Source: Arthrospiribacter ruber (GTDB taxonomy: Bacteria > Bacteroidota > Bacteroidia > Cytophagales > Cyclobacteriaceae). Taken from it: 64,000 nt of DNA. Location: contig NZ_RPHB01000010.1 of the NCBI RefSeq assembly GCF_019343195.1, positions 1 through 64,000 on the forward strand, given 5' to 3'. Positions 1 through 64,000 of the stretch are shown piece by piece. A program made the position numbers and the translations under genes. Each line of letters opens with the position of its first letter. The stretch's first letter is position 1. The notes below the pieces were generated by a model. It saw nothing but the letters and a program-made list of their open reading frames with translations, was not told the origin of the DNA and ran no database searches.

Positions 1-301
1 TTATCTGCTGGTCTTCGGCAAGTACTTTGCCGCAGAAATACTGAAGTGACCAATCCGTATTGAAACGCTCCAGCAATTGCCTGTCACTGATATTAAAGTA
101 GGCCTTCAAAAACATGAGTGCAAACATACCCTTTGCACCAAACCAGCTTGGTGCACCCCTGCCCACCCGTTCGTCCGGAAGACAGTCGATAAGTTCGTCC
201 CAGGGAATGCTGTCGTGGATTCTGCCCAACAATGAATTCTTGAAAAAGTTATATTTTGGAGAATATCCTTCGAAATTTTTGAAAAGAGAAAGTTGTGCCA
301 T
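1..301 (-). CDS. IS transposase, N-terminal part (cut by window edge)
   Basis: Reading the minus strand from the ATG at 301 gives an open frame of 100 codons running off the left edge. It begins MAQLSLFKNFEGYSPKY and contains WDELIDCL, GAPSWFGAKGMFALMFLK and ISDRQLLERFNTDWSLQYF. This matches the N-terminal DUF772-type domain of IS5/IS1182-superfamily DDE transposases, which precedes the catalytic domain. The DDE residues would lie outside the window, so activity cannot be judged. A strong hairpin at 346-387 separates it from the lut operon, which reads in the same direction. Family assignment is from recognition of the N-terminal pattern only. Confidence 0.75.
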   Translation of the reverse strand, partial: MAQLSLFKNFEGYSPKYNFFKNSLLGRIHDSIPWDELIDCLPDERVGRGAPSWFGAKGMFALMFLKAYFNISDRQLLERFNTDWSLQYFCGKVLAEDQQI

Positions 302-345
302 ATCTTCAGATGTATTTTATTCTGCAACCTTAAAATACAAAAAAG

Positions 346-387
346 AAAACCCCGAAAAAAGCTTAAAACAGCCGATTTCGGGGTTTT
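346..387. terminator. Bidirectional terminator hairpin between lutC and the IS transposase
   Basis: A perfect 12-bp stem (AAAACCCCGAAA at 346-357, TTTCGGGGTTTT at 376-387) has an 18-nt loop and T-rich sequence on either exit. It lies downstream of lutC and just upstream of the transposase, so it would stop lut transcripts before they enter the transposase gene. Confidence 0.7.
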
Positions 388-465
388 TGTGTTATGTTTT
401 TGTTAATTATTTAATTGAATATCAGTCAGTTAAGAATTGAGCAAGAAGCCCTAATTTAAATCATA

Positions 466-498
466 AACCTTTGAGGATTGAAAAAAACCTCAAAGGTT
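466..498 (-). terminator. Hairpin overlapping the lutC stop codon
   Basis: A perfect 11-bp inverted repeat (AACCTTTGAGG at 466-476 and CCTCAAAGGTT at 488-498) has an 11-nt A-rich loop, and the lutC stop codon (490-492) lies inside one arm. The T-run after it on the minus strand is weak, so it may stabilise the 3' end or work together with the hairpin at 346-387. Confidence 0.5.
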
Positions 499-1056
499 GG
501 TCAGAACCACCCTCAAACTCTTTGCCCCGTGGGCCCCGATCACCAAAGACTGCTCAATATCAGCAGTTTTAGATGGCCCAGCAATAAAAAGTCCAAAACC
601 GGAATGCTGGATTCCTATTTTATTATAGGCTTCATGCATATTGGAAACCAAAGATTTCTCATTCAGCACTATCACCAAATGCTCGGTGATAAAGGGCAAT
701 ACCCTTAAGCCCATGTTTTCATCGGTCAACCATATCGCCCCGTTTTCGGCTACCCCAAATTGACCTTGAATGATGGCTACTTCCAACTCATTTAATTCAT
801 GGGCGTCAGAAGGTAAAGGCTGAGTCGAAAGGCTCTCCATTCCCTTGGTCAGGTTGAGAATCTTTTCAAAACGGTTGATGGCTATAAAATCCTTCAATTC
901 GGACTCAGTGATGACTTCCCCCTTGTTGGCTTGAATGGATAGTATAAAGGCTGCTTTGTGACCCAAAGGAGATTCAAATGAAGGGATTTCTGGAAGCGGG
1001 CTGGCCTCTTTGGGAATGGCTTTGATTTTAGCTAAAATATGCTCTCTGCTGCTCAT
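490..1056 (-). CDS. lutC: LutC, lactate utilization protein (LUD domain)
   Basis: This 188-residue protein is one of three subunits of the LutABC iron-sulfur complex that oxidises L-lactate to pyruvate in the cytoplasm. The sequence MSSREHILAKIKAIP followed by a LUD-type region with GVAENGAIWLTDEN and a GPSKTADIEQSLVIGAHGAKSL C-terminus is typical of LutC/YkgG. The start at 1056 is chosen because its ATG overlaps the lutB stop (ATGA), whereas the longer frame adds 24 residues read from inside lutB. It is somewhat shorter than Bacillus LutC. It is the last gene of lutABC and ends inside a hairpin. Confidence 0.88.
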   Translation of the reverse strand: MSSREHILAKIKAIPKEASPLPEIPSFESPLGHKAAFILSIQANKGEVITESELKDFIAINRFEKILNLTKGMESLSTQPLPSDAHELNELEVAIIQGQFGVAENGAIWLTDENMGLRVLPFITEHLVIVLNEKSLVSNMHEAYNKIGIQHSGFGLFIAGPSKTADIEQSLVIGAHGAKSLRVVLTNL

Positions 1057-2411
1057 TTCCTGTTCTTTTTGTACCAATCTTTGAAAGTTTCTTTGGGTGT
1101 TTCGGGTAAATCCCTTTGCTTTCCCCAAATGTTTAAGCCTGAATAAGTAATGCTGTCAGGTAGGATTTTCAAGGCTCCCCGCATCATGGCTCCGGTTATT
1201 TTATAAGCAAAAGGAACTGCAAAAATTCCATTGGCGATTTTCATGGAAATGCTTTTGGTATTGGTGCCCTGGGCTTTGGTGATTTCCTGTCTCCATTCAT
1301 AGAGTTGCTCATGGATATTGATTTTGACCGGGCAGACATCCGTGCAAGAACCACAAAGGGTTGAGGCAAAAGGAAGGGTACTGTATTTTTTGACATCCAA
1401 GCCAGGTGATAGAATAGATCCTATGGGTCCAGGAACTACTGAACCATAACTGTAACCTCCACTTCTTCTATAAATGGGACAGGTATTCATACAGGCACCG
1501 CAACGGATGCACTTAAGGGAATTTTTGAATTTTTCTCTTCCTAGTTGTTCTGTCCGGCCATTGTCTACCAAGACTATATGGATCTCCTTACCCGGTGCTG
1601 GAGACCGAAAATGGGAATTGTAATTGGTAATGGGTTGACCGGTAGCAGACCGGGCTAACAGGCGCAGGAATATCCCCAGATCCTTTCTTCTGGGAATGAT
1701 CTTTTCAATTCCCATACAGGCAATGTGTACATCTGCCAAATGCACGCCCATATCGGCATTACCTTCATTGGTACAGACCACAAATTCCCCTGTTTCCGCA
1801 ACACCAAAATTTACTCCGGTAATGGCTACTTTGGCCCCAAGGAATTTTTCCCGAAGGTGAATCCTTGCAGCATGAGTGAGATAAGTGGGGTCTTCGTTGC
1901 CTTTTTCGGTTTGAAGTTTTTCATGGAAAAGCTCAGAGATATCCCTTTTCTTCAGGTGAATGGCAGGTAGCACGATATGGCTAGGGGGTTGATTTAAGAA
2001 CTGCACAATCCGCTCTCCCAAATCCGTATCCACCACTTCAATGCCATTGTTTTCCAAAAATGGGTTCAGGTGGCACTCCTCGGTGAGGATGGATTTGCTT
2101 TTTACAATGGCTTTGCACTGGTGATTCTGTAATATTCCCAAGACAATCTGATTGTGTTCCTCGGCATTCTTCGCCCAATGTACGTGTATGTTATTTGCTT
2201 TGGCATTTTTTTCGAATTCAACCAAGTAAGTTTCTAGATTGGCAAGTACATTGTCTTTGATCTGGGAAGCCAATTCTCTCAATTCTTCCCATTCCGGAAT
2301 GGTTTTGCTGATGTTGTCCCGCTTGTCTCTGACAAACCATAAAGTCTCGTCATGCCATTTGGCTTTAGCAGCGTCCTGTAAAAATTCCGATGCTTTGGTT
2401 GGATGGCTCAT
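1053..2411 (-). CDS. lutB: LutB, lactate utilization iron-sulfur protein
   Basis: This 452-residue protein is the core of the LutABC lactate oxidation complex. An N-terminal LUD domain (GVNFGVAETGEFVVCTNEGN) is followed by a ferredoxin-like pair of 4Fe-4S motifs, CIRCGACMNTCPIY and CGSCTDVCPVKI, in the C-terminal half. The start at 2411 is favoured because ATGA overlaps the lutA stop; the frame extends 71 codons further upstream only by reading through lutA in another frame. The tight overlaps on both sides indicate translational coupling. Length and motif order agree with LutB/YkgF. Confidence 0.92.
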   Translation of the reverse strand: MSHPTKASEFLQDAAKAKWHDETLWFVRDKRDNISKTIPEWEELRELASQIKDNVLANLETYLVEFEKNAKANNIHVHWAKNAEEHNQIVLGILQNHQCKAIVKSKSILTEECHLNPFLENNGIEVVDTDLGERIVQFLNQPPSHIVLPAIHLKKRDISELFHEKLQTEKGNEDPTYLTHAARIHLREKFLGAKVAITGVNFGVAETGEFVVCTNEGNADMGVHLADVHIACMGIEKIIPRRKDLGIFLRLLARSATGQPITNYNSHFRSPAPGKEIHIVLVDNGRTEQLGREKFKNSLKCIRCGACMNTCPIYRRSGGYSYGSVVPGPIGSILSPGLDVKKYSTLPFASTLCGSCTDVCPVKINIHEQLYEWRQEITKAQGTNTKSISMKIANGIFAVPFAYKITGAMMRGALKILPDSITYSGLNIWGKQRDLPETPKETFKDWYKKNRK

Positions 2412-3163
2412 GAGATGGCTTGGTTTAGAATCTCGGCAATATGCATAAATTCCAATGGCTGCTGATTTCTCTTGGCAATTCCTTCCAGATGCATGATACA
2501 GGAAATATCTCCCCCGGTGAGGATTTCTACACCATGGGTGAGATGGTCTTCCAGGCGGTCTTTGCCCATCTGAACTGACAAGGCTTCTTCTGTAACAGCA
2601 AAAGTTCCCCCAAATCCGCAGCATTCATCTGTCCTCGTCAATTCCACCCATTCCAATCCGTCAAGCTGTTCCAAGAGTTGTTTGCCCTTGCTATAAAAAG
2701 GTTCGTTGCGTTCTGAACAGGAACCCAATCTTAGGCCACGATGTCCATGGCAGGAGGCATGAAAGCCCACTCTGTGCGGAAAGGATCCGTGGAGTGTTTC
2801 CACTTTCAAGATATCGGTAAGGAATTCTGTCAGTTCAAAGATTTTTTGGTGTAGGCTTTCCTGTTCTTTTTCCATTCCAGGAATGGCCGGTGCATGGTCT
2901 TTGATATGCAGTACACAACTCCCTGAGGGTGCTACTATGTAATCGTAATCAAGAAAGGTCTTTAAAAAATGTTTGGTGGTGCCAATTGTATCCCACTCAT
3001 ATCCTGCATTGGCCATGGGTTGCCCGCAGCAAGTCTGTCCCATGGGGTAGCTGACCTGGCAACCCAGCTTTTCCAATAGTTCCAAAGTGGCAATGCCTAC
3101 ATTAGGGTAGAATTGATCTACGTAGCAGGGGATGAATAAACCAATCTTCTTATTTAAAGGCAT
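2408..3163 (-). CDS. lutA: LutA, lactate utilization (Fe-S)-binding protein
   Basis: This 251-residue protein belongs to the LutA/YkgE family, related to the CCG-domain subunits of glycolate oxidase and heterodisulfide reductase. Both cysteine-rich CCG motifs are present: CCGQPMANAGYEWD near residue 55 and DECCGFGGTFAVTEEALS near residue 190. It is the first gene of lutABC. The start MPLNKKIGLFIPCYVDQFYP at 3163 is preferred because the upstream 28 codons lack family resemblance. The L-lactate it helps oxidise would be produced by the fused aldolase/dehydrogenase encoded at 11755-13863. Confidence 0.92.
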   Translation of the reverse strand: MPLNKKIGLFIPCYVDQFYPNVGIATLELLEKLGCQVSYPMGQTCCGQPMANAGYEWDTIGTTKHFLKTFLDYDYIVAPSGSCVLHIKDHAPAIPGMEKEQESLHQKIFELTEFLTDILKVETLHGSFPHRVGFHASCHGHRGLRLGSCSERNEPFYSKGKQLLEQLDGLEWVELTRTDECCGFGGTFAVTEEALSVQMGKDRLEDHLTHGVEILTGGDISCIMHLEGIAKRNQQPLEFMHIAEILNQAIS

Positions 3164-3325
3164 TTTATGGATTCGGTATTTATGGATATTAAGATACTGA
3201 AAGATATTGGCTTGTACATTGAAAGCTAAAATATCAACAAACATCAATCAATATAACTTAGCAATTTGATGAAGCAAATGATCACAGGATTCAATTTCCA
3301 ATTTCTAAAAATAATTACGGAAAGA

Positions 3326-3338
3326 TATCCTGTAGTAT
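3326..3338. promoter_or_regulatory. Candidate operator shared with the rha promoter region
   Basis: TATCCTGTAGTAT lies 163 bp upstream of lutA and matches 12 of 13 bases of TATCCTGTACTAT at 13929-13941, between the rhaEW gene and the divergent GntR regulator. Operator function is inferred from shared position and linked metabolism only. Confidence 0.35.
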
Positions 3339-3436
3339 CGGGTTTTAAGGGATGGGGTAATTTTTGCAATAGGATGGTTGATTTTTTGATCGTTCTATTG
3401 TAGCCTAAAGTTCAAAGGAAAAACTTATCAATCACA

Positions 3437-3522
3437 CACTTTTTCAAACGAAAAAATGTGATTTATTATACTTTTTCAAAGTAAAAAATGTGTATGGCTA
3501 CATTTTTCCAAATGAAAATAAC
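3437..3522. repeat. Three AT-rich hyphenated-palindrome repeats at about 32-bp period
   Basis: Units begin near 3437, 3469 and 3499. The first two (CACTTTTTCAAACGAAAAAA and TACTTTTTCAAAGTAAAAAA, each followed by TGTG) match at most positions; the third (TACATTTTTCCAAATGAAAA) is degenerate. Each is a weak palindrome. The spacing is about three DNA helical turns. Confidence 0.6.
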
Positions 3523-3661
3523 CCTAAATCAATCTGATAAAAGGCTTTAATGACCTTAACAGAGCTCTTGATTCCACCTTGTTGTGGAATCCACTAAAAA
3601 TTTCTTGAATTAAAACTGTAATCTTGGTATATTATCTTAACATTCGTCAGAAGGTAAAACT

Positions 3662-4090
3662 ATGATACATTCGCTCTTTTATCTGATACCCCTTTTTTGG
3701 TTTTTGCAAACTGAGCATCCCTTGGAAGGCAAATGGAAAATGTATAGAAGTGAATCATTTGAAAATATCCTGACTTCAAAAAACTTTCAACTCTAGGATG
3801 AAGAACAGCAACAAGCTGTCGCAGAAACTTTCAGTAAAGTAATCAATGGATATTTTTATGACTTTAAGAAAGATACTGTCATTTTCACTAATTACAGTAA
3901 TTTCGAGATTCATGAGCTTAAAGGGATATGGTGGACGGAAGGAGACACCTTAATTATTGGACGTTTGGATAAAATCAGTACTCAGAAATATTTCATTTCC
4001 AAGTTGGATAATAAAGAGCTTCACTTACAGTTGATTGTACCAAGGGAAACCGAGCCATCAAAAAGCAGGTGGATGTTCAAAAAGGAATAA
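3662..4090 (+). pseudogene. Secreted lipocalin-like small protein gene broken by an in-frame TAG
   Basis: From the ATG at 3662 the frame reads a hydrophobic leader (MIHSLFYLIPLFWFLQ) and then HPLEGKWKMYRSESF, resembling the start of a lipocalin-like domain. It meets TAG at 3794-3796 and continues in the same frame for 97 further codons with normal composition (TLIIGRLDKI, WMFKKE) to TAA at 4088. No ATG lies soon after the TAG. The simplest reading is a recent nonsense mutation. The intact frame would encode about 142 residues ending 11 bp before the next gene. The function is unknown and the lipocalin resemblance is weak. Confidence 0.6.
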
Positions 4091-4101
4091 ACAATTAAAG
4101 C

Positions 4102-5187
4102 ATGGGGGATTTATTTTGGAGATTTATTTTATTTTCTTCCATAGTTTCAGGATTTTTCGCGTGTACCGAAAAGCCCAAGTCGGAGCTGATTGAAATTAAT
4201 GTGCCTAACAAGGTAAATACAGAAGTCACATTAAATGACATTGCCGAATCCATACAATATATCCAACTTGAAACCCGCCCTGATGCTTTTATTTCGAGAA
4301 TCAATGAAGTGTTCCTTCATGATAATAAATTGTATATCTGGTATTTATTTCAAAAAATTCTTGTTTTCGATCTGGATGGAAAATTTTTAGGGGCGCTTGG
4401 AAAACAAGGTGATGGTCCTGGGGAATACAGGTCTGTTTCTGCCATGGCTGTAGATGATAGTTCTGGAGAGATTTATCTGTTTGCTGGCAAAAAAATCATG
4501 AGGTATTCTCCTGAGCATGAATTAATAGAGGAAAAGAGGATAGATTCCTCCTTGGATTTCGGCTTTGACTTCTTTAGGATACTCGGAGGGGAAAGGTTCT
4601 GTATTTCTCAGGAATATGGAAATGTAGTTGAAGGAGGTTTTGCCAATGAGACCAAGTTGTATCGATTTGATGCAGCTATGGCAGTCATAGACACCCTGCC
4701 CTTAAGAAAAGTGATTATGGAGAAGAAAATGGCCAGTCGTTTGGGCTATACCGATTACATCAGCAGTTTTAATGGCAAGCATTTTATCTATACACCTGTA
4801 ACGACAAATGAAAATTACCTAAGAGACACGCTGTACCAGCTAAGGGATATGCAGTTGAAGCCTTTTGCTAAGTTGAATTTTCCTAAACCTCATTTAGATG
4901 ATAGGGGCTTTAAACAGTATTTAATCGCAAATGTTGTTCATACTGCCAACTACCTTAGTTCGCATTTTTATGATTTTGATAATAGTTTGTACCAATTCCT
5001 CTATCATATGGAGAGTGGACAGGGTTATCTTGTAAAAGGTGGGTTTTTGGATGAAGATGGGGATAGTTTAAACTTAAGGGTTTTGTCTGCAGAGGAGGAT
5101 TTATTCTATTTTGTCAAACCTGCAGCCTATGTATCAGGTGAACAGGAAGAAGCCAATCCAGTGATTGGTTTGGTAAAGTTGAAATAA
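4102..5187 (+). CDS. 6-bladed beta-propeller lipoprotein
   Basis: This 361-residue protein begins with a hydrophobic leader ending in a lipobox-like FFAC with Cys21, so it is probably a lipoprotein. The mature part has beta-propeller blade phrases typical of Bacteroidota 6-bladed propeller proteins (KILVFDLDGKFLGALGKQGDGPGEY, of which GKQGDGPGEY is the diagnostic stretch). Such proteins are common in the phylum and their ligands are generally unknown. It follows the broken gene at 3662 by 11 bp and may have been co-transcribed with it. A second, distinct propeller protein (DUF4221 type) is at 58603. Confidence 0.8.
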   Translation: MGDLFWRFILFSSIVSGFFACTEKPKSELIEINVPNKVNTEVTLNDIAESIQYIQLETRPDAFISRINEVFLHDNKLYIWYLFQKILVFDLDGKFLGALGKQGDGPGEYRSVSAMAVDDSSGEIYLFAGKKIMRYSPEHELIEEKRIDSSLDFGFDFFRILGGERFCISQEYGNVVEGGFANETKLYRFDAAMAVIDTLPLRKVIMEKKMASRLGYTDYISSFNGKHFIYTPVTTNENYLRDTLYQLRDMQLKPFAKLNFPKPHLDDRGFKQYLIANVVHTANYLSSHFYDFDNSLYQFLYHMESGQGYLVKGGFLDEDGDSLNLRVLSAEEDLFYFVKPAAYVSGEQEEANPVIGLVKLK

Positions 5188-5458
5188 GTGCAATAAAAAA
5201 ACCTTCAAAGTTTTGTCTGCTGACCACTGCTGTTTGGTGCTCAGGATAGCTTTGGAGAAAAGATGCAGGAAATCTGACTTTCTGATCTTTCCATTTTAAT
5301 TCATAGGCATATAATATCCCATCAGTTTCCTCCAGGTAATCTATTTCAGCTTTGTCATGCGTTCTCCAAATCGAAAAATTAGGCCTAAAATTTCGATTTA
5401 TATCGTGATTTTGATTTGGACTCAAATCAATTTGTCGGGTTTTTGATCCATACCCAAA
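5114..5458 (-). pseudogene. C-terminal remnant of a DUF4143-type ATPase
   Basis: Minus-strand translation gives NFSIWRTHDKAEIDYLEE, GILYAYELKWKD and SFLQSYPEHQTAVVSRQNFE, the C-terminal DUF4143 pattern (WRT, EIDY, E-KW, F-YP, N-E-F) of AAA+ ATP-binding proteins. The frame is closed by TGA at 5459-5461, and neither Walker motifs nor the rest of the protein are found nearby. The last codons overlap the 3' end of the convergent propeller gene, where homology has probably already ended (near 5200). It is best read as a decayed gene tail and is not expected to be expressed. Confidence 0.65.
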
Positions 5459-5676
5459 TCAATGCTTGTTAATTTCTGCGTTTCCTTTTTTTAAGAAAAT
5501 CGGATTAATTGCCTATATTTCAAACTAACATTTCTGTATTTCGTTTTTTGTGATTAAATTAAACTTCTCTTAGGTTAAAAAATCCTAATTGGTCCTATGA
5601 TTCAGAGGTAAAAGGAAATCAATTTGATTATACTTTGTGCCTTTGTGTCTTTGTGGCAGTCTAAATAAATTTTATT
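5188..5676. other. Intergenic stretch with ATPase remnant and a dispersed CTTTGTG repeat
   Basis: Apart from the DUF4143 remnant, the region holds AT-rich sequence and, at 5632-5657, ACTTTGTGCC followed by TTTGTGTCTTTGTGGC, a phrase whose complement recurs around the rha isomerase gene at 11066-11183. No other gene is supported. Confidence 0.55.
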
Positions 5677-5985
5677 ATGGTTAACGTTTACATAGGAGTA
5701 TTTTTTATTGCGATAGGTATTTTGGTGAAGAAATTTCCCAATTTAATGGCCGGATACAATCAACTGTCCCAAAAAGAAAAGGCAAACGCTATTGCCAATG
5801 GTTTGCCCACTTTCGGATGTGTAGTTTTTGTAGTGATGGGATTGGTCTCTATATCAGGGTGTTTTCTGGGGAAATGGTTGGGTCAACCTGGATTAGGAGA
5901 TGGCCTAGGCTTAATGGTAACCTTGATAGGGGTGGTAGTTTTGATTGTATTTGGAAATAGGTTTACCAGAGAGCGGGTAAGGTAA
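5677..5985 (+). CDS. DUF3784 family small membrane protein
   Basis: This 102-residue protein has an N-terminal transmembrane segment (YIGVFFIAIGILV), the conserved cytoplasmic phrase LMAGYNQLSQKEKA and two further hydrophobic helices, in the arrangement of DUF3784 proteins. The role of this family is not known. The start at 5677 gives a short N-terminus directly before the first helix. It precedes a small lipoprotein gene by 39 bp. Confidence 0.75.
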   Translation: MVNVYIGVFFIAIGILVKKFPNLMAGYNQLSQKEKANAIANGLPTFGCVVFVVMGLVSISGCFLGKWLGQPGLGDGLGLMVTLIGVVVLIVFGNRFTRERVR

Positions 5986-6024
5986 GGCTATATTGTCTAT
6001 AATTTAAGATTTCTCCAAAACACT

Positions 6025-6405
6025 ATGATAAAATCAATTGAAAGTGAAAAAATCTTGATTTTCATGCTGATTGCATGTTTGTGCTTAGGGAGTTGCGCGA
6101 CAGAGGAGCCCGTTGATAATCAGCTTTCTGCCTGTGAAACCTCCGATGCATTAAGCCAGCTCACTTGGTTAAAAGAGCAGTATGAACTGATGAAAGACAC
6201 CCCGGAAAGCGGGATCATTTTGTATCAATTCAATTCCAGAGAGGTGATTGAAATCCAGTCTCCCTTGATGAGTTCTACCAATCAATCCCAGTATTACTGT
6301 GATGGAACCAAGTTGGATTTTGATGCCCCGGAGATTTTTCAGGATTTTTTGGCGAATCGGGTTGAGGTAAAAATTCTCCATGGAGTCAATTTGTGGGGAA
6401 GATAG
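6025..6405 (+). CDS. Small lipoprotein of unknown function
   Basis: This 126-residue protein has a signal sequence ending in the lipobox LGSC (Cys24), predicting a lipid-anchored periplasmic or outer-membrane protein. The mature part has two further cysteines, in SACETSDAL and QYYCDGTKLDF, which could form a disulfide. I do not recognise the family. It lies between a DUF3784 membrane protein and a repeat-rich non-coding stretch. Confidence 0.65.
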   Translation: MIKSIESEKILIFMLIACLCLGSCATEEPVDNQLSACETSDALSQLTWLKEQYELMKDTPESGIILYQFNSREVIEIQSPLMSSTNQSQYYCDGTKLDFDAPEIFQDFLANRVEVKILHGVNLWGR

Positions 6406-6611
6406 CCTTGCGGGTTGAAATTTACTGGATTAAGAAATTTTTTAGAGTGTTAAACAGTTCTAATCGCAAAATTTATATAAAAATAGCGATCATAATCGCA
6501 GAATTCATATGATTTCTGCGATTAAGTATTATAGTAGCAATTGGCCATTGGATTAAAGCTTGCCCAAAGATGTTATTACTACTTATGATGCCCAAGCCTA
6601 AAATAACTATT

Positions 6612-6696
6612 CGTGCCTTTCAGGCCCAGCATCCATCCTCGCTCCATACATGAAATGGGCTGTACCCATTTCTAGGGTATTACGGCCTTTCAGGCC
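6612..6696 (+). repeat. REP-like composite repeat, copy 1 (no transposase beside it)
   Basis: Three palindromic modules occur in order: CGTGCCTTTCAGGCCC (core centred 6620), a stem of GAAATGGG and CCCATTTC (6652-6672, centre 6662), and GGCCTTTCAGGCC (6684-6696, centre 6690). The last two modules are 28 bp apart centre to centre, exactly as in the two copies flanking the Y1 transposase at 15561-16013. This suggests a non-autonomous relative mobilised by that enzyme or a relative. Confidence 0.75.
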
Positions 6697-6701
6697 GAGG
6701 G

Positions 6702-6736
6702 AGCTATACTCGAAATTACAAATTTCGAGTATAGCT
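6702..6736. repeat. Perfect 16-bp hairpin with 3-nt loop
   Basis: AGCTATACTCGAAATT (6702-6717) and its exact complement AATTTCGAGTATAGCT (6721-6736) flank the loop ACA, starting 6 bp after the REP-like composite. There is no clear T-tract, so it is not a typical terminator; it may be part of the repeat element or a structured RNA. Confidence 0.7.
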
Positions 6737-7146
6737 ATCACGAATTTTTAAATCATTCTTTTGCCAAAGAAAATTAGACTGGAAATCCTTTTTTCTGAGT
6801 TCGGTAACGAACCGCTAGAAAAGGAAGCTTTATTTTCTATTCAGTTAAAATTGCACTCCAACTTTTTTTAAAAACTACAAAAAAAGTTTTTAATTCTGTA
6901 AATCACAATATTTACTTATAAATCAGTTTGGTTCTGGGGGGCTAAACGAAGATTTTAGAATGTTGTTTGGTTTTGATGTCTTGGCAAAGTACAATTAGCG
7001 TCCAAAAATACTGTTATGGCACCATTTAATTCTGGAAATAAAATAATGAATACTTAGTTTTAAATAATTTTTTATCCGGACATTGGCTTACAAGGGAGTG
7101 TGTTCCTGCCCTGCATTTTGCGGAATAGGACGAAATTATTAATGAT

Positions 7147-7671
7147 ATGAAAATCTCAAAAATTTTAGTTTTGCTGATTGGTTTGGTCTTAATTATTGGA
7201 TCTTGCACGGAAAAGGATACCAATGTCGAAGAGAATTTAGTTGATTTAAATTTTGTTAGCGTTAATTTACCTGGTGAAATTCAATTTAAACATGAAAATC
7301 TTAAGATTTCTGAAATAGAAATAGATGAAGAAATTTTTGAAATTCATTCAATCGATAGTAATGGGGAAGTTGTAAAAGGATTTATTAAGTTTGTAATACC
7401 TGATATTGAGGATGAAAAATTGATTTTATTAGAGGTTACAAATAATATTCTGGATCAAACAATTCTAGATGAAGATTTTTTTCTTGCCTTTTCTGAGGAT
7501 TTAAATGGGGGAATTATTACCCGCATTCAATCAAGTTGCGTAGCAAGTTGTCATTCAACTTTTACAGATGGTGATGGGAATAAAATAAAAGGGCGTGGTG
7601 GATGTAAGGCCCAATGCTGGGCAGGAGCAGTGGCAACCGTAGCGGCTACAGTTATTATTGCCATAATGTAA
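7147..7671 (+). CDS. Lipoprotein with a cysteine-rich C-terminus and terminal hydrophobic helix
   Basis: This 174-residue protein has a lipobox (IIGSC, Cys20), an acidic beta-rich middle and an unusual tail. The tail is CVASCHSTFTDGDGN, then KGRGGCKAQCWAG, then a purely hydrophobic end (AVATVAATVIIAIM). The two C-x3-C pairs separated by a Gly-rich linker could form disulfides or bind metal. I do not recognise the family and do not assign a function. Codon use is AT-rich like the surrounding accessory region. A strong 16-bp stem follows the gene, before a second secreted protein gene. Confidence 0.65.
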   Translation: MKISKILVLLIGLVLIIGSCTEKDTNVEENLVDLNFVSVNLPGEIQFKHENLKISEIEIDEEIFEIHSIDSNGEVVKGFIKFVIPDIEDEKLILLEVTNNILDQTILDEDFFLAFSEDLNGGIITRIQSSCVASCHSTFTDGDGNKIKGRGGCKAQCWAGAVATVAATVIIAIM

Positions 7672-7685
7672 TAATTTAAAATAAT

Positions 7686-7734
7686 TAGTTGCTTGAAAGA
7701 ATTTTCATTTTTGAATAGTTCTTTCAAGCAACTA
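7686..7734. terminator. Perfect 16-bp stem between two small secreted-protein genes
   Basis: TAGTTGCTTGAAAGAA (7686-7701) pairs perfectly with TTCTTTCAAGCAACTA (7719-7734) across a 17-nt loop. It ends 10 bp before the next ATG at 7745 and lacks a T-tract, so it may act as an attenuator or processing stem for the downstream gene as well as a terminator. Confidence 0.55.
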
Positions 7735-7744
7735 TTGCTAGAAG

Positions 7745-8350
7745 ATGGGAGAAAAAGTATTTCTTATAATATCGCTTTTTATTTTTAGTTTGTCAGGCCA
7801 CTGCCAGAGTATGTTAACAGGACAGATTCTTTCTGGCAAAACCCAAGAGGGAATTCCCTTTTCGCATATTTATATATCAGAGTTTCCCGAATTTATAGCG
7901 ATTAGTAATGAGGATGGAAGGTTTGTACTCAGAATTCCTCAGGGTGCTGAACAAATTTCCATTAGCCACATCAATTATCGAAAATTGACTTTAAGCTTGG
8001 AAGAGTTCAAAAAACAAGCTGTCATATATCTTGAAGAGAATGAGCAAAGCTTAGGAGAAGTGACAGTGGAATTTTTCACCCCAAAATCTTTAATGGAAAA
8101 AGTGATTGAAAATAAATGGTATTTAAACTTCACAAAATATCCTCGTTCTAACTTTAGTACAGGTAGCATCTCGGAAAGGTTGACTATGTATTTTATTTCC
8201 CAGGAAATCCCCTCTGATTTGCAATTTTTTCCTGCTAGCAGTTTGGTAAGACCGTTTGTAAGTGATTTCGCCTCGGATTTCAATGATGAGTTTTGGGAGG
8301 ATGAGAATTTTATCCCTCTTCCACAATGGATTATAGAAAACCTAAAATGA
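7745..8350 (+). CDS. Secreted protein with carboxypeptidase-like regulatory domain
   Basis: This 201-residue protein has a signal peptide (MGEKVFLIISLFIFSLSGHC) followed by a carboxypeptidase-D regulatory-like beta-sandwich (residues about 23-105: LTGQILSGKTQEGIPFSHIY, ISNEDGRFVLRIP, ISHINYRKLTL). A short C-terminal region ends with DEFWEDENFIPLP. Similar stand-alone domains are frequent in Bacteroidota and resemble the N-terminal domain of SusC-like receptors, but there is no plug or barrel here. Its target is unknown. It follows the Cys-rich lipoprotein across a long hairpin and may be regulated through it. Confidence 0.75.
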   Translation: MGEKVFLIISLFIFSLSGHCQSMLTGQILSGKTQEGIPFSHIYISEFPEFIAISNEDGRFVLRIPQGAEQISISHINYRKLTLSLEEFKKQAVIYLEENEQSLGEVTVEFFTPKSLMEKVIENKWYLNFTKYPRSNFSTGSISERLTMYFISQEIPSDLQFFPASSLVRPFVSDFASDFNDEFWEDENFIPLPQWIIENLK

Positions 8351-8460
8351 AAAATCTAATGAACTTGGCATTCTTCAAATACCAAAAAATAACTACTATT
8401 TTTCTTTACAATACCCACCTTATTCATAATCACTCTAGGTATATACACTTCACTCCGATT

Positions 8461-9780
8461 TCAATTCACCAAAATCCCCGCCCCCAACGCCGTCCCTAAA
8501 GCAAAATCCGTGGTTTCAATTTCGATTCCCGGAAGCTTGTCCATTAGGGTTTCTACAAAAATTGGATTGGCATTGAAGCCACCGTCTATATAGAGTTTTT
8601 TTACCTCAGTACCCTTTAAGACGAGATTTAGGGAAGCCTCTTGCAGTTCAGTAAGTTCATGGATAAAACTATAATAGGCATCTTCGAAGTCGGTAAAACC
8701 TTTCCAGTCCGTTTCATTGGCTTGGGCAATACCATAGATGTCAGGTTTTAAGAATTCAAACCTAAACCGTTTGCGGTTTTTGGATTTAGCTTTTTGGTAA
8801 AGCTTCTTTTCAAATGACAATGCTTTGTAATAACCTCTTTCCAATTGGAAATACGCGTATAGTTTTTCGATCTGAACTTTGTGCTCTTCTCCTATAAATA
8901 ACCGGCTGATTTTGATAGGCTGACCTTTTTTGCTGAGAAAATGCAGACAGTCTTTTCGGAGTTCTTCAGTGGTCAGGGGAGACGCGTTGAAAGGATTGAT
9001 GCTGATAGCCCAGGTACCGGTGGACAGCAGGGCAAAAGGTTCGGTATTACTGGTCAGATATGGCAATAATGCGGAGGAAGAATCATGTACTCCCACGCCT
9101 ATACTCATGCTGTGCCTGTCAAAGGTCTTGGGAAAACTGGTCGTAGTGTCCACCACCTCTGGTAATATTTTGTCGATCCCTTCGGCTTTGACCCAGTGAT
9201 GATATTCTCCTTTGGCAAAATCCCATAAGCCTGTATGACAGCCTATGCTCGTATATTCTGATACTGCTTTTCCCGTAAAAAGAAATGAAAAGTACTGGGG
9301 AAGATGAAGGCTGCGGTGGATTTTCTTGAAAGTTTGAGGTTTGGCATACTTGAGCCAATAGAGCTGAAGCCCGGAATTCAACATGCCCAAGGCAGGAGAG
9401 GAAGTTTCCTGGCTGAACTTTTCAGATGGTCCGTATTTGGAATAAAACTGTTCTAAAATATTCTCCGGATACTTTTTCAGGTAATTGTACAACGGCGCTA
9501 CAGGACTTCCCATTTCGTCAATATGTACAAATGAAGCCCCATAGGTCGTAAAATTGAGTTTGATGACCAAAAATTGGGGTAAAGCTAAAGCTTCTTTTAA
9601 GGTTTGTTTGACCCATTGGGTCAGTGCCTGAATGGATTCGCAATCATCTCCGTCTTCATCCTGTGTGTAATCCAGGCGATGGTACACCTTGTAGACTTCC
9701 TTCAAATCCTGATCAAAAAGGAAGAACTTTTTGTTCGTCTTTCCAATGTCAAATATGGCCGTTACCTTGATGGGTTCCAT
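8461..9780 (-). CDS. rhaB: Rhamnulokinase-like FGGY carbohydrate kinase
   Basis: This 439-residue cytoplasmic kinase would phosphorylate L-rhamnulose to L-rhamnulose 1-phosphate. The N-terminal ATPase motif AIFDIGKTNKKFFLFD, the mid-protein GVGVHDSSSALLPYL with LLSTGTWAISINPF, and the C-terminal LYIDGGFNANPIF and GTALGAGI follow the FGGY fold. The substrate is inferred from position: its start lies one base after the stop of L-rhamnose isomerase, and the aldolase gene is upstream. It is the last gene of the minus-strand rha cluster. Confidence 0.85.
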   Translation of the reverse strand: MEPIKVTAIFDIGKTNKKFFLFDQDLKEVYKVYHRLDYTQDEDGDDCESIQALTQWVKQTLKEALALPQFLVIKLNFTTYGASFVHIDEMGSPVAPLYNYLKKYPENILEQFYSKYGPSEKFSQETSSPALGMLNSGLQLYWLKYAKPQTFKKIHRSLHLPQYFSFLFTGKAVSEYTSIGCHTGLWDFAKGEYHHWVKAEGIDKILPEVVDTTTSFPKTFDRHSMSIGVGVHDSSSALLPYLTSNTEPFALLSTGTWAISINPFNASPLTTEELRKDCLHFLSKKGQPIKISRLFIGEEHKVQIEKLYAYFQLERGYYKALSFEKKLYQKAKSKNRKRFRFEFLKPDIYGIAQANETDWKGFTDFEDAYYSFIHELTELQEASLNLVLKGTEVKKLYIDGGFNANPIFVETLMDKLPGIEIETTDFALGTALGAGILVN

Positions 9781-9781
9781 A

Positions 9782-11059
9782 TTACAATCCGCTGGCTTTA
9801 CTGTCTTTGCCCCTTTCTTTGATCAGCGTTTCCCTTACTTTCAGGTCCCGATAAGTTTGGATAGGAGAAATGGCTCCACCACTTTGTCGGATGGCTTCCC
9901 TGACCAAAGGTCTCAGGTCAGTTCTATACGCATCCTGTAGGATTTCCTGAGCTATAGCCACATCATGGGATGCTTGTGCTGCATGAAGAGAATTTTGATC
10001 TACGATCAAAGCTTGTGCATAGGCCAGTTTGATGGCTTCAACGGATTGCAACAAATCCTCCAAAGGATCTTTCAGGTTGTGGCTGGCATCAATCATCCAT
10101 GCCGGCGCAGGATTGGAAGTTTCTTCAAAACCGGCTACCAGTTCATTGAAAATCAGGAAGAGCTGGTAAGGCTTGATGCTACCCACGGTCAGGTCATCAT
10201 CTCCGTATTTGGAGTCGTTGAAATGAAAACCCCCTAATTTACCTTCGGTCATCAGGGTAGCCACTATCTGCTCAATGTTGGTATTGGGAAGATGATGGCC
10301 CAGATCTACTAAGGTATAAGCTTTTTCTCCAAGCTTATTGGCCAACAAAAAGGAAGTACCCCAATCCTGTATGACCGTACTGTAGAAGTAGGGCTCGTAA
10401 GGCTTATATTCGATCAGCATTTTCCAGTCGATTGGAAGATCTTGGTAAATCTCCTGTAAGCATTCATGGGTGTTTTGTAAGGCTTTGCGGAAACTGTGTT
10501 GGCCGGGGAAGGATGATCCATCCGCCAACCAAACCGTCAGGGCCTTGGAACCCAGTTTTTCACCGATCCGGATTACTTCCTTGTTGTGCTCAATAGCCAG
10601 TTCACGGATGGATTTGTCTTGATTGGCAAGAGAACCGAATTTGTAGGATAGACTTTGGTCAGCCTGGTCCTGGAAGGTATTTGAATTGACTGCGTCAAAA
10701 CCGATTTCTACTTCAGCTGCTGCTTGCAGAATGGCGTCATAGTCCTTAGGGATGTCCCATGGAATATGCAGGGAGACAGAATCACTGGAGCGGTTGAGAG
10801 TATGAAGGATACCGATGTCCTGTATTTTTTGAATCAAAGTAGCAGGTTCTCCTCCTCCTGAGAAACGTCCAAAACGGGTTCCTCCTGTGCCCAAAGCCCA
10901 AGAAGGAATGGCAATTTGAAAATCCTGAAGTTTTTGAATGAGTTGCTCCACATTAAGCCCTTTTTTTTCCAGGTTTTCAGCCAGGAAATTAAACTCACGG
11001 GAATGGGAGACTTCTCTGGGTTTATTGGTGGATTGGATTTGATCGGCGGTTATTTTCAT
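9782..11059 (-). CDS. rhaI: L-rhamnose isomerase (RhaI / Pseudomonas-type)
   Basis: This 425-residue TIM-barrel sugar isomerase converts L-rhamnose to L-rhamnulose. It resembles the roughly 430-residue Pseudomonas stutzeri enzyme rather than E. coli RhaA. Metal and substrate regions are visible: SWALGTGGTRFGRF, LIEYKPYEPYFY, VDLGHHLPNTNIEQIVA and GGFHFNDSKYGDDDL. The start at 11059 (MKITADQIQS) is chosen; the 16 codons upstream come from the AAAGGCGC-type repeat. It is followed by rhaB after one base and separated from rhaEW by about 700 bp of dispersed repeats. Confidence 0.88.
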   Translation of the reverse strand: MKITADQIQSTNKPREVSHSREFNFLAENLEKKGLNVEQLIQKLQDFQIAIPSWALGTGGTRFGRFSGGGEPATLIQKIQDIGILHTLNRSSDSVSLHIPWDIPKDYDAILQAAAEVEIGFDAVNSNTFQDQADQSLSYKFGSLANQDKSIRELAIEHNKEVIRIGEKLGSKALTVWLADGSSFPGQHSFRKALQNTHECLQEIYQDLPIDWKMLIEYKPYEPYFYSTVIQDWGTSFLLANKLGEKAYTLVDLGHHLPNTNIEQIVATLMTEGKLGGFHFNDSKYGDDDLTVGSIKPYQLFLIFNELVAGFEETSNPAPAWMIDASHNLKDPLEDLLQSVEAIKLAYAQALIVDQNSLHAAQASHDVAIAQEILQDAYRTDLRPLVREAIRQSGGAISPIQTYRDLKVRETLIKERGKDSKASGL

Positions 11060-11096
11060 GGTTTCTGGTGAAGGCGCAAAGCGCGCTAAGAATATT

Positions 11097-11183
11097 TTTT
11101 TTGCCACAAAGGCGCAAAGACACGAAGTGAAATAGGTTATTGTTTATTGCCACTAAGACACCAAAGGCACGAAGTGAGAATTG
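11097..11183. repeat. Two adjacent CACAAAGGCGCAAAGACAC-type repeats
   Basis: GCCACAAAGGCGCAAAGACA (from 11104) and GCCACTAAGACACCAAAGGC (from 11151), each followed by CGAAGTGA-like sequence, are diverged copies. The complement recurs at 5632-5657, and GCGTCTTGGCGCCTTTGCGA near 11727 is a fourth relative. Confidence 0.6.
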
Positions 11184-11286
11184 TTTTAATTTGAATTTAA
11201 GGAATTATTTGGAAGATAGCTTTTCTTGACATTTCGAGATTTTAACATTTGGCATTTCCTTTCTTTAAATGCTTAATTTTATAGCC

Positions 11287-11554
11287 TACCAATGACAGGT
11301 GTGGAGGGATCGTCACTCTGAACGTAGTGTAGAGTCTCCTACTTTTAAAGGAAGGAGATCTCCCGCAATGCTGCGGGACAGGCTTCCACCTCCGCAAGCT
11401 CCGGTTACCATTGATATAAATCGGGGCGGCTCGTCACCCTGAGTGAAGCGAAGGGTCTTTTGGACTTGAGTGCAGGAGATTCTTCGCTCGTTCCTCACTA
11501 CCAATGACAGATATGGAGGGATCGTCATTCTGAACGCAGTGAAGAATCTCCTAC
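11287..11554. repeat. Dispersed 56-bp intergenic repeat, two good copies and one diverged
   Basis: Copies at 11287-11342 and 11499-11554 agree at 50 of 56 positions, both starting TACCAATGACAG and ending TCTCCTAC, with the core GGAGGGATCGTCA. A third diverged copy (GTCACCCTGAGTGAAGCGAA) starts near 11433. Phrases like GTCATTCTGAACGCAGTGAA are familiar intergenic repeats in Bacteroidota genomes. Confidence 0.75.
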
Positions 11555-11754
11555 CATGTGGGAGATGCTTCGACTCCGCAAGCTCCGCTCAGCATGACGC
11601 GTAATTTTGTCATTACCCTTTCTGAACATTCCCTAAATGTTAAAATCTCAGAATGACGGGTCTGCAGATGTCAATTTTAATAACTCAGAATGACGCTGGA
11701 TAACTGGTGTCACTGTTTTATCTTAGCGTCTTGGCGCCTTTGCGAGAACTTTAA

Positions 11755-13863
11755 TCACCTCACAAAAGCAGCCGCAACACCCCCATCCACATTCAAAATG
11801 TTTCCGGTTGACTTGGAAAGAATTCCTCCAACAAATGCAAATACCCCATTTGCAATATCCTCTGTTGAAATGATCTCATTCATCAAAGTTCTCTTGGCAT
11901 AGAATGCTGGCAATTCTTCTACAGTCACGCCATAGGCTTTGGCCCTTCCCTCTGCCCATTTGCCTTCCCAGATTTTGGAGCCTTCGATCACCGCATCGGG
12001 GTTGACCACATTGACCCGTATTTTATCTGGGCCGAGTTCCGCTGCCAACAAGCGAGACATATGTACTTGGGCTGCCTTGGCAGTGCCATAGGCTACATTA
12101 TTTGGTCCGGAAACCAATGCGTTTTTGGATGCAATATTGATAATGTCACCACCCATTCCCTGAGTCCTCAATACAGCCACTCCTGCCTGGGAAACTTTGA
12201 ATTGTCCTTTGACCAACACATCATTGAGTAAATCCCAATCGGCTTCGGTGGTCTCTAGTAGGGGTTTGCTGATGGCCAATCCGGCGCAGTTGACAATGAT
12301 GTCAACCCCGCCGAAGGCCAAACAGGCTGCTGCATAGGCTTGAGCAATCGTGTCATTATCCAGCACATCGAGTTTTACAGTGATGGCCACGTCTTTTCCG
12401 AAATCTTTTCTTGCCTTATCCAAGCGATCTCCATCAATATCTGTTAAGACCACACAGGCACCCTCTGCGGCAAACTTGTCTGCGATGGCTTTTCCTATTC
12501 CACCTGCACTTCCGGTGATCAAAGCCACTTTTCTTGATAATGCCTTTTCTTTGGGCATACGTTGGAGCTTGGCCTCTTCGAGGAGCCAGTATTCTATATC
12601 AAAAGCTTCCTGAAGTGGTAAAGAGACATATTCCGATATGGCTTCTGCTCCCCGCATCACATTGATGGCATTGATATAAAATTCTGAAGCGACCCTTGAT
12701 GTCTGCTTGTCCTTGGCATAGGAAAACATCCCCACACCAGGCCAAAGGATGATGACCGGATTGGGGTCACGCATGGCAGGGCTGTTGCTGCGCTTATGTT
12801 TTTCGTAATAGTCTTTATAACCCTCTCTATATTGGGCAAAAAGCTTTTCAATATGACTTTTCAATGCAGACAGGTCACTTAAATCCTGCTCTGCCGGAAT
12901 ATCCAATACCAATGGGGCAATTTTGGTCCTTAGAAAGTGGTCTGGACAGGAAGTTCCCAAAGGTGCCAATTTGGTCAAATCATGGGAATTGATAAACTGC
13001 AATACCGTTTCTGAATCATTGAATGTGCCCATCATGCGGTTGTAGCTTGAGGCCAAACCTCTCAGTAAGGGAGCTAATTTCGCTGCTTGATCCTTTCTTT
13101 GAGCAGGGGCAAGCGCTTTTACTTTTTCTCCTCCAAAGACGGGTCTTTTCTTGCCATAGTTTTCTTCCAGAAAAGCAGAAGCTTTTTCAATGACTTCCAA
13201 GCTGTTGATGTAGCATTCGTGAGCCGTATCGCCCCAGGTAAAAAGTCCATGTCCACCCAACATGATTCCTCGGATACCGGGATTGGCTTCCAATGCATCC
13301 CGCAACTGCAGTCCCAAATCAAAACCCGGTCTTTGCCAAGGTACCCAGGCAATCTGCCCTTCAAATAATTCTGCAGTGATTTTTTCTCCATCTTTGGATG
13401 CCGCGATGGCAATGGCTGCATCAGGATGCAGGTGATCGATATGTTTGAAGGGTAAAAAAGCATGTAAAGGCGTGTCTATGGAAGGGGCCTTGGAATCAAG
13501 GTCGTAGATGCAGTGGTTGAAAAGTCCCACCATCTCGTCTTCATGCTCAATGCCACGGTAAATCCCTTCCAGTGAAAGTAGCTTGTTCACATAAAGCCCA
13601 GCCAAACCGGTTTTGGTTAAGGTACCGATATCTCCCCCCGATCCTTTTACCCACATGACTTCCACCTCTTTTCCGCTAAGGGGGTCTTTTTCCATGGTTT
13701 TGCAAGAGGTATTTCCACCTCCGTAATTAGTAATTCTCAAGTCAGCTCCCAGGATATTGGACCGGTATATTAATAAGGCAACCTCATCATCGCCCAAGGA
13801 AGCTGCTTTTTCTTCATCCCACAAATAGGATACATGCTTAAAGGTTTGTGGTTTTGTTTTCAT
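11755..13863 (-). CDS. rhaEW: Fused rhamnulose-1-phosphate aldolase / L-lactaldehyde dehydrogenase (RhaEW)
   Basis: This 702-residue bifunctional cytoplasmic enzyme has two parts. Residues about 1-430 form a class II aldolase/adducin domain with zinc-ligand histidines in PLHAFLPFKHIDHLHPDA (near 140) and GGHGLFTWG. It cleaves L-rhamnulose 1-phosphate into DHAP and L-lactaldehyde. Residues about 440-702 form a short-chain dehydrogenase with TGSAGGIGKAIA, NNVAYGTAKAA (catalytic Tyr and Lys) and a terminal NVDGG, expected to oxidise lactaldehyde to L-lactate with NAD. The same fusion is known from Bacillus (YuxG/RhaEW). The lactate product fits the LutABC operon nearby. A candidate operator lies in the divergent promoter region. 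Confidence 0.92.
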   Translation of the reverse strand: MKTKPQTFKHVSYLWDEEKAASLGDDEVALLIYRSNILGADLRITNYGGGNTSCKTMEKDPLSGKEVEVMWVKGSGGDIGTLTKTGLAGLYVNKLLSLEGIYRGIEHEDEMVGLFNHCIYDLDSKAPSIDTPLHAFLPFKHIDHLHPDAAIAIAASKDGEKITAELFEGQIAWVPWQRPGFDLGLQLRDALEANPGIRGIMLGGHGLFTWGDTAHECYINSLEVIEKASAFLEENYGKKRPVFGGEKVKALAPAQRKDQAAKLAPLLRGLASSYNRMMGTFNDSETVLQFINSHDLTKLAPLGTSCPDHFLRTKIAPLVLDIPAEQDLSDLSALKSHIEKLFAQYREGYKDYYEKHKRSNSPAMRDPNPVIILWPGVGMFSYAKDKQTSRVASEFYINAINVMRGAEAISEYVSLPLQEAFDIEYWLLEEAKLQRMPKEKALSRKVALITGSAGGIGKAIADKFAAEGACVVLTDIDGDRLDKARKDFGKDVAITVKLDVLDNDTIAQAYAAACLAFGGVDIIVNCAGLAISKPLLETTEADWDLLNDVLVKGQFKVSQAGVAVLRTQGMGGDIINIASKNALVSGPNNVAYGTAKAAQVHMSRLLAAELGPDKIRVNVVNPDAVIEGSKIWEGKWAEGRAKAYGVTVEELPAFYAKRTLMNEIISTEDIANGVFAFVGGILSKSTGNILNVDGGVAAAFVR

Positions 13864-14018
13864 ATTAGTTTGAGATGGATATGGAAATTCAAGATTTGAT
13901 CAAATATAAAGGGTCAAGTCAAAGAGGCTATCCTGTACTATACTGATTCTTGTAGAGGATAGGGTTTTGTTTTCCCTATGAATTATCCTATTCTTACTTT
14001 TTTAAAACTGCAATCTAA
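13864..14018. promoter_or_regulatory. Divergent rhaEW / gntR promoter region with operator-like repeats
   Basis: The 155-bp region contains an inverted repeat CTATCCT (13928-13934) / AGGATAG (13956-13962), within it TGTACTATAC (13934-13943), which resembles GntR-family operators. ATTATCCTATTC at 13982-13993 recurs in reverse complement at 15053-15064 after the regulator gene. Binding by the adjacent GntR regulator is inferred. Confidence 0.5.
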
Positions 14019-15047
14019 ATGAAGCTGAATTTAAACATTGATGATAGTTCGAGTATTCCCAAATACATTCAGGTCGTCAAGGCCATCAAAGGCCTGATTA
14101 CTTCAGAAGTGTTGCGATTTGGAGATAAAATCCCTTCGATCAATAGCTTAAGTGCAGAGTATTACCTTTCGAGAGATACGGTCGAAAAGGCTTATGCCAT
14201 TTTGAAAAAACAAGGCATCATAGAATCAGTGAGAGGGAAAGGCTATTATATCAGTCATCACAATGACCTTTCTAAATACACTGTTCTTTTGTTGTTCAAT
14301 AAGTTGAGTGCCTATAAAAAGGAGATTTTCAATTCATTTGTGACCACCCTAGAAGGACGTGCGGAAATCAATTTTCAAGTACATCATTGTGAATACGAGC
14401 TTTTAAGGAAAATCCTGGAGACACAGAAGGGGGGCTTCGATTTTTATGTTGTAATGCCCCATTTCAAAAAAGAGCAAGAGCAGAAGGCTTACGCTTTGCT
14501 GCAAAATCTACCCTCAGAAAAATTGGTTTTATTAGACAATAAGCCTGATGGTTTGGACTGCTTTGGGGCCATTTATCAGGATTTCAAAACCGATATTTAT
14601 GAAGCCTTGAAAAAGCTTAATTCCAAACTGAGAAAGTATAAGAAACTTATTTTGGTTTTTCCTTTCCATTCCAATTACCCCTATCCGCAAAATATCGTTT
14701 CCGGTTTCAAAAAATATGCGTTTGAGGAAAACCTGGATTTTGACGTGATTCAGGAAATCTCTGATGAAGTTTCACCGCAGAATGAGGAGGCCTATATTGT
14801 CATTGAAGAGACAGATCTTGTCAATCTCATCAAAAAAGTGCGGGAAATCCCAGGTCTTGAAATCGGTAAAAATCTCGGTATTTTGTCTTATAATGAGACT
14901 CCGCTAAAGGAGGTTTTGCAAAAAGGAATCACAGTGATGAGTACAGATTTTAATGTGATGGGTAGGCTTTGTGCTGAAATGATCCTGAGCAAAGAAGGTA
15001 AAATGATCAAAAATGGGTTTAGGGTGATTGTAAGGGAGTCTTTGTAG
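14019..15047 (+). CDS. GntR-family transcriptional regulator with sugar-binding-type effector domain
   Basis: This 342-residue protein has an N-terminal winged-helix GntR domain (residues about 8-75: PKYIQVVKAIKGLI, FGDKIPSINSLSAEYYLSRD, YAILKKQGIIESVRGKGYYI) joined to a LacI/periplasmic-binding-type domain (residues about 85-340, ending NVMGRLCAEMIL and RVIVRESL). It is divergent from rhaEW and is the obvious candidate repressor of rhamnose catabolism, with rhamnose or a phosphorylated intermediate as effector. Motifs resembling its own promoter region recur upstream of lutA and of the permease at 16534. The role is inferred from context. Confidence 0.85.
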   Translation: MKLNLNIDDSSSIPKYIQVVKAIKGLITSEVLRFGDKIPSINSLSAEYYLSRDTVEKAYAILKKQGIIESVRGKGYYISHHNDLSKYTVLLLFNKLSAYKKEIFNSFVTTLEGRAEINFQVHHCEYELLRKILETQKGGFDFYVVMPHFKKEQEQKAYALLQNLPSEKLVLLDNKPDGLDCFGAIYQDFKTDIYEALKKLNSKLRKYKKLILVFPFHSNYPYPQNIVSGFKKYAFEENLDFDVIQEISDEVSPQNEEAYIVIEETDLVNLIKKVREIPGLEIGKNLGILSYNETPLKEVLQKGITVMSTDFNVMGRLCAEMILSKEGKMIKNGFRVIVRESL

Positions 15048-15058
15048 AAATTGAATAG

Positions 15059-15094
15059 GATAATCGGTTTTTTTTCGATTATCTTATTTTTTTA
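15059..15094 (+). terminator. Terminator after the GntR gene
   Basis: GATAATCG (15059-15066) pairs with CGATTATC (15076-15083) around a T-rich loop and is followed by TTATTTTTTTA. Confidence 0.55.
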
Positions 15095-15445
15095 TTACAT
15101 TTTCGATATGCTAAAAATGATATCAGTCGATTTATCAAAAATCAAAAAAAATTGGAGATATGGAGTCCTAAATACTTCCATGATTTAGTGGCCCACCTGA
15201 AAGTAAAAGGGAAAAATTAATAGGCTGGGATGATAGACCTTTTTTTGAGCCATTTTTAAAATGATCAGAAATTGTTTTGGTTGATAGAAAAGGGGGGTAG
15301 AAATTGAATAGGATACTTTAATAGTTGATTTTTCATGAGACTGATGCTAAGCTTACATCTTATCAATTCTGCACTATTAGTTCAAAATACCTTCGGATAG
15401 AGTTAAACTTTACGAATTAAGGTGAATAAACCTCTTTTCTTCCTA

Positions 15446-15533
15446 GGCCTGAAGGGCCAATATAATATAGAGTTGGGTGCAGCCCAACGCTAATTGGATT
15501 ATCACCAGTAACATTTCCCAGGCCTGAAAGGCC
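15446..15533 (-). repeat. REP-like composite repeat, left flank of the Y1 transposase
   Basis: Modules are GGCCTGAAGGGCC (15446-15458), GTTGGGTGCAGCCCAAC (15472-15488) and GGCCTGAAAGGCC (15521-15533). Read on the minus strand, the order and the 28-bp centre spacing of the last two modules match the copies at 6612 and 16161, although the central stem has a different sequence (GTTGGG/CCCAAC instead of GAAATGGG/CCCATTTC). Confidence 0.75.
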
Positions 15534-15560
15534 GATATAACTATTAAAGTTTCCAGTTAT

Positions 15561-16013
15561 TCAGTCCCAAACATATCTTTCATCATATTCCACCTTGAAT
15601 TTTTTTAAAATAGCTCTATACTCATTTTGAAACGATTTCTTTTCATGGTGCTGTTTCTGATTTTTTATATAATCAATTACAATATCCACTTGTGATGGAT
15701 TTACAGAAAATGCACCATAGCCATCTTGCCAATAAAAATTTTTCAGGTAATCGGACTGCGTTTTCATCCATTTTGAAGATTCAGTTTTAAGATTTTCCAC
15801 CATTTTGATCAGGGCTAATTTTTTGGAGAGCAGGCATAAGACGTGTACATGGTCAAGATGTCCTCCAACTATTAAGGATGGAGATTCAAGGTTTCTGCAT
15901 ACTCCTCCCAAATATCGGAATAGAGAAATTTCATATTCTGGCAATATAAAAGGTTGTCTGTTTTTGGTGCTGAATATGATGTGTAAGTAATTTTTAGCAA
16001 GTGATTGTCCCAT
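15561..16013 (-). CDS. IS200/IS605-type (RAYT-like) Y1 transposase
   Basis: This 150-residue single-domain HUH transposase has FSTKNRQPFILPEYE near the N-terminus, the HUH-type metal motif GGHLDHVHVL, and the catalytic tyrosine region WQDGYGAFSV followed by IDYIKNQKQHH, in which Tyr of DYIKNQ is the expected nucleophile. Length and motif order are those of TnpA_Y1 enzymes. The frame is intact and all expected catalytic residues appear to be present. Flanking palindromes with GGCCTTTCAGGCC cores support the REP-associated (RAYT) type, but classic IS200 is also possible. Confidence 0.88.
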   Translation of the reverse strand: MGQSLAKNYLHIIFSTKNRQPFILPEYEISLFRYLGGVCRNLESPSLIVGGHLDHVHVLCLLSKKLALIKMVENLKTESSKWMKTQSDYLKNFYWQDGYGAFSVNPSQVDIVIDYIKNQKQHHEKKSFQNEYRAILKKFKVEYDERYVWD

Positions 16014-16160
16014 AGAAGATTAACTTTAAAAATTAAGAATTAAATACATATAGATTCTTAATAAATGAAATTTGTTAGTAAGGATAAATTATAAGATGAA
16101 GTCCAGAAAAAAAAGTTTGAAAGTGATATTAACCGTTTAAATTCAAGCTTGAGAATTGTC

Positions 16161-16252
16161 CGTGCCTTTCAGGCCCGTGATGATTGAAAAATGATTGTTT
16201 GATTTTAGAAATGGGCTTTACCCATTTCTTTGCTATGTTGGCCTTTCAGGCC
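16161..16252 (+). repeat. REP-like composite repeat, right flank of the Y1 transposase
   Basis: Modules are CGTGCCTTTCAGGCCC (from 16161), a stem of GAAATGGG and CCCATTTC (16208-16228) and GGCCTTTCAGGCC (16240-16252). The last two have the same 28-bp centre spacing as copy 1 at 6612-6696, and the outer spacer differs in length (49 versus 42 bp centre to centre). Confidence 0.75.
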
Positions 16253-16309
16253 ATAGATTTAGGATGATTTGAAAGGAGAATTTGAAATTTTCTAGGTCAT
16301 GTCAATCCC

Positions 16310-16320
16310 CTATACTGATT
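16310..16320. promoter_or_regulatory. Candidate shared regulatory motif upstream of the permease
   Basis: CTATACTGATT is identical to 13938-13948 in the rhaEW/gntR promoter region and lies 214 bp upstream of the permease start. It may place the permease in the rhamnose regulon; chance identity cannot be excluded for an 11-mer. Confidence 0.3.
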
Positions 16321-16533
16321 AGCCTTTCCTAAGCATCTTGAAATATCTCATTAAAGGGCAGAGGTCAATGAAATGCCTGGAGAGCAAAAATTATATTCCA
16401 TTGGTTGTAACCAAATCCTTCCATTTAACGAATTGAACCATTGTCTGGAGTGGGTAAAACACCAAACAGGACATCACAGGATACCATAACCCATAGGATT
16501 TTTGTATTTTTCAATTTCAACCCGAAATTACCT

Positions 16534-17940
16534 ATGGAAAAAACTACTTCCCCAAAGGAAGGGACTGTTTCAGGCGAGTTTGAACGCCAACCTATCCCTT
16601 CTTCCCATCACAAAAGTTGGAAAAAATTTCTGGGCATGTATGCCGGGGAACACGCTGCGGGGACGGAGTTTGTGATAGGGCCTTTGTTTTTGACGGCCGG
16701 GGTATCTGCTTTTGACCTGATAGTAGGCTTGCTATTGGGGAATTTTTTGGCTGTGCTGACTTGGAGATATGTAACCACTCCACTTGCAACAGCTGAGCGC
16801 TTGACTTTGTATTATAAATTGGAAAAAATCGCCGGTAAAAAACTTGTGACAGGTTACAATCTGGCCAATGGACTCTTATTCTGTTTTTTGGCCGGGGCCA
16901 TGATCACCGTATCAGCCACGGCGGTTGGAATTCCTTTTGACATGCCCATGCCGGCTTTGACCGATACTGTTCCCAATAGCCTTTCTTGGGTTTTGGTGGT
17001 ATTGACTGTTGGGGCGGTGATTTCCATTGTGGCAGCCAGAGGTTATGATACCGTTGCGAAATTCTCCAATTGGGCGGCTCCATTTATGATTGCTGTATTT
17101 TTGATAGCCGGAATCGTAGCCGCCAACCGTTTGGGAGTTGATTCTTGGAGTAGCCTTTGGGCAGTATGGGGAGAGGGTTCAGAGCCATTTCCCGGACAGA
17201 TAAAATTCACCTTTTGGCATGTACTGTTCTTTGCTTGGTTTTGCAATGCGGCCATGCACTTGGGTATGTCTGACCTGTCCGTATTGCGCTATGCCGATAA
17301 AAATTCAGTAGGATGGACCACTGCTGCGGGGATGTATGTGGGGCACTTTATGGCTTGGATTTCGGCCTGTCTGATGTTTGCGCTGTACCTCAAAAGTCCG
17401 GAAGCTGCAGCGATATTTACCAGTGGAGGCATACCACCTGTGGCACCCGGACCATTGGCTTATGAAGTGGTCGGAATTGCAGGTCTGATCTGTGTAGTCA
17501 TTGCTGGGTGGACCACTGCCAATCCTACGATATATAGGGCGGGGTTGGCATTTCAGGCTATTTTCCCAAGAAGCTCTACAGTGAAAGTTACTTTGGTGAC
17601 AGGAGGGATCGCGACTATCGCAGGACTCTTTCCGGCTTTTGCGATGAAATTGCTGGACTTCGTGGCCGTTTATGGTTTTATCCTGGCACCTGTAGGCGCG
17701 GTGATCTTTTTCGAACATTATTTTGCGGATAAAATGGGGTTTGGGAAAGACTACGCCATAAATAAAGGCTTAACATTTAATTGGGCCGTTTTGGCCGCTT
17801 GGCTGATCAGCATGGCTGTATTTTACAGCATTTCTGTTTATTTCGGTATTTTTCTCTCTTTCTTTACTTTGCCTGCCTGGATTGCTTGCGGATTGTTGTT
17901 CTTGGTGTTTAGCAAGAGATTGCAAAGCCAAAAGAAATAG
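16534..17940 (+). CDS. NCS1-like (purine/cytosine permease type) membrane transporter
   Basis: This 468-residue integral membrane protein has about 12 hydrophobic segments. An N-terminal cytoplasmic tail precedes the conserved first-helix region (WKKFLGMYAGEHAAGTEFVI), with a GLLLGNFLAVLTWRY second helix as in nucleobase:cation symporters. The start at 16534 (MEKTTSPKEG) is preferred to 16441, because the extra residues have no family character. The substrate is not determined by the family alone: neighbours suggest a role in rhamnose metabolism, and no RhaT-like transporter is in the window. An ordinary nucleobase transporter remains the default reading of the family. Confidence 0.75.
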   Translation: MEKTTSPKEGTVSGEFERQPIPSSHHKSWKKFLGMYAGEHAAGTEFVIGPLFLTAGVSAFDLIVGLLLGNFLAVLTWRYVTTPLATAERLTLYYKLEKIAGKKLVTGYNLANGLLFCFLAGAMITVSATAVGIPFDMPMPALTDTVPNSLSWVLVVLTVGAVISIVAARGYDTVAKFSNWAAPFMIAVFLIAGIVAANRLGVDSWSSLWAVWGEGSEPFPGQIKFTFWHVLFFAWFCNAAMHLGMSDLSVLRYADKNSVGWTTAAGMYVGHFMAWISACLMFALYLKSPEAAAIFTSGGIPPVAPGPLAYEVVGIAGLICVVIAGWTTANPTIYRAGLAFQAIFPRSSTVKVTLVTGGIATIAGLFPAFAMKLLDFVAVYGFILAPVGAVIFFEHYFADKMGFGKDYAINKGLTFNWAVLAAWLISMAVFYSISVYFGIFLSFFTLPAWIACGLLFLVFSKRLQSQKK

Positions 17941-18010
17941 TTTTTAAAATTTTGAAAAAATATGGAGTTGATGTCATATATCCGTAGCTTTTTGACACTA
18001 AAGGATATAT

Positions 18011-18505
18011 ATGAAGCCAAACCAACTGGAACAAGTCATCAAAGAACTGCATACGGAAGCCTTCCTTTGGGCGAGGCAGTGCTGTCGCTTCGATGGGGAC
18101 CTGGCAAAAGAAGTTCTTCAGCAGGTGTACTTGAAAATACTGGAAGGCAAGGCCAGATTTAATGAACAGTCCAGTGCCAAAACATGGCTTTATGCTGTAA
18201 TCAGGTATACCGCTTTGGAGAATTTAAAATCGGAAAGCCTCTTGACATCTCTGGATACAAATACGGAACTGATAGCAGATGAAGTTCATGAGAAGTCAGA
18301 TGACAATCATGAAAAACTGATCCAATTGCTTCCGGAAAAACAAAGAGAAGTCCTTTTGTTGGTTTTTTACCATGGATTGACGCTGGAAAAATCTGCTGAA
18401 GTAATGGGCCTTCACATCGGTACAGTGAGGACCCATTACGACAGGGCAAAGAAAAACCTCAAGACATTGATTCTAAAAAAAAATACTCATGAACAAGCAG
18501 GATAG
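18011..18505 (+). CDS. ECF-type RNA polymerase sigma factor
   Basis: This 164-residue protein has a sigma-70 region 2 (FLWARQCCRFDGDLAKEVLQQVYLKILEGK, with KTWLYAVIRYTALENLK) and region 4 (LPEKQREVLLLVFYHGLTLEKSAEVMGL then GTVRTHYDRAKKNLK, a helix-turn-helix). It lacks the extra domains of housekeeping sigma factors. The next gene overlaps it by 17 bp and encodes a single-span membrane protein that is the likely anti-sigma partner, followed by a periplasmic protein, so this looks like an envelope-signal cassette. Confidence 0.88.
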   Translation: MKPNQLEQVIKELHTEAFLWARQCCRFDGDLAKEVLQQVYLKILEGKARFNEQSSAKTWLYAVIRYTALENLKSESLLTSLDTNTELIADEVHEKSDDNHEKLIQLLPEKQREVLLLVFYHGLTLEKSAEVMGLHIGTVRTHYDRAKKNLKTLILKKNTHEQAG

Positions 18506-18821
18506 TGTAGAAGAAAAAGAACTGGAGTTGTTTTTTTCGGAATGGAAAGAAAAAGACAAGGATATAAGGGTTCCTGAATTTGAGTTTGGTAAAAAAAGGA
18601 AATTTACCTTGTGGAGCTTACTGCCAATTGGCGTTGCAGCCACCTTTGTTTTTGGACTGTGGTTTTTACTGCCTTCGGAAAAAGATTACCAATTGGAATA
18701 CGATACACTTATCATCACACTGGTAGAGGATGAGAATCAGGAACAGCACTTTGTGATAGAGACCAAATCCAGCCTGGATGAATGGGAAGCTCCCAGCAGT
18801 TCATTATTGACAGAATTTTAA
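18489..18821 (+). CDS. Small single-span membrane protein, candidate anti-sigma factor
   Basis: This 110-residue protein has an acidic N-terminal cytoplasmic part (about 45 residues), one transmembrane helix (LWSLLPIGVAATFVFGLWFLL) and a short acidic periplasmic tail. No zinc-binding anti-sigma motif is visible. The 17-bp overlap with the sigma factor gene and the topology suggest that it holds the sigma factor at the membrane. This is inference from position. Confidence 0.65.
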   Translation: MNKQDSVEEKELELFFSEWKEKDKDIRVPEFEFGKKRKFTLWSLLPIGVAATFVFGLWFLLPSEKDYQLEYDTLIITLVEDENQEQHFVIETKSSLDEWEAPSSSLLTEF

Positions 18822-18838
18822 ACCAACTATTATATACC

Positions 18839-19549
18839 ATGAAAAAATTACTCACGATTTGTTTGATGTTGGTCATAGCTCAGGGCCATGCACAGGATAT
18901 ATTTAAGGAGACTTTGTTCTCAGCTGATTTGGTAATGGACAATAGAGAGTTTATTTCTCTTACAGACCAGCAAGCAGAAAATATTAAGAAAATCCATAAT
19001 CAGAATGCAGGTGCGTTCAAGAGTTTGAAATGGGATTTGGACAATGAAAATGAAAGGCTGAAAAAAATGCTTTCGGCCAAAAGAATAGATCAAAATGCTG
19101 TTCAAAGGCAAATGGATTTAGTCTTGTCTTTGGAAAATCAATTAAAAATTAAACAGCTTAATACCCTAGTAGCCATAAAAAATGAGCTTACTGAGAGTCA
19201 GCAGGAGGAATTGAAAATTTTGAGATATAGTCCAGTAAATGATAGGAAACTGTTTGGGACTGTGAATAAGGGAAATGAAAAAACTGTTGCTACTTCCAAA
19301 GCACAAGGGGGTACAGGTGTGGTGTCTATCACCTCAGGCATTGAAGGTGAGCCAGTTATTATAGTCAAGCAGGGCAGTAAAGAGAAGAAATTTAAAAGAT
19401 CCGATACTATAGGATTGGATCAAAAGAGTATTGAAACTGTTTCAGTGATCAAAGGAAGTTCAGCTTGGGAATTGTATGGTGCAGAAGGTAAAAATGGAGT
19501 AGTTGTAATCACATTGAAAAAAGAAGCTGATTTTAATTTTGAAGAATAA
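18839..19549 (+). CDS. Periplasmic Spy-like helical protein with TonB-plug-like C-terminal motif
   Basis: This 236-residue protein has a signal peptide (MKKLLTICLMLVIAQGHAQ). A charged helical region (residues about 40-125, with LTDQQAENIKKIHN and LTESQQEELKILRY) resembles Spy/CpxP-type periplasmic chaperone repeats. A C-terminal segment, SIETVSVIKGSSAWELYGAE then GKNGVVVITLK, copies the plug-domain signature of TonB-dependent receptors, but there is no barrel. The start at 18839 is the codon directly before the signal peptide. It is the third gene of the sigma cassette and may be its sensor or output. A terminator follows. Confidence 0.7.
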   Translation: MKKLLTICLMLVIAQGHAQDIFKETLFSADLVMDNREFISLTDQQAENIKKIHNQNAGAFKSLKWDLDNENERLKKMLSAKRIDQNAVQRQMDLVLSLENQLKIKQLNTLVAIKNELTESQQEELKILRYSPVNDRKLFGTVNKGNEKTVATSKAQGGTGVVSITSGIEGEPVIIVKQGSKEKKFKRSDTIGLDQKSIETVSVIKGSSAWELYGAEGKNGVVVITLKKEADFNFEE

Positions 19550-19552
19550 AAA

Positions 19553-19572
19553 AGCCCGGCGAATCCCGGGCT
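19553..19572. terminator. Terminator between the sigma cassette and the Cys4 protein gene
   Basis: AGCCCGG (19553-19559) pairs with CCGGGCT (19566-19572) around CGAAT. It lies between convergent genes and probably serves both, although the T-tract is weak on the plus strand and the A-run before the stem gives T's on the minus strand. Confidence 0.65.
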
Positions 19573-19600
19573 CTTATGAGTTTTAGGTCGTTATAAATTT

Positions 19601-19828
19601 TTAAGCGCTTGCAAACTGATTGCAGCCAAAATTAGCACCAGTAATAAATTCTATATTTTTGGTGTTAGGGTCCAAAGGCTTTCCATCATTCAATACAGGG
19701 ATGATGTAGTCAGGATCCATTTTTGATTCTATATGGCTCAATTTGTTGCATTCACCATAATTTTCCTTATTCGCAACTACTGGTGCCTGAGGCTCCCAAT
19801 AATTACATTTAGCACATACTTGTTCCAT
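19601..19828 (-). CDS. Small Cys4 protein, unknown function
   Basis: This 75-residue protein without a signal peptide has four cysteines arranged as VCAKCNYWEP, YGECNKL and GANFGCNQF. The pattern suits binding of one metal ion or iron-sulfur cluster, as in many small Bacteroidota proteins with a terminal FGC motif. It is convergent with the sigma cassette. I do not recognise a function. Confidence 0.65.
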   Translation of the reverse strand: MEQVCAKCNYWEPQAPVVANKENYGECNKLSHIESKMDPDYIIPVLNDGKPLDPNTKNIEFITGANFGCNQFASA

Positions 19829-19938
19829 TTCTATCGGTCGTTTGGTTACATCTCTATTAACCGATAAGTCCGGATGAAGTTACATTAAAGTGATTGTTTA
19901 TCAGTAATTTGAAATTAAACTAAATAAAGTGGCAGGTG

Positions 19939-19967
19939 CTTTTCCAAAGTTCAAGACTTTGGAAAAG
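19939..19967. repeat. Short hairpin related to the inner arms of the element at 62.2 kb
   Basis: A perfect 12-bp stem with loop TCAAG. The arm CTTTTCCAAAGT is contained in AACTTTTCCAAAGTT at 62213-62227, so the two loci share a palindromic module. Confidence 0.55.
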
Positions 19968-20259
19968 GTCTAGCAATAAACTTTGATCTTGTGGTTCCAT
20001 TTTGGAACAGGATAAAAAAAAGGGAGGCATTTGGCAACACAGAAGTTTACATCCTGTCTTGTATGCAAAGAAATGGGTTGCTTTAATAAAATTCTGTTTC
20101 CTTTTTTACATTGGACTTTTTGAAAGAATAAAGTTGTACGGAGTTTGGCTTAGACTTTATGAATTCTTCTGAACAAAAGGTGATTTTTGAGCCTTGAAAA
20201 AAGAAAACATTGCGTTTGGTGCATTCTGACGGGGTACACCTTCCGAATAATTTCAAAAC

Positions 20260-20295
20260 AAAAAAGGGCTTTACGCCACCGTAAAGCCCTTTTTT
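20260..20295 (-). terminator. Terminator of tRNA-Leu
   Basis: GGGCTTTACG pairs with CGTAAAGCCC around CACC, flanked by an A-run at 20260-20265 and a T-run at 20290-20295. On the minus strand it follows the tRNA 3' end by about 12 bp. Confidence 0.75.
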
Positions 20296-20306
20296 CATTG
20301 ATTTTG

Positions 20307-20388
20307 TACCCAGGGCCGGAGTCGAACCGGCACGCCCGAAGGCATTGGTGTTTGAGACCAACGCGTCTACCAATTCCGCCACCTGGGC
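20307..20388 (-). tRNA. tRNA-Leu (anticodon CAA)
   Basis: The minus strand folds as a class II tRNA: acceptor GCCCAGG pairing with CCTGGGT, a D-arm with GGTAGACGC, an anticodon arm GTTGGT-CTCAAAC-ACCAAT giving anticodon CAA, a long variable arm (TGCCTTCGGGCG) and a T-arm GCCGGTTCGACTCCGGC. CCA is not encoded. A terminator follows closely. Confidence 0.93.
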
Positions 20389-20458
20389 AGGTGAACTGTC
20401 CGTTCCTTGCTGAACGGGATGCAAATATGAGTATTGTTTTTTTTCTCTGCAAGCCTAT

Positions 20459-20752
20459 TTAAGGCAGTTCTTCAATTTTTTTTGCTGAAAAGGCCATTGG
20501 CTTTTCTTTGAACAGCTTCTTAGTGTAGCTCCAGACAGATTTAAAGAGTTCAGAATCACGGTATTGGTTCAGGGATTCTTCATTGTCCCAGTGGCTGTAA
20601 GTCATGAAAATATTTTTTTCATTTTCATCCTGCCAAAGCTCCAAATGATGACAGCCGGGGAAATTTCTGATTTTTTCCTTGTGGAGATGGAAGTTTGCCA
20701 GAAATGCATCTACCTGATTTTCCTCAAATATCATTCTTACTACCCTGATCAT
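20459..20752 (-). CDS. Antibiotic biosynthesis monooxygenase (ABM) domain protein
   Basis: This 97-residue single ferredoxin-like domain carries the ABM pattern: VRMIFEENQVDAFLANF, FPGCHHLELWQDEN, FMTYSHWDNEESLNQYRDSE and a terminal region with KPMAF. Such proteins act on small molecules (monooxygenase or heme-degradation type), but the substrate here is unknown. Its ATG overlaps the stop of the SAM hydroxide adenosyltransferase gene (ATGA), so the two are co-transcribed. Confidence 0.82.
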   Translation of the reverse strand: MIRVVRMIFEENQVDAFLANFHLHKEKIRNFPGCHHLELWQDENEKNIFMTYSHWDNEESLNQYRDSELFKSVWSYTKKLFKEKPMAFSAKKIEELP

Positions 20753-21537
20753 AACAATTTTCCTTCTTCTGTTTCGAAATGAATGAATATCGGACTATCA
20801 TGCTTCAAACCCAACAAATCTCCACCATTCCCTTCGTTGAGGCCGATTTCCAGTAATCCCAGACTATTGAAAAAAGCAAAGCAATCTCCCGGATCGACCA
20901 TATCATAAGACTGATGGAGCTGCTGTAAAGTTTCCCGGCCAATCTGAATGGTGAATTTCCCCGGGTTAAGCATATCAAAAACTTTCTTTTCTATATTGGT
21001 GATTAGATTTCCGTAATTGTCCACCCGAACCACATGTCCGATAATCTGTTTTTTTGTTGCCTTTACATGTCTAGGGATCATTTTACGGATTTGAGGCAGT
21101 GGGCCGCCAAAATCATGAATTGCAGCGCCAGAAGCTACTTTCGCTGCAATAGGGGCAAGAATGTCCTTGGCAGGAAAAGTGCTTTCCTTGAGGTGAATGT
21201 CAGCAAACTGCACTATGATTCCCGGCTCTGTATCAAACAATAAGGACAGCATCCCATTGTTTGGTCCAAGGAAAATATGTTCATCATGTTTGATGCCTAT
21301 AAAACCATCTGTGGTTTTACTTGTTCCATTCATAGCGACAAGGTGAACGGTCCCTTTAGGGAATTCATTGTAGACCGATTTAAGGATAAAAGCAGCATGC
21401 GCCACATCGTAGTTTTTCACTTGATGTGTGATGTCTACAATCGTAAGTTGGGGATTGATTGACAACATCTTGGCCTTTACAGCGGGTACATAAAAGTCTC
21501 TGTCTCCAAAGTCCGAAGTGAATGTTATCAATGCCAT
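20749..21537 (-). CDS. S-adenosyl-L-methionine hydroxide adenosyltransferase family protein
   Basis: This 262-residue enzyme belongs to the DUF62 family, which hydrolyses SAM to adenosine and methionine and is related to fluorinases and chlorinases. Visible signatures are ITFTSDFGDRDFYVPAVKA at the N-terminus, IDVTH-like VDITHQVKNYDVAHAAFIL, GPNNGMLSLLF and the C-terminal RVDNYGNLITNI. Family members without a halide loop are hydrolases, and no halogenase feature could be checked here. It is the first gene of a pair with the ABM gene and is divergent from phoH. Confidence 0.88.
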   Translation of the reverse strand: MALITFTSDFGDRDFYVPAVKAKMLSINPQLTIVDITHQVKNYDVAHAAFILKSVYNEFPKGTVHLVAMNGTSKTTDGFIGIKHDEHIFLGPNNGMLSLLFDTEPGIIVQFADIHLKESTFPAKDILAPIAAKVASGAAIHDFGGPLPQIRKMIPRHVKATKKQIIGHVVRVDNYGNLITNIEKKVFDMLNPGKFTIQIGRETLQQLHQSYDMVDPGDCFAFFNSLGLLEIGLNEGNGGDLLGLKHDSPIFIHFETEEGKLL

Positions 21538-21641
21538 ACAAGCAAGTCCGTTAAAATTTTATATTTTTGTACTAGGTGAGGGCAAAAATAGAAATTTATT
21601 CCTTACGCCGCAGGTACAAATTATAAATCAAATATATCAGG

Positions 21642-22643
21642 TTGGTAGAGAAAGTAATTACTTTAGAAAATATTCCGCTGCTGGACTTTTTAGGTGCAGA
21701 AAATGAAAATATACGTCAAATCGCAGCAGCTTTTCCACAGAGCAAAATTGTTTCCCGGGGCAATGAAATCAGGATTCAGGGCCGTGCACCTGAGATCTTG
21801 AGGATCAATGATCTTCTGAACATGCTTTTACAGCATTTTCACCGATTTGGCCATGTGACCCCCGATAACGTCAAGGAATACATTGCCTTGGAAGGCACTC
21901 CTTTCGAAGAAAACAGAAAGGATGATGTCATCATTTACGGAAACAAAGGCCTAGTGGTAAAACCTAAATCAGCCAACCAAAGAAAGCTTGTTGAAGCCTG
22001 TTTTAAAAATGACCTTGTATTTGCTTTGGGTCCTGCAGGCACCGGGAAAACCTATATTGCCGTAGCTTTGGCTGTAAGGGCTTTGAAAAACAGGGAGGTC
22101 AAAAGGATCATCATCACCCGTCCTGCGGTGGAAGCTGGTGAAAACCTAGGGTTTCTTCCAGGTGATCTGCAGGAAAAACTTGATCCGTATCTTAGACCGA
22201 TATATGATGCACTTGCCGATATGGTTCCTTCCGAAAAACTTAAATTTTATCAGGAAACCCGGGTAATCGAAATTGCTCCTTTGGCATATATGAGAGGAAG
22301 GACATTGCATGATGCGTTTGTCTTGCTGGATGAAGCACAGAATACCACTTCAGAGCAGATCAAAATGTTTCTGACCAGAATGGGGCCAAATTCCAAGGTT
22401 ATTATCACGGGCGATCAGACGCAGGTGGATCTGCCCAGACGCCAAAAGTCAGGATTAAGTGAAGCCTTGCATGTTTTGAAAGAAGTGAAGGGCATCGGAA
22501 TTGTAAATCTCAGTGGCAAAGATGTCATCAGGCACAAGCTCGTTAAGTCCATTATTGAAGCATACGAAAAAGACGAATCACAAAGAAATGAAAGAAGAGA
22601 CTACCACCGTGGTGACAAAGGTCCTGAACAAGGAAGATCTTGA
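21642..22643 (+). CDS. phoH: PhoH family ATPase
   Basis: This 333-residue cytoplasmic protein has an N-terminal KH-like region (GNEIRIQGRAPEILRINDLL) and a RecA-type PhoH ATPase domain with Walker A LGPAGTGKTYIA (near residue 130), RPAVEAGENLGFLPGDL and Walker B VLLDEAQNTTSEQIKMFLTR. The start is a TTG at 21642 giving MVEKVITLENIPLLD; no better ATG is available. PhoH proteins of this type are linked to RNA processing. The end overlaps the GNAT gene by 56 bp. Confidence 0.9.
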   Translation: MVEKVITLENIPLLDFLGAENENIRQIAAAFPQSKIVSRGNEIRIQGRAPEILRINDLLNMLLQHFHRFGHVTPDNVKEYIALEGTPFEENRKDDVIIYGNKGLVVKPKSANQRKLVEACFKNDLVFALGPAGTGKTYIAVALAVRALKNREVKRIIITRPAVEAGENLGFLPGDLQEKLDPYLRPIYDALADMVPSEKLKFYQETRVIEIAPLAYMRGRTLHDAFVLLDEAQNTTSEQIKMFLTRMGPNSKVIITGDQTQVDLPRRQKSGLSEALHVLKEVKGIGIVNLSGKDVIRHKLVKSIIEAYEKDESQRNERRDYHRGDKGPEQGRS

Positions 22644-23037
22644 GACCATATTCAAAATCAGGGAGGAAGTATTTGTTATTGAGCAGGAGGTAGCACCTGA
22701 GGAAGAATATGACGAGTTTGAAGATACCTCTATCCACTTCTTGGCTAGAGTAGACGGAAATCCGTCGGGGACGGCTAGGTGGAGATTTACTGAAAAAGGC
22801 ATCAAATTGGAACGCTTTGCCGTTTTGAAAAAGGAAAGAGGTAAGGGAGTAGGGCAGGCTCTTGTAAAATCGGTGCTGGAGGATATTGCTTTACATCCTG
22901 AGGCCAAGGGAAAAAAACTATATCTCCATGCCCAATTGACTGCCATACCCCTATATGCCAAATTTGGATTCAAGCAAGTGGGTGACATGTTTGAAGAGTG
23001 TAATATCCTTCACTACAAAATGGAACTGTATTTGTAA
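22588..23037 (+). CDS. GNAT family N-acetyltransferase (ElaA/YjcF-like)
   Basis: This 149-residue protein has the GNAT fold: TIFKIREEVFVIEQEVAPEEEYDE, then LERFAVLKKERGKGVGQALV (acetyl-CoA-binding loop RGKGVG) and LYLHAQLTAIPLYAKFGFKQVGD. The start at 22588 gives MKEETTTV directly before the domain; the 25 codons upstream in frame lie inside phoH and lack domain character. The substrate is not predictable. The overlap with phoH suggests an operon. Confidence 0.85.
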   Translation: MKEETTTVVTKVLNKEDLETIFKIREEVFVIEQEVAPEEEYDEFEDTSIHFLARVDGNPSGTARWRFTEKGIKLERFAVLKKERGKGVGQALVKSVLEDIALHPEAKGKKLYLHAQLTAIPLYAKFGFKQVGDMFEECNILHYKMELYL

Positions 23038-23067
23038 GATATCCGTGATTTTAAACTAAAACTATTT

Positions 23068-23610
23068 ATGAAAAAGTTATTCTTTACTGCAATTGTTCTA
23101 GCATTATTTCAAAGTTCAGTTTTTGCACAACAGACCTCCTTGGAAAACCCTAGGGGAGAAGTGCGGCTGAATTTCTTAAATACCATCCTGTTGGGGTCTG
23201 TGGAAGTCGGATATGAGCAGTTTTTTGCTGATGACCAGTCTATAGGTGCCGAGATCCATCTTAATGATAGGTTTGGATACAGAACTGCAGGTGATGGGAG
23301 AAACTTCTCCGCGACCTCGTTTTTGGTTTCCTACAACTTCTATTTTGCGGGGAATGATATTGCGAAATTGCATGTGTCTCCATTTTTCAAATACAGATTC
23401 GGTGAGTTTTCAGAAGCAATAGACAATACCACATCAGTGACCAGTCTAAACAGCGGGCACATTGGATTGATGGCCGGGTACAGGTGGAACCTGAACAATT
23501 TCGCTTTTGGTCCATTTGCAGCCGTAAGTAGGGCTTTTTCCTCAGAGGTGGCCAACAGGTTTTCAGCTGTTGAGCTGAAGGCAGGATTTAATGTTGGATA
23601 CAGATTTTGA
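23068..23610 (+). CDS. Outer-membrane beta-barrel protein
   Basis: This 180-residue protein has a signal peptide (MKKLFFTAIVLALFQSSVFA) and alternating amphipathic strands ending in FKAGFNVGYRF-like LKAGFNVGYRF with a terminal Phe, typical of outer-membrane barrels. The size fits an 8-stranded barrel. Its role is unknown. It is followed by a strong terminator. Confidence 0.75.
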   Translation: MKKLFFTAIVLALFQSSVFAQQTSLENPRGEVRLNFLNTILLGSVEVGYEQFFADDQSIGAEIHLNDRFGYRTAGDGRNFSATSFLVSYNFYFAGNDIAKLHVSPFFKYRFGEFSEAIDNTTSVTSLNSGHIGLMAGYRWNLNNFAFGPFAAVSRAFSSEVANRFSAVELKAGFNVGYRF

Positions 23611-23637
23611 TAAACTTATCCGTTTAATTTATAGGTA

Positions 23638-23664
23638 GAGGGAGCTGAATGGCTCCCTTTTTTT
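23638..23664 (+). terminator. Terminator after the beta-barrel gene
   Basis: GGGAGC (23640-23645) pairs with GCTCCC (23652-23657) around TGAATG and is followed by a run of seven or more T. Confidence 0.75.
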
Positions 23665-23701
23665 ATGGAATTCAGTAAATTTATGTCAAACTTTTCAAAG
23701 C

Positions 23702-25651
23702 ATGATTTTTTCTGAATTTCCATTTTTACGGTATGTGTTTTTCCTGATCCTCGGGATCATTGCTTACCCCTATCTGGCATTTTTTCCTCCCTCTTCATGG
23801 ATATATGGTTTAGCCTTTTTTTTCATGGTTTATTCATTTTTGATTTGGTCCAATAAAATCAAAAAAGTATACCTTCACAAAGTTTGGATTCCTGTATTGG
23901 CGGCCATTCAGCTCGTTTTCTTGGGATTGTTTTTGACTGGGAAAAATGACCTAAGAAATAGAGAAGCGCATATTGTCAATCTTGAAAAGCCGATTTTGGC
24001 TTATATGGCTTTGGTTCTGGATCAGGATGAGCCTAAGCCAAATTCGATCGCCAACAGGCTTAAAATCAAGAGGATTTTGACAGATGAAGGATGGGTGAGA
24101 TCAGATGGGGAAATCATTGCTTACCACAGGTCAGAGGAAGGGATGAAAAGTGGTGAGGTCATATTGGTGAAAGGAAGCCCAGAGGAAATAGCTGCGCCTA
24201 CAGTACCTTTTGAGTTTGATTACAGGACGTTTATGAGAAGGCAGAAAATCACGCATCAGCACTTTGTTGGGACTGATTTTGCAAGAATTGGATTTTTTAA
24301 TGAATACCCTGTTCATCAGTTTTTTGCAAAAGTGAGGGCTTCGGTAATGGGAAAACTGGATCAGAAAATCCATAATCCCCAAGCCGCTCAGGTTGCAAAA
24401 GCATTGCTTTTAGGACAGAAGAAGAACCTGGAAAAGGAGGTCAGTGAAGCATATGCCACTGCTGGAGCCATGCATATTCTCGCTGTTTCAGGATTACATG
24501 TGGGCATTATCTATGGTTTTTTCTTTCTTTTCATCAAGCCTTACCGGCTTAAGAAGGTAAAACGAATTGGCTATTTGTCTTTTATCATTGTTTTGATCTG
24601 GGTTTATGCCCTGTTGACCGGGATGTCTCCCTCTGTGATGAGGGCTGCAACAATGTTTACCCTGATGGCACTCGCACAGATGAAGTCCAGAAGTCCTTCC
24701 ATTTTCAATGCCATTGCCTTATCTGCCTTTGTACTTTTGGTCTTTGATCCTGATTTGATTTATTCGGTAGGATTTCAGTTGTCCTATGTGGCCTTGATCG
24801 GGATTATTGTTTTTCAGCCGCTCATAGTACGATTGTGGATTCCTAAGTATCCTGCAGTAGAATATTTATGGCAAATCACTGCTGTGGGTATTGCTGCACA
24901 ACTCGCAACCTTCCCGATTTCGGCTTACTACTTTCATACTTTTCCGGTTTATTTCATGATTTCCAACCTCATAGCCATACCCGGCGCCTTTTTGATCATG
25001 TGTTTTGGAGTTCCTATGATGCTGCTTGCCGATGTTCCGCTTATTTCCCAATTCCTATCATTGATGACAGAGTATTGTATTCTGAGTGTGAATCTGGTAG
25101 TATTTTGGATTCAGGATTTGCCCTATTCCCGAGTCAGAGAAATTTACTTGCCAGGATGGAAAGTTTTTATGTATTGGATCTTACTTTCCTTGGTTTTTAT
25201 GGCATTCTATTTCAGAAAAAAGCACTTTTCCTTCATGACAGTAGGAGCTTTGACCTTGTTTTTGGTTCTAAGGCTGGTTTTTTTCTTCCAAGACAATTCC
25301 AGAAATGAGCTGGTATTTGTCAGACTGCCTCAAGGTGTCACGGTGGACTATTGGAAAGGGAATTCCCTTTATCATTATTCCGAACTGGATGACAAAACAC
25401 TGGGCTACAAAATCATACCCTATAGAAGCAGGTCAGGAGCCAAAAAGATTTACCCTTTGGTAGCGCTTTCTTACAGTAGTGATCTTATTCTTGCTTTTCC
25501 CAACCAAAAAATGCCAACTTTTTCTCCTGGTCTGGATTTGGAATTTAAGAGAGAAGATGCCCGCATGGTCTGGAAAAATGGACAATGGATTTCAGTTGGT
25601 AATGCTGATAGTCTTCAACAAATACCTTCCACCCATAAAATTCTATTTTAA
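23702..25651 (+). CDS. ComEC/Rec2-family competence membrane protein
   Basis: This 649-residue polytopic membrane protein has an N-terminal DUF4131-like region, then the competence domain (residues about 210-500) with AGAMHILAVSGLHVGIIYG, LTGMSPSVMRAATMF and VGFQLSYVALIGI. The C-terminal metallo-beta-lactamase part of full-length ComEC is missing or replaced by about 120 non-homologous residues, as in many Bacteroidota proteins. ComEC forms the channel for single-stranded DNA uptake. No other competence genes lie nearby. Confidence 0.88.
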   Translation: MIFSEFPFLRYVFFLILGIIAYPYLAFFPPSSWIYGLAFFFMVYSFLIWSNKIKKVYLHKVWIPVLAAIQLVFLGLFLTGKNDLRNREAHIVNLEKPILAYMALVLDQDEPKPNSIANRLKIKRILTDEGWVRSDGEIIAYHRSEEGMKSGEVILVKGSPEEIAAPTVPFEFDYRTFMRRQKITHQHFVGTDFARIGFFNEYPVHQFFAKVRASVMGKLDQKIHNPQAAQVAKALLLGQKKNLEKEVSEAYATAGAMHILAVSGLHVGIIYGFFFLFIKPYRLKKVKRIGYLSFIIVLIWVYALLTGMSPSVMRAATMFTLMALAQMKSRSPSIFNAIALSAFVLLVFDPDLIYSVGFQLSYVALIGIIVFQPLIVRLWIPKYPAVEYLWQITAVGIAAQLATFPISAYYFHTFPVYFMISNLIAIPGAFLIMCFGVPMMLLADVPLISQFLSLMTEYCILSVNLVVFWIQDLPYSRVREIYLPGWKVFMYWILLSLVFMAFYFRKKHFSFMTVGALTLFLVLRLVFFFQDNSRNELVFVRLPQGVTVDYWKGNSLYHYSELDDKTLGYKIIPYRSRSGAKKIYPLVALSYSSDLILAFPNQKMPTFSPGLDLEFKREDARMVWKNGQWISVGNADSLQQIPSTHKILF

Positions 25652-25724
25652 ATAATCCTAAACTTGTAAGAGCGTGGGTGGAATTCTATCTTTCACATTA
25701 ATCTGAAAACTAAACCCAAATAGT

Positions 25725-26501
25725 ATGGATCAACCGGTCAAAACCTCTTTTGCAGAAAGGATAGGATATATAGAACTGAACAGACCTGAGAAAAGGAATG
25801 CATTGAACGAAGTCATGGTGGCTTCCCTCAAGGAAAGTCTTGACTTGATGGAAGGAGACCCTAATGTAAAGGTGATTGTGATCAAAGCTGCAGGGAAGGT
25901 TTTTTGTTCCGGAGCTGACCTGGCTTACCTTCAGTCGCTGCAGAAAAATACCTATGAGGAAAATCTGGAAGACAGCAGAAGCCTGAAAGAGTTGTTTTAC
26001 AGGATTTATACTTCGCCCAAAGTCATCATTGCCCAGATTCAGGGCCATGCATTGGCAGGAGGTTGTGGTTTGGCTACCGTTTGTGACTTTTCATTTGCTG
26101 CCCAAAAAGCCAAGTTTGGCTACACGGAGGTGAAAATCGGCTTTATACCAGCTATTGTCAAGGTGTTTTTGATCCGGAAAATCGGAGAAGGAAAAGCCAA
26201 GCAACTCCTGCTGGATGGAGATCTTGTATCTGCGGAAGAGGCCAGAAATCTGGGGATGATCAATTGGGTGGTGGAGGCTGACATTTTGGATAAGACCGTG
26301 AACGAATACGCCCAAAAACTCATCAGACAAAACTCAGGTCAGTCTATGGCCCTTACAAAAGAAATGATAGGCAGGGTTCAGGAAAAGAGCCTGGAAGAAG
26401 GCTTGGAGTACGCTGCTTCGATGAATGCCAAGGCTAGAGGCAGCGCTGATTGTAAAAAGGGGATAGCTGCATTTTTGGACAAAAAACAATTGGATTGGTA
26501 A
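25725..26501 (+). CDS. Enoyl-CoA hydratase/isomerase family protein
   Basis: This 258-residue crotonase-fold protein has NRPEKRNALNEVMV, the oxyanion-hole segment KVFCSGADLAYLQ, HALAGGCGLATVCDF with the second oxyanion glycine, and FGYTEVKIGFIPA. It would hydrate or isomerise acyl-CoA substrates in fatty- or amino-acid degradation; the acyl specificity is not readable. It is followed after one base by recQ with a TTG start, so the two are probably co-transcribed although functionally unrelated. Confidence 0.88.
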   Translation: MDQPVKTSFAERIGYIELNRPEKRNALNEVMVASLKESLDLMEGDPNVKVIVIKAAGKVFCSGADLAYLQSLQKNTYEENLEDSRSLKELFYRIYTSPKVIIAQIQGHALAGGCGLATVCDFSFAAQKAKFGYTEVKIGFIPAIVKVFLIRKIGEGKAKQLLLDGDLVSAEEARNLGMINWVVEADILDKTVNEYAQKLIRQNSGQSMALTKEMIGRVQEKSLEEGLEYAASMNAKARGSADCKKGIAAFLDKKQLDW

Positions 26502-26502
26502 T

Positions 26503-28413
26503 TTGAAGGCCAAGGCATACCATATTCTCCAAAACGTATTCGGTTACAGCGACTTTAGACCTGGGCAGCTGGATATTGTCATGTCTGCTTTGGAAAGTAG
26601 GGATTGTCTTGCTCTGCTTCCCACAGGTGGAGGCAAATCAATATGTTTTCAGGTGCCAGCCTTGGCCATGGACGGAATTTGTGTGGTCATCAGTCCTTTG
26701 ATTGCTTTGATGAAAGATCAAGTGGACAACCTCCGAAAAAGAGGAATATTGGCCGTTGCCATTTATTCCGGCATGGGTAAAAGAGAGATAGGTACGGCTC
26801 TTGATAACTGCATTTACGGCAATTATAAGTTTTTGTATGTTTCCCCTGAGCGGCTCAAAACAGAGATTTTTATAGAACGGTTCAAAAAGATGAAAGTCAA
26901 TTTGATAGCCGTGGATGAGTCCCATTGTATTTCCCAATGGGGCTATGACTTTAGGCCTCCGTATTTGGAAATCGCCAAAATACGGGAGTTTCATCCAGCT
27001 GTACCCTGTATGGCACTTACAGCTTCTGCTACTCCTAAAGTCAAGGAAGATATCATAGAAAAATTGGAGTTAAAGAACCCCTCGGTTTTTGTAAAATCCT
27101 TTTCAAGAAAGAATCTAAGCTATACAGTGAGGTTTGCGGAAAACAAGCTGGAGAAAGCAATAGAAATAGTTAAAAAGGTCCCTGGAACTTCTATTTTTTA
27201 TGTTAGAAACAGAAAAGGAACAAAAGATATAGCCCAGGCTCTTAGCCAAGTGGGTATTTCTGCTACTTTCTACCATGCAGGATTGGACAATAGTGTGAGG
27301 GAAGAGAGACAGAGCGCCTGGAAATCTGGAAAAATCAGGGTGATGGTAGCTACCAACGCTTTTGGGATGGGTATAGACAAAGCAGATGTACGTACTGTGG
27401 TACACCTTGACCTTCCCGAAAATCTGGAAAATTATTATCAGGAAGCTGGTCGGGCCGGAAGAGATGAACTGAAAGCCTACGCAGTCCTTCTTACCAATGA
27501 GCAGGATATCAAAACCTTGGAGGAGAGGGCTGCAATGGCTTATCCGCCTCAAGATTTCCTCAAAAGAGTGTACCAGTGCCTCGCCAATTATTACCGGATA
27601 GCTGTTGGCAGTGGAGGGATGGCAAGTTTTGATTTTGCCATTTCCGAATTTGTAGACACTTACCAGCTCGACCTGCTCAGTACCTATAATTCTCTGAAGG
27701 TGCTACAGGAGGAGGGCTTGATTTCATTGAATGAAAGTTTCTATTCTCCTTCTTCTCTCAAGTTTGATGTAAGTCAAAGTAAGCTGTATGAGTTTCAGAT
27801 AGCAAATGCCAAACTCGAGCCTGTAATCAAAATGTTGCTCAGAACCTATGGCGGTGAGCTTTTTGTAGAGTTTATAAAAATTCAGGAGTCAAAGTTGGCC
27901 AAATCGATGAATCTGGCTGAAAAGGACCTGATCAGGATTTTGGAGCAGTTGGACGGCTTTGGCATTCTGACTTATTCCAAAAGAAAAGACCAGCCGCAGA
28001 TCACTTTCATGACCGAAAGATATGATGCCGGCAGGCTGCCGCTCAATTTGAAAAGGATAGAGGAAAGAAGACAAAATACCATATCCAAGGCTGCTGCGAT
28101 GGTGGCATATATCCGGGAAGATAAATCCTGCAGGGCAAGCCAGATTTCTAACTACTTTGGTGAAAATACAGAAGCTATCTGTGGGATCTGTGATGTGTGT
28201 TTGGCCAAAAAAAAGGCCTTGGGTCAAAAGGATGATCAGCTCAAACAGAAGATCCTTCAAACTTTAAAGGGAGGAATACTGTTTTCATTACAGAATATCC
28301 GGGAAGTACCGGGATTGAAAGGAGACAATTACACGCTAAGGGTTTTGAGAGAATTGGAGGAAGAAGGGCTGATTTTTTGTGAACCTGATGGTGTATATAA
28401 ACTGAGAGATTGA
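26503..28413 (+). CDS. recQ: RecQ family ATP-dependent DNA helicase
   Basis: This 636-residue helicase has motif I LLPTGGGKSICFQVP (near residue 40), motif II VDESHCISQWGYDFRP, motif III ALTASATP, and the helicase C part with GMGIDKADVRTVVHLD and YYQEAGRAGRDE. A zinc-binding cysteine cluster, CRASQISNYFGE and CGICDVCL, follows near residue 550, then a winged-helix tail. It starts with TTG one base after the previous stop. No clear HRDC domain is seen. It unwinds recombination and replication intermediates. The downstream gene overlaps its stop (TGATG). Confidence 0.9.
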   Translation: MKAKAYHILQNVFGYSDFRPGQLDIVMSALESRDCLALLPTGGGKSICFQVPALAMDGICVVISPLIALMKDQVDNLRKRGILAVAIYSGMGKREIGTALDNCIYGNYKFLYVSPERLKTEIFIERFKKMKVNLIAVDESHCISQWGYDFRPPYLEIAKIREFHPAVPCMALTASATPKVKEDIIEKLELKNPSVFVKSFSRKNLSYTVRFAENKLEKAIEIVKKVPGTSIFYVRNRKGTKDIAQALSQVGISATFYHAGLDNSVREERQSAWKSGKIRVMVATNAFGMGIDKADVRTVVHLDLPENLENYYQEAGRAGRDELKAYAVLLTNEQDIKTLEERAAMAYPPQDFLKRVYQCLANYYRIAVGSGGMASFDFAISEFVDTYQLDLLSTYNSLKVLQEEGLISLNESFYSPSSLKFDVSQSKLYEFQIANAKLEPVIKMLLRTYGGELFVEFIKIQESKLAKSMNLAEKDLIRILEQLDGFGILTYSKRKDQPQITFMTERYDAGRLPLNLKRIEERRQNTISKAAAMVAYIREDKSCRASQISNYFGENTEAICGICDVCLAKKKALGQKDDQLKQKILQTLKGGILFSLQNIREVPGLKGDNYTLRVLRELEEEGLIFCEPDGVYKLRD

Positions 28414-29006
28414 TGGCTTCATTTATAGATGACGTGTTGGGGAAGCTTTTCCCAAAGAAGGATAAAAACCTCAACATAAAGGAAAATTTTGTTCAGACAG
28501 AAGAAAACAAAGAAACGGTAGAAAAGTGGATGGAATCCCCGGAAGGGAAAAATACCATGGCATTGATTTCCAAGAATTACCATTTCAAAACTTCCGGAAT
28601 GAACAATACTCCTGAGGTACACATACTGAACTCCCCCTATGCAAATGGATTTGCCGTTTCTTTCGATGCACCTCTTACAGAAAAAACTTTTTCCAATCTT
28701 TTCTTTGCTTTTGGTAGGCGAATAGTAGATTTGGGGTACACTAGGGTAAGTCTTGACCGTAAGATTGAAGATGTAAATGACAAAGTCAGGACTACCGAAA
28801 AGCAATATTTCAAACCCCCTTTAAGCGCAGCTGATTTTTCAAAAAAAATCAGCCAACTCTACGGAAATGTCAGCGTAGAAAAGGTGAGCATTAACGATGA
28901 ACCCAGCTACTTGAAAGTGTTGGTCACCGTTTACTCTGACCACCTTTATCAAGATGCATTTCCTTTTGAAGAATTTATAGACCATCTATTCATATCTCAA
29001 TCCTGA
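28413..29006 (+). CDS. Conserved hypothetical protein
   Basis: This 197-residue soluble protein (MASFIDDVLGKLFPKKDKN) has no signal peptide or membrane helix. I do not recognise a domain. The ATG overlaps the recQ stop codon (TGATG), and a NUDIX gene starts 3 bp after it, so it sits in the middle of a tight operon of recQ, this gene, NUDIX hydrolase and thioesterase. Confidence 0.75.
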   Translation: MASFIDDVLGKLFPKKDKNLNIKENFVQTEENKETVEKWMESPEGKNTMALISKNYHFKTSGMNNTPEVHILNSPYANGFAVSFDAPLTEKTFSNLFFAFGRRIVDLGYTRVSLDRKIEDVNDKVRTTEKQYFKPPLSAADFSKKISQLYGNVSVEKVSINDEPSYLKVLVTVYSDHLYQDAFPFEEFIDHLFISQS

Positions 29007-29008
29007 TT

Positions 29009-29560
29009 ATGGACCGAATTACTCTAAGAAAAAACCTCCAGCAGTACAGAACTCCATTTGAGGAAGAGGCTGCCTTTATCCGGGATTTTGTGGATCTGAC
29101 CCATGACGAACTGGCGTTTGGCAGGGAAAGACTTCATGGACATTTTACTGCATCGGCATGGATAGTCAATAAAAGACGTACCCATACCCTGCTTACCCTA
29201 CATCGCAAATTGAACAGGTGGCTTCAACTTGGCGGACATGCAGATGGAGAGGAAAACCTGCAATTGGTAGCCATGAAGGAAGCTGAGGAGGAAAGTGGCC
29301 TGGCCTCTCTGAGGCTAGTGGATAGAGGGATTTTTGATATTGACAGGCATGTCATTCCCCAAAAGGGAGAAACTCCGGAGCATTTTCATTATGATGTAAG
29401 GTTTTTAATCGAGGCAGAAATTCAGGAGCCATTGACTATATCGGCAGAAAGCAAGGATTTAGCTTGGGTGCCTTTTGACGCTGTGGCAGATCTGGTTCAC
29501 CACAATGCCTCCATCTTAAGAATGCTTGAAAAAACCAGTAAGTCGGAAATTTTACTTTAA
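29009..29560 (+). CDS. NUDIX hydrolase
   Basis: This 183-residue protein carries a NUDIX box reading GHADGEENLQLVAMKEAEEE followed by SGL near residues 75-97, with Lys in place of the usual Arg (KEAEEESGL). The upstream stretch TAWIVNKRRTHTLLTLH-like SAWIVNKRRTHTLL fits the fold. It would hydrolyse a nucleoside-diphosphate-linked compound, but the substrate is unknown. It lies 2 bp after the preceding gene. Confidence 0.88.
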   Translation: MDRITLRKNLQQYRTPFEEEAAFIRDFVDLTHDELAFGRERLHGHFTASAWIVNKRRTHTLLTLHRKLNRWLQLGGHADGEENLQLVAMKEAEEESGLASLRLVDRGIFDIDRHVIPQKGETPEHFHYDVRFLIEAEIQEPLTISAESKDLAWVPFDAVADLVHHNASILRMLEKTSKSEILL

Positions 29561-29574
29561 TCAAAAAAGATTAC

Positions 29575-30027
29575 ATGAAGGATAAATATAGCTTGGAGGA
29601 TGTGAAGTCCTCTTTTTCTTTTTCAGTACCGGTTCAGATACGTTTTTCGGACATAGATGGATACATGCATGTCAATAATGGTATTTATTTCAGTTTTTTT
29701 GAACATGCCAGGGCTTCTTTTCTGTATGAAGTCTGTGGCTGGGATGTGATGGATATAGGGACTGTGGTGGCCAATATCAACATTGCCTACAAGCAGCCTA
29801 TACATGCATTTGATGAGCCTTTGGTATATGTGAGAATCAAAAGTGTAGGCAATACCTCATTTGTAATGGAGCAGGTCATCATGGGTATGGCCAAAAATCA
29901 GGGGGAAAGGATTTTTGCCCATGCTGAGACAGTAATGGTAGCGGTTTCAATGAAAGATATGAAGCCCGTGCCTATTCCTCAAAAGTTCAGGGCTAAAATG
30001 GAGTCCTCTGCCTCCAATGCTTTTTAA
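29575..30027 (+). CDS. Acyl-CoA thioesterase, 4-hydroxybenzoyl-CoA thioesterase type
   Basis: This 150-residue hot-dog-fold protein has VQIRFSDIDGYMHVNNGIYFSFFEHARASF, the 4HBT active-site region in which Asp of FSDIDGYMHVNN is the usual catalytic residue. It then continues with NIAYKQPIHAFD and AHAETVMVAVS. It hydrolyses acyl-CoA thioesters. It sits 14 bp after the NUDIX gene. Confidence 0.88.
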   Translation: MKDKYSLEDVKSSFSFSVPVQIRFSDIDGYMHVNNGIYFSFFEHARASFLYEVCGWDVMDIGTVVANINIAYKQPIHAFDEPLVYVRIKSVGNTSFVMEQVIMGMAKNQGERIFAHAETVMVAVSMKDMKPVPIPQKFRAKMESSASNAF

Positions 30028-30032
30028 TTCCT

Positions 30033-30040
30033 TATCTTTG
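30033..30040 (+). promoter_or_regulatory. Bacteroidota -7 promoter element upstream of the TPR lipoprotein
   Basis: TATCTTTG matches the TAnnTTTG consensus and ends 19 bp before the GTG start at 30060. A clear -33 TTG was not found at the expected distance. Confidence 0.5.
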
Positions 30041-30059
30041 CGCAAAAAAATAACTGATT

Positions 30060-30770
30060 GTGAAAAAACTGTTCTGCTGGCTAGTGCCCATATTGATAGT
30101 AATGTCTTGTAGTCCATCTGATGAAGAACTTTTTGAAGAAGGAATTGTAAAGATGGAAGAAGGCGAATACCAAAAGGCTATTGAATATTTTGACAGGGCT
30201 TTGGATAAAAATCCTGAATATACTTCTGCGTACAATGCTAAAGGGGTTGCCCTTTATCAGCAGAAAAAGTATGATGATGCAATCGAGGCTTTTACTGCGT
30301 CCATTGACCTGGATGATACTTCATACAAGCCTTTTTTCAATAGGGGCAATGCCTACTTGGAAAAGAAGGAGTTCAAAGATGCGGTACTGGATTATAACAA
30401 AGCCAACGGTTTGGATCCGCAGCAAGGTGATATTTACTACAACAGAGGTTTGGCGCTTCTGGCCCTCGAAGAATATGAAGATGCCATTTTTGATTTTGAT
30501 GTAGTCTTGCAGGCCAATCCGGAACAACCACTGGTGCATTTCAATAAAGCCAAGGCTTTATTGGCAAATAACGACCCTGTAGGGGCAATTGAGTCTCTTG
30601 TGACCACTGTCAATTTGGATAACAGAAATGGAGCCGCTTACTATTTACTTGGAGTCACACAAATGTCTGCTTTTGGTCAAAAAGAGGATGGTTGTACCAA
30701 CCTCAAAATGGCTTTGAGCCTTGGTTTTCCTGAAGCCAAAGAATGGGTGGATGAATTTTGTCAGGACTAA
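30060..30770 (+). CDS. Tetratricopeptide-repeat lipoprotein
   Basis: This 236-residue protein starts with GTG. Its short signal sequence ends in VMSC (Cys17), so it is predicted to be lipid-anchored. Residues about 30-200 form at least five TPR units (GEYQKAIEYFDRALDKNPEY, KKYDDAIEAFTASIDLD, KEFKDAVLDYNKANGLD, EEYEDAIFDFDVVLQANPEQ and a final degenerate pair). These scaffolds mediate protein-protein contacts; the partner is unknown. Its stop codon shares a base with the ATG of the following Sua5 gene. Confidence 0.85.
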   Translation: MKKLFCWLVPILIVMSCSPSDEELFEEGIVKMEEGEYQKAIEYFDRALDKNPEYTSAYNAKGVALYQQKKYDDAIEAFTASIDLDDTSYKPFFNRGNAYLEKKEFKDAVLDYNKANGLDPQQGDIYYNRGLALLALEEYEDAIFDFDVVLQANPEQPLVHFNKAKALLANNDPVGAIESLVTTVNLDNRNGAAYYLLGVTQMSAFGQKEDGCTNLKMALSLGFPEAKEWVDEFCQD

Positions 30771-31741
30771 TGGCGGAAATAGGTGAAGATATCAGCCTGG
30801 CCAAGTCTCTTTTACTTAAAGGAGACTTGGTGGCAATACCGACCGAAACCGTGTACGGTCTTGCAGGAAATGCACTTGATGCAGATGCCGTGGCCAGGAT
30901 TTTTGAGACTAAAAACAGACCTAGCTTTGATCCTTTGATCATTCATACGGACAGCCTTGAGAAAGTGAGTCGATTTGTGACTCATATTCCGGCGCCTTTG
31001 GAAAAGCTTGCCGAAAAGTTCTGGCCAGGTCCCTTGACCCTATTATTGCCCAAAAAGTCCATTATACCTGATTTGGTGACCAGTGGTCTGGAAACCGTAG
31101 CTGTCAGAATTCCAAGCCATCCTTTGACAAAGTCTTTACTTGAAACGCTGGATTTTCCGCTGGCAGCACCAAGCGCCAATCCTTTTGGCTACATCAGTCC
31201 CACTACTGCCCAACATGTTGAAAGCCAGTTAGGAGAAAAAATCCCTTACATTTTGGATGGAGGAAGCTGCAAAGTAGGACTGGAAAGTACGATTGTAGGG
31301 CTCGAAGATGGTCAGGTCAAAGTGTACAGACTTGGGGGGTTAGAAATTCAGGCTATTGAAAACCTGGTCGGAAAAGTCCAAGTGGTGTTACATTCCAGTA
31401 GCAACCCCAAATCTCCTGGAATGCTGAAGAGCCATTATGCACCGACCAAACCTTTTATTTTGGGAGAATTAAATGAAATGGTCGACAAGTATCTTCTCTC
31501 GGGTACAGATTTTGGAGTATTGAGTTTTGGGAAGCATTTTCCAAAATTGTCAGAAAATAGACAAATCAGCCTGAGCGACACCGGAAGCACACATGAAGCT
31601 GCCAAAAATTTATTTGCTGCCATGAGGGCTTTGGATAGCTTGGATGTTTCTGTAATTTTATCGGAGCTTTTGCCCGAAGAAGGACTGGGCCGTGCAGTAA
31701 ATGACAGACTGAGAAGAGCAGCTGCGACAGAATCAGATTGA
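30770..31741 (+). CDS. L-threonylcarbamoyladenylate synthase (Sua5/YwlC/YrdC)
   Basis: This 323-residue cytoplasmic enzyme makes threonylcarbamoyl-AMP from threonine, bicarbonate and ATP for t6A37 modification of tRNA. The YrdC domain (residues about 1-200) shows AIPTETVYGLAGNALD, PLIIHTDSLEKVSRFV, KFWPGPLTLLLPK and APSANPFGYISPT; a Sua5 C-terminal domain follows (SPGMLKSHYAPTKPF). The start at 30770 (MAEIGEDIS) is used because 30758 lies inside the upstream gene. Confidence 0.9.
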   Translation: MAEIGEDISLAKSLLLKGDLVAIPTETVYGLAGNALDADAVARIFETKNRPSFDPLIIHTDSLEKVSRFVTHIPAPLEKLAEKFWPGPLTLLLPKKSIIPDLVTSGLETVAVRIPSHPLTKSLLETLDFPLAAPSANPFGYISPTTAQHVESQLGEKIPYILDGGSCKVGLESTIVGLEDGQVKVYRLGGLEIQAIENLVGKVQVVLHSSSNPKSPGMLKSHYAPTKPFILGELNEMVDKYLLSGTDFGVLSFGKHFPKLSENRQISLSDTGSTHEAAKNLFAAMRALDSLDVSVILSELLPEEGLGRAVNDRLRRAAATESD

Positions 31742-31809
31742 TTTTGTCCTCATTTTAAAAAATAGAATAGTAAATAAAATAGACTATCAAACCTTATAAT
31801 AACACAACC

Positions 31810-33009
31810 ATGAATCAAAGAATCAAAAGTGTAGACAATCTGGATTTTAGTGGAAAACGTGCCCTGATCAGGGTAGACTTTAATGTTCCGTTGGACAATC
31901 ACCAGAATGTCACAGATGATACAAGGGTAAGGGCTGCGGTTCCTACCATACAGAAAATTTTGAATGACGGAGGTTCTGTCGTTTTGATGTCCCATTTAGG
32001 AAGGCCGAAATCAGGTCCGGAGGATATTTTTTCTCTAAAGCACGTGGTCAATTCTTTGCAAAAAAACCTTGATCAAAGTGTAAAATTTGCTCCAGATTGT
32101 ATCGGTCAGGAGGCAGTAAATCTTGCAACTGGATTGAAGCCCGGTGAGGTGCTACTTCTGGAAAATCTGAGATTTTATAAAGAAGAGGAAAAAGGAGATG
32201 AAGGTTTCGCTGAAAAGCTTTCCAAGCTGGGAGATGTGTATGTGAACGATGCATTTGGAACTGCGCACAGAGCACATGCTTCCACAGCAGTGATTGCCAA
32301 GTTTTTTGAAACCAAAGCTGCAGGCTATTTGATGAGATCTGAGCTGGAAAATGCTGACAAGGTAATGGAAAATCCAGAGAGACCTTACACAGCAATTATG
32401 GGTGGTGCCAAGATTTCGGACAAAATTTTGATCATCGAACGCTTGCTGGAAAAAGTAGATAACCTTATCATAGGTGGTGGGATGTCATATACATTTTCCA
32501 AGGCCAAAGGTGGAACTATTGGAGACTCACTTTGTGAGGAAGACAAAATAGATTATGTAAGGGAATTGATGAAAAAGGCAGAAGATAAAGGTGTAAAGAT
32601 CATCCTTCCGCTGGATACTGTTATTTCCAAAGCGTTTGCCAATGATGCCGAGCAGGGATTGGCCAAAGCTGGTGAAATTCCTGATGGATGGATGGGCTTG
32701 GATATCGGGCCTGAGACAAGAAAGCTATTTGCTGAGGTAGTAAAATCTTCGAAGACCGTACTTTGGAACGGACCTATGGGAGTCTTTGAAATGAGCAGCT
32801 TTGTGCACGGTACAGTTGCTGTGGCTGAAGCCATTGCTGAAGCTACACAAAACGGAGCGTTCTCACTGATTGGTGGAGGTGATTCAGCAGCTGCAGTCAA
32901 TAAGTTCGGATTTACCGATAAAGTGTCTTACGTTTCTACGGGCGGAGGAGCACTTTTGGAACATATGGAAGGAAAAACCCTCCCTGGTGTAGCAGCACTG
33001 ATGCCTTAA
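31810..33009 (+). CDS. pgk: Phosphoglycerate kinase
   Basis: This 399-residue glycolytic enzyme transfers phosphate from 1,3-bisphosphoglycerate to ADP. The sequence shows [14 protein letters not shown], the substrate-binding [41 protein letters not shown] and the C-terminal nucleotide loop [14 protein letters not shown]. Length and motif order are complete. A rho-independent terminator follows about 20 bp after the stop, so it is the end of its transcript. Confidence 0.95.
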
Positions 33010-33030
33010 TACAAAATACATTTATATTTC

Positions 33031-33066
33031 AACCCGGTAATGCCACGTGCTTGCCGGGTTTTTTTA
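33031..33066 (+). terminator. Terminator after pgk
   Basis: AACCCGG (33031-33037) pairs with CCGGGTT (33054-33060) and is followed by TTTTTT. Confidence 0.75.
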
Positions 33067-33159
33067 TGATTTATGATGGAATTTGAACCATAATTACCTG
33101 TACTTCATAAGTATTCTCTAAATTAGGCGCGGATATCAATCGCCCAATCGTCAGTAAGA

Positions 33160-33498
33160 ATGTTGAGAAGTGTACAGTTTTTTTTATTTGTCAGCCTGAT
33201 AATGCTATCTGGCTGTATGGAGTATGAAAAAATCAATACTACCTGTGAAGTGTTTTTGCGTACTGAAGATGGTTCTGAATGGTTTTATGAAATCAATGAG
33301 GACATTCGAAGGAACAAAAAAACAGGTGTATTTACCTACAGGGATGAAGAAGGGAAGCTTTGGTCAATCTCGATGGACGCAGATGGGAACTACTGGTCAA
33401 AGAGTACAAACGAACGCCCTATCCGTGTAGATAGGATAGTTTGCGGAAACAGGGTCTATCTCGAACAGGAAGAAGAGCAAAATGAAGAAGCCGGGTAA
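33160..33498 (+). CDS. Small lipoprotein of unknown function
   Basis: This 112-residue protein has a leader ending in the lipobox LSGC (Cys19). The mature part is short and charged, with two cysteines (NTTCEVFLRTED, DRIVCGNRVYLEQ). I do not recognise the family. The terminator that follows overlaps its stop codon. Confidence 0.65.
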   Translation: MLRSVQFFLFVSLIMLSGCMEYEKINTTCEVFLRTEDGSEWFYEINEDIRRNKKTGVFTYRDEEGKLWSISMDADGNYWSKSTNERPIRVDRIVCGNRVYLEQEEEQNEEAG

Positions 33499-33516
33499 TC
33501 ATCCCGGCTTTTTATT
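33488..33516 (+). terminator. Terminator overlapping the lipoprotein stop codon
   Basis: AAGCCGGG (33488-33495) pairs with CCCGGCTT (33503-33510), followed by TTTATT; the TAA stop is in the loop. Confidence 0.7.
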
Positions 33517-33542
33517 ATTGGTGGTTTTTAAATCAATTTGGA

Positions 33543-35879
33543 TTATTTTTTCTTGTATTTCCTTACGCGCTCATCTTCAATCTTTCCCGACCAATTGAGT
33601 CCAAAGGCAAAGTCGTACTTGTTGCCTTGTTCGTCCACATGGCATTCCATATCATGAGGCACGTCTTCAAATTGTAATTCTACAGTTTTCATGTTTGCAG
33701 GCATTTGTATGGGTAGTAGCCCTGACGGTTCTGTCTTTCCCGTTAAAAGGTCTAATACCACTTGGTCCTGCACTCCAAAGTGCAATAAAATTCCATCGAC
33801 TTGGTTTTCAAATTCCGAAAAAACCAAAGGATTACCGGTTTGGATGACTGTAATTACTGGCTTTTCTCCCATTGCTTTTTTGGTAGTCAATAAGGTTTCC
33901 AATTCTTTGAAATTGGCAGCGGTAATGTTTTTTCCTTTGTAAGTTCGGTTGGTTACTGTTGGGGCAATTACCGGGTCTCCGGCAGCAATGCTCTGGGCTC
34001 TTGCATGTTCAGCCCTGTATGGGCCGTATTGAAGGCTGATAGGAACGTAGCCAGTTCCTCCTTTTTCTCTGTCCTCAGGGTCGTATCCTGTACCTGATTC
34101 CGGATTACTCATAAAGACCAAAGCGACTTCAGCTTCTTCCGGGCTTTTGACCAATTCAAAATAATTTTTGGCAATGGCCAAGCTGATAGCATCCTCCCAT
34201 TTTTCTTCTGACCTTACTCCCCACCAATTGGTAGTGGAAGGGATGAATTTTTGAGGGATATACACCTTAGTTTTTTCCTTAAGAGGAAGGATGGATTCCT
34301 TATTTTTCAACATCACTACAGACTTTAGCTGGGCCTGATAGCCCTCTTCCATAAAGTCTGCTTTACCTACTGTAGCCTTGGTTTCAGCAGGATCCAAATA
34401 AGGGTTTTCAAATAACCCGGCCTGAAATATATTTCTGAGAAGTCTTACAGCTGATTTTTCAAAGCGTGCTCGCATCCATTCTTCACCATGCGCTTCAACT
34501 CCCATTTGGTATGCCGCTAGGACAGGTTTGATGTCATTATTACCACCAAATTGATCTGCGCCGGCCATGATGACTTGATAATGCCTTTCATCAATTGTTT
34601 TTTCCTCCATTCCCCAAGGTTTTCCTCTAAAATCTTCCGGGTTTGGGCCTTCGTTGCCAGTTACTCCCCAATCGGTACAAACTACCCCCTCATAGCCATA
34701 TTCTCCCCTGAGGAGATCTGTGATCAGGTATTCATTAAAGGCATTGGCGGTGTTAAGTTTGTTTTTAGTATCCTGATTATAGGAAATAGTGTAATAAGGC
34801 ATGACTGCTGTGGCGGATTTGGTTTTACCATTGAGTTTAAATGCTCCCTCCGTAAATGGCTTCAGGTGATCTTTTAAATTATCACCTGGGTAAACCGCAA
34901 ATTTTCCATAGGAAAAATGCCCGTCTCTGCCACCTTCTTCAGGGCCTCCTCCAGGCCAATGTTTTACCATTGCATTGACACTGTGAAAGCCCCATCCATT
35001 GTTCGTTTCCTTTTCTCCTTTGGAAGTCTGGAACCCGTCAACATATGCCCTCGCCATATCGGTGGATAAGGTAGGATCCTCACCAAAAGTCCCTTTCAAC
35101 CTGTTCCATCTTGGTTCGGTACCCAAGTCAATCTGGGGGGAAAGGGCAGTGGTCAGACCTAAAGCTCTGTATTCTATTGATGCTACTTCTCCGAATCTTT
35201 CCACTAAGCTTGGATCAAACGTGGCTGCCAAACCCAAAGATTCTGGCCACATGGAGATAGCTCCCCCTGCACCGGCGTTGTATTCCGTACTGGCCACTGG
35301 GCCATGTCTTGGGTCAGAACTGTTGTTGGCAGGGATGCCCATTCCAAGTGCTTCTACAAATGCTTGGGCCTGGTTGTTCCATTTTGCGGCCACTTCCGGG
35401 GTTTCCACCCTTGTCAGCAGTACATGTCTTAGGTTGTCTTCAGTCAGGAATTTCTTTTGTTGGTCGGAAAGGGAATAAGATGGCAAACCACTTTCTTCCA
35501 GGTTTTTGCCGTCATAGGTTCCAGCTCCAAATCCGCCAGATGCTGCAGGGATGGATTGGTGGGAGCTATATAGCATCAAGCCTGCGATCTGTTCTATTGA
35601 AAGCTTTGAAGCCAGGTCTTTGGCTCTTTCTTCGTAACTGAGTCTCCAATCTTCGTAAGGATCAACTTCTCCGTTTTTGTTCAGGTCTTTAAATTTAAGC
35701 CCATCTTTATCCAAAAGATTTATTCCGGAGTTTTTCGAGTAGCCTAGAGTTGCTCCCTTGCTTTGTGTGATTATAGTTATTCCTTCTTCCAACTCCTGTT
35801 CTTGAACATTGTTGGAATCACAGGAAGAAAATGCTATGATAGACAGTAAGACAGCTGCCAAATTATTTGTTTTCATCAT
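33543..35879 (-). CDS. Glycoside hydrolase family 3 lipoprotein (beta-glucosidase-like)
   Basis: This 778-residue protein has a leader ending in AFSSC (Cys20), predicting lipid anchoring. The GH3 N-terminal barrel includes the region VNAMVKHWPGGGPEEGG (substrate-binding KHWPG) and the nucleophile motif VVCTDWGVTG (Asp near residue 403). The GH3 C-terminal alpha/beta sandwich (KSVVMLKNKESILPL) is complete. It removes beta-linked glucose or related sugars from oligosaccharides in the periplasm or at the cell surface. The start at 35879 (or Met 35876) is used rather than 35927, since the leader begins there. It is convergent with the lipoprotein at 33160. Confidence 0.9.
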   Translation of the reverse strand: MMKTNNLAAVLLSIIAFSSCDSNNVQEQELEEGITIITQSKGATLGYSKNSGINLLDKDGLKFKDLNKNGEVDPYEDWRLSYEERAKDLASKLSIEQIAGLMLYSSHQSIPAASGGFGAGTYDGKNLEESGLPSYSLSDQQKKFLTEDNLRHVLLTRVETPEVAAKWNNQAQAFVEALGMGIPANNSSDPRHGPVASTEYNAGAGGAISMWPESLGLAATFDPSLVERFGEVASIEYRALGLTTALSPQIDLGTEPRWNRLKGTFGEDPTLSTDMARAYVDGFQTSKGEKETNNGWGFHSVNAMVKHWPGGGPEEGGRDGHFSYGKFAVYPGDNLKDHLKPFTEGAFKLNGKTKSATAVMPYYTISYNQDTKNKLNTANAFNEYLITDLLRGEYGYEGVVCTDWGVTGNEGPNPEDFRGKPWGMEEKTIDERHYQVIMAGADQFGGNNDIKPVLAAYQMGVEAHGEEWMRARFEKSAVRLLRNIFQAGLFENPYLDPAETKATVGKADFMEEGYQAQLKSVVMLKNKESILPLKEKTKVYIPQKFIPSTTNWWGVRSEEKWEDAISLAIAKNYFELVKSPEEAEVALVFMSNPESGTGYDPEDREKGGTGYVPISLQYGPYRAEHARAQSIAAGDPVIAPTVTNRTYKGKNITAANFKELETLLTTKKAMGEKPVITVIQTGNPLVFSEFENQVDGILLHFGVQDQVVLDLLTGKTEPSGLLPIQMPANMKTVELQFEDVPHDMECHVDEQGNKYDFAFGLNWSGKIEDERVRKYKKK

Positions 35880-36075
35880 TTTAGGGTTTAAAGAATTCAA
35901 ATATATTCCAAAATGTAAAAAACACACAATGATGTTTGTTAATTTAATGAATTGGGTATTTATTTGGGATTAAATAGTTTACAACTACCAATCCTAATAT
36001 GTATATTCCTTTGATAAGATTAGTTTATCTAGTAAAGGATATTTCCCATTATCTTTCTCCCAAACTATTAAACCT

Positions 36076-39000
36076 ATGATAACCTCTAAATGCCTAACAA
36101 GATGCATTCTTGCATTTGTATTTCTCCCGTTTTTGTTTTTTTCCTGTAGCAATAAAAGAAGCGGAGATCCCAAAGTTTTGATTTTCAGCAAAACGGCCGG
36201 TTTTTACCATGAGTCTATTCCTGATGGAATAGCTGCTATTATGAAACTCGGTGCAGAGAATGGATTTCAGGTGGATACCACTACTAATTCAGAACTGATC
36301 AACGAAGAAAATCTGGCCCAATACGCAGCCGTGATCTGGCTCAGCACTACAGGTGATGTGCTCAATCACTATCAGGAAGCTGATTTTGAGCGATACATTC
36401 AGTCAGGTGGGGGGTATGTAGGCATTCATGCCGCAACAGATACAGAATATCATTGGGGTTGGTACAATAGACTTGCCGGAGCATATTTCTGGAATCACCC
36501 TGGGATGGGAGATCCTCATCCAAATGTACAGGATGGTTCCATTAATGTGACGGACCGTACGCATCCTACTACCAGATTTTTACCTGAAATATGGAACAGA
36601 AGAGATGAGTGGTACAGCTTTAAGCAAATGAACCCTGATGTCAATGTTTTGATGGATATAGACGAAGACAGTTATCAGGGAGGTTACGCCATGGGGCATC
36701 ACCCGGTAGCTTGGTATCATGATTTTGACGGTGGAAGGGCATTTTATACAGCTGGCGGTCATACCTCTGAATCTTTTCAGGAAGAACTTTTTCTAAAGCA
36801 CATTTTGGAAGGCATCAAGTATGCGATGGGAGACAATAAGAAACTGGATTATTCCAAAGCCAAAACAAAAAGAGTACCTGAAGAAAATAGGTTTGAGAAG
36901 ACAGCATTGGTAATGGGTGAATTCACCGAGCCAACGGAATTTACAATTTTGCCGAACTTGGACATTTTAGTAGCTCAGAGGAGAGGAGAAGTATTACTCT
37001 ATAAGAACGGAGACAGTACGGCAAGAGAAGTAGCCAAGCTGGATGTGTATTGGAAAACGGACATACGCGGGGTCAATGCCGAAGAAGGTCTTATGGGAAT
37101 GCAGAAAGATCCGGATTTTAAAAACAACGGGCACGTTTTCGTTTTCTATGCTCCTAGTGGCGATAAAGAAATCAACAGGCTGTCAAGGTTTACTTTTAAA
37201 AATGATACTTGGGACATGGAATCTGAGAAGGTGGTTCTGGAATTTTACTCCCAGAGAAACATCTGCTGTCATACCGGTGGATCAATAGCATTTGACAAAG
37301 ATGGATTACTTTATTTGTCCACAGGTGACAACAGTACTCCTTTTGACCAATCCAATAGTACTTATGTCAACAGAGGGTTTGCTCCTTTGGATGATCGTCC
37401 CGGATTTGAGCAGTTTGATGCGAGAAGGAGTTCAGGTAATTCCAATGACCTAAGAGGTAAAATCCTCAGAATAAAAGTCAATCCTGATGGTTCTTATGAC
37501 ATCCCTGATGGGAACTTGTATCCAAAAGGTATGGATAAAACTAGGCCCGAGATATATGTGCAGGGCAACCGTAACCCATATAGGATTACAGTTGACCAGA
37601 AAACAGGGTTTCTTTATTGGGGAGAAGTAGGACCTGATGCCAGTGCTGACAGTTTGGATACAAGAGGGCCCATGGGTTATGATGAAGTCAATCAGGCCAG
37701 AAAGGCAGGTAATTTCGGCTGGCCTTATATTATTGCAGACAATTACTCTTATGTAGAGTATGACTATGGAACTGGTGTTTCAGGTATTACCTATGACCCT
37801 GCCAAGCCAATCAATAATTCCAGAAATAATACAGGGTTAAGAGAACTGCCTCCTACTGAACCGGCATTTATCTGGTATCCTTATGGTGCTTCAGCAGAAT
37901 TCCCTCAAGTAGGTACAGGAGGGAGAAACGCCATGGCAGGTCCGGTATATTATACGGACATGTTTCCGAAGGATACAAGATATCCTGATTATTACGATGG
38001 AAAGCTCTTCATCTATGAATGGGTGAGGGGTTGGATTAAGGTAGTAACCATGAAGCCGAATGGAGATTTCGATAAAATGGAGCCATTTATGTCCACTACC
38101 AAATTGAACGGATTGATTGATATGGAAGTGGGGCCTGATGGTAAACTTTACCTTTTGGAGTATGGAAATGGCTGGTTTACCAAAAATCCCGACTCCGGAT
38201 TGTTTAGGGTAGATTTCAATGACGGTAATAGAACTCCAGTGGTGGCGGGGATTTCTGTGGACAAGACCTCTGGCTCATTGCCATTCACCGCTACTTTTAC
38301 AGCAGATGCTAGTGATCCTGAAAATGACCCTCTGACTTATGTGTGGGATTTGGGTAACGGAGTAGTCAAAACTACATCAGAACCTAAACTGCAACACACT
38401 TTTGACAAAGTGGGAGACTATGATGTGCAAGTGGAGGTGAAGGATCCGAGCAACCTTAGCGCAAAAAGTGGTATTGTGTCGGTTTATGCCGGTAACGTTG
38501 CTCCTGAAGTGAATATCAAGCTTCTAGGAAATCAGACATTTTATTTCCCTGGAAGTCCTGTCAAATATACGGTTTCCGTAAATGATCCTGACGATCCTGA
38601 AGCAGGAAGTGATTTGTCTACGCTTTATGTATCTGCAGATTACATTTCTGGACTTGATCAGGCAGAAGCTTCAAAAGGCCACTTGATCATGACAGATGCC
38701 ATGACCGGAAAGAGCCTTATCAGTTCTCTGACCTGTAAAACCTGTCACAAAGAAGATGAAGCTTCCATAGGTCCTTCCTATACAGAAGTAGCAAGAAAGT
38801 ACAGGAGAAATCCGAACGTGACAGATTATCTTGTCAATAAAATCCAAAAAGGTGGAGGAGGTGTTTGGGGAGAAACGGTCATGCCTGCCAACCCGGAACT
38901 TTCTTATTCTGATGCCAGCAAAATAGTAGCATACATCACCAGTCTTGGCAGGAGAGGGGCAGAAGAAAAGCCATCACTTCCGGCTGAAGGTAATGTAGAC

Positions 39001-39531
39001 CCTCTCGTGGGTAAGCCTGCAAGCGAAAATGGTGTGTTTGTGCTATCGGCCAGTTTTACAGATAGAGGAAGTGAAAATATTAAGCCATTGACTGGTAATA
39101 CTGCTGTTACCTTGAGGAGTCCTTCTATGGATTTTTCACAGGTCAAAAATTACGAAGGCTTTAACAATGTGTCTTTTGGTGGCAGGACTTTACTTATTGC
39201 GCCATCAGAAGGAAGTGGCTACTTCGAATTGCCGGAAGTAGATTTGACCGGAGTGAAGTCTCTGACTTTGATCGGAGGTGGTCAGGAAGCGACTACAGTT
39301 GGGTATCAGATAGAAATCAGACAGGATTCTCCAACTGGAAATAAGTTGGCAGAAGGAACATTCAAAACACAAAAAGGAATGGGGCCTGAAGGCAGACCAA
39401 TGGGTATGTTGCAACTCAACCTAAATGAATCTGGAGACTCCAAGCCTCAAAAATTGTTTATAATCTCTAAGCCTAAAGAAGGCGAAAGTGAAATGGCAGC
39501 TTTCTACTCAGTGGAGTTCAAAGCCAAGTGA
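36076..39531 (+). CDS. Five-domain lipoprotein: ThuA / sugar dehydrogenase / PKD / cytochrome c / CBM-like
   Basis: This 1151-residue lipoprotein has a leader ending LFFSC (Cys24). Its domains are: ThuA (about 30-250, VLIFSKTAGFYHESIPDGI, GGGYVGIHAATDTEYHW); a glucose/sorbosone-dehydrogenase-type beta-propeller (about 275-715, GGRNAMAGPVYY); a PKD domain (about 720-810, LPFTATFTADASDPEND); a cytochrome c heme motif CKTCH near residue 886 (SLTCKTCHKEDEASIG), with VMPANPELS as the distal Met region; and a jelly-roll CBM-like tail (about 975-1151). Such combinations occur in Bacteroidota, and the substrate is an unidentified sugar. The built-in cytochrome suggests that electrons leave directly to a respiratory acceptor (inference). 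A strong terminator follows. Confidence 0.85.
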   Translation: MITSKCLTRCILAFVFLPFLFFSCSNKRSGDPKVLIFSKTAGFYHESIPDGIAAIMKLGAENGFQVDTTTNSELINEENLAQYAAVIWLSTTGDVLNHYQEADFERYIQSGGGYVGIHAATDTEYHWGWYNRLAGAYFWNHPGMGDPHPNVQDGSINVTDRTHPTTRFLPEIWNRRDEWYSFKQMNPDVNVLMDIDEDSYQGGYAMGHHPVAWYHDFDGGRAFYTAGGHTSESFQEELFLKHILEGIKYAMGDNKKLDYSKAKTKRVPEENRFEKTALVMGEFTEPTEFTILPNLDILVAQRRGEVLLYKNGDSTAREVAKLDVYWKTDIRGVNAEEGLMGMQKDPDFKNNGHVFVFYAPSGDKEINRLSRFTFKNDTWDMESEKVVLEFYSQRNICCHTGGSIAFDKDGLLYLSTGDNSTPFDQSNSTYVNRGFAPLDDRPGFEQFDARRSSGNSNDLRGKILRIKVNPDGSYDIPDGNLYPKGMDKTRPEIYVQGNRNPYRITVDQKTGFLYWGEVGPDASADSLDTRGPMGYDEVNQARKAGNFGWPYIIADNYSYVEYDYGTGVSGITYDPAKPINNSRNNTGLRELPPTEPAFIWYPYGASAEFPQVGTGGRNAMAGPVYYTDMFPKDTRYPDYYDGKLFIYEWVRGWIKVVTMKPNGDFDKMEPFMSTTKLNGLIDMEVGPDGKLYLLEYGNGWFTKNPDSGLFRVDFNDGNRTPVVAGISVDKTSGSLPFTATFTADASDPENDPLTYVWDLGNGVVKTTSEPKLQHTFDKVGDYDVQVEVKDPSNLSAKSGIVSVYAGNVAPEVNIKLLGNQTFYFPGSPVKYTVSVNDPDDPEAGSDLSTLYVSADYISGLDQAEASKGHLIMTDAMTGKSLISSLTCKTCHKEDEASIGPSYTEVARKYRRNPNVTDYLVNKIQKGGGGVWGETVMPANPELSYSDASKIVAYITSLGRRGAEEKPSLPAEGNVDPLVGKPASENGVFVLSASFTDRGSENIKPLTGNTAVTLRSPSMDFSQVKNYEGFNNVSFGGRTLLIAPSEGSGYFELPEVDLTGVKSLTLIGGGQEATTVGYQIEIRQDSPTGNKLAEGTFKTQKGMGPEGRPMGMLQLNLNESGDSKPQKLFIISKPKEGESEMAAFYSVEFKAK

Positions 39532-39550
39532 TCTAAGCCTAATGAAAAGT

Positions 39551-39588
39551 AAAAGAGGCTGTCTCTGAATCGAGAGACAGCCTCTTTT
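39551..39588. terminator. Bidirectional terminator between convergent genes
   Basis: AAAAGAGGCTGTCTCT (39551-39566) pairs perfectly with AGAGACAGCCTCTTTT (39573-39588) over a 6-nt loop, a 16-bp stem that includes the A/T runs. Confidence 0.8.
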
Positions 39589-39745
39589 CGTTTTGAATCT
39601 TGGATTGTCTTCCCCTGACAATTTTCCGTTCTGGTTTTTTAAGTCACTGATACAAATAGTTTGGTTGTGTATGAGTGCCCTGGGGTCTGGGAAAGGGAAA
39701 AACGCTTAATCGCAAATTCAATATTTTTTGGAAGAATAAATCAGC

Positions 39746-40489
39746 TTACTTTAAGGGAGAAAAACCCAGAGGTTTAAAATAAACTGACTCTATCTTTTCG
39801 ACTATTTTTCCGTCTTTTTCCGAATCATCCCGGACCTTGACCCACTCAGGATCTTTGCCGAATTCCGAGAATGATTTTTTACCGGCCTCTTCAGAATCAT
39901 GGGCCAAAAGGTAGACCAGACGGCTTTGATTTCCTTCTTTTTCATCTGTATACCAATACGCAATATTGGTCATTCCATGATTTTCAAAGAGTTTTCTGGT
40001 GTGGTCCCGAAATCTTTTATGGATGTTTTCTACTTTTCCGGGCAGCATATAGTAAGTCCTCAATTCAAATACTTTACCGCTTTCTGGTAGCATCAGTACA
40101 CCTTGGGGGCTGAGTTCTTTGTCTATATTCATGAAAGTCTGCGTAACTTTTGCGACCAAGGGCCCATTTTCTTCAGAGGCTTCCCGGGCCTGATTCCATT
40201 CAGGATCACTTCCGAAACTTGCCCATGAAGCATCACGTGCAGCTCTGTCAGGATATCCAAGAATGAAGGTGAGGTATTCAGGATTATCCCCTAGAGGAAG
40301 AAAGTAGGCTACATTTTCAATTCCATGTTTTTCAAAAAGCTTCAGCGTATGGTTCTCAAATCGGTCTACTAGATCTTGCATCTTCCCCTCGTGCACGGTG
40401 TATTGTCTCATTTCAAAAAATTGACTTTCTTGGGCATGACAGAATAATGAACACATTATGGCTGTGATAATAAACAGTGATTTTTTCAT
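39746..40489 (-). CDS. NIPSNAP family secreted protein (two-domain)
   Basis: This 247-residue protein has a signal peptide (MKKSLFIITAIMCSLFCHAQ) and two tandem NIPSNAP dimeric ferredoxin-like domains. These show as the repeated phrases FFEMRQYTVHEGKMQDLVDRF with NHTLKLFEKHGIENVAYFLP, and FELRTYYMLPGKVENIHKRF with DHTRKLFENHGMTNIAYWYT. Start 40489 overlaps the stop of the TMEM220-like gene (ATGA). The function of this bacterial group is unknown. Confidence 0.85.
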   Translation of the reverse strand: MKKSLFIITAIMCSLFCHAQESQFFEMRQYTVHEGKMQDLVDRFENHTLKLFEKHGIENVAYFLPLGDNPEYLTFILGYPDRAARDASWASFGSDPEWNQAREASEENGPLVAKVTQTFMNIDKELSPQGVLMLPESGKVFELRTYYMLPGKVENIHKRFRDHTRKLFENHGMTNIAYWYTDEKEGNQSRLVYLLAHDSEEAGKKSFSEFGKDPEWVKVRDDSEKDGKIVEKIESVYFKPLGFSPLK

Positions 40490-40875
40490 AGTTTTTGGCT
40501 TTGAGTTTTTTGTTTTTTCCAACCTAAGAAAGCAGAGAAAGATAGTACGGCTGCCACAATCAACAAGCCAAATGTTTCTCTAGCCTCTTCAGATTCTTGG
40601 GTTTTCATAGTAAGGTCTTTTTGTTCCATTTCATAACTGACCCATTCGGTCACTGAATCCGGGAAAAAATAAATGGCACCGATAATACAGGCAATAATGG
40701 CAATAGAAAGTGGTATCAAGGGATGCTTGCCTTTGACTGCCAAAGCAGAAAACAAAGCCGCACCAATATAAATTGGAGCCCAGATCTCTGGGTCAGGGTC
40801 ATTTAGCTGCCAATAGGCAAAAAGGAGAAAAGCAAAGAACCAAAATACAAAAAAGTACTTTGAGAAATTTTTCAT
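40486..40875 (-). CDS. TMEM220-like small membrane protein
   Basis: This 129-residue protein has three to four hydrophobic helices. The first-helix phrase FFAFLLFAYWQLNDPDPEIW followed by APIYIGAALFSAL matches the transmembrane 220 family. The start at 40875 is used because the longer frame only adds sequence from the upstream gap. The role is unknown. Its stop overlaps the NIPSNAP start, indicating co-expression. Confidence 0.75.
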   Translation of the reverse strand: MKNFSKYFFVFWFFAFLLFAYWQLNDPDPEIWAPIYIGAALFSALAVKGKHPLIPLSIAIIACIIGAIYFFPDSVTEWVSYEMEQKDLTMKTQESEEARETFGLLIVAAVLSFSAFLGWKKQKTQSQKL

Positions 40876-40981
40876 AGGTTTTCGGGTTTGTGATTGAGAA
40901 TTTGAAGATAAAAAAATAAGTATCAAAATAGTGCAAAAATCCCTGATTGGTTTCTTCTTTTGCGTAGCGGTAGTATAGTAA

Positions 40982-41917
40982 TTACCAGAATCTGAATCTT
41001 TTTTCGTAAATCCTATTTCGGAAGATCCAGTTGTCCCAGATGTCCTGTGATAAATAGAGCTCAACCCCTACATTGATACTGAGGTAGCCATCATATCTTT
41101 CTGTAAGTCCTGACCCTCTTCTTACCCTGCCATTGTTTCTTAGGATTTTGTCCACGTCGGGTTCTCCGTTTTCACGGATAAAATCCGGGTTCCTTATGGC
41201 CAGCCTCAACCTGTCCGGATTAGGGCCTTCACCGTTAGTACCGTAGTCCCTTACCAAGTCCAGGTAAAATTCACTTACATTGAAGGCTGAGATATCATCC
41301 ATATAATCTGTCAGGGTCCATCTGTAGTTAATTTCCAGAAAGAGATCTGCCCAGACATTGGCTTTGTACTTCATTCCTATGCCTGTCGGAAATACGATAA
41401 TGTATTTATTGTAAGGATTGTTTTCTACTTGCAAAGGGCGTAAAGGCACCCATTCCCCTCTCAGCCTGGCTTCGGGATCATTGGTAGAAATTCCTACTCC
41501 TGCGAAAGCATAAAAGTTGAGAAAGTCTCTGGTAATGTTGTATTGACGTACTGGCTTCAGATATATTTCACCAATGGCAGATGCTTCCCAGTTGCGTGCT
41601 CTGAAGTGTAAGTTTCTAGGCTGCCTAAGGCTTCGTGGATCTGCCGGAGGGTCTTGACCTGAAATTTCATAATAGGTGCCTTCCACTCTTGCCTTGATAT
41701 GTGTGCCCAAGACCCTCCTTACCGCAAAATTTACATTCCAGTCCGGCTGTATGCCTTCATTGTATTTCCATAGCGAATAAAGTTCTCCAAAATATTGAGT
41801 AGGACCAGCTGAGGCAGAAATTGACCAAGGGGTTTCAAAGCGATATCTGTAAAAGCTTTGGGAAGCCACTTCCAAAGAAAGCAGCGCAAAAATCAACGAA
41901 AATATTACCCTTTTCAT
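40982..41917 (-). CDS. DUF6089-like outer-membrane beta-barrel protein
   Basis: This 311-residue protein has a signal peptide (MKRVIFSLIFALLSLEVASQ) and a barrel-like alternation with the opening WSISASAGPTQYFGELYS, as in DUF6089 proteins of Bacteroidota. A long region near residues 200-270 is rich in Arg, Asp and Asn. It ends in aromatic residues (RFRFW), typical of an outer-membrane signal. The function is unknown. It is upstream of the TMEM220-like and NIPSNAP genes, on the same strand. Confidence 0.75.
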   Translation of the reverse strand: MKRVIFSLIFALLSLEVASQSFYRYRFETPWSISASAGPTQYFGELYSLWKYNEGIQPDWNVNFAVRRVLGTHIKARVEGTYYEISGQDPPADPRSLRQPRNLHFRARNWEASAIGEIYLKPVRQYNITRDFLNFYAFAGVGISTNDPEARLRGEWVPLRPLQVENNPYNKYIIVFPTGIGMKYKANVWADLFLEINYRWTLTDYMDDISAFNVSEFYLDLVRDYGTNGEGPNPDRLRLAIRNPDFIRENGEPDVDKILRNNGRVRRGSGLTERYDGYLSINVGVELYLSQDIWDNWIFRNRIYEKRFRFW

Positions 41918-41990
41918 CCCTTGGAAATTAAGGCATAAGGTCCGGGTGAATTAAATGGAACAAATGCGCAATAAAGAAATGGAAAAAAGA

Positions 41991-42893
41991 TCAATTATTC
42001 AATTTTTCTGCTCCGGATATGATATGTATATCTCTCTGAGGGAATGGGATTTCTATATTTTCCTCCCCAAACCTTCTGAATATTTCGAAATAAAGCTGGC
42101 TTTTCAGTACCCTGGGCTTGTTGACATATTCACTGGTCCATACCCTGAGAATGAAATTGAGGCTGCTGTCGTCAAATTCATCAAAAAGAACATCTGGGGC
42201 TGGAGTCTTTAGAATATGCTCGTTTTGATCTGCTACTTCAAGTAAGATTTTCTTTACCTTTTCCGGATTTTCTTTGTAAGACACCCCTACTGGAAAATTG
42301 AATCTAACTTTCCGGTCATTATGTGACCAGTTGATCACCTGGCTATCAATAAACTGGGAGTTCGGTATGATGACACTTATATTGTCATTGGTGACCACTG
42401 TTGTTGACCTTGCCGAAATCTTGATTACATCCCCATTGATGTCTCCCACCTCAATTCTGTCTCCAATCTTTATTGGTTGCTCAAACAAGATGATTAACCC
42501 ACTTATGAAGTTATTGGTGATGTTTTGGAGACCAAAACCAATACCTACACCCAATGCACCTGCCAGAATTCCAAATGCACTAAGATCAATGCCATTGGTC
42601 TGCATGATCGAAAATAACCCAGCAATGACCAGGATATATTTCACAATGATTCCAACGGACTGCCTAGTTCCACGCTCAATTCTGTATCTTTTCAATACTC
42701 TGTTGACCAAAACCCTTCTGATCCATTCTGAAAGTAAAAAAAGTATGGTGACAGAAATGATCAAGGTAATTAATAAGCCAATGGTAAGGCTGGAATCTCC
42801 GATTGAAAAAAGCTTGACACTCATCAGGTCATTGAAAAATTCCAAAAACTCCCCTATTTTTCCCTTCTTAAAATCCCAAAATTGCTCTCCCAT
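41991..42893 (-). CDS. MscS-type mechanosensitive ion channel
   Basis: This 300-residue protein has two to three N-terminal helices, then the pore helix and gate region SAFGILAGALGVGIGFGLQN with NITNNFISGLIILFEQPIKI, followed by the beta domain (GDRIEVGDINGDVIKI, TVVTNDNISVIIPNSQFI). It releases small solutes on hypo-osmotic shock. The size is that of the minimal MscS. It is divergent from the GNAT-nitrilase gene. Confidence 0.9.
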   Translation of the reverse strand: MGEQFWDFKKGKIGEFLEFFNDLMSVKLFSIGDSSLTIGLLITLIISVTILFLLSEWIRRVLVNRVLKRYRIERGTRQSVGIIVKYILVIAGLFSIMQTNGIDLSAFGILAGALGVGIGFGLQNITNNFISGLIILFEQPIKIGDRIEVGDINGDVIKISARSTTVVTNDNISVIIPNSQFIDSQVINWSHNDRKVRFNFPVGVSYKENPEKVKKILLEVADQNEHILKTPAPDVLFDEFDDSSLNFILRVWTSEYVNKPRVLKSQLYFEIFRRFGEENIEIPFPQRDIHIISGAEKLNN

Positions 42894-43040
42894 AAGTATT
42901 GAATTCCTATTAGTAGCTTTAAATTTAAACTTTCTGGAGATTATTTAATCCCTTGGCTAAATAATTGTTTGAAAAACAGTATATAGTTTCGTTTGTTGAC
43001 CTTAAGAAGATGGTTTTAAAATTATTGTTTGAATTTTGGT

Positions 43041-43048
43041 TAATTTTG
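43041..43048 (+). promoter_or_regulatory. -7 promoter element close to the GNAT-nitrilase start
   Basis: TAATTTTG matches TAnnTTTG and ends 4 bp before the ATG at 43053, so the transcript may be nearly leaderless. No clear -33 element was found. Confidence 0.45.
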
Positions 43049-43052
43049 TGTC

Positions 43053-44594
43053 ATGAGTAAGCAAAGAGAAGAATTAGATCATAGACTAAAGCTAAGAAAT
43101 ATCAAGTTGTCCGATTATGAGGATATCAGGGAAATAATGGTATCTATTTACAAGGATCAAGGAGGTGCCTGGACCAAGCAGGAACTCAAAAATCAGCTCA
43201 AGGCCTTTCCGGAAGGGCAGATTTGTATAGAAGATAATGGAAAAGTAGTAGCCGCGGCCCTCAGTCTTATTGTGGATTATTCCAAGTTTGGAGACAATCA
43301 TACTTATGATCAAATTACCGGATATGGGAAATTTGATACCCATGATGACAATGGAGACACCCTGTATGGCACTGATGTTTTTGTGGATAAGGAATACAGA
43401 GGGATGAGATTGGGAAGAAGGCTGTATGATGCGAGAAAGGAACTCTGTGAAAACCTCAACCTCCGATCAATTATTGCAGGAGGTAGGATTCCGGGCTATT
43501 CCAAATATTTTGATCAAATGACTCCGAGAAAGTACATTGATCAAGTTAAAAGCAAGGAGATATTTGATCCTGTTTTGTCTTTTCAGTTGGCCAATGAATT
43601 TCACGTACGGAAGGTAATCACCAAATACCTGCCGGAAGATACTGACTCAAGGGCGTATGCGACACTTTTGGAGTGGATCAATATTTATTACGAAAAGGAC
43701 GAAAAACTGATAGGTAATAAAAAGTCAATCGTAAGACTTGGTCTGGTCCAGTGGAAAATGAGGAGATTCAATAGTGTGGATGACCTGATGCAGCAAGTAG
43801 AATTTTTTGTAGATACCGTTTCGGGTTATAAGTCAGACTTTTGTCTTTTACCGGAATTTTTTAATGCACCTCTTTTGGCTGAATTTAATGACATGGATGC
43901 TTCCGAAGCTATCAGGAATCTTGCGGATTACACAGATGAAATTATCAGCAGGATGAGTGATCTCGCACTTTCATACAATGTCAATATCATTGCCGGAAGT
44001 ATGCCTGAATATGACGGAAAAAAGTTGAGAAATGTCAGCTACCTTTGCCGTAGAGATGGTACTATAGACAAGCAATACAAACTTCATATCACCCCTGACG
44101 AGCAAGCTTATTGGGGACTACAGGGCGGTAATGGTATTAAAGTTTTTGATACGGATGCCGGTAAAATAGGTATTCTGATTTGTTATGACGTAGAGTTTCC
44201 TGAATTAGGAAGGATTCTGGCCGAACAGGAAATGGATATTCTATTCGTACCTTTCTGGACAGATACCAAAAACGCATTTCTTAGGGTGAATACCTGTGCT
44301 AAGGCCAGGGCAGTGGAAAACGAATGCTATGTGGCAATTACCGGCTCTGTTGGTAACTTGCCAAGGGTGGAAAACATGGATATACAATATTCTCAGTCTG
44401 CAATTTATTCTCCCTCGGATTTTTCCTTTCCTCATGACGCCACTGTGGCACAAGCTGCTGAGAATGCAGAAACCACCATTGTAGCAGATGTGGATTTGGA
44501 TTTATTGACCAAGCAAAGAAAAGCAGGAAGTGTGCGAAACCTAGAGCAGAGGAGATTGGATCTATACTCCGTTCAATGGAAGAAAAAGAAATAA
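43053..44594 (+). CDS. GNAT acetyltransferase fused to carbon-nitrogen hydrolase
   Basis: This 513-residue protein joins a GNAT domain (residues about 10-190; FVDKEYRGMRLGRRLYDARK is the acetyl-CoA loop) to a nitrilase-superfamily domain (residues about 225-510). The nitrilase catalytic triad is visible as Glu in LLPEFFNAP (near 267), Lys in KQYKLHITPDE (near 342) and Cys in ILICYDVEFPE (near 377). This fusion is recurrent in Bacteroidota; the amide or nitrile substrate is not known. It is followed after one base by kdsC. Confidence 0.9.
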   Translation: MSKQREELDHRLKLRNIKLSDYEDIREIMVSIYKDQGGAWTKQELKNQLKAFPEGQICIEDNGKVVAAALSLIVDYSKFGDNHTYDQITGYGKFDTHDDNGDTLYGTDVFVDKEYRGMRLGRRLYDARKELCENLNLRSIIAGGRIPGYSKYFDQMTPRKYIDQVKSKEIFDPVLSFQLANEFHVRKVITKYLPEDTDSRAYATLLEWINIYYEKDEKLIGNKKSIVRLGLVQWKMRRFNSVDDLMQQVEFFVDTVSGYKSDFCLLPEFFNAPLLAEFNDMDASEAIRNLADYTDEIISRMSDLALSYNVNIIAGSMPEYDGKKLRNVSYLCRRDGTIDKQYKLHITPDEQAYWGLQGGNGIKVFDTDAGKIGILICYDVEFPELGRILAEQEMDILFVPFWTDTKNAFLRVNTCAKARAVENECYVAITGSVGNLPRVENMDIQYSQSAIYSPSDFSFPHDATVAQAAENAETTIVADVDLDLLTKQRKAGSVRNLEQRRLDLYSVQWKKKK

Positions 44595-44595
44595 G

Positions 44596-45147
44596 ATGTT
44601 GGAATATTTTACAGGCCTAAATCCTGAAATAAAAGAAAAGGCAGAGAAGATCAAGCTCCTGGTGACCGATGTAGATGGAGTGCTGACTGACAGCGGAATC
44701 ATTTATGACAATTCGGGAATGGAGTACAAGAGATTCAATGCCAAAGATGGTTTTGTGGTTCACCCATTGAAAAAAAATGGGATTTTGGTAGGAGCAATTA
44801 GCGGCAGAAAATCCAAAGTTGTGGAAGATAGGTTTGAAGAATTGAAATTTGACTTTCACTATCATGGGATATGGGACAAGGATAAAAAACTCAGGGAGAT
44901 CTTAGAAGTTCTGGAAATATCCTATGATGAAGTAGCTTACATAGGAGACGACCTAATAGATTTACCATTGCTCAAAAAAGTGGGTTTTTCGATTTGTCCG
45001 GCTGATACTTTTGATTACGTCAAGAATGAAGTTGATTTTGTGTCTTCCAAGCAGGGGGGGCATGGTGTATTCAGGGAAGTAGGAGATCTGATTTTGGAAT
45101 CCAAGGGCTTACTCCAAATGGTCATAGATAAATATGCCGATAAATGA
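44596..45147 (+). CDS. kdsC: 3-deoxy-D-manno-octulosonate 8-phosphate phosphatase (KdsC)
   Basis: This 183-residue HAD phosphatase releases Kdo from Kdo-8-phosphate in lipopolysaccharide synthesis. It has the HAD motif LLVTDVDGVLTD, ISGRKSKVVEDR (motif II/III Ser-Lys region) and IGDDLIDLPLL, without a cap insertion, as in KdsC. Its stop overlaps the start of kdsA (ATGA), which makes the substrate of this enzyme, supporting the assignment. Confidence 0.93.
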   Translation: MLEYFTGLNPEIKEKAEKIKLLVTDVDGVLTDSGIIYDNSGMEYKRFNAKDGFVVHPLKKNGILVGAISGRKSKVVEDRFEELKFDFHYHGIWDKDKKLREILEVLEISYDEVAYIGDDLIDLPLLKKVGFSICPADTFDYVKNEVDFVSSKQGGHGVFREVGDLILESKGLLQMVIDKYADK

Positions 45148-45995
45148 ACCTCGATAGATTTTCTCAATCAGTGGACATATCTCAAGAAATTAAAATCGGT
45201 GCAGGTTTACCAGTGATTTTTTCAGGGCCATGTGTCATCGAAAATGAAGAACTTTGTATAGATGTAGCAGGCAAGCTAAAGGCCATTTGTGATAAACAGG
45301 GAATGCACTATGTTTTCAAAGCCTCTTTGGACAAAGCCAATAGGACTTCTGTTGGTTCTTTCCGTAGCTTGGGCTGGGAAAAGGGACTGGAAATTCTTTC
45401 CAGAGTGAAGAATGAGATAGGAGTTCCGATAGTAACAGATGTCCATGAAACCCATCAAGTGGAGGAAGCTTCCAAGGTAGTAGACGTGATTCAGATCCCG
45501 GCATTCCTATGCCGCCAAACAGATCTGTTGCTTGAAGCCGGTAAATCAGGTAAAGCAGTGAAAATCAAAAAAGGCCAGTTTATGGCGGCTTCTGACATGA
45601 AGTATGCTGTGGATAAGGTGAAATCCACCGGCAATGAAAAAGTGATTTTGACAGAAAGAGGGAATAGCTTTGGCTACCATGAATTGGTGGTTGATATGAG
45701 AAATCTTGCAACTATGAGGGACTTCTGCCCGGTAGTTTTTGATGTGACCCATAGTGTGCAGCGTCCAGGTGCTCAAGGAGGGAGCAGTGGAGGAGATAGA
45801 AAAATGATTCCTTTTTTGGCCAGAGCTGCCGCAGCTGCCGGAGTGGATGGCTTTTTTATAGAAACCCATCCAGAACCTGCTAATGCGCTAAGTGATGGGC
45901 CTAATATGGTTCCATTGCATAGAATGAATGATTTTTTGGCTATGTTAATGGATTTCTGGACAACGAATAATAATTACAGAGACTTTGAAATCTAG
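45144..45995 (+). CDS. kdsA: 3-deoxy-8-phosphooctulonate synthase (KdsA)
   Basis: This 283-residue enzyme condenses arabinose-5-phosphate and phosphoenolpyruvate to Kdo-8-phosphate. The sequence shows IFSGPCVIENEEL, FKASLDKANRTSVGSFR, NSFGYHELVVDMRN, FDVTHSVQRPGAQGG and a FIETHPEPANALSDGPNMV terminal region. Together with KdsC immediately upstream it forms the Kdo branch of outer-membrane LPS synthesis. Confidence 0.95.
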   Translation: MNLDRFSQSVDISQEIKIGAGLPVIFSGPCVIENEELCIDVAGKLKAICDKQGMHYVFKASLDKANRTSVGSFRSLGWEKGLEILSRVKNEIGVPIVTDVHETHQVEEASKVVDVIQIPAFLCRQTDLLLEAGKSGKAVKIKKGQFMAASDMKYAVDKVKSTGNEKVILTERGNSFGYHELVVDMRNLATMRDFCPVVFDVTHSVQRPGAQGGSSGGDRKMIPFLARAAAAAGVDGFFIETHPEPANALSDGPNMVPLHRMNDFLAMLMDFWTTNNNYRDFEI

Positions 45996-46036
45996 TAGGA
46001 TACTTGTAATATGTTGAGGTAATTCAGCATGATCCA

Positions 46037-47716
46037 ATGGCCAGATGTTCTAAAATTCTTTTTATTACCATATTCATTTTTTGTAATTCTTTATGCTACG
46101 CAAATGAAGTTCCGACTGAGTTGCCCGAATTGATCCGTAGTCTGATAGAAAAGGATCATCCTGAGCAGGTCAGACTAGTAAGAGGACAAAAACTCTTCAG
46201 TTCCGTTGTACTTAATAGGTTCTATACGCTTAGAGAATTTAATGCTGCTTGGAGCAGTGGGGGTAAACTTTTGGAAATAGCCTATGAAATGCGCTACGAA
46301 ATCCATCAGGCCAAATTTGATGGTCTTCAGCCAGAAGACTACCATTTGGAAGCGATCAATGAGCTTTTTAGTCGACTGGAGAATGACCAAAAATTGGGGA
46401 ATCAACCGGATTCGATTTTGTTGGCTGGAGCTGATGTCCTGCTTTCTGATGCATTTATGATGCTTGCATCACATTTGAGTATGGGGAAGGTAGACCCCGA
46501 AGCCCTTAAGACGGTTTGGAATATTCAGAGAAATATGCCTGAGCTTGAGTTTGACGTCAGGTTACAGGAGGCTTTGCAGGATGGTGGACTGAGGAAAACA
46601 ATTGAATCTTTTTACCCTTCTTTTTCTATTTACAAAAAAATGCGGGACGGTTTGAGGCATATGTTTGACTATGAGGCTAAATTTTTACAGTCTAAACTCG
46701 GAAAATGGAAAAGCATAAAGGCCGATAAATCCATCAAGTTAGGTGAAAGTCACAATTCCTTGCCAGAAATCAGAAAGAGACTCCATTTTTGGGGTTTTTT
46801 GGATGATTTTGAATCAGAAGAAAAGGTTTATGATCAGCTCACCGAAAATGGTATCAAACAGCTTCAGGTTCGCCATGGAATGGAACCGGATGGAGTGATC
46901 GGTCAGGGTACTCTTCATGCACTTAATCAAAGCCCTTCAGACCTGATAGCCCAAGCTTCTGTCAATCTTGAAAGGCTAAGGTGGCTTCCTGATGATATCA
47001 AAGATAGGGAGTTGATCTTGGTGAATACAGCCAATTTCCAGCTGGACTACATTCAGAGTAGAGACACTTTACTGACTTCTAGGGTCATTGTAGGAAAGAC
47101 TTATCATTCCACTCCACAGTTCAGTGCGGAGATGTCTTACATTGTTTTCAGCCCTACTTGGACTGTACCTGTATCCATCACCCGAGGGGAAATCATACCT
47201 GCAGCCAAAAAAGATCCGGAATATTTCAGGAAGAAAAATATGAAATTATTGACTTCCACAGGCAGGGAGGTGGACCCATCATCAATAGATTGGAGTAAGG
47301 TAAATCCCCGAGAGTTTCCTTACACAGTAAGGCAGGAACCTGGAGAGCAAAATTCATTGGGATTGGTGAAATTTATGTTTCCCAATAAGTACAGCGTATA
47401 CATTCACGACACTCCTTCCAGAAGCCTCTTTGTAAGAGAAGACAGGGCTTTGAGTCATGGTTGTATCAGAATTCAAAAACCTTTTGAACTTGCCAAAGTG
47501 CTCCTTTCTTATGATTCCCAATGGACGGATGACCAGATTCGGATTGCCATGAAGCAGGATAGGGAAAGGACGGTAATGCTCAACAGGAAGATTCCCGTAG
47601 TCATTCTGTATCTGACGTATTGGTCTGATTCAAAAGGAAAGCTTTTTTACCGTAGAGATATTTATTCCAGAGACAATGAAATTTTTGTAGCACTAAAGCA
47701 GCCAAGAAAAAATTAA
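46037..47716 (+). CDS. L,D-transpeptidase (YcbB/LdtD-like) with peptidoglycan-binding domain
   Basis: This 559-residue periplasmic protein has a signal peptide (MARCSKILFITIFIFCNSLCYA). A peptidoglycan-binding-1-like domain (about 235-295, with TENGIKQLQVRHGMEPDGVI and GTLHALNQS) precedes a YkuD catalytic domain (about 320-500) carrying the SHGCIRI motif (near residue 473, catalytic Cys). It forms 3-3 cross-links or lipoprotein links in peptidoglycan. Its 3' end overlaps the convergent second transpeptidase by 4 bp. Confidence 0.9.
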   Translation: MARCSKILFITIFIFCNSLCYANEVPTELPELIRSLIEKDHPEQVRLVRGQKLFSSVVLNRFYTLREFNAAWSSGGKLLEIAYEMRYEIHQAKFDGLQPEDYHLEAINELFSRLENDQKLGNQPDSILLAGADVLLSDAFMMLASHLSMGKVDPEALKTVWNIQRNMPELEFDVRLQEALQDGGLRKTIESFYPSFSIYKKMRDGLRHMFDYEAKFLQSKLGKWKSIKADKSIKLGESHNSLPEIRKRLHFWGFLDDFESEEKVYDQLTENGIKQLQVRHGMEPDGVIGQGTLHALNQSPSDLIAQASVNLERLRWLPDDIKDRELILVNTANFQLDYIQSRDTLLTSRVIVGKTYHSTPQFSAEMSYIVFSPTWTVPVSITRGEIIPAAKKDPEYFRKKNMKLLTSTGREVDPSSIDWSKVNPREFPYTVRQEPGEQNSLGLVKFMFPNKYSVYIHDTPSRSLFVREDRALSHGCIRIQKPFELAKVLLSYDSQWTDDQIRIAMKQDRERTVMLNRKIPVVILYLTYWSDSKGKLFYRRDIYSRDNEIFVALKQPRKN

Positions 47717-48414
47717 CCTTTCAAAATCTTGGAAGCAGCAGGGTATTCAGGATCATTGGCAAAGATGAAAAGGCATGATTTTTCTTTTACCAAATCTATA
47801 AATTTTGTTGAACTGTCAGTTGGAAGGGCGGGACATCCTAGGCTTCTTCCCAGACGTCCTGTTTTTTCGATAAAATCAGCATTGGCATAAGTTGCACCAT
47901 GGACCACAATAGCTCTCTCCCTCGCTTTATCGTTAATCCCAAGCTCTATACCATCCAGACGAAGGGAATAGCCATGTTTGCCTTGATAAGTCTCTGCAGT
48001 GACAAAAAAACCTAAGCTGCTTTGAAATGAAGAGGGGGCATTTGAAAACTTTTCTGCATGTAGATCACCTGAGTTTTTTCCATGACTTACATATTCATGA
48101 AATATTATTTCACCTGAGGCAGGAGCAATGACCCACAATCTTTTTTGTGTAGAAGGAAGAGAATAGTCGATTATAGTCAAAGGAGCATTCTTACTTATTA
48201 TTTCACTTGAGATCATGGCTTGATACCCTTCAAAAGCAAGCTGAAGTGCGCTTAACTGTGGTAAAGCTGTGTCTTTGGCTGTATTTTTGGAGATTAGCAG
48301 ATCTAGGTAACCTGAGTTATTGCTGCTTGACAACTCTTCCTCAACGCTAATTGATAAAGTGTTATTATGATAAAGGTTTAGGAAAAAACAAAACAGAATT
48401 AGGGTGATCCGCAT
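47713..48414 (-). CDS. Murein L,D-transpeptidase catalytic-domain family protein
   Basis: This 233-residue protein has a signal sequence (MRITLILFCFFLNLYHNNTLS) and a short catalytic domain with KRLWVIAPASGEIIFHEYVSHGK, IVVHGATYAN and SLGCPALP, where Cys is the expected nucleophile. It resembles the compact Bacteroidota L,D-transpeptidase-like family rather than YcbB. It is convergent with the large transpeptidase, their stop codons overlapping by 4 bp. The specific linkage is unknown. Confidence 0.82.
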   Translation of the reverse strand: MRITLILFCFFLNLYHNNTLSISVEEELSSSNNSGYLDLLISKNTAKDTALPQLSALQLAFEGYQAMISSEIISKNAPLTIIDYSLPSTQKRLWVIAPASGEIIFHEYVSHGKNSGDLHAEKFSNAPSSFQSSLGFFVTAETYQGKHGYSLRLDGIELGINDKARERAIVVHGATYANADFIEKTGRLGRSLGCPALPTDSSTKFIDLVKEKSCLFIFANDPEYPAASKILKG

Positions 48415-48684
48415 AAAGTTTTTTTACTTTGACCTCAAATAAAGCTTTCTGATTAAGGAATTGCAAATCAAATCGTTAGGAAGGCAAGAATTTTGGGTTT
48501 AAATGGAAGGATTTGGCCAATATTTAAATTGGAACTGTTTGAGAAACAATTCATGTTATGCAGTCTGAATTGTCGATAAATTATTCTGATGTGTTGTGTG
48601 TTCAAAATCAGTTGATCATTGATTTTGTTTAAAGAAAAAATATAAAAATTAAACAAAAAATCCTTTCTTAGGGTTTGTTAGATA

Positions 48685-49095
48685 ATGAAAGTAGCAGTAT
48701 ATAGAAAAGAGCATTTTAATGCCGCCCATAGATTACACAACCCTTCTTGGTCTGACGAAAAAAACAAGCAAGTTTTTGGAAAATGCAATAACCCGAATTA
48801 TCATGGACACAATTATGAATTGATTGTCAAATTGATAGGGCCGGTAGATGCAGATACAGGATATGTTTATGACATGAAAATCCTCAGCGATCTGATCAAA
48901 GACAACGTTTTGAATAGATTTGATCATAAAAATCTGAATTTGGATACCAAAGAATTCAAAAATATCAACCCTACTGCGGAAAATATTGCGGTGGTTATTT
49001 GGAATATTCTAAGAGAAAAAATTGATAATAAATTTGAGTTAATCATACGACTATATGAAACAGAAAGAAACTTTGTTGAATACGATGGGAATTAA
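48685..49095 (+). CDS. 6-pyruvoyltetrahydropterin synthase (PTPS) / QueD-family protein
   Basis: This 136-residue protein shows the zinc-binding HFNAAHRLHN and the motif FGKCNNPNYHGHNY, that is Cys-x5-HGH. This arrangement is characteristic of the PTPS (II) type rather than the Cys-x3-HGH of classical QueD. Substrate would be 7,8-dihydroneopterin triphosphate, the product of FolE encoded next. The ATG at 48685 lies after a 270-bp intergenic region. Adjacent genes point to a pterin-reduction pathway. Confidence 0.85.
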   Translation: MKVAVYRKEHFNAAHRLHNPSWSDEKNKQVFGKCNNPNYHGHNYELIVKLIGPVDADTGYVYDMKILSDLIKDNVLNRFDHKNLNLDTKEFKNINPTAENIAVVIWNILREKIDNKFELIIRLYETERNFVEYDGN

Positions 49096-49750
49096 TCTGA
49101 CCCACGACATAGACGAAATCGGAGATGAACATATTGGAACTTCTCATGATACTCCACTAAGAGAGGATGCCTTTGAGATGGATGATGAACTTAAAATGGA
49201 GTTGATAGAGAAGCACTTCAAAGAAATCATGCATGTTTTAGGTCTGGATCTTTCAGATGATAGCTTGAAAGGTACTCCTAGAAGAGTGGCCAAGATGTAC
49301 ATCAAAGAGATTTTTAGCGGATTGGATCCAAAAAATAAACCAGACGTCAAACTCTTTGAGAATAAATATAAGTACAAAGAGATGTTGGTGGAAAAAGATA
49401 TCACCTTCTTTTCCAATTGCGAGCACCATTTCGTTCCTATTTATGGCAAAGCTCATGTGGCCTACATTTCAAATGGCAATGTAATTGGACTTTCCAAAAT
49501 CAATAGAATTGTACAGTATTTTGCCAAACGTCCACAAGTTCAGGAAAGGCTGACTATGCAGATCGGTAATGAGTTAAAGGAGATTCTAGGCACAGAAGAC
49601 GTGGCAGTTGTGATAGACGCGCATCACATGTGTGTGTCAAGCAGAGGCATTCAGGATGTAAATAGCAGTACGGTTACTTCTTTTTACAGCGGTAAGTTTG
49701 AAACTGATGAAAATTCCAAGGCTGAGTTTATGAAATATATCAGCTTGTAA
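49085..49750 (+). CDS. folE: GTP cyclohydrolase I (FolE)
   Basis: This 221-residue enzyme converts GTP to 7,8-dihydroneopterin triphosphate. Signatures are GTPRRVAKMYIKEIF, the zinc-binding SNCEHHFVPIYG, SKINRIVQYFAKRPQVQERL and HHMCVSSRGIQ. The start at 49085 (MGINLTHDIDE) overlaps the PTPS stop by 11 bp; an alternative at 49055 would add ten residues from inside the PTPS gene. It forms an operon with PTPS and is followed by a terminator. Confidence 0.93.
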   Translation: MGINLTHDIDEIGDEHIGTSHDTPLREDAFEMDDELKMELIEKHFKEIMHVLGLDLSDDSLKGTPRRVAKMYIKEIFSGLDPKNKPDVKLFENKYKYKEMLVEKDITFFSNCEHHFVPIYGKAHVAYISNGNVIGLSKINRIVQYFAKRPQVQERLTMQIGNELKEILGTEDVAVVIDAHHMCVSSRGIQDVNSSTVTSFYSGKFETDENSKAEFMKYISL

Positions 49751-49778
49751 CATTAAATTGAAAAGTAAACCAACAGAA

Positions 49779-49807
49779 AGTCAGGCTAAAAAGTCTGGCT
49801 TTTTTTA
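49779..49807 (+). terminator. Terminator after folE
   Basis: AAGTCAGGC pairs with GTCTGGCTT, a 9-bp stem with two G-U pairs, followed by a T-run. Confidence 0.65.
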
Positions 49808-49908
49808 TGTTTGATTCTTCATACTTTTTTTGGATTTTTTTTAGAAATCAGTGCCCAATGTGACAAACAATTATGCTCCCAATTTGATTTTATACTTAAA
49901 GAAAAGTT

Positions 49909-50589
49909 ATGAAAAATAAGAATATAATAGTCATAGGAGGGAATTCCGGTATAGGTAAAGCTTTGGTAGAAAATCTTCAAAATGCAGGGGCCAATGTGTT
50001 CTCATTTTCAAGAAGTGCGGAAGGAGATCAAAAAATAGATGTCACATCAGAGGATGATTTCTCAGGTAAGTTTCCTGATCAAATTGATGGTTTGGTATAT
50101 TGTCCCGGAACTATAAACCTTAAGCCATTTCACCGTTTTTCTTTAACTGACTTCCAGAATGATTTAGAAGTAAATTTTTTAGGAGCAGTAAAAGTTCTTC
50201 AAGCAGCTATGAAAGGTCTCAAAAAATCTGAATCAGCATCAGTAGTTCTTTTCAGTACGGTAGCCGTACAAGTTGGCTTGGGTTTTCACGCTTCTATAGC
50301 AAGTGCCAAAGGAGCTATTGAAGGACTCACAAGGTCATTGGCTGCGGAGTGGGCACCTAATAAAATCAGGGTGAATGCCATTGCGCCGTCTCTCACAGAG
50401 ACCCCGTTGGCTTCTCAATTATTAGGGACAGAGGAAAAAAAAGCTGCCTCTGACAAAAGGCATCCTCTAGGAAGATATGGTCAGCCTGAAGACATTGCTT
50501 CTGCGGCTATGTACTTATTAGGATCAGATTCAGCTTGGATGACTGGTCAGATATTGCATGTGGATGGCGGGATGTCTTCGGTAAAATGA
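49909..50589 (+). CDS. SDR-family oxidoreductase with atypical catalytic tetrad
   Basis: This 226-residue Rossmann protein shows VIGGNSGIGKALVEN at the nucleotide-binding loop, NVFSFSRSAEG and a C-terminal LHVDGGM. The position of the canonical Tyr of YxxxK is Ile130 in FHASIASAKGAIEGL (Lys134 is kept). Loss of the Tyr argues for altered chemistry or a non-classical SDR. It follows PTPS and FolE, and sepiapterin-type reduction would fit that context, but the missing Tyr makes it doubtful. Confidence 0.8.
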   Translation: MKNKNIIVIGGNSGIGKALVENLQNAGANVFSFSRSAEGDQKIDVTSEDDFSGKFPDQIDGLVYCPGTINLKPFHRFSLTDFQNDLEVNFLGAVKVLQAAMKGLKKSESASVVLFSTVAVQVGLGFHASIASAKGAIEGLTRSLAAEWAPNKIRVNAIAPSLTETPLASQLLGTEEKKAASDKRHPLGRYGQPEDIASAAMYLLGSDSAWMTGQILHVDGGMSSVK

Positions 50590-50690
50590 AAAAAAGTAAA
50601 AAAACATTCCGCTTGTATCTTAAACAATTGAACTCAAAATTGTGTAGTATTAGTATGGGTATAGTCCCAAGAGTTTAAAGTACGATTATT

Positions 50691-50954
50691 ATGAGGACTC
50701 CACCGGAATCATTTTTGATTTTCAAGGAAGAATTGGAAAAGGCGAAGCTTGAGAAAGAGCGCCTGAAAAGAGAATATGAGGCCAAATTGGCTGATATGAA
50801 CAAAGAATTGTCCAGGTTAAAAGAGCAGATTCAGTCACAACAAGAGCTGATTAAGACAACCCTGGACTATGCGATTCGTTTAGAAGAAAATCTAGGGAGC
50901 TTTAAAGAGGAAGTTTCCAATGGTAAGAACACCAAAAACCGTTCATTTCATTAA
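50691..50954 (+). CDS. Small coiled-coil protein
   Basis: This 87-residue protein is almost entirely a heptad-rich helix (FKEELEKAKLEKERLKREYE, NKELSRLKEQIQSQQELIKT) and has no signal peptide. A coiled-coil role is likely. It lies 20 bp upstream of the next gene and may be co-transcribed with it. The function is unknown. Confidence 0.65.
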   Translation: MRTPPESFLIFKEELEKAKLEKERLKREYEAKLADMNKELSRLKEQIQSQQELIKTTLDYAIRLEENLGSFKEEVSNGKNTKNRSFH

Positions 50955-50974
50955 CCAATCTATCATAGCGTGTC

Positions 50975-51418
50975 ATGAATACCACTGCAAATGCAATAGA
51001 ATCCAATAATTTCGAAATGCTTTTTGAGGCCAGATATGCCAAAGTCTACTCCAACCTGGAAAAAGGTACGATTATTTGTGAATTGTTGGCAGATTATATT
51101 CCTATTGATGATTTTAAGGAAACTTTTAATCAAATTACTTCCATAGTAGAGAATGGGAAATATGAAAAGTTTATTTTTGATAAAAGGTCATTAAGAGCCT
51201 TCCATCAGCCAAGTATGGAATGGTACTTTTTACATTGGAAAAACAAAATGCTTGATCAAGGAATAACCAAGCATAGAAAGATTCTTCCGGAGGAAAAGTG
51301 GTTCGAAAAAATGGTAATGATAGCAAAGGAGCAAATCATGAAAAACAATCCGGAAAATATCATTGACCGATTGGATATCAAATATTGTAACTCCATTGAA
51401 GAAGCGATATTGATATGA
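50975..51418 (+). CDS. Conserved hypothetical protein, STAS/SpoIIAA-like fold suspected
   Basis: This 147-residue soluble protein has alternating beta and helix signals (YSNLEKGTIICELLADYIP, YEKFIFDKRSLRAF) reminiscent of SpoIIAA-like proteins, but no diagnostic motif was seen. Its stop overlaps the start of the flavin reductase gene (ATGA), so the pair is translationally coupled. The function is unknown. Confidence 0.65.
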   Translation: MNTTANAIESNNFEMLFEARYAKVYSNLEKGTIICELLADYIPIDDFKETFNQITSIVENGKYEKFIFDKRSLRAFHQPSMEWYFLHWKNKMLDQGITKHRKILPEEKWFEKMVMIAKEQIMKNNPENIIDRLDIKYCNSIEEAILI

Positions 51419-52044
51419 TCAGACATTTTGACAAAGCCTCCATTTTGGAGGCTGAATCATTTTTTAGAAGAGACCTGATCAATTCTCTTTCAGGTTACAA
51501 AAGTCTCAACCTGATTGGGACAAAAAATAAAATCGGCACAACCAACCTCTCGCCCTTCAGCCAGGTTTTTCATATTGGTGCTACACCACCTACAGTAGGA
51601 GTTTTGTTCAGGCCGCACACTGTAGAGAGGCACACACTGGAAAATATCCTCGAAACCGGTTTTTTTACTCTAAATCATGTCACAGAGGAATTTTACAAAG
51701 AAGCCCATCAGACAGCGGCCAGGTACGAAGAATCTGAGTTTGAGGCGGTGGGATTAAAGGAAGTATACTTTGATAACTTTTTTGCTCCATTCGTAGCATC
51801 CAGTCCGGTAAAAGTTGCCTGTAGTCTGTTAGAGTCCATTACTCTTCAAGTCAATGAGACAGTTTTGGTAGTAGGAAGCATTGAGCATGTATATGTAGAA
51901 GACAAAGGGCTGAACGCAGATGGTTCACTCGATCTTGAAAAATTAGGCACCGTCACCTGTTCAGGTTTGGATACCTATTACCTTGGGAAAAAATTGGCAA
52001 GGCTAAGCTATCCCAAACCTGGAAAACCATTACAGGAAATCTGA
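51415..52044 (+). CDS. Flavin reductase-like domain protein
   Basis: This 209-residue protein shows the FMN-binding split-barrel pattern: NLSPFSQVFHIGATPPTVGV, GFFTLNHV, LLESITLQVNETVLVVGSIEHVYVED. Members reduce flavins with NAD(P)H or act as FMN-binding oxidases; the cofactor and partner are unknown. It overlaps the gene before it (ATGA) and the following exonuclease gene by one base. Confidence 0.82.
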   Translation: MIRHFDKASILEAESFFRRDLINSLSGYKSLNLIGTKNKIGTTNLSPFSQVFHIGATPPTVGVLFRPHTVERHTLENILETGFFTLNHVTEEFYKEAHQTAARYEESEFEAVGLKEVYFDNFFAPFVASSPVKVACSLLESITLQVNETVLVVGSIEHVYVEDKGLNADGSLDLEKLGTVTCSGLDTYYLGKKLARLSYPKPGKPLQEI

Positions 52045-53051
52045 TGTCGCTGCTAGAACTGACACCTGCAGGCCTGTATTGTAGCAAAGCCGACTTGTAC
52101 ATTGATCCATGGAGGCCGGTCAACAAAGCAGTTATTACGCATGCGCATGCAGACCATTCCCGCTGGGGAATGAAGCATTACTTAGCGCATCACTTGTCCA
52201 AAGAAGTGATGAAGCTCCGGCTTGGAGAGGATATTTCTATTGAAACAGTGGATTATGGAAAGCATTTTTTGGAAAATGGAGTTAAAATCTCACTTCATCC
52301 AGCAGGACATATTCCGGGATCTGCTATGGTCAGGTTGGAGTATAAAGGAGAAATAGCAGTCATTAGCGGGGATTACAAAACAGAAAATGATGCTTTAAGT
52401 ACACCATTTGAGCCAGTGAAGTGCCATGAATTTGTTTCGGAATGCACCTTTGGGTTGCCGATATACAAATGGGAACCACAGGAAAAGATTTTTGAAGCCA
52501 TGAATTTTTGGTGGAGTATAAATGCAGAAAAAGAGTTTAACTCAGTGGTCTTTGCCTACTCCTTGGGCAAGGCCCAGAGGATTTTGGCCAACTTGGATTA
52601 TTCCATTGGTGCAGTATATGCTCATGGAGCCATTTGGAACACCAATCAGGCACTTCTGAAAAGTGGACTGGAAATTCCGGATATCCCAAAAGTGACACAA
52701 GAAATTCCTAAATCAGCATTTCAGGGGGCTTTGATTATCGCTCCACCTTCCGCAATGGGGACACCTTGGATGAAGAAATTTTCCCCGTATCGCACCGCTA
52801 TTTGTTCTGGTTGGATGAATGTCAGAGGTGCCAGAAGAAGGCGTGCGGCTGATGCAGGCTTTGTTTTGTCGGATCATGCTGATTGGGAAGGGTTGATCAC
52901 TGCCATAAAAGCTTCGGAGGCCGAAAAGGTTTACCTCACTCATGGTAGTACGGCTGTTTTTGGAAGGTATCTGGAAGAAGTAGAAAAAATTCAGGCAGTG
53001 GCATTGGAAACACTTTTTGAAGGGGAAAACAGTAACTTAGAGGATAATTAA
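52044..53051 (+). CDS. DNA-ligase-associated exonuclease (MBL fold)
   Basis: This 335-residue metallo-beta-lactamase-fold nuclease shows VITHAHADHSRWG (metal ligands HxHxDH), HPAGHIPGSAMVRLEY, ISGDYKTEND, AYSLGKAQRI and SDHADWEGLI. This is the pattern of the ligase-associated exonuclease usually encoded with an ATP-dependent DNA ligase and a helicase. Neither partner is in this window; the downstream neighbour is guaA. It may still act in DNA repair with partners elsewhere. Confidence 0.87.
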   Translation: MSLLELTPAGLYCSKADLYIDPWRPVNKAVITHAHADHSRWGMKHYLAHHLSKEVMKLRLGEDISIETVDYGKHFLENGVKISLHPAGHIPGSAMVRLEYKGEIAVISGDYKTENDALSTPFEPVKCHEFVSECTFGLPIYKWEPQEKIFEAMNFWWSINAEKEFNSVVFAYSLGKAQRILANLDYSIGAVYAHGAIWNTNQALLKSGLEIPDIPKVTQEIPKSAFQGALIIAPPSAMGTPWMKKFSPYRTAICSGWMNVRGARRRRAADAGFVLSDHADWEGLITAIKASEAEKVYLTHGSTAVFGRYLEEVEKIQAVALETLFEGENSNLEDN

Positions 53052-53315
53052 GAGCTTTTTGGTATTTTTCCCATGATGCATGTTGGTTCAGTCCTAGAGA
53101 AGCCGATCAATGCGGGTTTAAGGGGTATACAAGTCTTTTTGACGAACTTATTCCCAGTCTATTTGAGTAAGGTTTTACCCAAAGCGACATTGAGCTGATG
53201 CTCATCCTCAACCCAAGAAAGGCGTTTAGGGTCAGGATTGATTGAGTTTGAATTTGGAAGGCAAAATAATCTTCTGAATTTTTCGGCAATCCTTTTTCCT
53301 TTTAGGATGCCTATG
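53052..53315. other. Intergenic spacer between exonuclease and guaA
   Basis: No gene is supported. Frames of about 60 codons exist on both strands without recognisable content. The ligase gene expected after the exonuclease is absent. Confidence 0.6.
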
Positions 53316-53323
53316 TACCTTTG
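53316..53323 (+). promoter_or_regulatory. -7 promoter element directly before guaA
   Basis: TACCTTTG matches the TAnnTTTG consensus and ends 3 bp before the ATG at 53327. Transcription would begin at or beyond the start codon, consistent with a leaderless or nearly leaderless mRNA if the start is right. Confidence 0.5.
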
Positions 53324-53326
53324 CGC

Positions 53327-54856
53327 ATGGCAGAACAGATACTCATCCTAGATTTTGGTTCCCAATACACACAGTTGATTGCCCGCAGGGTAAGGGAACT
53401 TAATGTTTATTGCGAAATCCACCCCTACAACAATGTTCCTGAAATCACCCCGGATATTAAAGGGATTATCCTTTCAGGAAGTCCCTGTTCGGTGAGAGAT
53501 GAAGGCTCTCCAGATCTTGATTTGGATGCATTAAGGGGCAAATTGCCCATATTAGGCGTTTGTTATGGGTCTCAACTTTTGGCACAAAAATATGGAGGAG
53601 AAGTGCTTCCTTCTGAAATAAGAGAATATGGAAGGGCAAATCTTGATCACATAGACCTACATTATGATCTTTTGAAAGAAATGACTCATGGTTCACAGGT
53701 CTGGATGTCTCATGGTGACACGATAAAAACGTTGCCCGTTGGCTTTGATGTGATTGCGAGTACTACTTCTGTGAAGGTGGCTGCTTTCAAAATTCAGAAT
53801 GAAGAGACATATGGGATACAGTTTCATCCTGAAGTAACCCATTCCTTGGAAGGGAAAAACTTGCTCAGAAACTTCGTAGTGGGTATCTGTGGATGTGCTC
53901 AGGACTGGACTTCTGACATGTTTATCGACAATACGGTCGCAGAGCTAAAAGCTAAAATCGGATCAGATAAGGTTGTAATGGGACTTTCAGGAGGGGTGGA
54001 TTCCTCAGTGGCTGCTACCTTGATCCACAGAGCCATTGGCGAAAACCTTACTTGCGTTTTTGTGGACAATGGGTTACTTAGGAAAAACGAATATGAAGAA
54101 GTATTGGAGTCTTATAAGACTTTGGGCCTGAATGTAATTGGAGTAGATGCCAAACAGCGTTTTTATGTAGCCTTGGCGGGGATTTCTGATCCGGAAACAA
54201 AAAGAAAGGCTATAGGCAGGGTGTTTATAGAAGTTTTTGATGACGAAGCACATAAGATCGATGGTGTGAAATGGCTCGGGCAGGGAACCATTTATCCTGA
54301 TGTCATAGAGTCCGTCTCAGTCAAAGGTCCTTCGGCTACCATCAAGTCCCACCACAACGTGGGCGGACTGCCTGATTTTATGAAGCTTTCTGTAGTGGAG
54401 CCTCTCAATACCCTTTTCAAAGATGAAGTGAGAGAAGTAGGACGGGCACTTGAGATACCGGAAACCATCATAGGAAGACACCCTTTCCCCGGACCGGGTC
54501 TGGCAATCAGGATTTTGGGGGATATCACGGAAGAAAAAGTCAAAACCCTCCAAGAAGTAGATGCCATTTTTATCCAAGGGCTAAAAAATCACGGATTGTA
54601 TGACCAAGTGTGGCAGGCAGGAGCAATATTGCTTCCGATCCAATCTGTAGGAGTGATGGGAGATGAGCGGACTTATGAAAGGGTTGTGGCACTGAGGGCA
54701 GTAGGATCTGTAGATGGGATGACAGCGGATTGGATCCATTTGCCCTATGAATTCCTGGGCAAAATGTCCAATGAGATCATCAATAGGGTAAAGGGCGTCA
54801 ATAGAGTAGTCTATGACATATCGTCCAAGCCACCGGCTACCATAGAATGGGAATAA
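53327..54856 (+). CDS. guaA: GMP synthase (glutamine-hydrolyzing)
   Basis: This 509-residue enzyme aminates XMP to GMP. The class I amidotransferase domain (1-190) has [29 protein letters not shown] (catalytic Cys in GVCYG) and [11 protein letters not shown]; the ATP-pyrophosphatase domain has [13 protein letters not shown]; the C-terminal dimerisation domain has [17 protein letters not shown] and [17 protein letters not shown]. All parts are present. The start at 53327 ([11 protein letters not shown]) is chosen over an in-frame TTG at 53321. A terminator follows. Confidence 0.95.
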
Positions 54857-54878
54857 GATATCTAAAAGAATGGAATCG

Positions 54879-54906
54879 ATGCCACCTCTTGTAGGTGGCA
54901 TTTTTC
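54879..54906 (+). terminator. Terminator after guaA
   Basis: ATGCCACCT (54879-54887) pairs with AGGTGGCAT (54893-54901) and is followed by TTTTC. Confidence 0.75.
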
Positions 54907-54987
54907 TTTTCTTTTGGCAAGAAATGGGTTAAATTCGAGGCCTTGTTTAAGGAACGGAATTTGCCCTAGTAATAGAAAAAATTATTT

Positions 54988-56637
54988 ATGAAACGAGTTT
55001 TCCTTCTTCTCCTCTTTTTAGTCTCATTTTTTGCGAGCAGTTCAGCCCAAGATAAACTGAGTGAATACAAAAGAGCCAAGACATTGATTGGTTACGGCAA
55101 TTACAAGGATGCTATGGATTTGCTTCAACCTTTTTTGGATAAAAGCAGCTTTGGCCAGCTTTCCAATTATGCCAGCTATCACTATGCATTTGCGGCATAT
55201 CAGAATGGGCAATTTGAATTGACAAGAAATACACTTCAGCCTTTGGTAGAGCGAAGAGCTTGGAACAAATCAGAAGATGCAAAATACCTCTTGGCACTGT
55301 CATACTTTCAGGAAAAGAAATACAAAGAAGCCTTGGAAACTGCATCTTCCATAAGCGATTCTAAGCTCAGGCAGGAGGTGGCCAACGCCAGTTTTGAGTT
55401 TTTGAAGGACGCACCCCTTGACTTTTTGATGGGAAACGTGAAAAAATTCAATGATAACTCCGGGTACATGCTGGCCTTGAAATCTCAATTGGATAGAAAA
55501 ACCATTTTTTCTTCTGAAGAAAGGGAAGTGTATGCTGAAATTAACCGTTCCGGAGACATAGGCTCCCTAGTTGATAAAAATGGAGAGGTTTTGGATATCG
55601 CCCTAGTGTTGCCTTTCAACTACTCAGGAGCAAGTGGCGTAAGAAATCTCGGCTCAGGAAACTTTGTCTTTGAACTCTATCGGGGGATTCTGCTTGGGGT
55701 GGAAGAATTGAGAAAAAATGGAGTCAAAGTAAATTTAAAAACTTTTGATACCGCCCGTGACAATGAAAAGGTGGAAAGCATACTCAATGATCCCTTCCTT
55801 AGACAGGCAGATGTGATTGTTGGTCCTATATACCCTGAGGAAGTAGAAATTGTGAGTAATTTTGCTGAAACCAGTAAAATTCCTTTCATCAATCCACTTT
55901 CCAATGTAGATGACAAACTGCAGGGAATGCAATATGCATATCTTTTCCGTCCTTCAGTAAGTGCCATCACCGATGGTGTGGTAGAGTTTGCCAGAAAAAA
56001 TATCCCAGGTAAAAAGATTGCCTTGGCATATTCTTCAGCCTTGAGAGACGAGACACTTGCTAAGCAAATCCAAGAAGAGGGGAGGAAGTTTGGCTTTGAT
56101 ATCATCAGGTCTGAAAATGTGAATGGAAGATCAGTGATAGATTTTTTCAAAAACCTACATCTTAATGGCGAAAATAATTCCTCTGCAGACCTGGTAATCC
56201 TTCTGACAGATGATCCCAATATAGGATCTTCAGCTTTGGGTTTTTTGGAATCCCAGAATATCAGCACACCGATTCTGGTGATGGACAGCTGGCTGTATTT
56301 TAATTTTGCCAATTTTGAAATGATAAAGGCAGAAAACTTCCACTTTATTGGGAACAATACCCTCAGACTTGGAGACAAAAGAGTGACTTCATTCAGAGAT
56401 AAGTATTATAGTAATTATACCGCCTACCCCACATTCAATACCCACTTAGGGTATGAACTTGCTCAGTGGATAGGTAGCGCTATCAATAGCAAAGACGGCT
56501 TTGACCTTAGAGCAAATTTGGACAAAAAGGGATTTTGGGATGGAGTGGTTACTTACGGATTGGATTTCAAAAACAGTTCAAGCAATAAGTTTGTTCCTGT
56601 GTTAAAACTGGAAAAAGGAAAGGTAGAAATCAAATAA
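54988..56637 (+). CDS. LpoA-like periplasmic binding-fold protein with TPR-type N-terminus
   Basis: This 549-residue protein has a signal peptide (MKRVFLLLLFLVSFFASSSAQ). A helical TPR-like N-terminal part (about 25-170: AKTLIGYGNYKDAMDLL, QEKKYKEALETASSI) is followed by a type I periplasmic-binding-protein domain (about 200-545: IALVLPFNYSG, ELYRGILLGVEELRKNGV, DVIVGPIYPEEVEIV). This combination matches the LpoA/penicillin-binding-protein-activator and ABC-receptor architectures. Its ligand and partner are unknown. Confidence 0.8.
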   Translation: MKRVFLLLLFLVSFFASSSAQDKLSEYKRAKTLIGYGNYKDAMDLLQPFLDKSSFGQLSNYASYHYAFAAYQNGQFELTRNTLQPLVERRAWNKSEDAKYLLALSYFQEKKYKEALETASSISDSKLRQEVANASFEFLKDAPLDFLMGNVKKFNDNSGYMLALKSQLDRKTIFSSEEREVYAEINRSGDIGSLVDKNGEVLDIALVLPFNYSGASGVRNLGSGNFVFELYRGILLGVEELRKNGVKVNLKTFDTARDNEKVESILNDPFLRQADVIVGPIYPEEVEIVSNFAETSKIPFINPLSNVDDKLQGMQYAYLFRPSVSAITDGVVEFARKNIPGKKIALAYSSALRDETLAKQIQEEGRKFGFDIIRSENVNGRSVIDFFKNLHLNGENNSSADLVILLTDDPNIGSSALGFLESQNISTPILVMDSWLYFNFANFEMIKAENFHFIGNNTLRLGDKRVTSFRDKYYSNYTAYPTFNTHLGYELAQWIGSAINSKDGFDLRANLDKKGFWDGVVTYGLDFKNSSSNKFVPVLKLEKGKVEIK

Positions 56638-56808
56638 TTTTGCTTCACTGAAGACTTAACTTAAGTCCCACCATCATTTGTCTACCACCTTTTAAAACGA
56701 CTAAGTTTCACTTGACCCAAAGAATCAGATTAAATAATTCAGAGAAGGGATTTTTCCTTTCCCAATCATAAAGATCAATTCAAAAAATATAATATAAAGA
56801 TTTAATTC

Positions 56809-58101
56809 ATGCAGATTACCCAAAGTAAATCCTTGTTTGAAAAGGCGAAAAACTATATCCCAGGGGGAGTCAATTCTCCTGTAAGGGCTTTCCGTGCAGT
56901 AGGAGGTGACCCGATATTTATCAAAAAAGCTGACGGGGCTTTTATTTACGACGAAGATGATAATGCCTATATAGAGCTGATCAACAGCTGGGGTCCCATG
57001 ATTTTGGGACACAATCATCCGATGATCCGGGAGGCTGTAATCAAAGCAATGGAAAATGGAACTTCTTTTGGAGCTCCTACAGCAAGGGAGGTGGAAATTG
57101 CAGAACTGATCGTTGCTATGGTGCCTTCTGTTGAAAAAGTAAGGATGGTAAATTCCGGTACAGAAGCTACCATGTCTGCCATCAGGGTTGCCAGAGGTTT
57201 TACGGGAAGAGATAAATTCATCAAGATGGAAGGTCATTACCATGGACATGGTGATTCTTTTTTGATTTCAGCAGGATCAGGTGCGGTTACTATGGGAAAT
57301 CCGGATTCGCCTGGCGTGACCAAAGGCACAGCTAAGGACACACTTTTGGCCCCATATAATGATCTTGAGGCTATAGAAAAGTTGGTTACGGCCAACAAAG
57401 GGGAAATTGCAGCCTTGATATTGGAGCCTGTACCAGGAAACATGGGGCTAGTTATTCCAAAAGAAGGCTATCTTGAAGGATTAAGAAAAATCTGTGACAG
57501 AGAGGGGATAGTTCTTATCTTTGATGAAGTGATGACTGGTTTTAGGCTATCCAAAGGGGGAGCCCAGGAATTGTTCGGTGTCACTCCTGATATGACCACT
57601 CTAGGAAAAATAATCGGAGGAGGTATGCCGGTGGGTGCTTATGGAGGCAAAAAGGAGATTATGGAATTTGTTTCCCCAGCGGGACCTGTTTATCAAGCCG
57701 GAACATTATCCGGTAATCCCATTGCAATGGCAGCCGGACTTACCATGCTCAACTATCTCAATGAACATGATGAAGTATATACTCAACTCAATCAAATAGG
57801 GGATAAGATTGTTGCTGGGATCAGATCCAGCCTTGAAGGACTGGGACTGGATTATACCGTGAACCATCTTGGTAGTATGTATAGCCTGTTCTTTACCAAT
57901 TCGAAAGTTACGGACTTTGCATCTGCCAAGCATTCTGATACTGCTCTCTTTGGTAAATATTTTCAATCTATGCTTCGTCAGGGGGTGTATCTTGCTCCCA
58001 GTCAATTCGAAAGTTTATTTCTTTCTACGGCTCTTTCAGATCAGCTTATTGGCAAGATATTGGAAGCTAATAATGTAGCGTTAAAAGAGATTCACCAATA
58101 A
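56809..58101 (+). CDS. hemL: Glutamate-1-semialdehyde 2,1-aminomutase
   Basis: This 430-residue PLP enzyme makes 5-aminolevulinate from glutamate 1-semialdehyde for heme and vitamin B12 synthesis (C5 pathway). It has YIPGGVNSPVRAFR, the substrate-binding VNSGTEATMSAIR, GHYHGHGDSFL, FDEVMTGFRL and the PLP-lysine region TTLGKIIGGGMPVGAYGG (Lys near residue 267). Complete length. Upstream intergenic sequence of about 170 bp shows no clear element. Confidence 0.95.
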   Translation: MQITQSKSLFEKAKNYIPGGVNSPVRAFRAVGGDPIFIKKADGAFIYDEDDNAYIELINSWGPMILGHNHPMIREAVIKAMENGTSFGAPTAREVEIAELIVAMVPSVEKVRMVNSGTEATMSAIRVARGFTGRDKFIKMEGHYHGHGDSFLISAGSGAVTMGNPDSPGVTKGTAKDTLLAPYNDLEAIEKLVTANKGEIAALILEPVPGNMGLVIPKEGYLEGLRKICDREGIVLIFDEVMTGFRLSKGGAQELFGVTPDMTTLGKIIGGGMPVGAYGGKKEIMEFVSPAGPVYQAGTLSGNPIAMAAGLTMLNYLNEHDEVYTQLNQIGDKIVAGIRSSLEGLGLDYTVNHLGSMYSLFFTNSKVTDFASAKHSDTALFGKYFQSMLRQGVYLAPSQFESLFLSTALSDQLIGKILEANNVALKEIHQ

Positions 58102-58113
58102 ATAAGCATAAAA

Positions 58114-58464
58114 ATGGAACTTAGGATATACGGCATCAAAAACTGTAATACCATGAAAAAGACCTTCGATTTTTTGAAAGAGAAGGGAGTGGATTACCAT
58201 TTTACTGACTATAAAAAGGAAGCACCTGACGCAGAACTTTTGGTGAAATTCGCCGAAAAAGTAGGCTATGAAAAATTGATCAATAAAAAGGGCATGACTT
58301 ACAGGAAGCTGACAGATGAGGAGAAATCAAGTCTGGAAAATGAAAAGGAAGGCTTAGCACTTTTAAGCAAGAAAAGCAGTATGATCAAAAGGCCCATTAT
58401 AGAATTTCCTAATGGAGATTTGGTTTTGGGTTTTGATCCAGAGGCAATTGAAGCAAAAATGTAA
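58114..58464 (+). CDS. ArsC/Spx-family thioredoxin-fold protein
   Basis: This 116-residue protein has LRIYGIKNCNTMKKTFDFL with the single N-terminal Cys11, then YKKEAPDAELLVKF and KRPIIEFPNGDLVLGFDPE, as in the ArsC-related YffB/MgsR group. It lacks further cysteines for a classical arsenate reductase cycle, so the role could be redox sensing or glutathione-dependent reduction. It follows hemL by 12 bp. Confidence 0.82.
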   Translation: MELRIYGIKNCNTMKKTFDFLKEKGVDYHFTDYKKEAPDAELLVKFAEKVGYEKLINKKGMTYRKLTDEEKSSLENEKEGLALLSKKSSMIKRPIIEFPNGDLVLGFDPEAIEAKM

Positions 58465-58602
58465 GGAAAGGTTTACGGCAGCATCACAGTTATTGGTGCT
58501 GCCATATTTTTTTATTGAGGTACTTTTTGAATTAATATGACCCGTTTTGTCATATAAAACCAACTTTTTTCCACTAATGAGTACAACTGAATCTTTTATT
58601 AT

Positions 58603-59793
58603 ATGAAATTTTATACTTATTATCTTTCCCTTCTTTTGAGTGGAACATTGTTCATGTCAGGTTGTGATTCTGCAAAAACTGATTTGCCGATCAATCCTCA
58701 CGCTGAAATTGAATTGGAATTGTTTGACTCTTTGGTTGTTGAAGAGTTTTCTATCATGTATATCAATGACATTAACTTGCAGTATGGCAAGGCGCTGATA
58801 GTTGATAAAAATAAAAATCTATTCTTGACTGACTTGAAAGGACAAATTATCCAATCTTTTGAACTGGCCAATGATGGTCCAAATGGAGTGGGAAGTACTG
58901 GAGCACAAGGCTATAAGTTTTTGGATGATAAAAGGTTTGTTGCTCAAGGTTTTCTCAATGGCTACTTTGTTTACGATTTAGAAGGAAATCAGATGATCAA
59001 AGCACCTTACAATACAGATAATCTTTTCCGGATCACTTTATACAGAGGTAGGACTACTTTTCATCCCTACTTGGAAAATGGGCAGATCATGGTTTTGGGT
59101 GAAGAGCTCAATTTCTTCACCAATGAAGAAATGGATCCTAAAGTGCATGGTTTAAATATCTATGAAGAGGTAAGTGGGGTTTTTAGATACAATTTGGAAA
59201 CTACAGAAAATGAATTGTTGGAGACTTTTCCTCCCACATGGGAGCCTAGGGTAACTCAGCGTTATGTAGGAAATAGGATGTCATTTGTGGCATTACATGA
59301 CAGTAAAGAATCCTACGCCTTGTTGCCCCAAGCTGGATCACAATTGTTTATATATGATATGGGGAATAAAAACAAACTAAGAGAAACCATAGAACTTAGC
59401 CATCCAAAAAGACCTGAAGTATTTCCAAGCATTTCTATGGATGATTCCAATGAAATCGAGAATCATCCTGTTTTCAGCAATTTACTTTATGCAGGAGAAT
59501 ATGCTTTGGTGCAATTCTTTACTAAGATTCCTGAGGATCAACTTAAAGCTTTTAAAGCAAAGTCAGAACAATATTTCAATTTACCGGAATATAAAGAAGC
59601 CTTCAGAAAATACGTTAAGCCCTATTACATATTAGTGAAGAATGGCCAGCAAATAGGTGTTATCAATGAACTCCCTGTGAATGGGAATATTGAGTTTTTG
59701 GATAAAGAAGGAGCAATCTATATCAATGACAATATCAGTCCGGAGGTAGAGAGAGATTACAACGTGTTCTATAAGCTGAAGATAAAAGAATAA
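58603..59793 (+). CDS. DUF4221-like 6-bladed beta-propeller lipoprotein
   Basis: This 396-residue protein has a leader ending in the lipobox MSGC (Cys21), then a propeller-like series of beta repeats (KALIVDKNKNLFLTDLKGQI, YFVYDLEGNQMI, GVFRYNLETTENELL, IYINDNISPEVERDYNVFYK) resembling DUF4221 family proteins of Bacteroidota. The ligand is unknown. It is convergent with the epimerase gene and both share the terminator at 59792-59815. Confidence 0.75.
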   Translation: MKFYTYYLSLLLSGTLFMSGCDSAKTDLPINPHAEIELELFDSLVVEEFSIMYINDINLQYGKALIVDKNKNLFLTDLKGQIIQSFELANDGPNGVGSTGAQGYKFLDDKRFVAQGFLNGYFVYDLEGNQMIKAPYNTDNLFRITLYRGRTTFHPYLENGQIMVLGEELNFFTNEEMDPKVHGLNIYEEVSGVFRYNLETTENELLETFPPTWEPRVTQRYVGNRMSFVALHDSKESYALLPQAGSQLFIYDMGNKNKLRETIELSHPKRPEVFPSISMDDSNEIENHPVFSNLLYAGEYALVQFFTKIPEDQLKAFKAKSEQYFNLPEYKEAFRKYVKPYYILVKNGQQIGVINELPVNGNIEFLDKEGAIYINDNISPEVERDYNVFYKLKIKE

Positions 59794-59815
59794 AAGAGGC
59801 CTGCGCCTCTTTTTT
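59792..59815. terminator. Terminator shared by convergent genes
   Basis: AAAAGAGGC (59792-59800) pairs with GCCTCTTTT (59805-59813) around CTGC, with A and T runs for both directions. Confidence 0.75.
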
Positions 59816-59819
59816 ATTT

Positions 59820-60773
59820 TTAGAAATTCACCAAATACTCAGGGAGGTTGGTCAAAATATCCGCCGTCATTTTTTCCAAATCGTAATCATGCTTCCAGCC
59901 CCAGTCTTCTCTCGATCTGCTATCATCTATGCTGTCCGGCCAGGAATCTGCTATAGCTTGCCTAAAGTCAGGTTCATAGCTTATGGTGAAGTCGGGATAA
60001 TGTTTTTTGATGCTTTCGTAGATTTCTTTAGGAGAAAAGCTGATGGCCGCCAAATTATAACTTGACCTGATTTTTACTTTTTCCTTAGGGGCATGCATTA
60101 GGTCTAAGGTTGCTTTGATCGCATCAGGCATGTACATCATTGGCAAGTAGGAATCTTCCTTAAGGAAAGAAACAAAATGTTCTCCGGCAATGGCTTTATG
60201 GTAGATGTCTACTGCATAATCAGTAGTGCCCCCACCCGGCAGAGACTTGTAACCGATAAGACCTGGATACCTGAGACTTCGGACATCCACCCCAAATTTC
60301 TGGAAATAATATTCACACCACCTCTCTCCTGCTTGCTTGGAAATACCATATACCGTATTGGGCTCTTTTACACAATATTGAGGGGTATTGACTTTTGGGG
60401 TGTTGGGCCCAAATACTGCTATCGAAGAGGGCCAGTAGACTTTGTCCATGTTGAATTCTTTGGCCAGTTCCAATACGAACAGGAGGCTCTCCATATTGAG
60501 ATGCCAGGCAAAGAGTGGTTTTTTTTCTCCTGTTGCAGAAAGTACAGCAGCCAAGTGATATATCTGCTTGACATTTTCTTCTTTGACCAGCTTTCTGACT
60601 TTTTCCTTATCCATGACATCCAGCACCTGAGTGCGGCAAAAATCAAATTTCTTAAGGTTATCAGGATTGATATCTGATGCGATGACATTGTCATTTCCGT
60701 AAATCCCCGCCAAAGCCAGTGATAATTCTGAACCAAGTTGCCCAGCAGAGCCGATAATAAGAATTCTTTCCAT
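59820..60773 (-). CDS. NAD-dependent epimerase-fold protein, likely L-threonine 3-dehydrogenase
   Basis: This 317-residue short-chain extended SDR has LIIGSAGQLGSELSLAL, ASDINPDNL, YHLAAVLSATGEKKP and the catalytic VYGISKQAGERW (Tyr-x3-Lys). The phrase SLRYPGLI and the adjacent kbl gene, divergent by 143 bp, fit the short-chain threonine dehydrogenase that makes 2-amino-3-oxobutyrate. Other UDP-sugar epimerases look similar, so the assignment leans on context. The start at 60773 (MERILIIGSAG) is used. Confidence 0.82.
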   Translation of the reverse strand: MERILIIGSAGQLGSELSLALAGIYGNDNVIASDINPDNLKKFDFCRTQVLDVMDKEKVRKLVKEENVKQIYHLAAVLSATGEKKPLFAWHLNMESLLFVLELAKEFNMDKVYWPSSIAVFGPNTPKVNTPQYCVKEPNTVYGISKQAGERWCEYYFQKFGVDVRSLRYPGLIGYKSLPGGGTTDYAVDIYHKAIAGEHFVSFLKEDSYLPMMYMPDAIKATLDLMHAPKEKVKIRSSYNLAAISFSPKEIYESIKKHYPDFTISYEPDFRQAIADSWPDSIDDSRSREDWGWKHDYDLEKMTADILTNLPEYLVNF

Positions 60774-60916
60774 AAGATAAATTACACTTCCCGGGTCCAA
60801 AGGCCCATGAGCTTTTTTGATTATATTTGGGTTTGCGTGGGCAAAAATAGTGAAATCAATGAATGAATAACATTAATATTCCACAAGTGTTTTTATAATA
60901 AATCAGTCTAACAAAT

Positions 60917-62113
60917 ATGTACGATACTTTAAAACCCAAATTACAGCAAGAGTTAAAGGAAATTGAAGAAGCAGGTCTTTTTAAGAAGGAAAGGGTCATT
61001 ACTTCTCCCCAGTCAGCAGAAATTACCATCTCAGGAGGTAAGAAAGTGTTGAATTTTTGTGCTAATAATTACCTGGGTCTTTCTTCGCATCCTAAGGTTA
61101 TCGAAGCGGCAAAAAGTGCTATCGATTCACATGGTTTTGGGTTGTCTTCAGTCAGGTTTATCTGCGGTACGCAGGATATCCATAAAGAATTGGAAAGAAA
61201 GATATCCGAGTTTTTAGGGACAGAGGATACCATACTTTATGCAGCAGCATTTGATGCCAATGGCGGTGTGTTTGAGCCTATCTTCGGGCCGGAAGATGCT
61301 ATCATCTCCGACGCGCTTAACCATGCCTCAATCATAGATGGAGTAAGGCTTTGTAAAGCTATGCGCTTTAGATATCAACATAATGATATGTATGATCTTG
61401 AAGCACAGCTAAAAGATGCGGATGCCAAAGGTGCGAAGCAAAAGATAATTGTGACAGATGGAGTATTTTCTATGGATGGTACTATTGCCCAATTGGATAA
61501 GATTGTAGCCTTAGCCGAAAAGTACAATGCGGTAGTAATGTCAGACGAATGCCATTCCACAGGATTTATGGGCAAGACAGGAAGAGGTGTCCACGAACAT
61601 TGTGGTGTGATGGGGAAAATTGATATCATCACGGGAACATTAGGTAAAGCTCTTGGAGGGGCATCCGGTGGGTTTACTTCAGGAAGAAAGGAAATCATTG
61701 AGCTGTTGAGACAAAGGTCCCGGCCATACCTTTTTTCAAATACCTTGGCTCCCTCCATTACCGGAGCATCTATTGCTGTATTTGACCTGCTATCTGAGAC
61801 CACAGAGCTTAGGGACAAGCTTGAAGAAAACACCAAGTATTTTAGAGCTAGAATGACTGAAGCAGGATTTGATATCAAGCCAGGGGAGCATGCAATTGTT
61901 CCTATTATGCTCTATGATGCAGTGCTTTCCCAAAAAATGGCCGAGAAGTTATTGGAAAAAGGAGTTTATGTGATTGGATTTTATTATCCAGTAGTGCCAA
62001 AGGGGCAGGCAAGAATAAGAGTACAGATTTCTGCCGGACATGATAGAAATCATTTGGATACTGCTATCAATGCTTTTATAGAGGTAGGTAAGGAATTGGG
62101 CATCATTAAATAG
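60917..62113 (+). CDS. kbl: Glycine C-acetyltransferase (2-amino-3-ketobutyrate CoA ligase)
   Basis: This 398-residue PLP enzyme cleaves 2-amino-3-oxobutyrate with CoA to glycine and acetyl-CoA, the second step of threonine degradation. It has [73 protein letters not shown] and the PLP-lysine region [15 protein letters not shown]. Divergence from the threonine-dehydrogenase-like gene supports the pathway. A terminator follows. Confidence 0.93.
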
Positions 62114-62148
62114 AAACCATTCTAGTTTTCTTTTATAAATGATAAAAG

Positions 62149-62179
62149 CCTGCTTGTCTTTAGACAGGCAGGATTTTTT
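62149..62179 (+). terminator. Terminator after kbl
   Basis: CCTGCTTGTC (62149-62158) pairs with GACAGGCAGG (62163-62172) with one G-U pair, followed by ATTTTTTG. Confidence 0.75.
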
Positions 62180-62190
62180 GTATATGTGAT

Positions 62191-62315
62191 TCAATGTCGT
62201 TTAGTTTAGGGTAACTTTTCCAAAGTTCAGATTTGTAAACAATGTTTGTTTTTACTTTTAACCCAACTTTGGAAAAGTTTAAATTCAACTTGTAGTCTTA
62301 TCTAAACGACATTGA
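62191..62315. mobile_element. MITE-like element with 14-bp inverted ends and 8-bp target duplication
   Basis: Terminal inverted repeats TCAATGTCGTTTAG (62191-62204) and CTAAACGACATTGA (62302-62315) are perfect. Directly outside them TATGTGAT occurs on both sides (62183-62190 and 62316-62323) as an apparent target-site duplication. Inside lies a second perfect inverted repeat, AACTTTTCCAAAGTT (62213-62227) and AACTTTGGAAAAGTT (62265-62279). No coding capacity is present, so any transposase must act in trans. The inner arm recurs as a hairpin at 19939. Confidence 0.7.
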
Positions 62316-62477
62316 TATGTGATTTCTGATTTTACCAGGCTCACTAAGTAGGGCTTGCTGAAAAAGTCTCAGGTATGCCAGATTTGAAGCGGGCAATTGA
62401 AAATGTATGCTTATACTTCGAATGAGCCCAATGAAGAAATATTGGGAAGGCAAGGGAAATAAATTTTTCAAGACATA

Positions 62478-62501
62478 AAAAAAGGGGCTAAAAGCCCCTT
62501 T
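62478..62501 (-). terminator. Terminator after the TonB gene
   Basis: AAAGGGGCT (62481-62489) pairs with AGCCCCTTT (62493-62501). Read on the minus strand it is followed by a T-run, as expected for the gene ending at 62521. Confidence 0.75.
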
Positions 62502-62520
62502 AAGTATTGTAATTTGGAAG

Positions 62521-63195
62521 TTATCCAAGTTTGAATCTGATTGGAAGTCTCATCCTCACCCTCACTGGACGTCCCCTTTGTTTGCCAGGAGTCCATTTAG
62601 GAGCGTTGGATACTACTCGAAGAGCTTCTTCGTCGCATCCACCTCCGATACCTCTAAGGATTTCTACATCCTGAATGGAACCATCTGTATTTACTACGAA
62701 AACTACATAAACCGTACCTTCAATTCCCATCCTTCTGGCTTGGGTTGGGTACTTAAGGTTTTTGCTCAAATATTGATTCCAAGCTTCCATACCCCCTGGG
62801 AATTCCGGAGAGTTTTCCACTACGTCAAAGATTTCATCGGCTTTTTCTACCACTGGGGCATCAGCGATTACTACTTCTTTGATCACAGTTTCTTCTTTCA
62901 CATCCAAGTCAAAGTTTACTTCGATTTTTTCTTCGATCTCTACTTCATCAGGGATTTCCTGAATGACCGGCTGCTCTACAGGTGGCGGTGGTGGTGGTGG
63001 CTGTTCGGTGATAGGAATATCCAGTAGTTCTTCGAAATCATCGGCTACCTGTCCTAAATCTTTCAAGCCCAAATCGTCATATGATTTGTATTCGAAAGCA
63101 AACAGAACCAACCCGACGCTAATCAGAAGACCTAGATTCAGGAACATTCCTGATTTTTTGGTCAAATCCGCCTTCGGCGTTTTTTTAGCTTCCAT
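62521..63195 (-). CDS. TonB-type energy transducer
   Basis: This 224-residue protein has one N-terminal membrane helix (SGMFLNLGLLISVGLVLFAF), a periplasmic stretch with a proline run (EQPPPPPPPVEQPVIQEI) and a C-terminal TonB domain (about 130-224: FPGGMEAWNQYLSKNLKYP, GTVYVVFVVNTDGSIQDVEI, GCDEEALRVVSNAPKWTPGK). It transmits proton-motive force to TonB-dependent receptors; no ExbB/ExbD genes are in the window. Confidence 0.9.
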   Translation of the reverse strand: MEAKKTPKADLTKKSGMFLNLGLLISVGLVLFAFEYKSYDDLGLKDLGQVADDFEELLDIPITEQPPPPPPPVEQPVIQEIPDEVEIEEKIEVNFDLDVKEETVIKEVVIADAPVVEKADEIFDVVENSPEFPGGMEAWNQYLSKNLKYPTQARRMGIEGTVYVVFVVNTDGSIQDVEILRGIGGGCDEEALRVVSNAPKWTPGKQRGRPVRVRMRLPIRFKLG

Positions 63196-63264
63196 GGTTG
63201 TACTTTATAAAGGTTAATAAATTTTACTTTTTTAGAGATAACAATTGTAGCCATTTATTTTTAT

Positions 63265-63651
63265 TTATACAAGTCTACTTTTTGTCTTGAATAAAATAAT
63301 AAATGCTACAAAACCTGCCAATCCCCCCAATAAATTGGCTACTATATCGGCGTACTCAAAAGACCGATTGGGAATGTATTTCTGTAAATACTCCACTAAG
63401 ATAGGAAAAATTATTGTAAATACTAACAAATTAGTCAATAATTTTCTCCAATTTATCTGATAATCAGCATTAATCGTTCCAACTCTGCACCATAAGAAGG
63501 TCAAAATGGAGAAGATGCCAAAGTGGACCAGTTTATCAGCATGTGGGAAACTCGGTGCTTTGGGCAGGTTGTTTCCGGGTGTCAAAAGGGCTATAATAAC
63601 TATAATCAGCCAAATGATAGCCGGTAATATTCTGTGATTTGATAAATTCAA
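63265..63651 (-). CDS. VanZ-family membrane protein
   Basis: This 128-residue protein has four hydrophobic segments with the VanZ-like FPHADKLVHFGIFSILTFLW and NRSFEYADIVANLLGGLAGF. It starts with TTG immediately after the stop of gcvH, the next gene on the same strand. The role of chromosomal VanZ proteins in Bacteroidota is not established. The assignment rests on the helix pattern and conserved DKLVHF. Confidence 0.78.
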   Translation of the reverse strand: MNLSNHRILPAIIWLIIVIIALLTPGNNLPKAPSFPHADKLVHFGIFSILTFLWCRVGTINADYQINWRKLLTNLLVFTIIFPILVEYLQKYIPNRSFEYADIVANLLGGLAGFVAFIILFKTKSRLV

Positions 63652-64000
63652 TTATGCTCCTATCAGTTCTCCGTATTCCTCAGCAGTCAATAGATCGTCA
63701 GGGAGATCACCGCTAATTTTCACTTTGATCATCCAACCTTCCTCATAGGGAGATTCGTTGACCAGCTCAGGGGAAGATTCCAACTCGTCGTTGAATTCAA
63801 GTATTTCACCTTCCAAAGGCATAAATAAATCAGAAACGGTTTTGACGGCTTCTACAGTACCGAAAACTTCACCTGCAGCTATGGTGTCACCCACTGTCTC
63901 TACTTCCACGTAGACAATGTCTCCCAATTCTCTTTGTGCAAATTCAGTAATTCCGATAGTAGCTACACCATCTTCAATTTTTACCCACTCGTGGTCTTTG
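63652..64000 (-). CDS. gcvH: Glycine cleavage system H protein (5' end outside window)
   Basis: The minus-strand frame enters from the right edge, with residues such as [36 protein letters not shown], the lipoyl-lysine region [13 protein letters not shown] and [13 protein letters not shown]. The H protein carries the aminomethyl group on lipoyl-lysine between the P, T and L proteins of the glycine cleavage system. The N-terminal few residues are outside the window. It pairs with VanZ only by adjacency. Confidence 0.93.

Follow-up and report, generated by a model that had tools for sequence, protein, structure and literature searches.

We describe here what is probably a REP-like system within the Y1 transposase family, on its IS200 side, in which a Y1 enzyme with the subclass 1.2 signature is accompanied by a cognate DNA element of two hairpins set at a fixed distance of 28 nt. 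The window analysed, a stretch of 64,000 nucleotides from Arthrospiribacter ruber (Bacteroidota, Cyclobacteriaceae), holds the Y1 gene and three composites that contain the element (table 1). Units of this kind share one anatomy and a fixed geometry, show compensatory change in their stems, lie mostly inverted on the two sides of Y1 genes and co-occur with such genes across genomes; further copies are dispersed, and relatives lack the block in which the gene of the window sits. If this reading is correct, it supplies a cognate substrate for a Y1 subclass reported without one, widens the range of REP-type systems to include several phyla and the IS200 side of the family, explains a class of intergenic repeats recurring in several of the searched genomes, and offers a testable rule, namely what sets the 28-nt spacing.

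Table 1. Features of the window (positions are those of the 64,000-nt stretch)
Feature	Start	End	Strand	Description
Lineage-specific block	15048	16465		~1.42 kb; A, Y1 gene and B plus ~400 bp on the left and ~210 bp on the right; absent in relatives
Composite A	15446	15533	+	Outer palindrome 15446-15458, central stem 15472-15488, inner palindrome 15521-15533; R1 73.4 bits
Y1 HUH transposase/endonuclease gene	15561	16013	-	ORF, intact, 150 aa; motifs DHVH, YIKNQKQHH
Composite B	16163	16252	-	Outer palindrome 16240-16252, central stem ~16207-16229, inner palindrome 16163-16175; R1 60.7 bits
Composite C	6614	6696	-	Palindromes 6684-6696 and 6614-6626, stem in between; R1 63.5 bits

The Composites of the Window

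The earlier note, made from the sequence alone, had placed an intact Y1 gene between two inverted composites, each with a palindrome, a central stem and a second palindrome, and had found one palindrome and the stem 28 bp apart in both. This anatomy is borne out: the reading frame is intact, all four palindromes are present, and A and B, which flank the gene, are mutually inverted. Centre to centre, 28.0 nt separate the outer palindrome from the central stem, the partner on the + strand being the leading palindrome in A and the final one in B. Both listed composites are real, but a third, C, had been missed; it keeps the same 28.0 nt, and the Y1 genes detected in the genome are all located away from it. 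The spacing from stem to inner palindrome is not constant (~47 nt in A and ~49 nt in B, counted on the sequence). All three outer palindromes are of the GGCCT-GAA-AGGCC type, with one arm mismatch in A (15446-15458); the inner palindrome of B (16163-16175) also has one mismatch. With up to two mismatches allowed, the window contains 10 occurrences of GGCCTGAAAGGCC where 1.61 would be expected, a count reached in 0 of 100 shuffles. Shuffles and the GntR control loci (see below) rule out a chance origin of the composites. At gathering scores, Rfam yields a single tRNA in the whole window and nothing at the composites. A long inverted repeat of the AGCTATACTCGAAATT type, perhaps a terminator, adjoins C (6604-6700, plus 60 bp beside the outer palindrome).

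A Two-Hairpin Unit with a Fixed Geometry

The core unit consists of a 13-nt palindrome (5-bp stem, 3-nt loop) followed, after ~11 nt, by a variable stem centred 28 nt away. The three modules first described do occur in A, B and C; as the unit, however, the three-module composite was replaced by palindrome plus stem, with the second palindrome optional, because many units of one related genome (G052) pair head-to-head without it. The contention that the central stem conserves structure rather than sequence is sustained by two alignments. Across 21 composites, hand-picked from 63 pairs (plus C) for good palindromes and a visible stem, so that the figures are no blind test, 92.6% of cells are paired and double changes affect 15 of the 18 pairs; none of 500 shuffles is as high on either count, and 4 of 500 are as high on one further measure. 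For the central helix alone, in the same rows, 87.8% of cells are paired and 6 of 7 pairs are double-changed, the innermost pair standing at 61.9%. Model R1 was built from this alignment, A, B and C all being training rows, so that the R1 scores of table 1 are not independent. Model R2 represents palindrome plus stem; in its alignment pairing is kept in 94.7% of cells, and 10 of 13 pairs are double-changed (0 and 9 of 500 shuffles as high).

The distance itself was measured in two collections. Among 55 distinct units of G052, picked by the palindrome alone but from stretches fetched with a stem-containing model, palindrome and stem are 28.0 nt apart in 31, 28.5 in 12 and 29.0 in 10, the remainder being one at 27.5 and one at 33.5 (in L070); 54 of 55 thus fall at 27.5-29.0 nt. 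Stems reach at least 7 bp in 52 of the 55, compared with 4.7% of shuffles in a run on 48 of them. The second collection comprises the best 80 of at least 585 named Y1 loci (46-69% identical), 50 from Bacteroidota and 30 under nine other phylum labels, mostly MAGs; some of them, short MAG contigs, are possibly mis-binned, and L151 and L201 are apparently one record. A scan of 321 palindromes at these 80 loci (those with listed purine-rich loops, redundant copies kept), with no distance preselected, found stems of at least 7 bp 69 times at 28 nt, 8 times at 29 and 3 times at 27, with at most four stems at each other distance from 14 to 90 nt. The spacing, which the earlier note had proposed to check, is therefore not random. 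Some letters recur as well: positions +17, +18 and +24 following the palindrome are A, T and A in 71, 84 and 84% of 141 units (61 loci) from Bacteroidota and two allied labels, and in 76, 68 and 89% of 38 units (14 loci) from other phyla. On the strand opposite the GAA loop, 83 of 181 units have CT at offset 10 exactly, the modal offset though under half, and an AG/CT cleavage site is at most weakly suggested.

The Unit Accompanies Y1 Genes

To count units without a model, we defined a strict unit as a perfect 5-bp palindrome plus, 27-29.5 nt away, a stem of 6 bp or more. Such a unit lies within 500 bp of the gene at 54 of the 80 named loci (the best 80 of at least 585) versus 0 of 80 mononucleotide shuffles, and is absent from the other 26. 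Within the order, it is found at 22 of 26 close Y1 loci (absent from 4), 1 of 22 weaker Y1 loci and 0 of 19 GntR loci, the latter searched up to 500 bp from the GntR-type regulator; the close set omits L042, L044, L151, L157, L162 and L166, and the weaker set omits L058. Searched with R2, 56 Y1 loci comprise 27 with matches on both sides, nine with matches on one side and 20 without matches. Orientations, judged by eye with partial matches included, are inverted at 25 of the 27 two-sided loci (19 inward, 6 outward) and the same at two (L035, L046); among two-sided named loci, again from the best 80 of at least 585, 21 of 28 are inverted and in 7 the nearest units share one orientation. At 7 of 23 weaker Y1 loci (L049, L050, L058, L061, L168, L171, L175), same-orientation palindrome pairs ~46-58 nt apart are seen, often on both sides of the gene, with no 28-nt stem. 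We are inclined to think, with some reserve, that an IS200-side REP system extends across Bacteroidota, Planctomycetota, Verrucomicrobiota, Acidobacteriota and others, its recognition unit being a single-stranded two-hairpin substrate with an invariant 28-nt spacing, in which the conserved signal is distance and not sequence, and that the stemless pairs of the weaker Y1 loci represent a second design.

One contig binned as Methylococcaceae (L200) has a Y1 gene with Bacteroidota-like units, reflecting either mis-binning or transfer.

At the scale of whole genomes, the unit again tracks related Y1 genes; of the two outcomes that would have refuted the earlier note, random spacing and occurrence only where no related Y1 exists, neither was observed. 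A protein search of 59 related genomes, A. ruber included, detected Y1 relatives at E<=1e-15 in 31, and many of the better ones are flanked by the same anatomy in different letters. R1 matches 22 of the 59, 21 of which belong to the 31 Y1-positive genomes; after removal of the nine model-building genomes, it matches 12 of 22 with Y1 versus 1 of 28 without. R2 matches 23 of the 59, 22 of them with Y1. We then have 241 genomes of the order, with Y1 at E<=1e-5 in 116 and R2 at E<=0.001 in 54; with stricter filters and 22 candidates scored in each genome, this R2 scan gives copy counts that are lower bounds. The unit is present in all 22 genomes with a close Y1 (best E<=1e-38, a cut chosen after the list was seen), which span eight family codes, in 27 of 94 with a weaker Y1 only, and in 5 of 125 without detected Y1. 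Of the next five genomes below the cut (G261, G159, G059, G158, G271), three have the unit. Fisher tests of close versus none give p values of 1e-21, or 1e-18 without the four model-training genomes, which are too small since related genomes are not independent. Five Y1 queries against 20 stretches from 10 genomes without a close Y1, three of the five Y1-less genomes included, found no Y1 near the units, apart from 20 matching residues at the edge of one contig (L302).

The letters of the palindrome also go with the enzyme. Placed on the Y1 tree, the 5-letter palindrome arm takes 50 changes over 106 rows (107 minus one without a palindrome), against a shuffled mean of 64.0 and a minimum of 58 in 300. 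A stricter set, with 16 of the 107 rows dropped, gives 39 changes against 49.1, and Bacteroidota alone 23 against 30.8; the other 15 dropped rows were automatic palindrome picks resembling the central stem or its reverse; two of these picks, with GGGCC, may be genuine. Support is weak for many branches of the tree, and host ancestry in common may account for part of this agreement. Such agreement, the mostly inverted placement, the presence at 22 of 26 close Y1 flanks against 0 of 19 GntR flanks and the lack of any Rfam family at gathering score are difficult to reconcile with composites that are terminators or RNA hairpins of the neighbouring genes, linked to Y1 incidentally. We consider this explanation very unlikely, even though units in the A. 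ruber genome are intergenic by ORF test (of 30 match places examined, none is over half inside an ORF of at least 120 aa) and one family there has its second palindrome followed by GATCTTT and more T, as in a terminator.

The Enzyme and Known Systems

The Y1 protein has the HUH pair, the catalytic Tyr and the Y1_Tnp profile of the Y1 superfamily, Pfam Y1_Tnp matching its 150 aa with 74.9 bits (E 7.5e-21; cut-off 23); the NCBIfam IS200 profile gives 52.5 bits, under its 55-bit cut-off. In an alignment of 25 proteins H55 and H57 are invariant and Y115 is at least 90% conserved. Q119, H122 and H123 are likewise invariant in 25 of 25, and the Y---Q--HH motif of TnpA-Y1 subclass 1.2 is present as YIKNQKQHH; the Y--NP motif of canonical RAYT is absent from the protein in this alignment. 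The predicted structure (mean pLDDT 89.4) is nearest to the folds of IS608 and ISDra2 TnpA, and the TnpA-REP structure 4er8 comes at rank 30, after 29 chains that belong to IS608, ISDra2 and further transposases, IS200-like or putative; by sequence, IS608 is the sole solved relative found. Judged from its motifs, the enzyme carries a subclass 1.2 signature and falls on the IS200 side, so that of the earlier label, IS200/RAYT-like, the first half stands and the protein is not a canonical RAYT.

A drifted class 2 RAYT-REP pair of the canonical kind would also show inverted flanks and dispersed copies, as in REPtrons, and contig C12 of the same genome does carry a class-2-like Y1, its C-terminal motif missing, with a unit ~300 bp away. 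Such an origin is nevertheless highly improbable given the absent Y--NP motif, the rank of 4er8 and the lack of a GT[AG]G foot in all 181 units when both strands and a 6-nt flank are considered. The subclass 1.2 assignment, in turn, can be set against its published portrait: Y---Q--HH and DH[IV]H motifs, ~150 aa, low copy number, occurrence in Bacteroidetes and Cyanobacteria, REP tabulated as "no" and a general lack of typical IS200 terminal structures, as far as the text and table of that paper go (Quentin 2018, PMC6006769). Our Y1 is alike in its Y---Q--HH and DHVH motifs, its ~150 aa, its Bacteroidetes host and its low copy number (one gene copy plus one 38% identical homologue in the genome). 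It is unlike the subclass as described in that text in having the unit at 22 of 26 close loci and at 54 of the best 80 of at least 585 named loci; the absence of REP-like structures, a reported rather than a defining trait of the subclass, does not hold here.

The partnership that the earlier note expected as an equivalent of RAYT-REP in this lineage is supported, yet it is not confined to the lineage, and the same paper already reports REP-type systems in Bacteroidetes for subclasses 2.4 and 2.6 (PMC6006769). As in RAYT/TnpA-REP systems with their REPs, BIMEs and REPINs, the Y1 gene lies in inverted palindromic repeats with copies elsewhere, head-to-head pairs occur in one genome (G052), and palindrome and enzyme agree; unlike them, the present system is without a GT[AG]G foot and a Y--NP motif, and has two hairpins at a fixed 28 nt. 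Subclass 2.6, with its "atypical secondary structures" (PMC6006769), likewise joins Bacteroidetes Y1 genes to unusual flanking structures with copies elsewhere; its Y motif, YIH[QN]NP, is different, and its structures may be identical with our unit. TIRtrons/TIRYTs are also Y1 genes in inverted repeats, some of them double palindromic; compared by description, they have a GGGGWSAS motif and no 28-nt rule in the text (Di Nocera 2013, PMC3733652). REP-type systems are known as a kind, and within the open-licence literature the IS200-side two-hairpin system looks like a little-described variant, although related structures may be contained in figures or supplements of PMC6006769 and PMC3733652.

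The Genomic Block

The block is bordered by a GntR-type regulator gene (14019-15047) and a downstream gene (16441-17940) without Pfam match, a permease by its look. Among the 19 relatives with the GntR locus, six span both neighbour genes and have no Y1 between them (6 of 6), and the other 13 stop short of the downstream gene. The two genes adjoin in five of the six; ~0.7 kb lie between the aligned parts in G009. In G001 the stop codon is followed directly by the sequence located after ~16465 in the window. The ~1.42-kb block is therefore specific to this genome among those compared, and its ends differ from the composites. Composites as transposon ends find no support, the block being longer by ~400 and 210 bp. 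Its outer parts have no direct repeat of more than 8 nt in common, and the only full-length match in the genome to a query of 15048-16463 is the query stretch itself. To the left of A, the 3' end of the GntR-type gene is imperfectly duplicated, with 253-258 bp from one copy (14999-15062) to the other (15257-15315).

IS200/IS605 elements are mobile, with same-strand hairpin ends in direct orientation and multiple copies; IS608 and ISDra2 are autonomous insertion sequences with non-inverted ends, unlike the inverted composites here. That the block is an ordinary insertion sequence of this group, the composites being subterminal hairpins, is improbable. IS608 and ISDra2 TnpA are nearest in predicted fold and in sequence to the window Y1, YxxxQ stands within the Y motif, and palindromes within one composite are directly oriented, as in IS200-type ends; but the composites around the gene are inverted, the block ends do not match them, the Y1 gene is single copy (next homologue 38% identical) in a block found once, and the NCBIfam IS200 cut-off is missed. 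Same-strand hairpin ends in multiple copies were not found. Units and enzymes also differ in number: G052 has 100 R1 matches and two Y1 matches to the window query. The genome of A. ruber, in which the earlier note had suggested counting the composite, holds 32 model matches at E<=0.01, one overlapping A; only three copies of the window's own unit family were found there. Many units of G052 (L122-L150) are paired head-to-head as in REPINs, with 4-8 bp between the partners in model coordinates.

A Possible Mechanism

For the preferred REP-like system, we hypothesize that the Y1 enzyme binds, cleaves and moves the unit. One strand would become single-stranded during replication or repair, allowing both hairpins to fold. 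The palindrome would be recognised by its sequence and, across the ~11-nt linker, the second hairpin by position and shape, as the fixed distance combined with changing stem letters suggests. A Y1 dimer might hold both hairpins, the 28-nt spacing acting as a ruler, and nick the linker, perhaps at the CT opposite the GAA loop, and then move or copy the element to other places. Palindrome letters would drift with the enzyme, leading to several families per genome, some of them without a cognate enzyme found there.

Further Unit Families

On contigs C1, C14 and C18 of the A. ruber genome (G000; L092-L120), more unit families are observed: AGCCTGAAAGGCT with a CCCAGACT stem, AACCCCGAAGGGGTT with a CCCGGG-type stem, and GCCCTGTAAGGGC. 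A close cognate Y1 for these families was not found in the genome. Positions G000:C12:85561-85764 and 86061-86137 (L283) correspond to the class-2-like Y1 without its C-terminal motif and the two-hairpin unit ~300 bp off. On C1, at ~501-503 kb (L114), a 406-bp tandem array of 3.2 copies coincides with three unit matches 406 bp apart.
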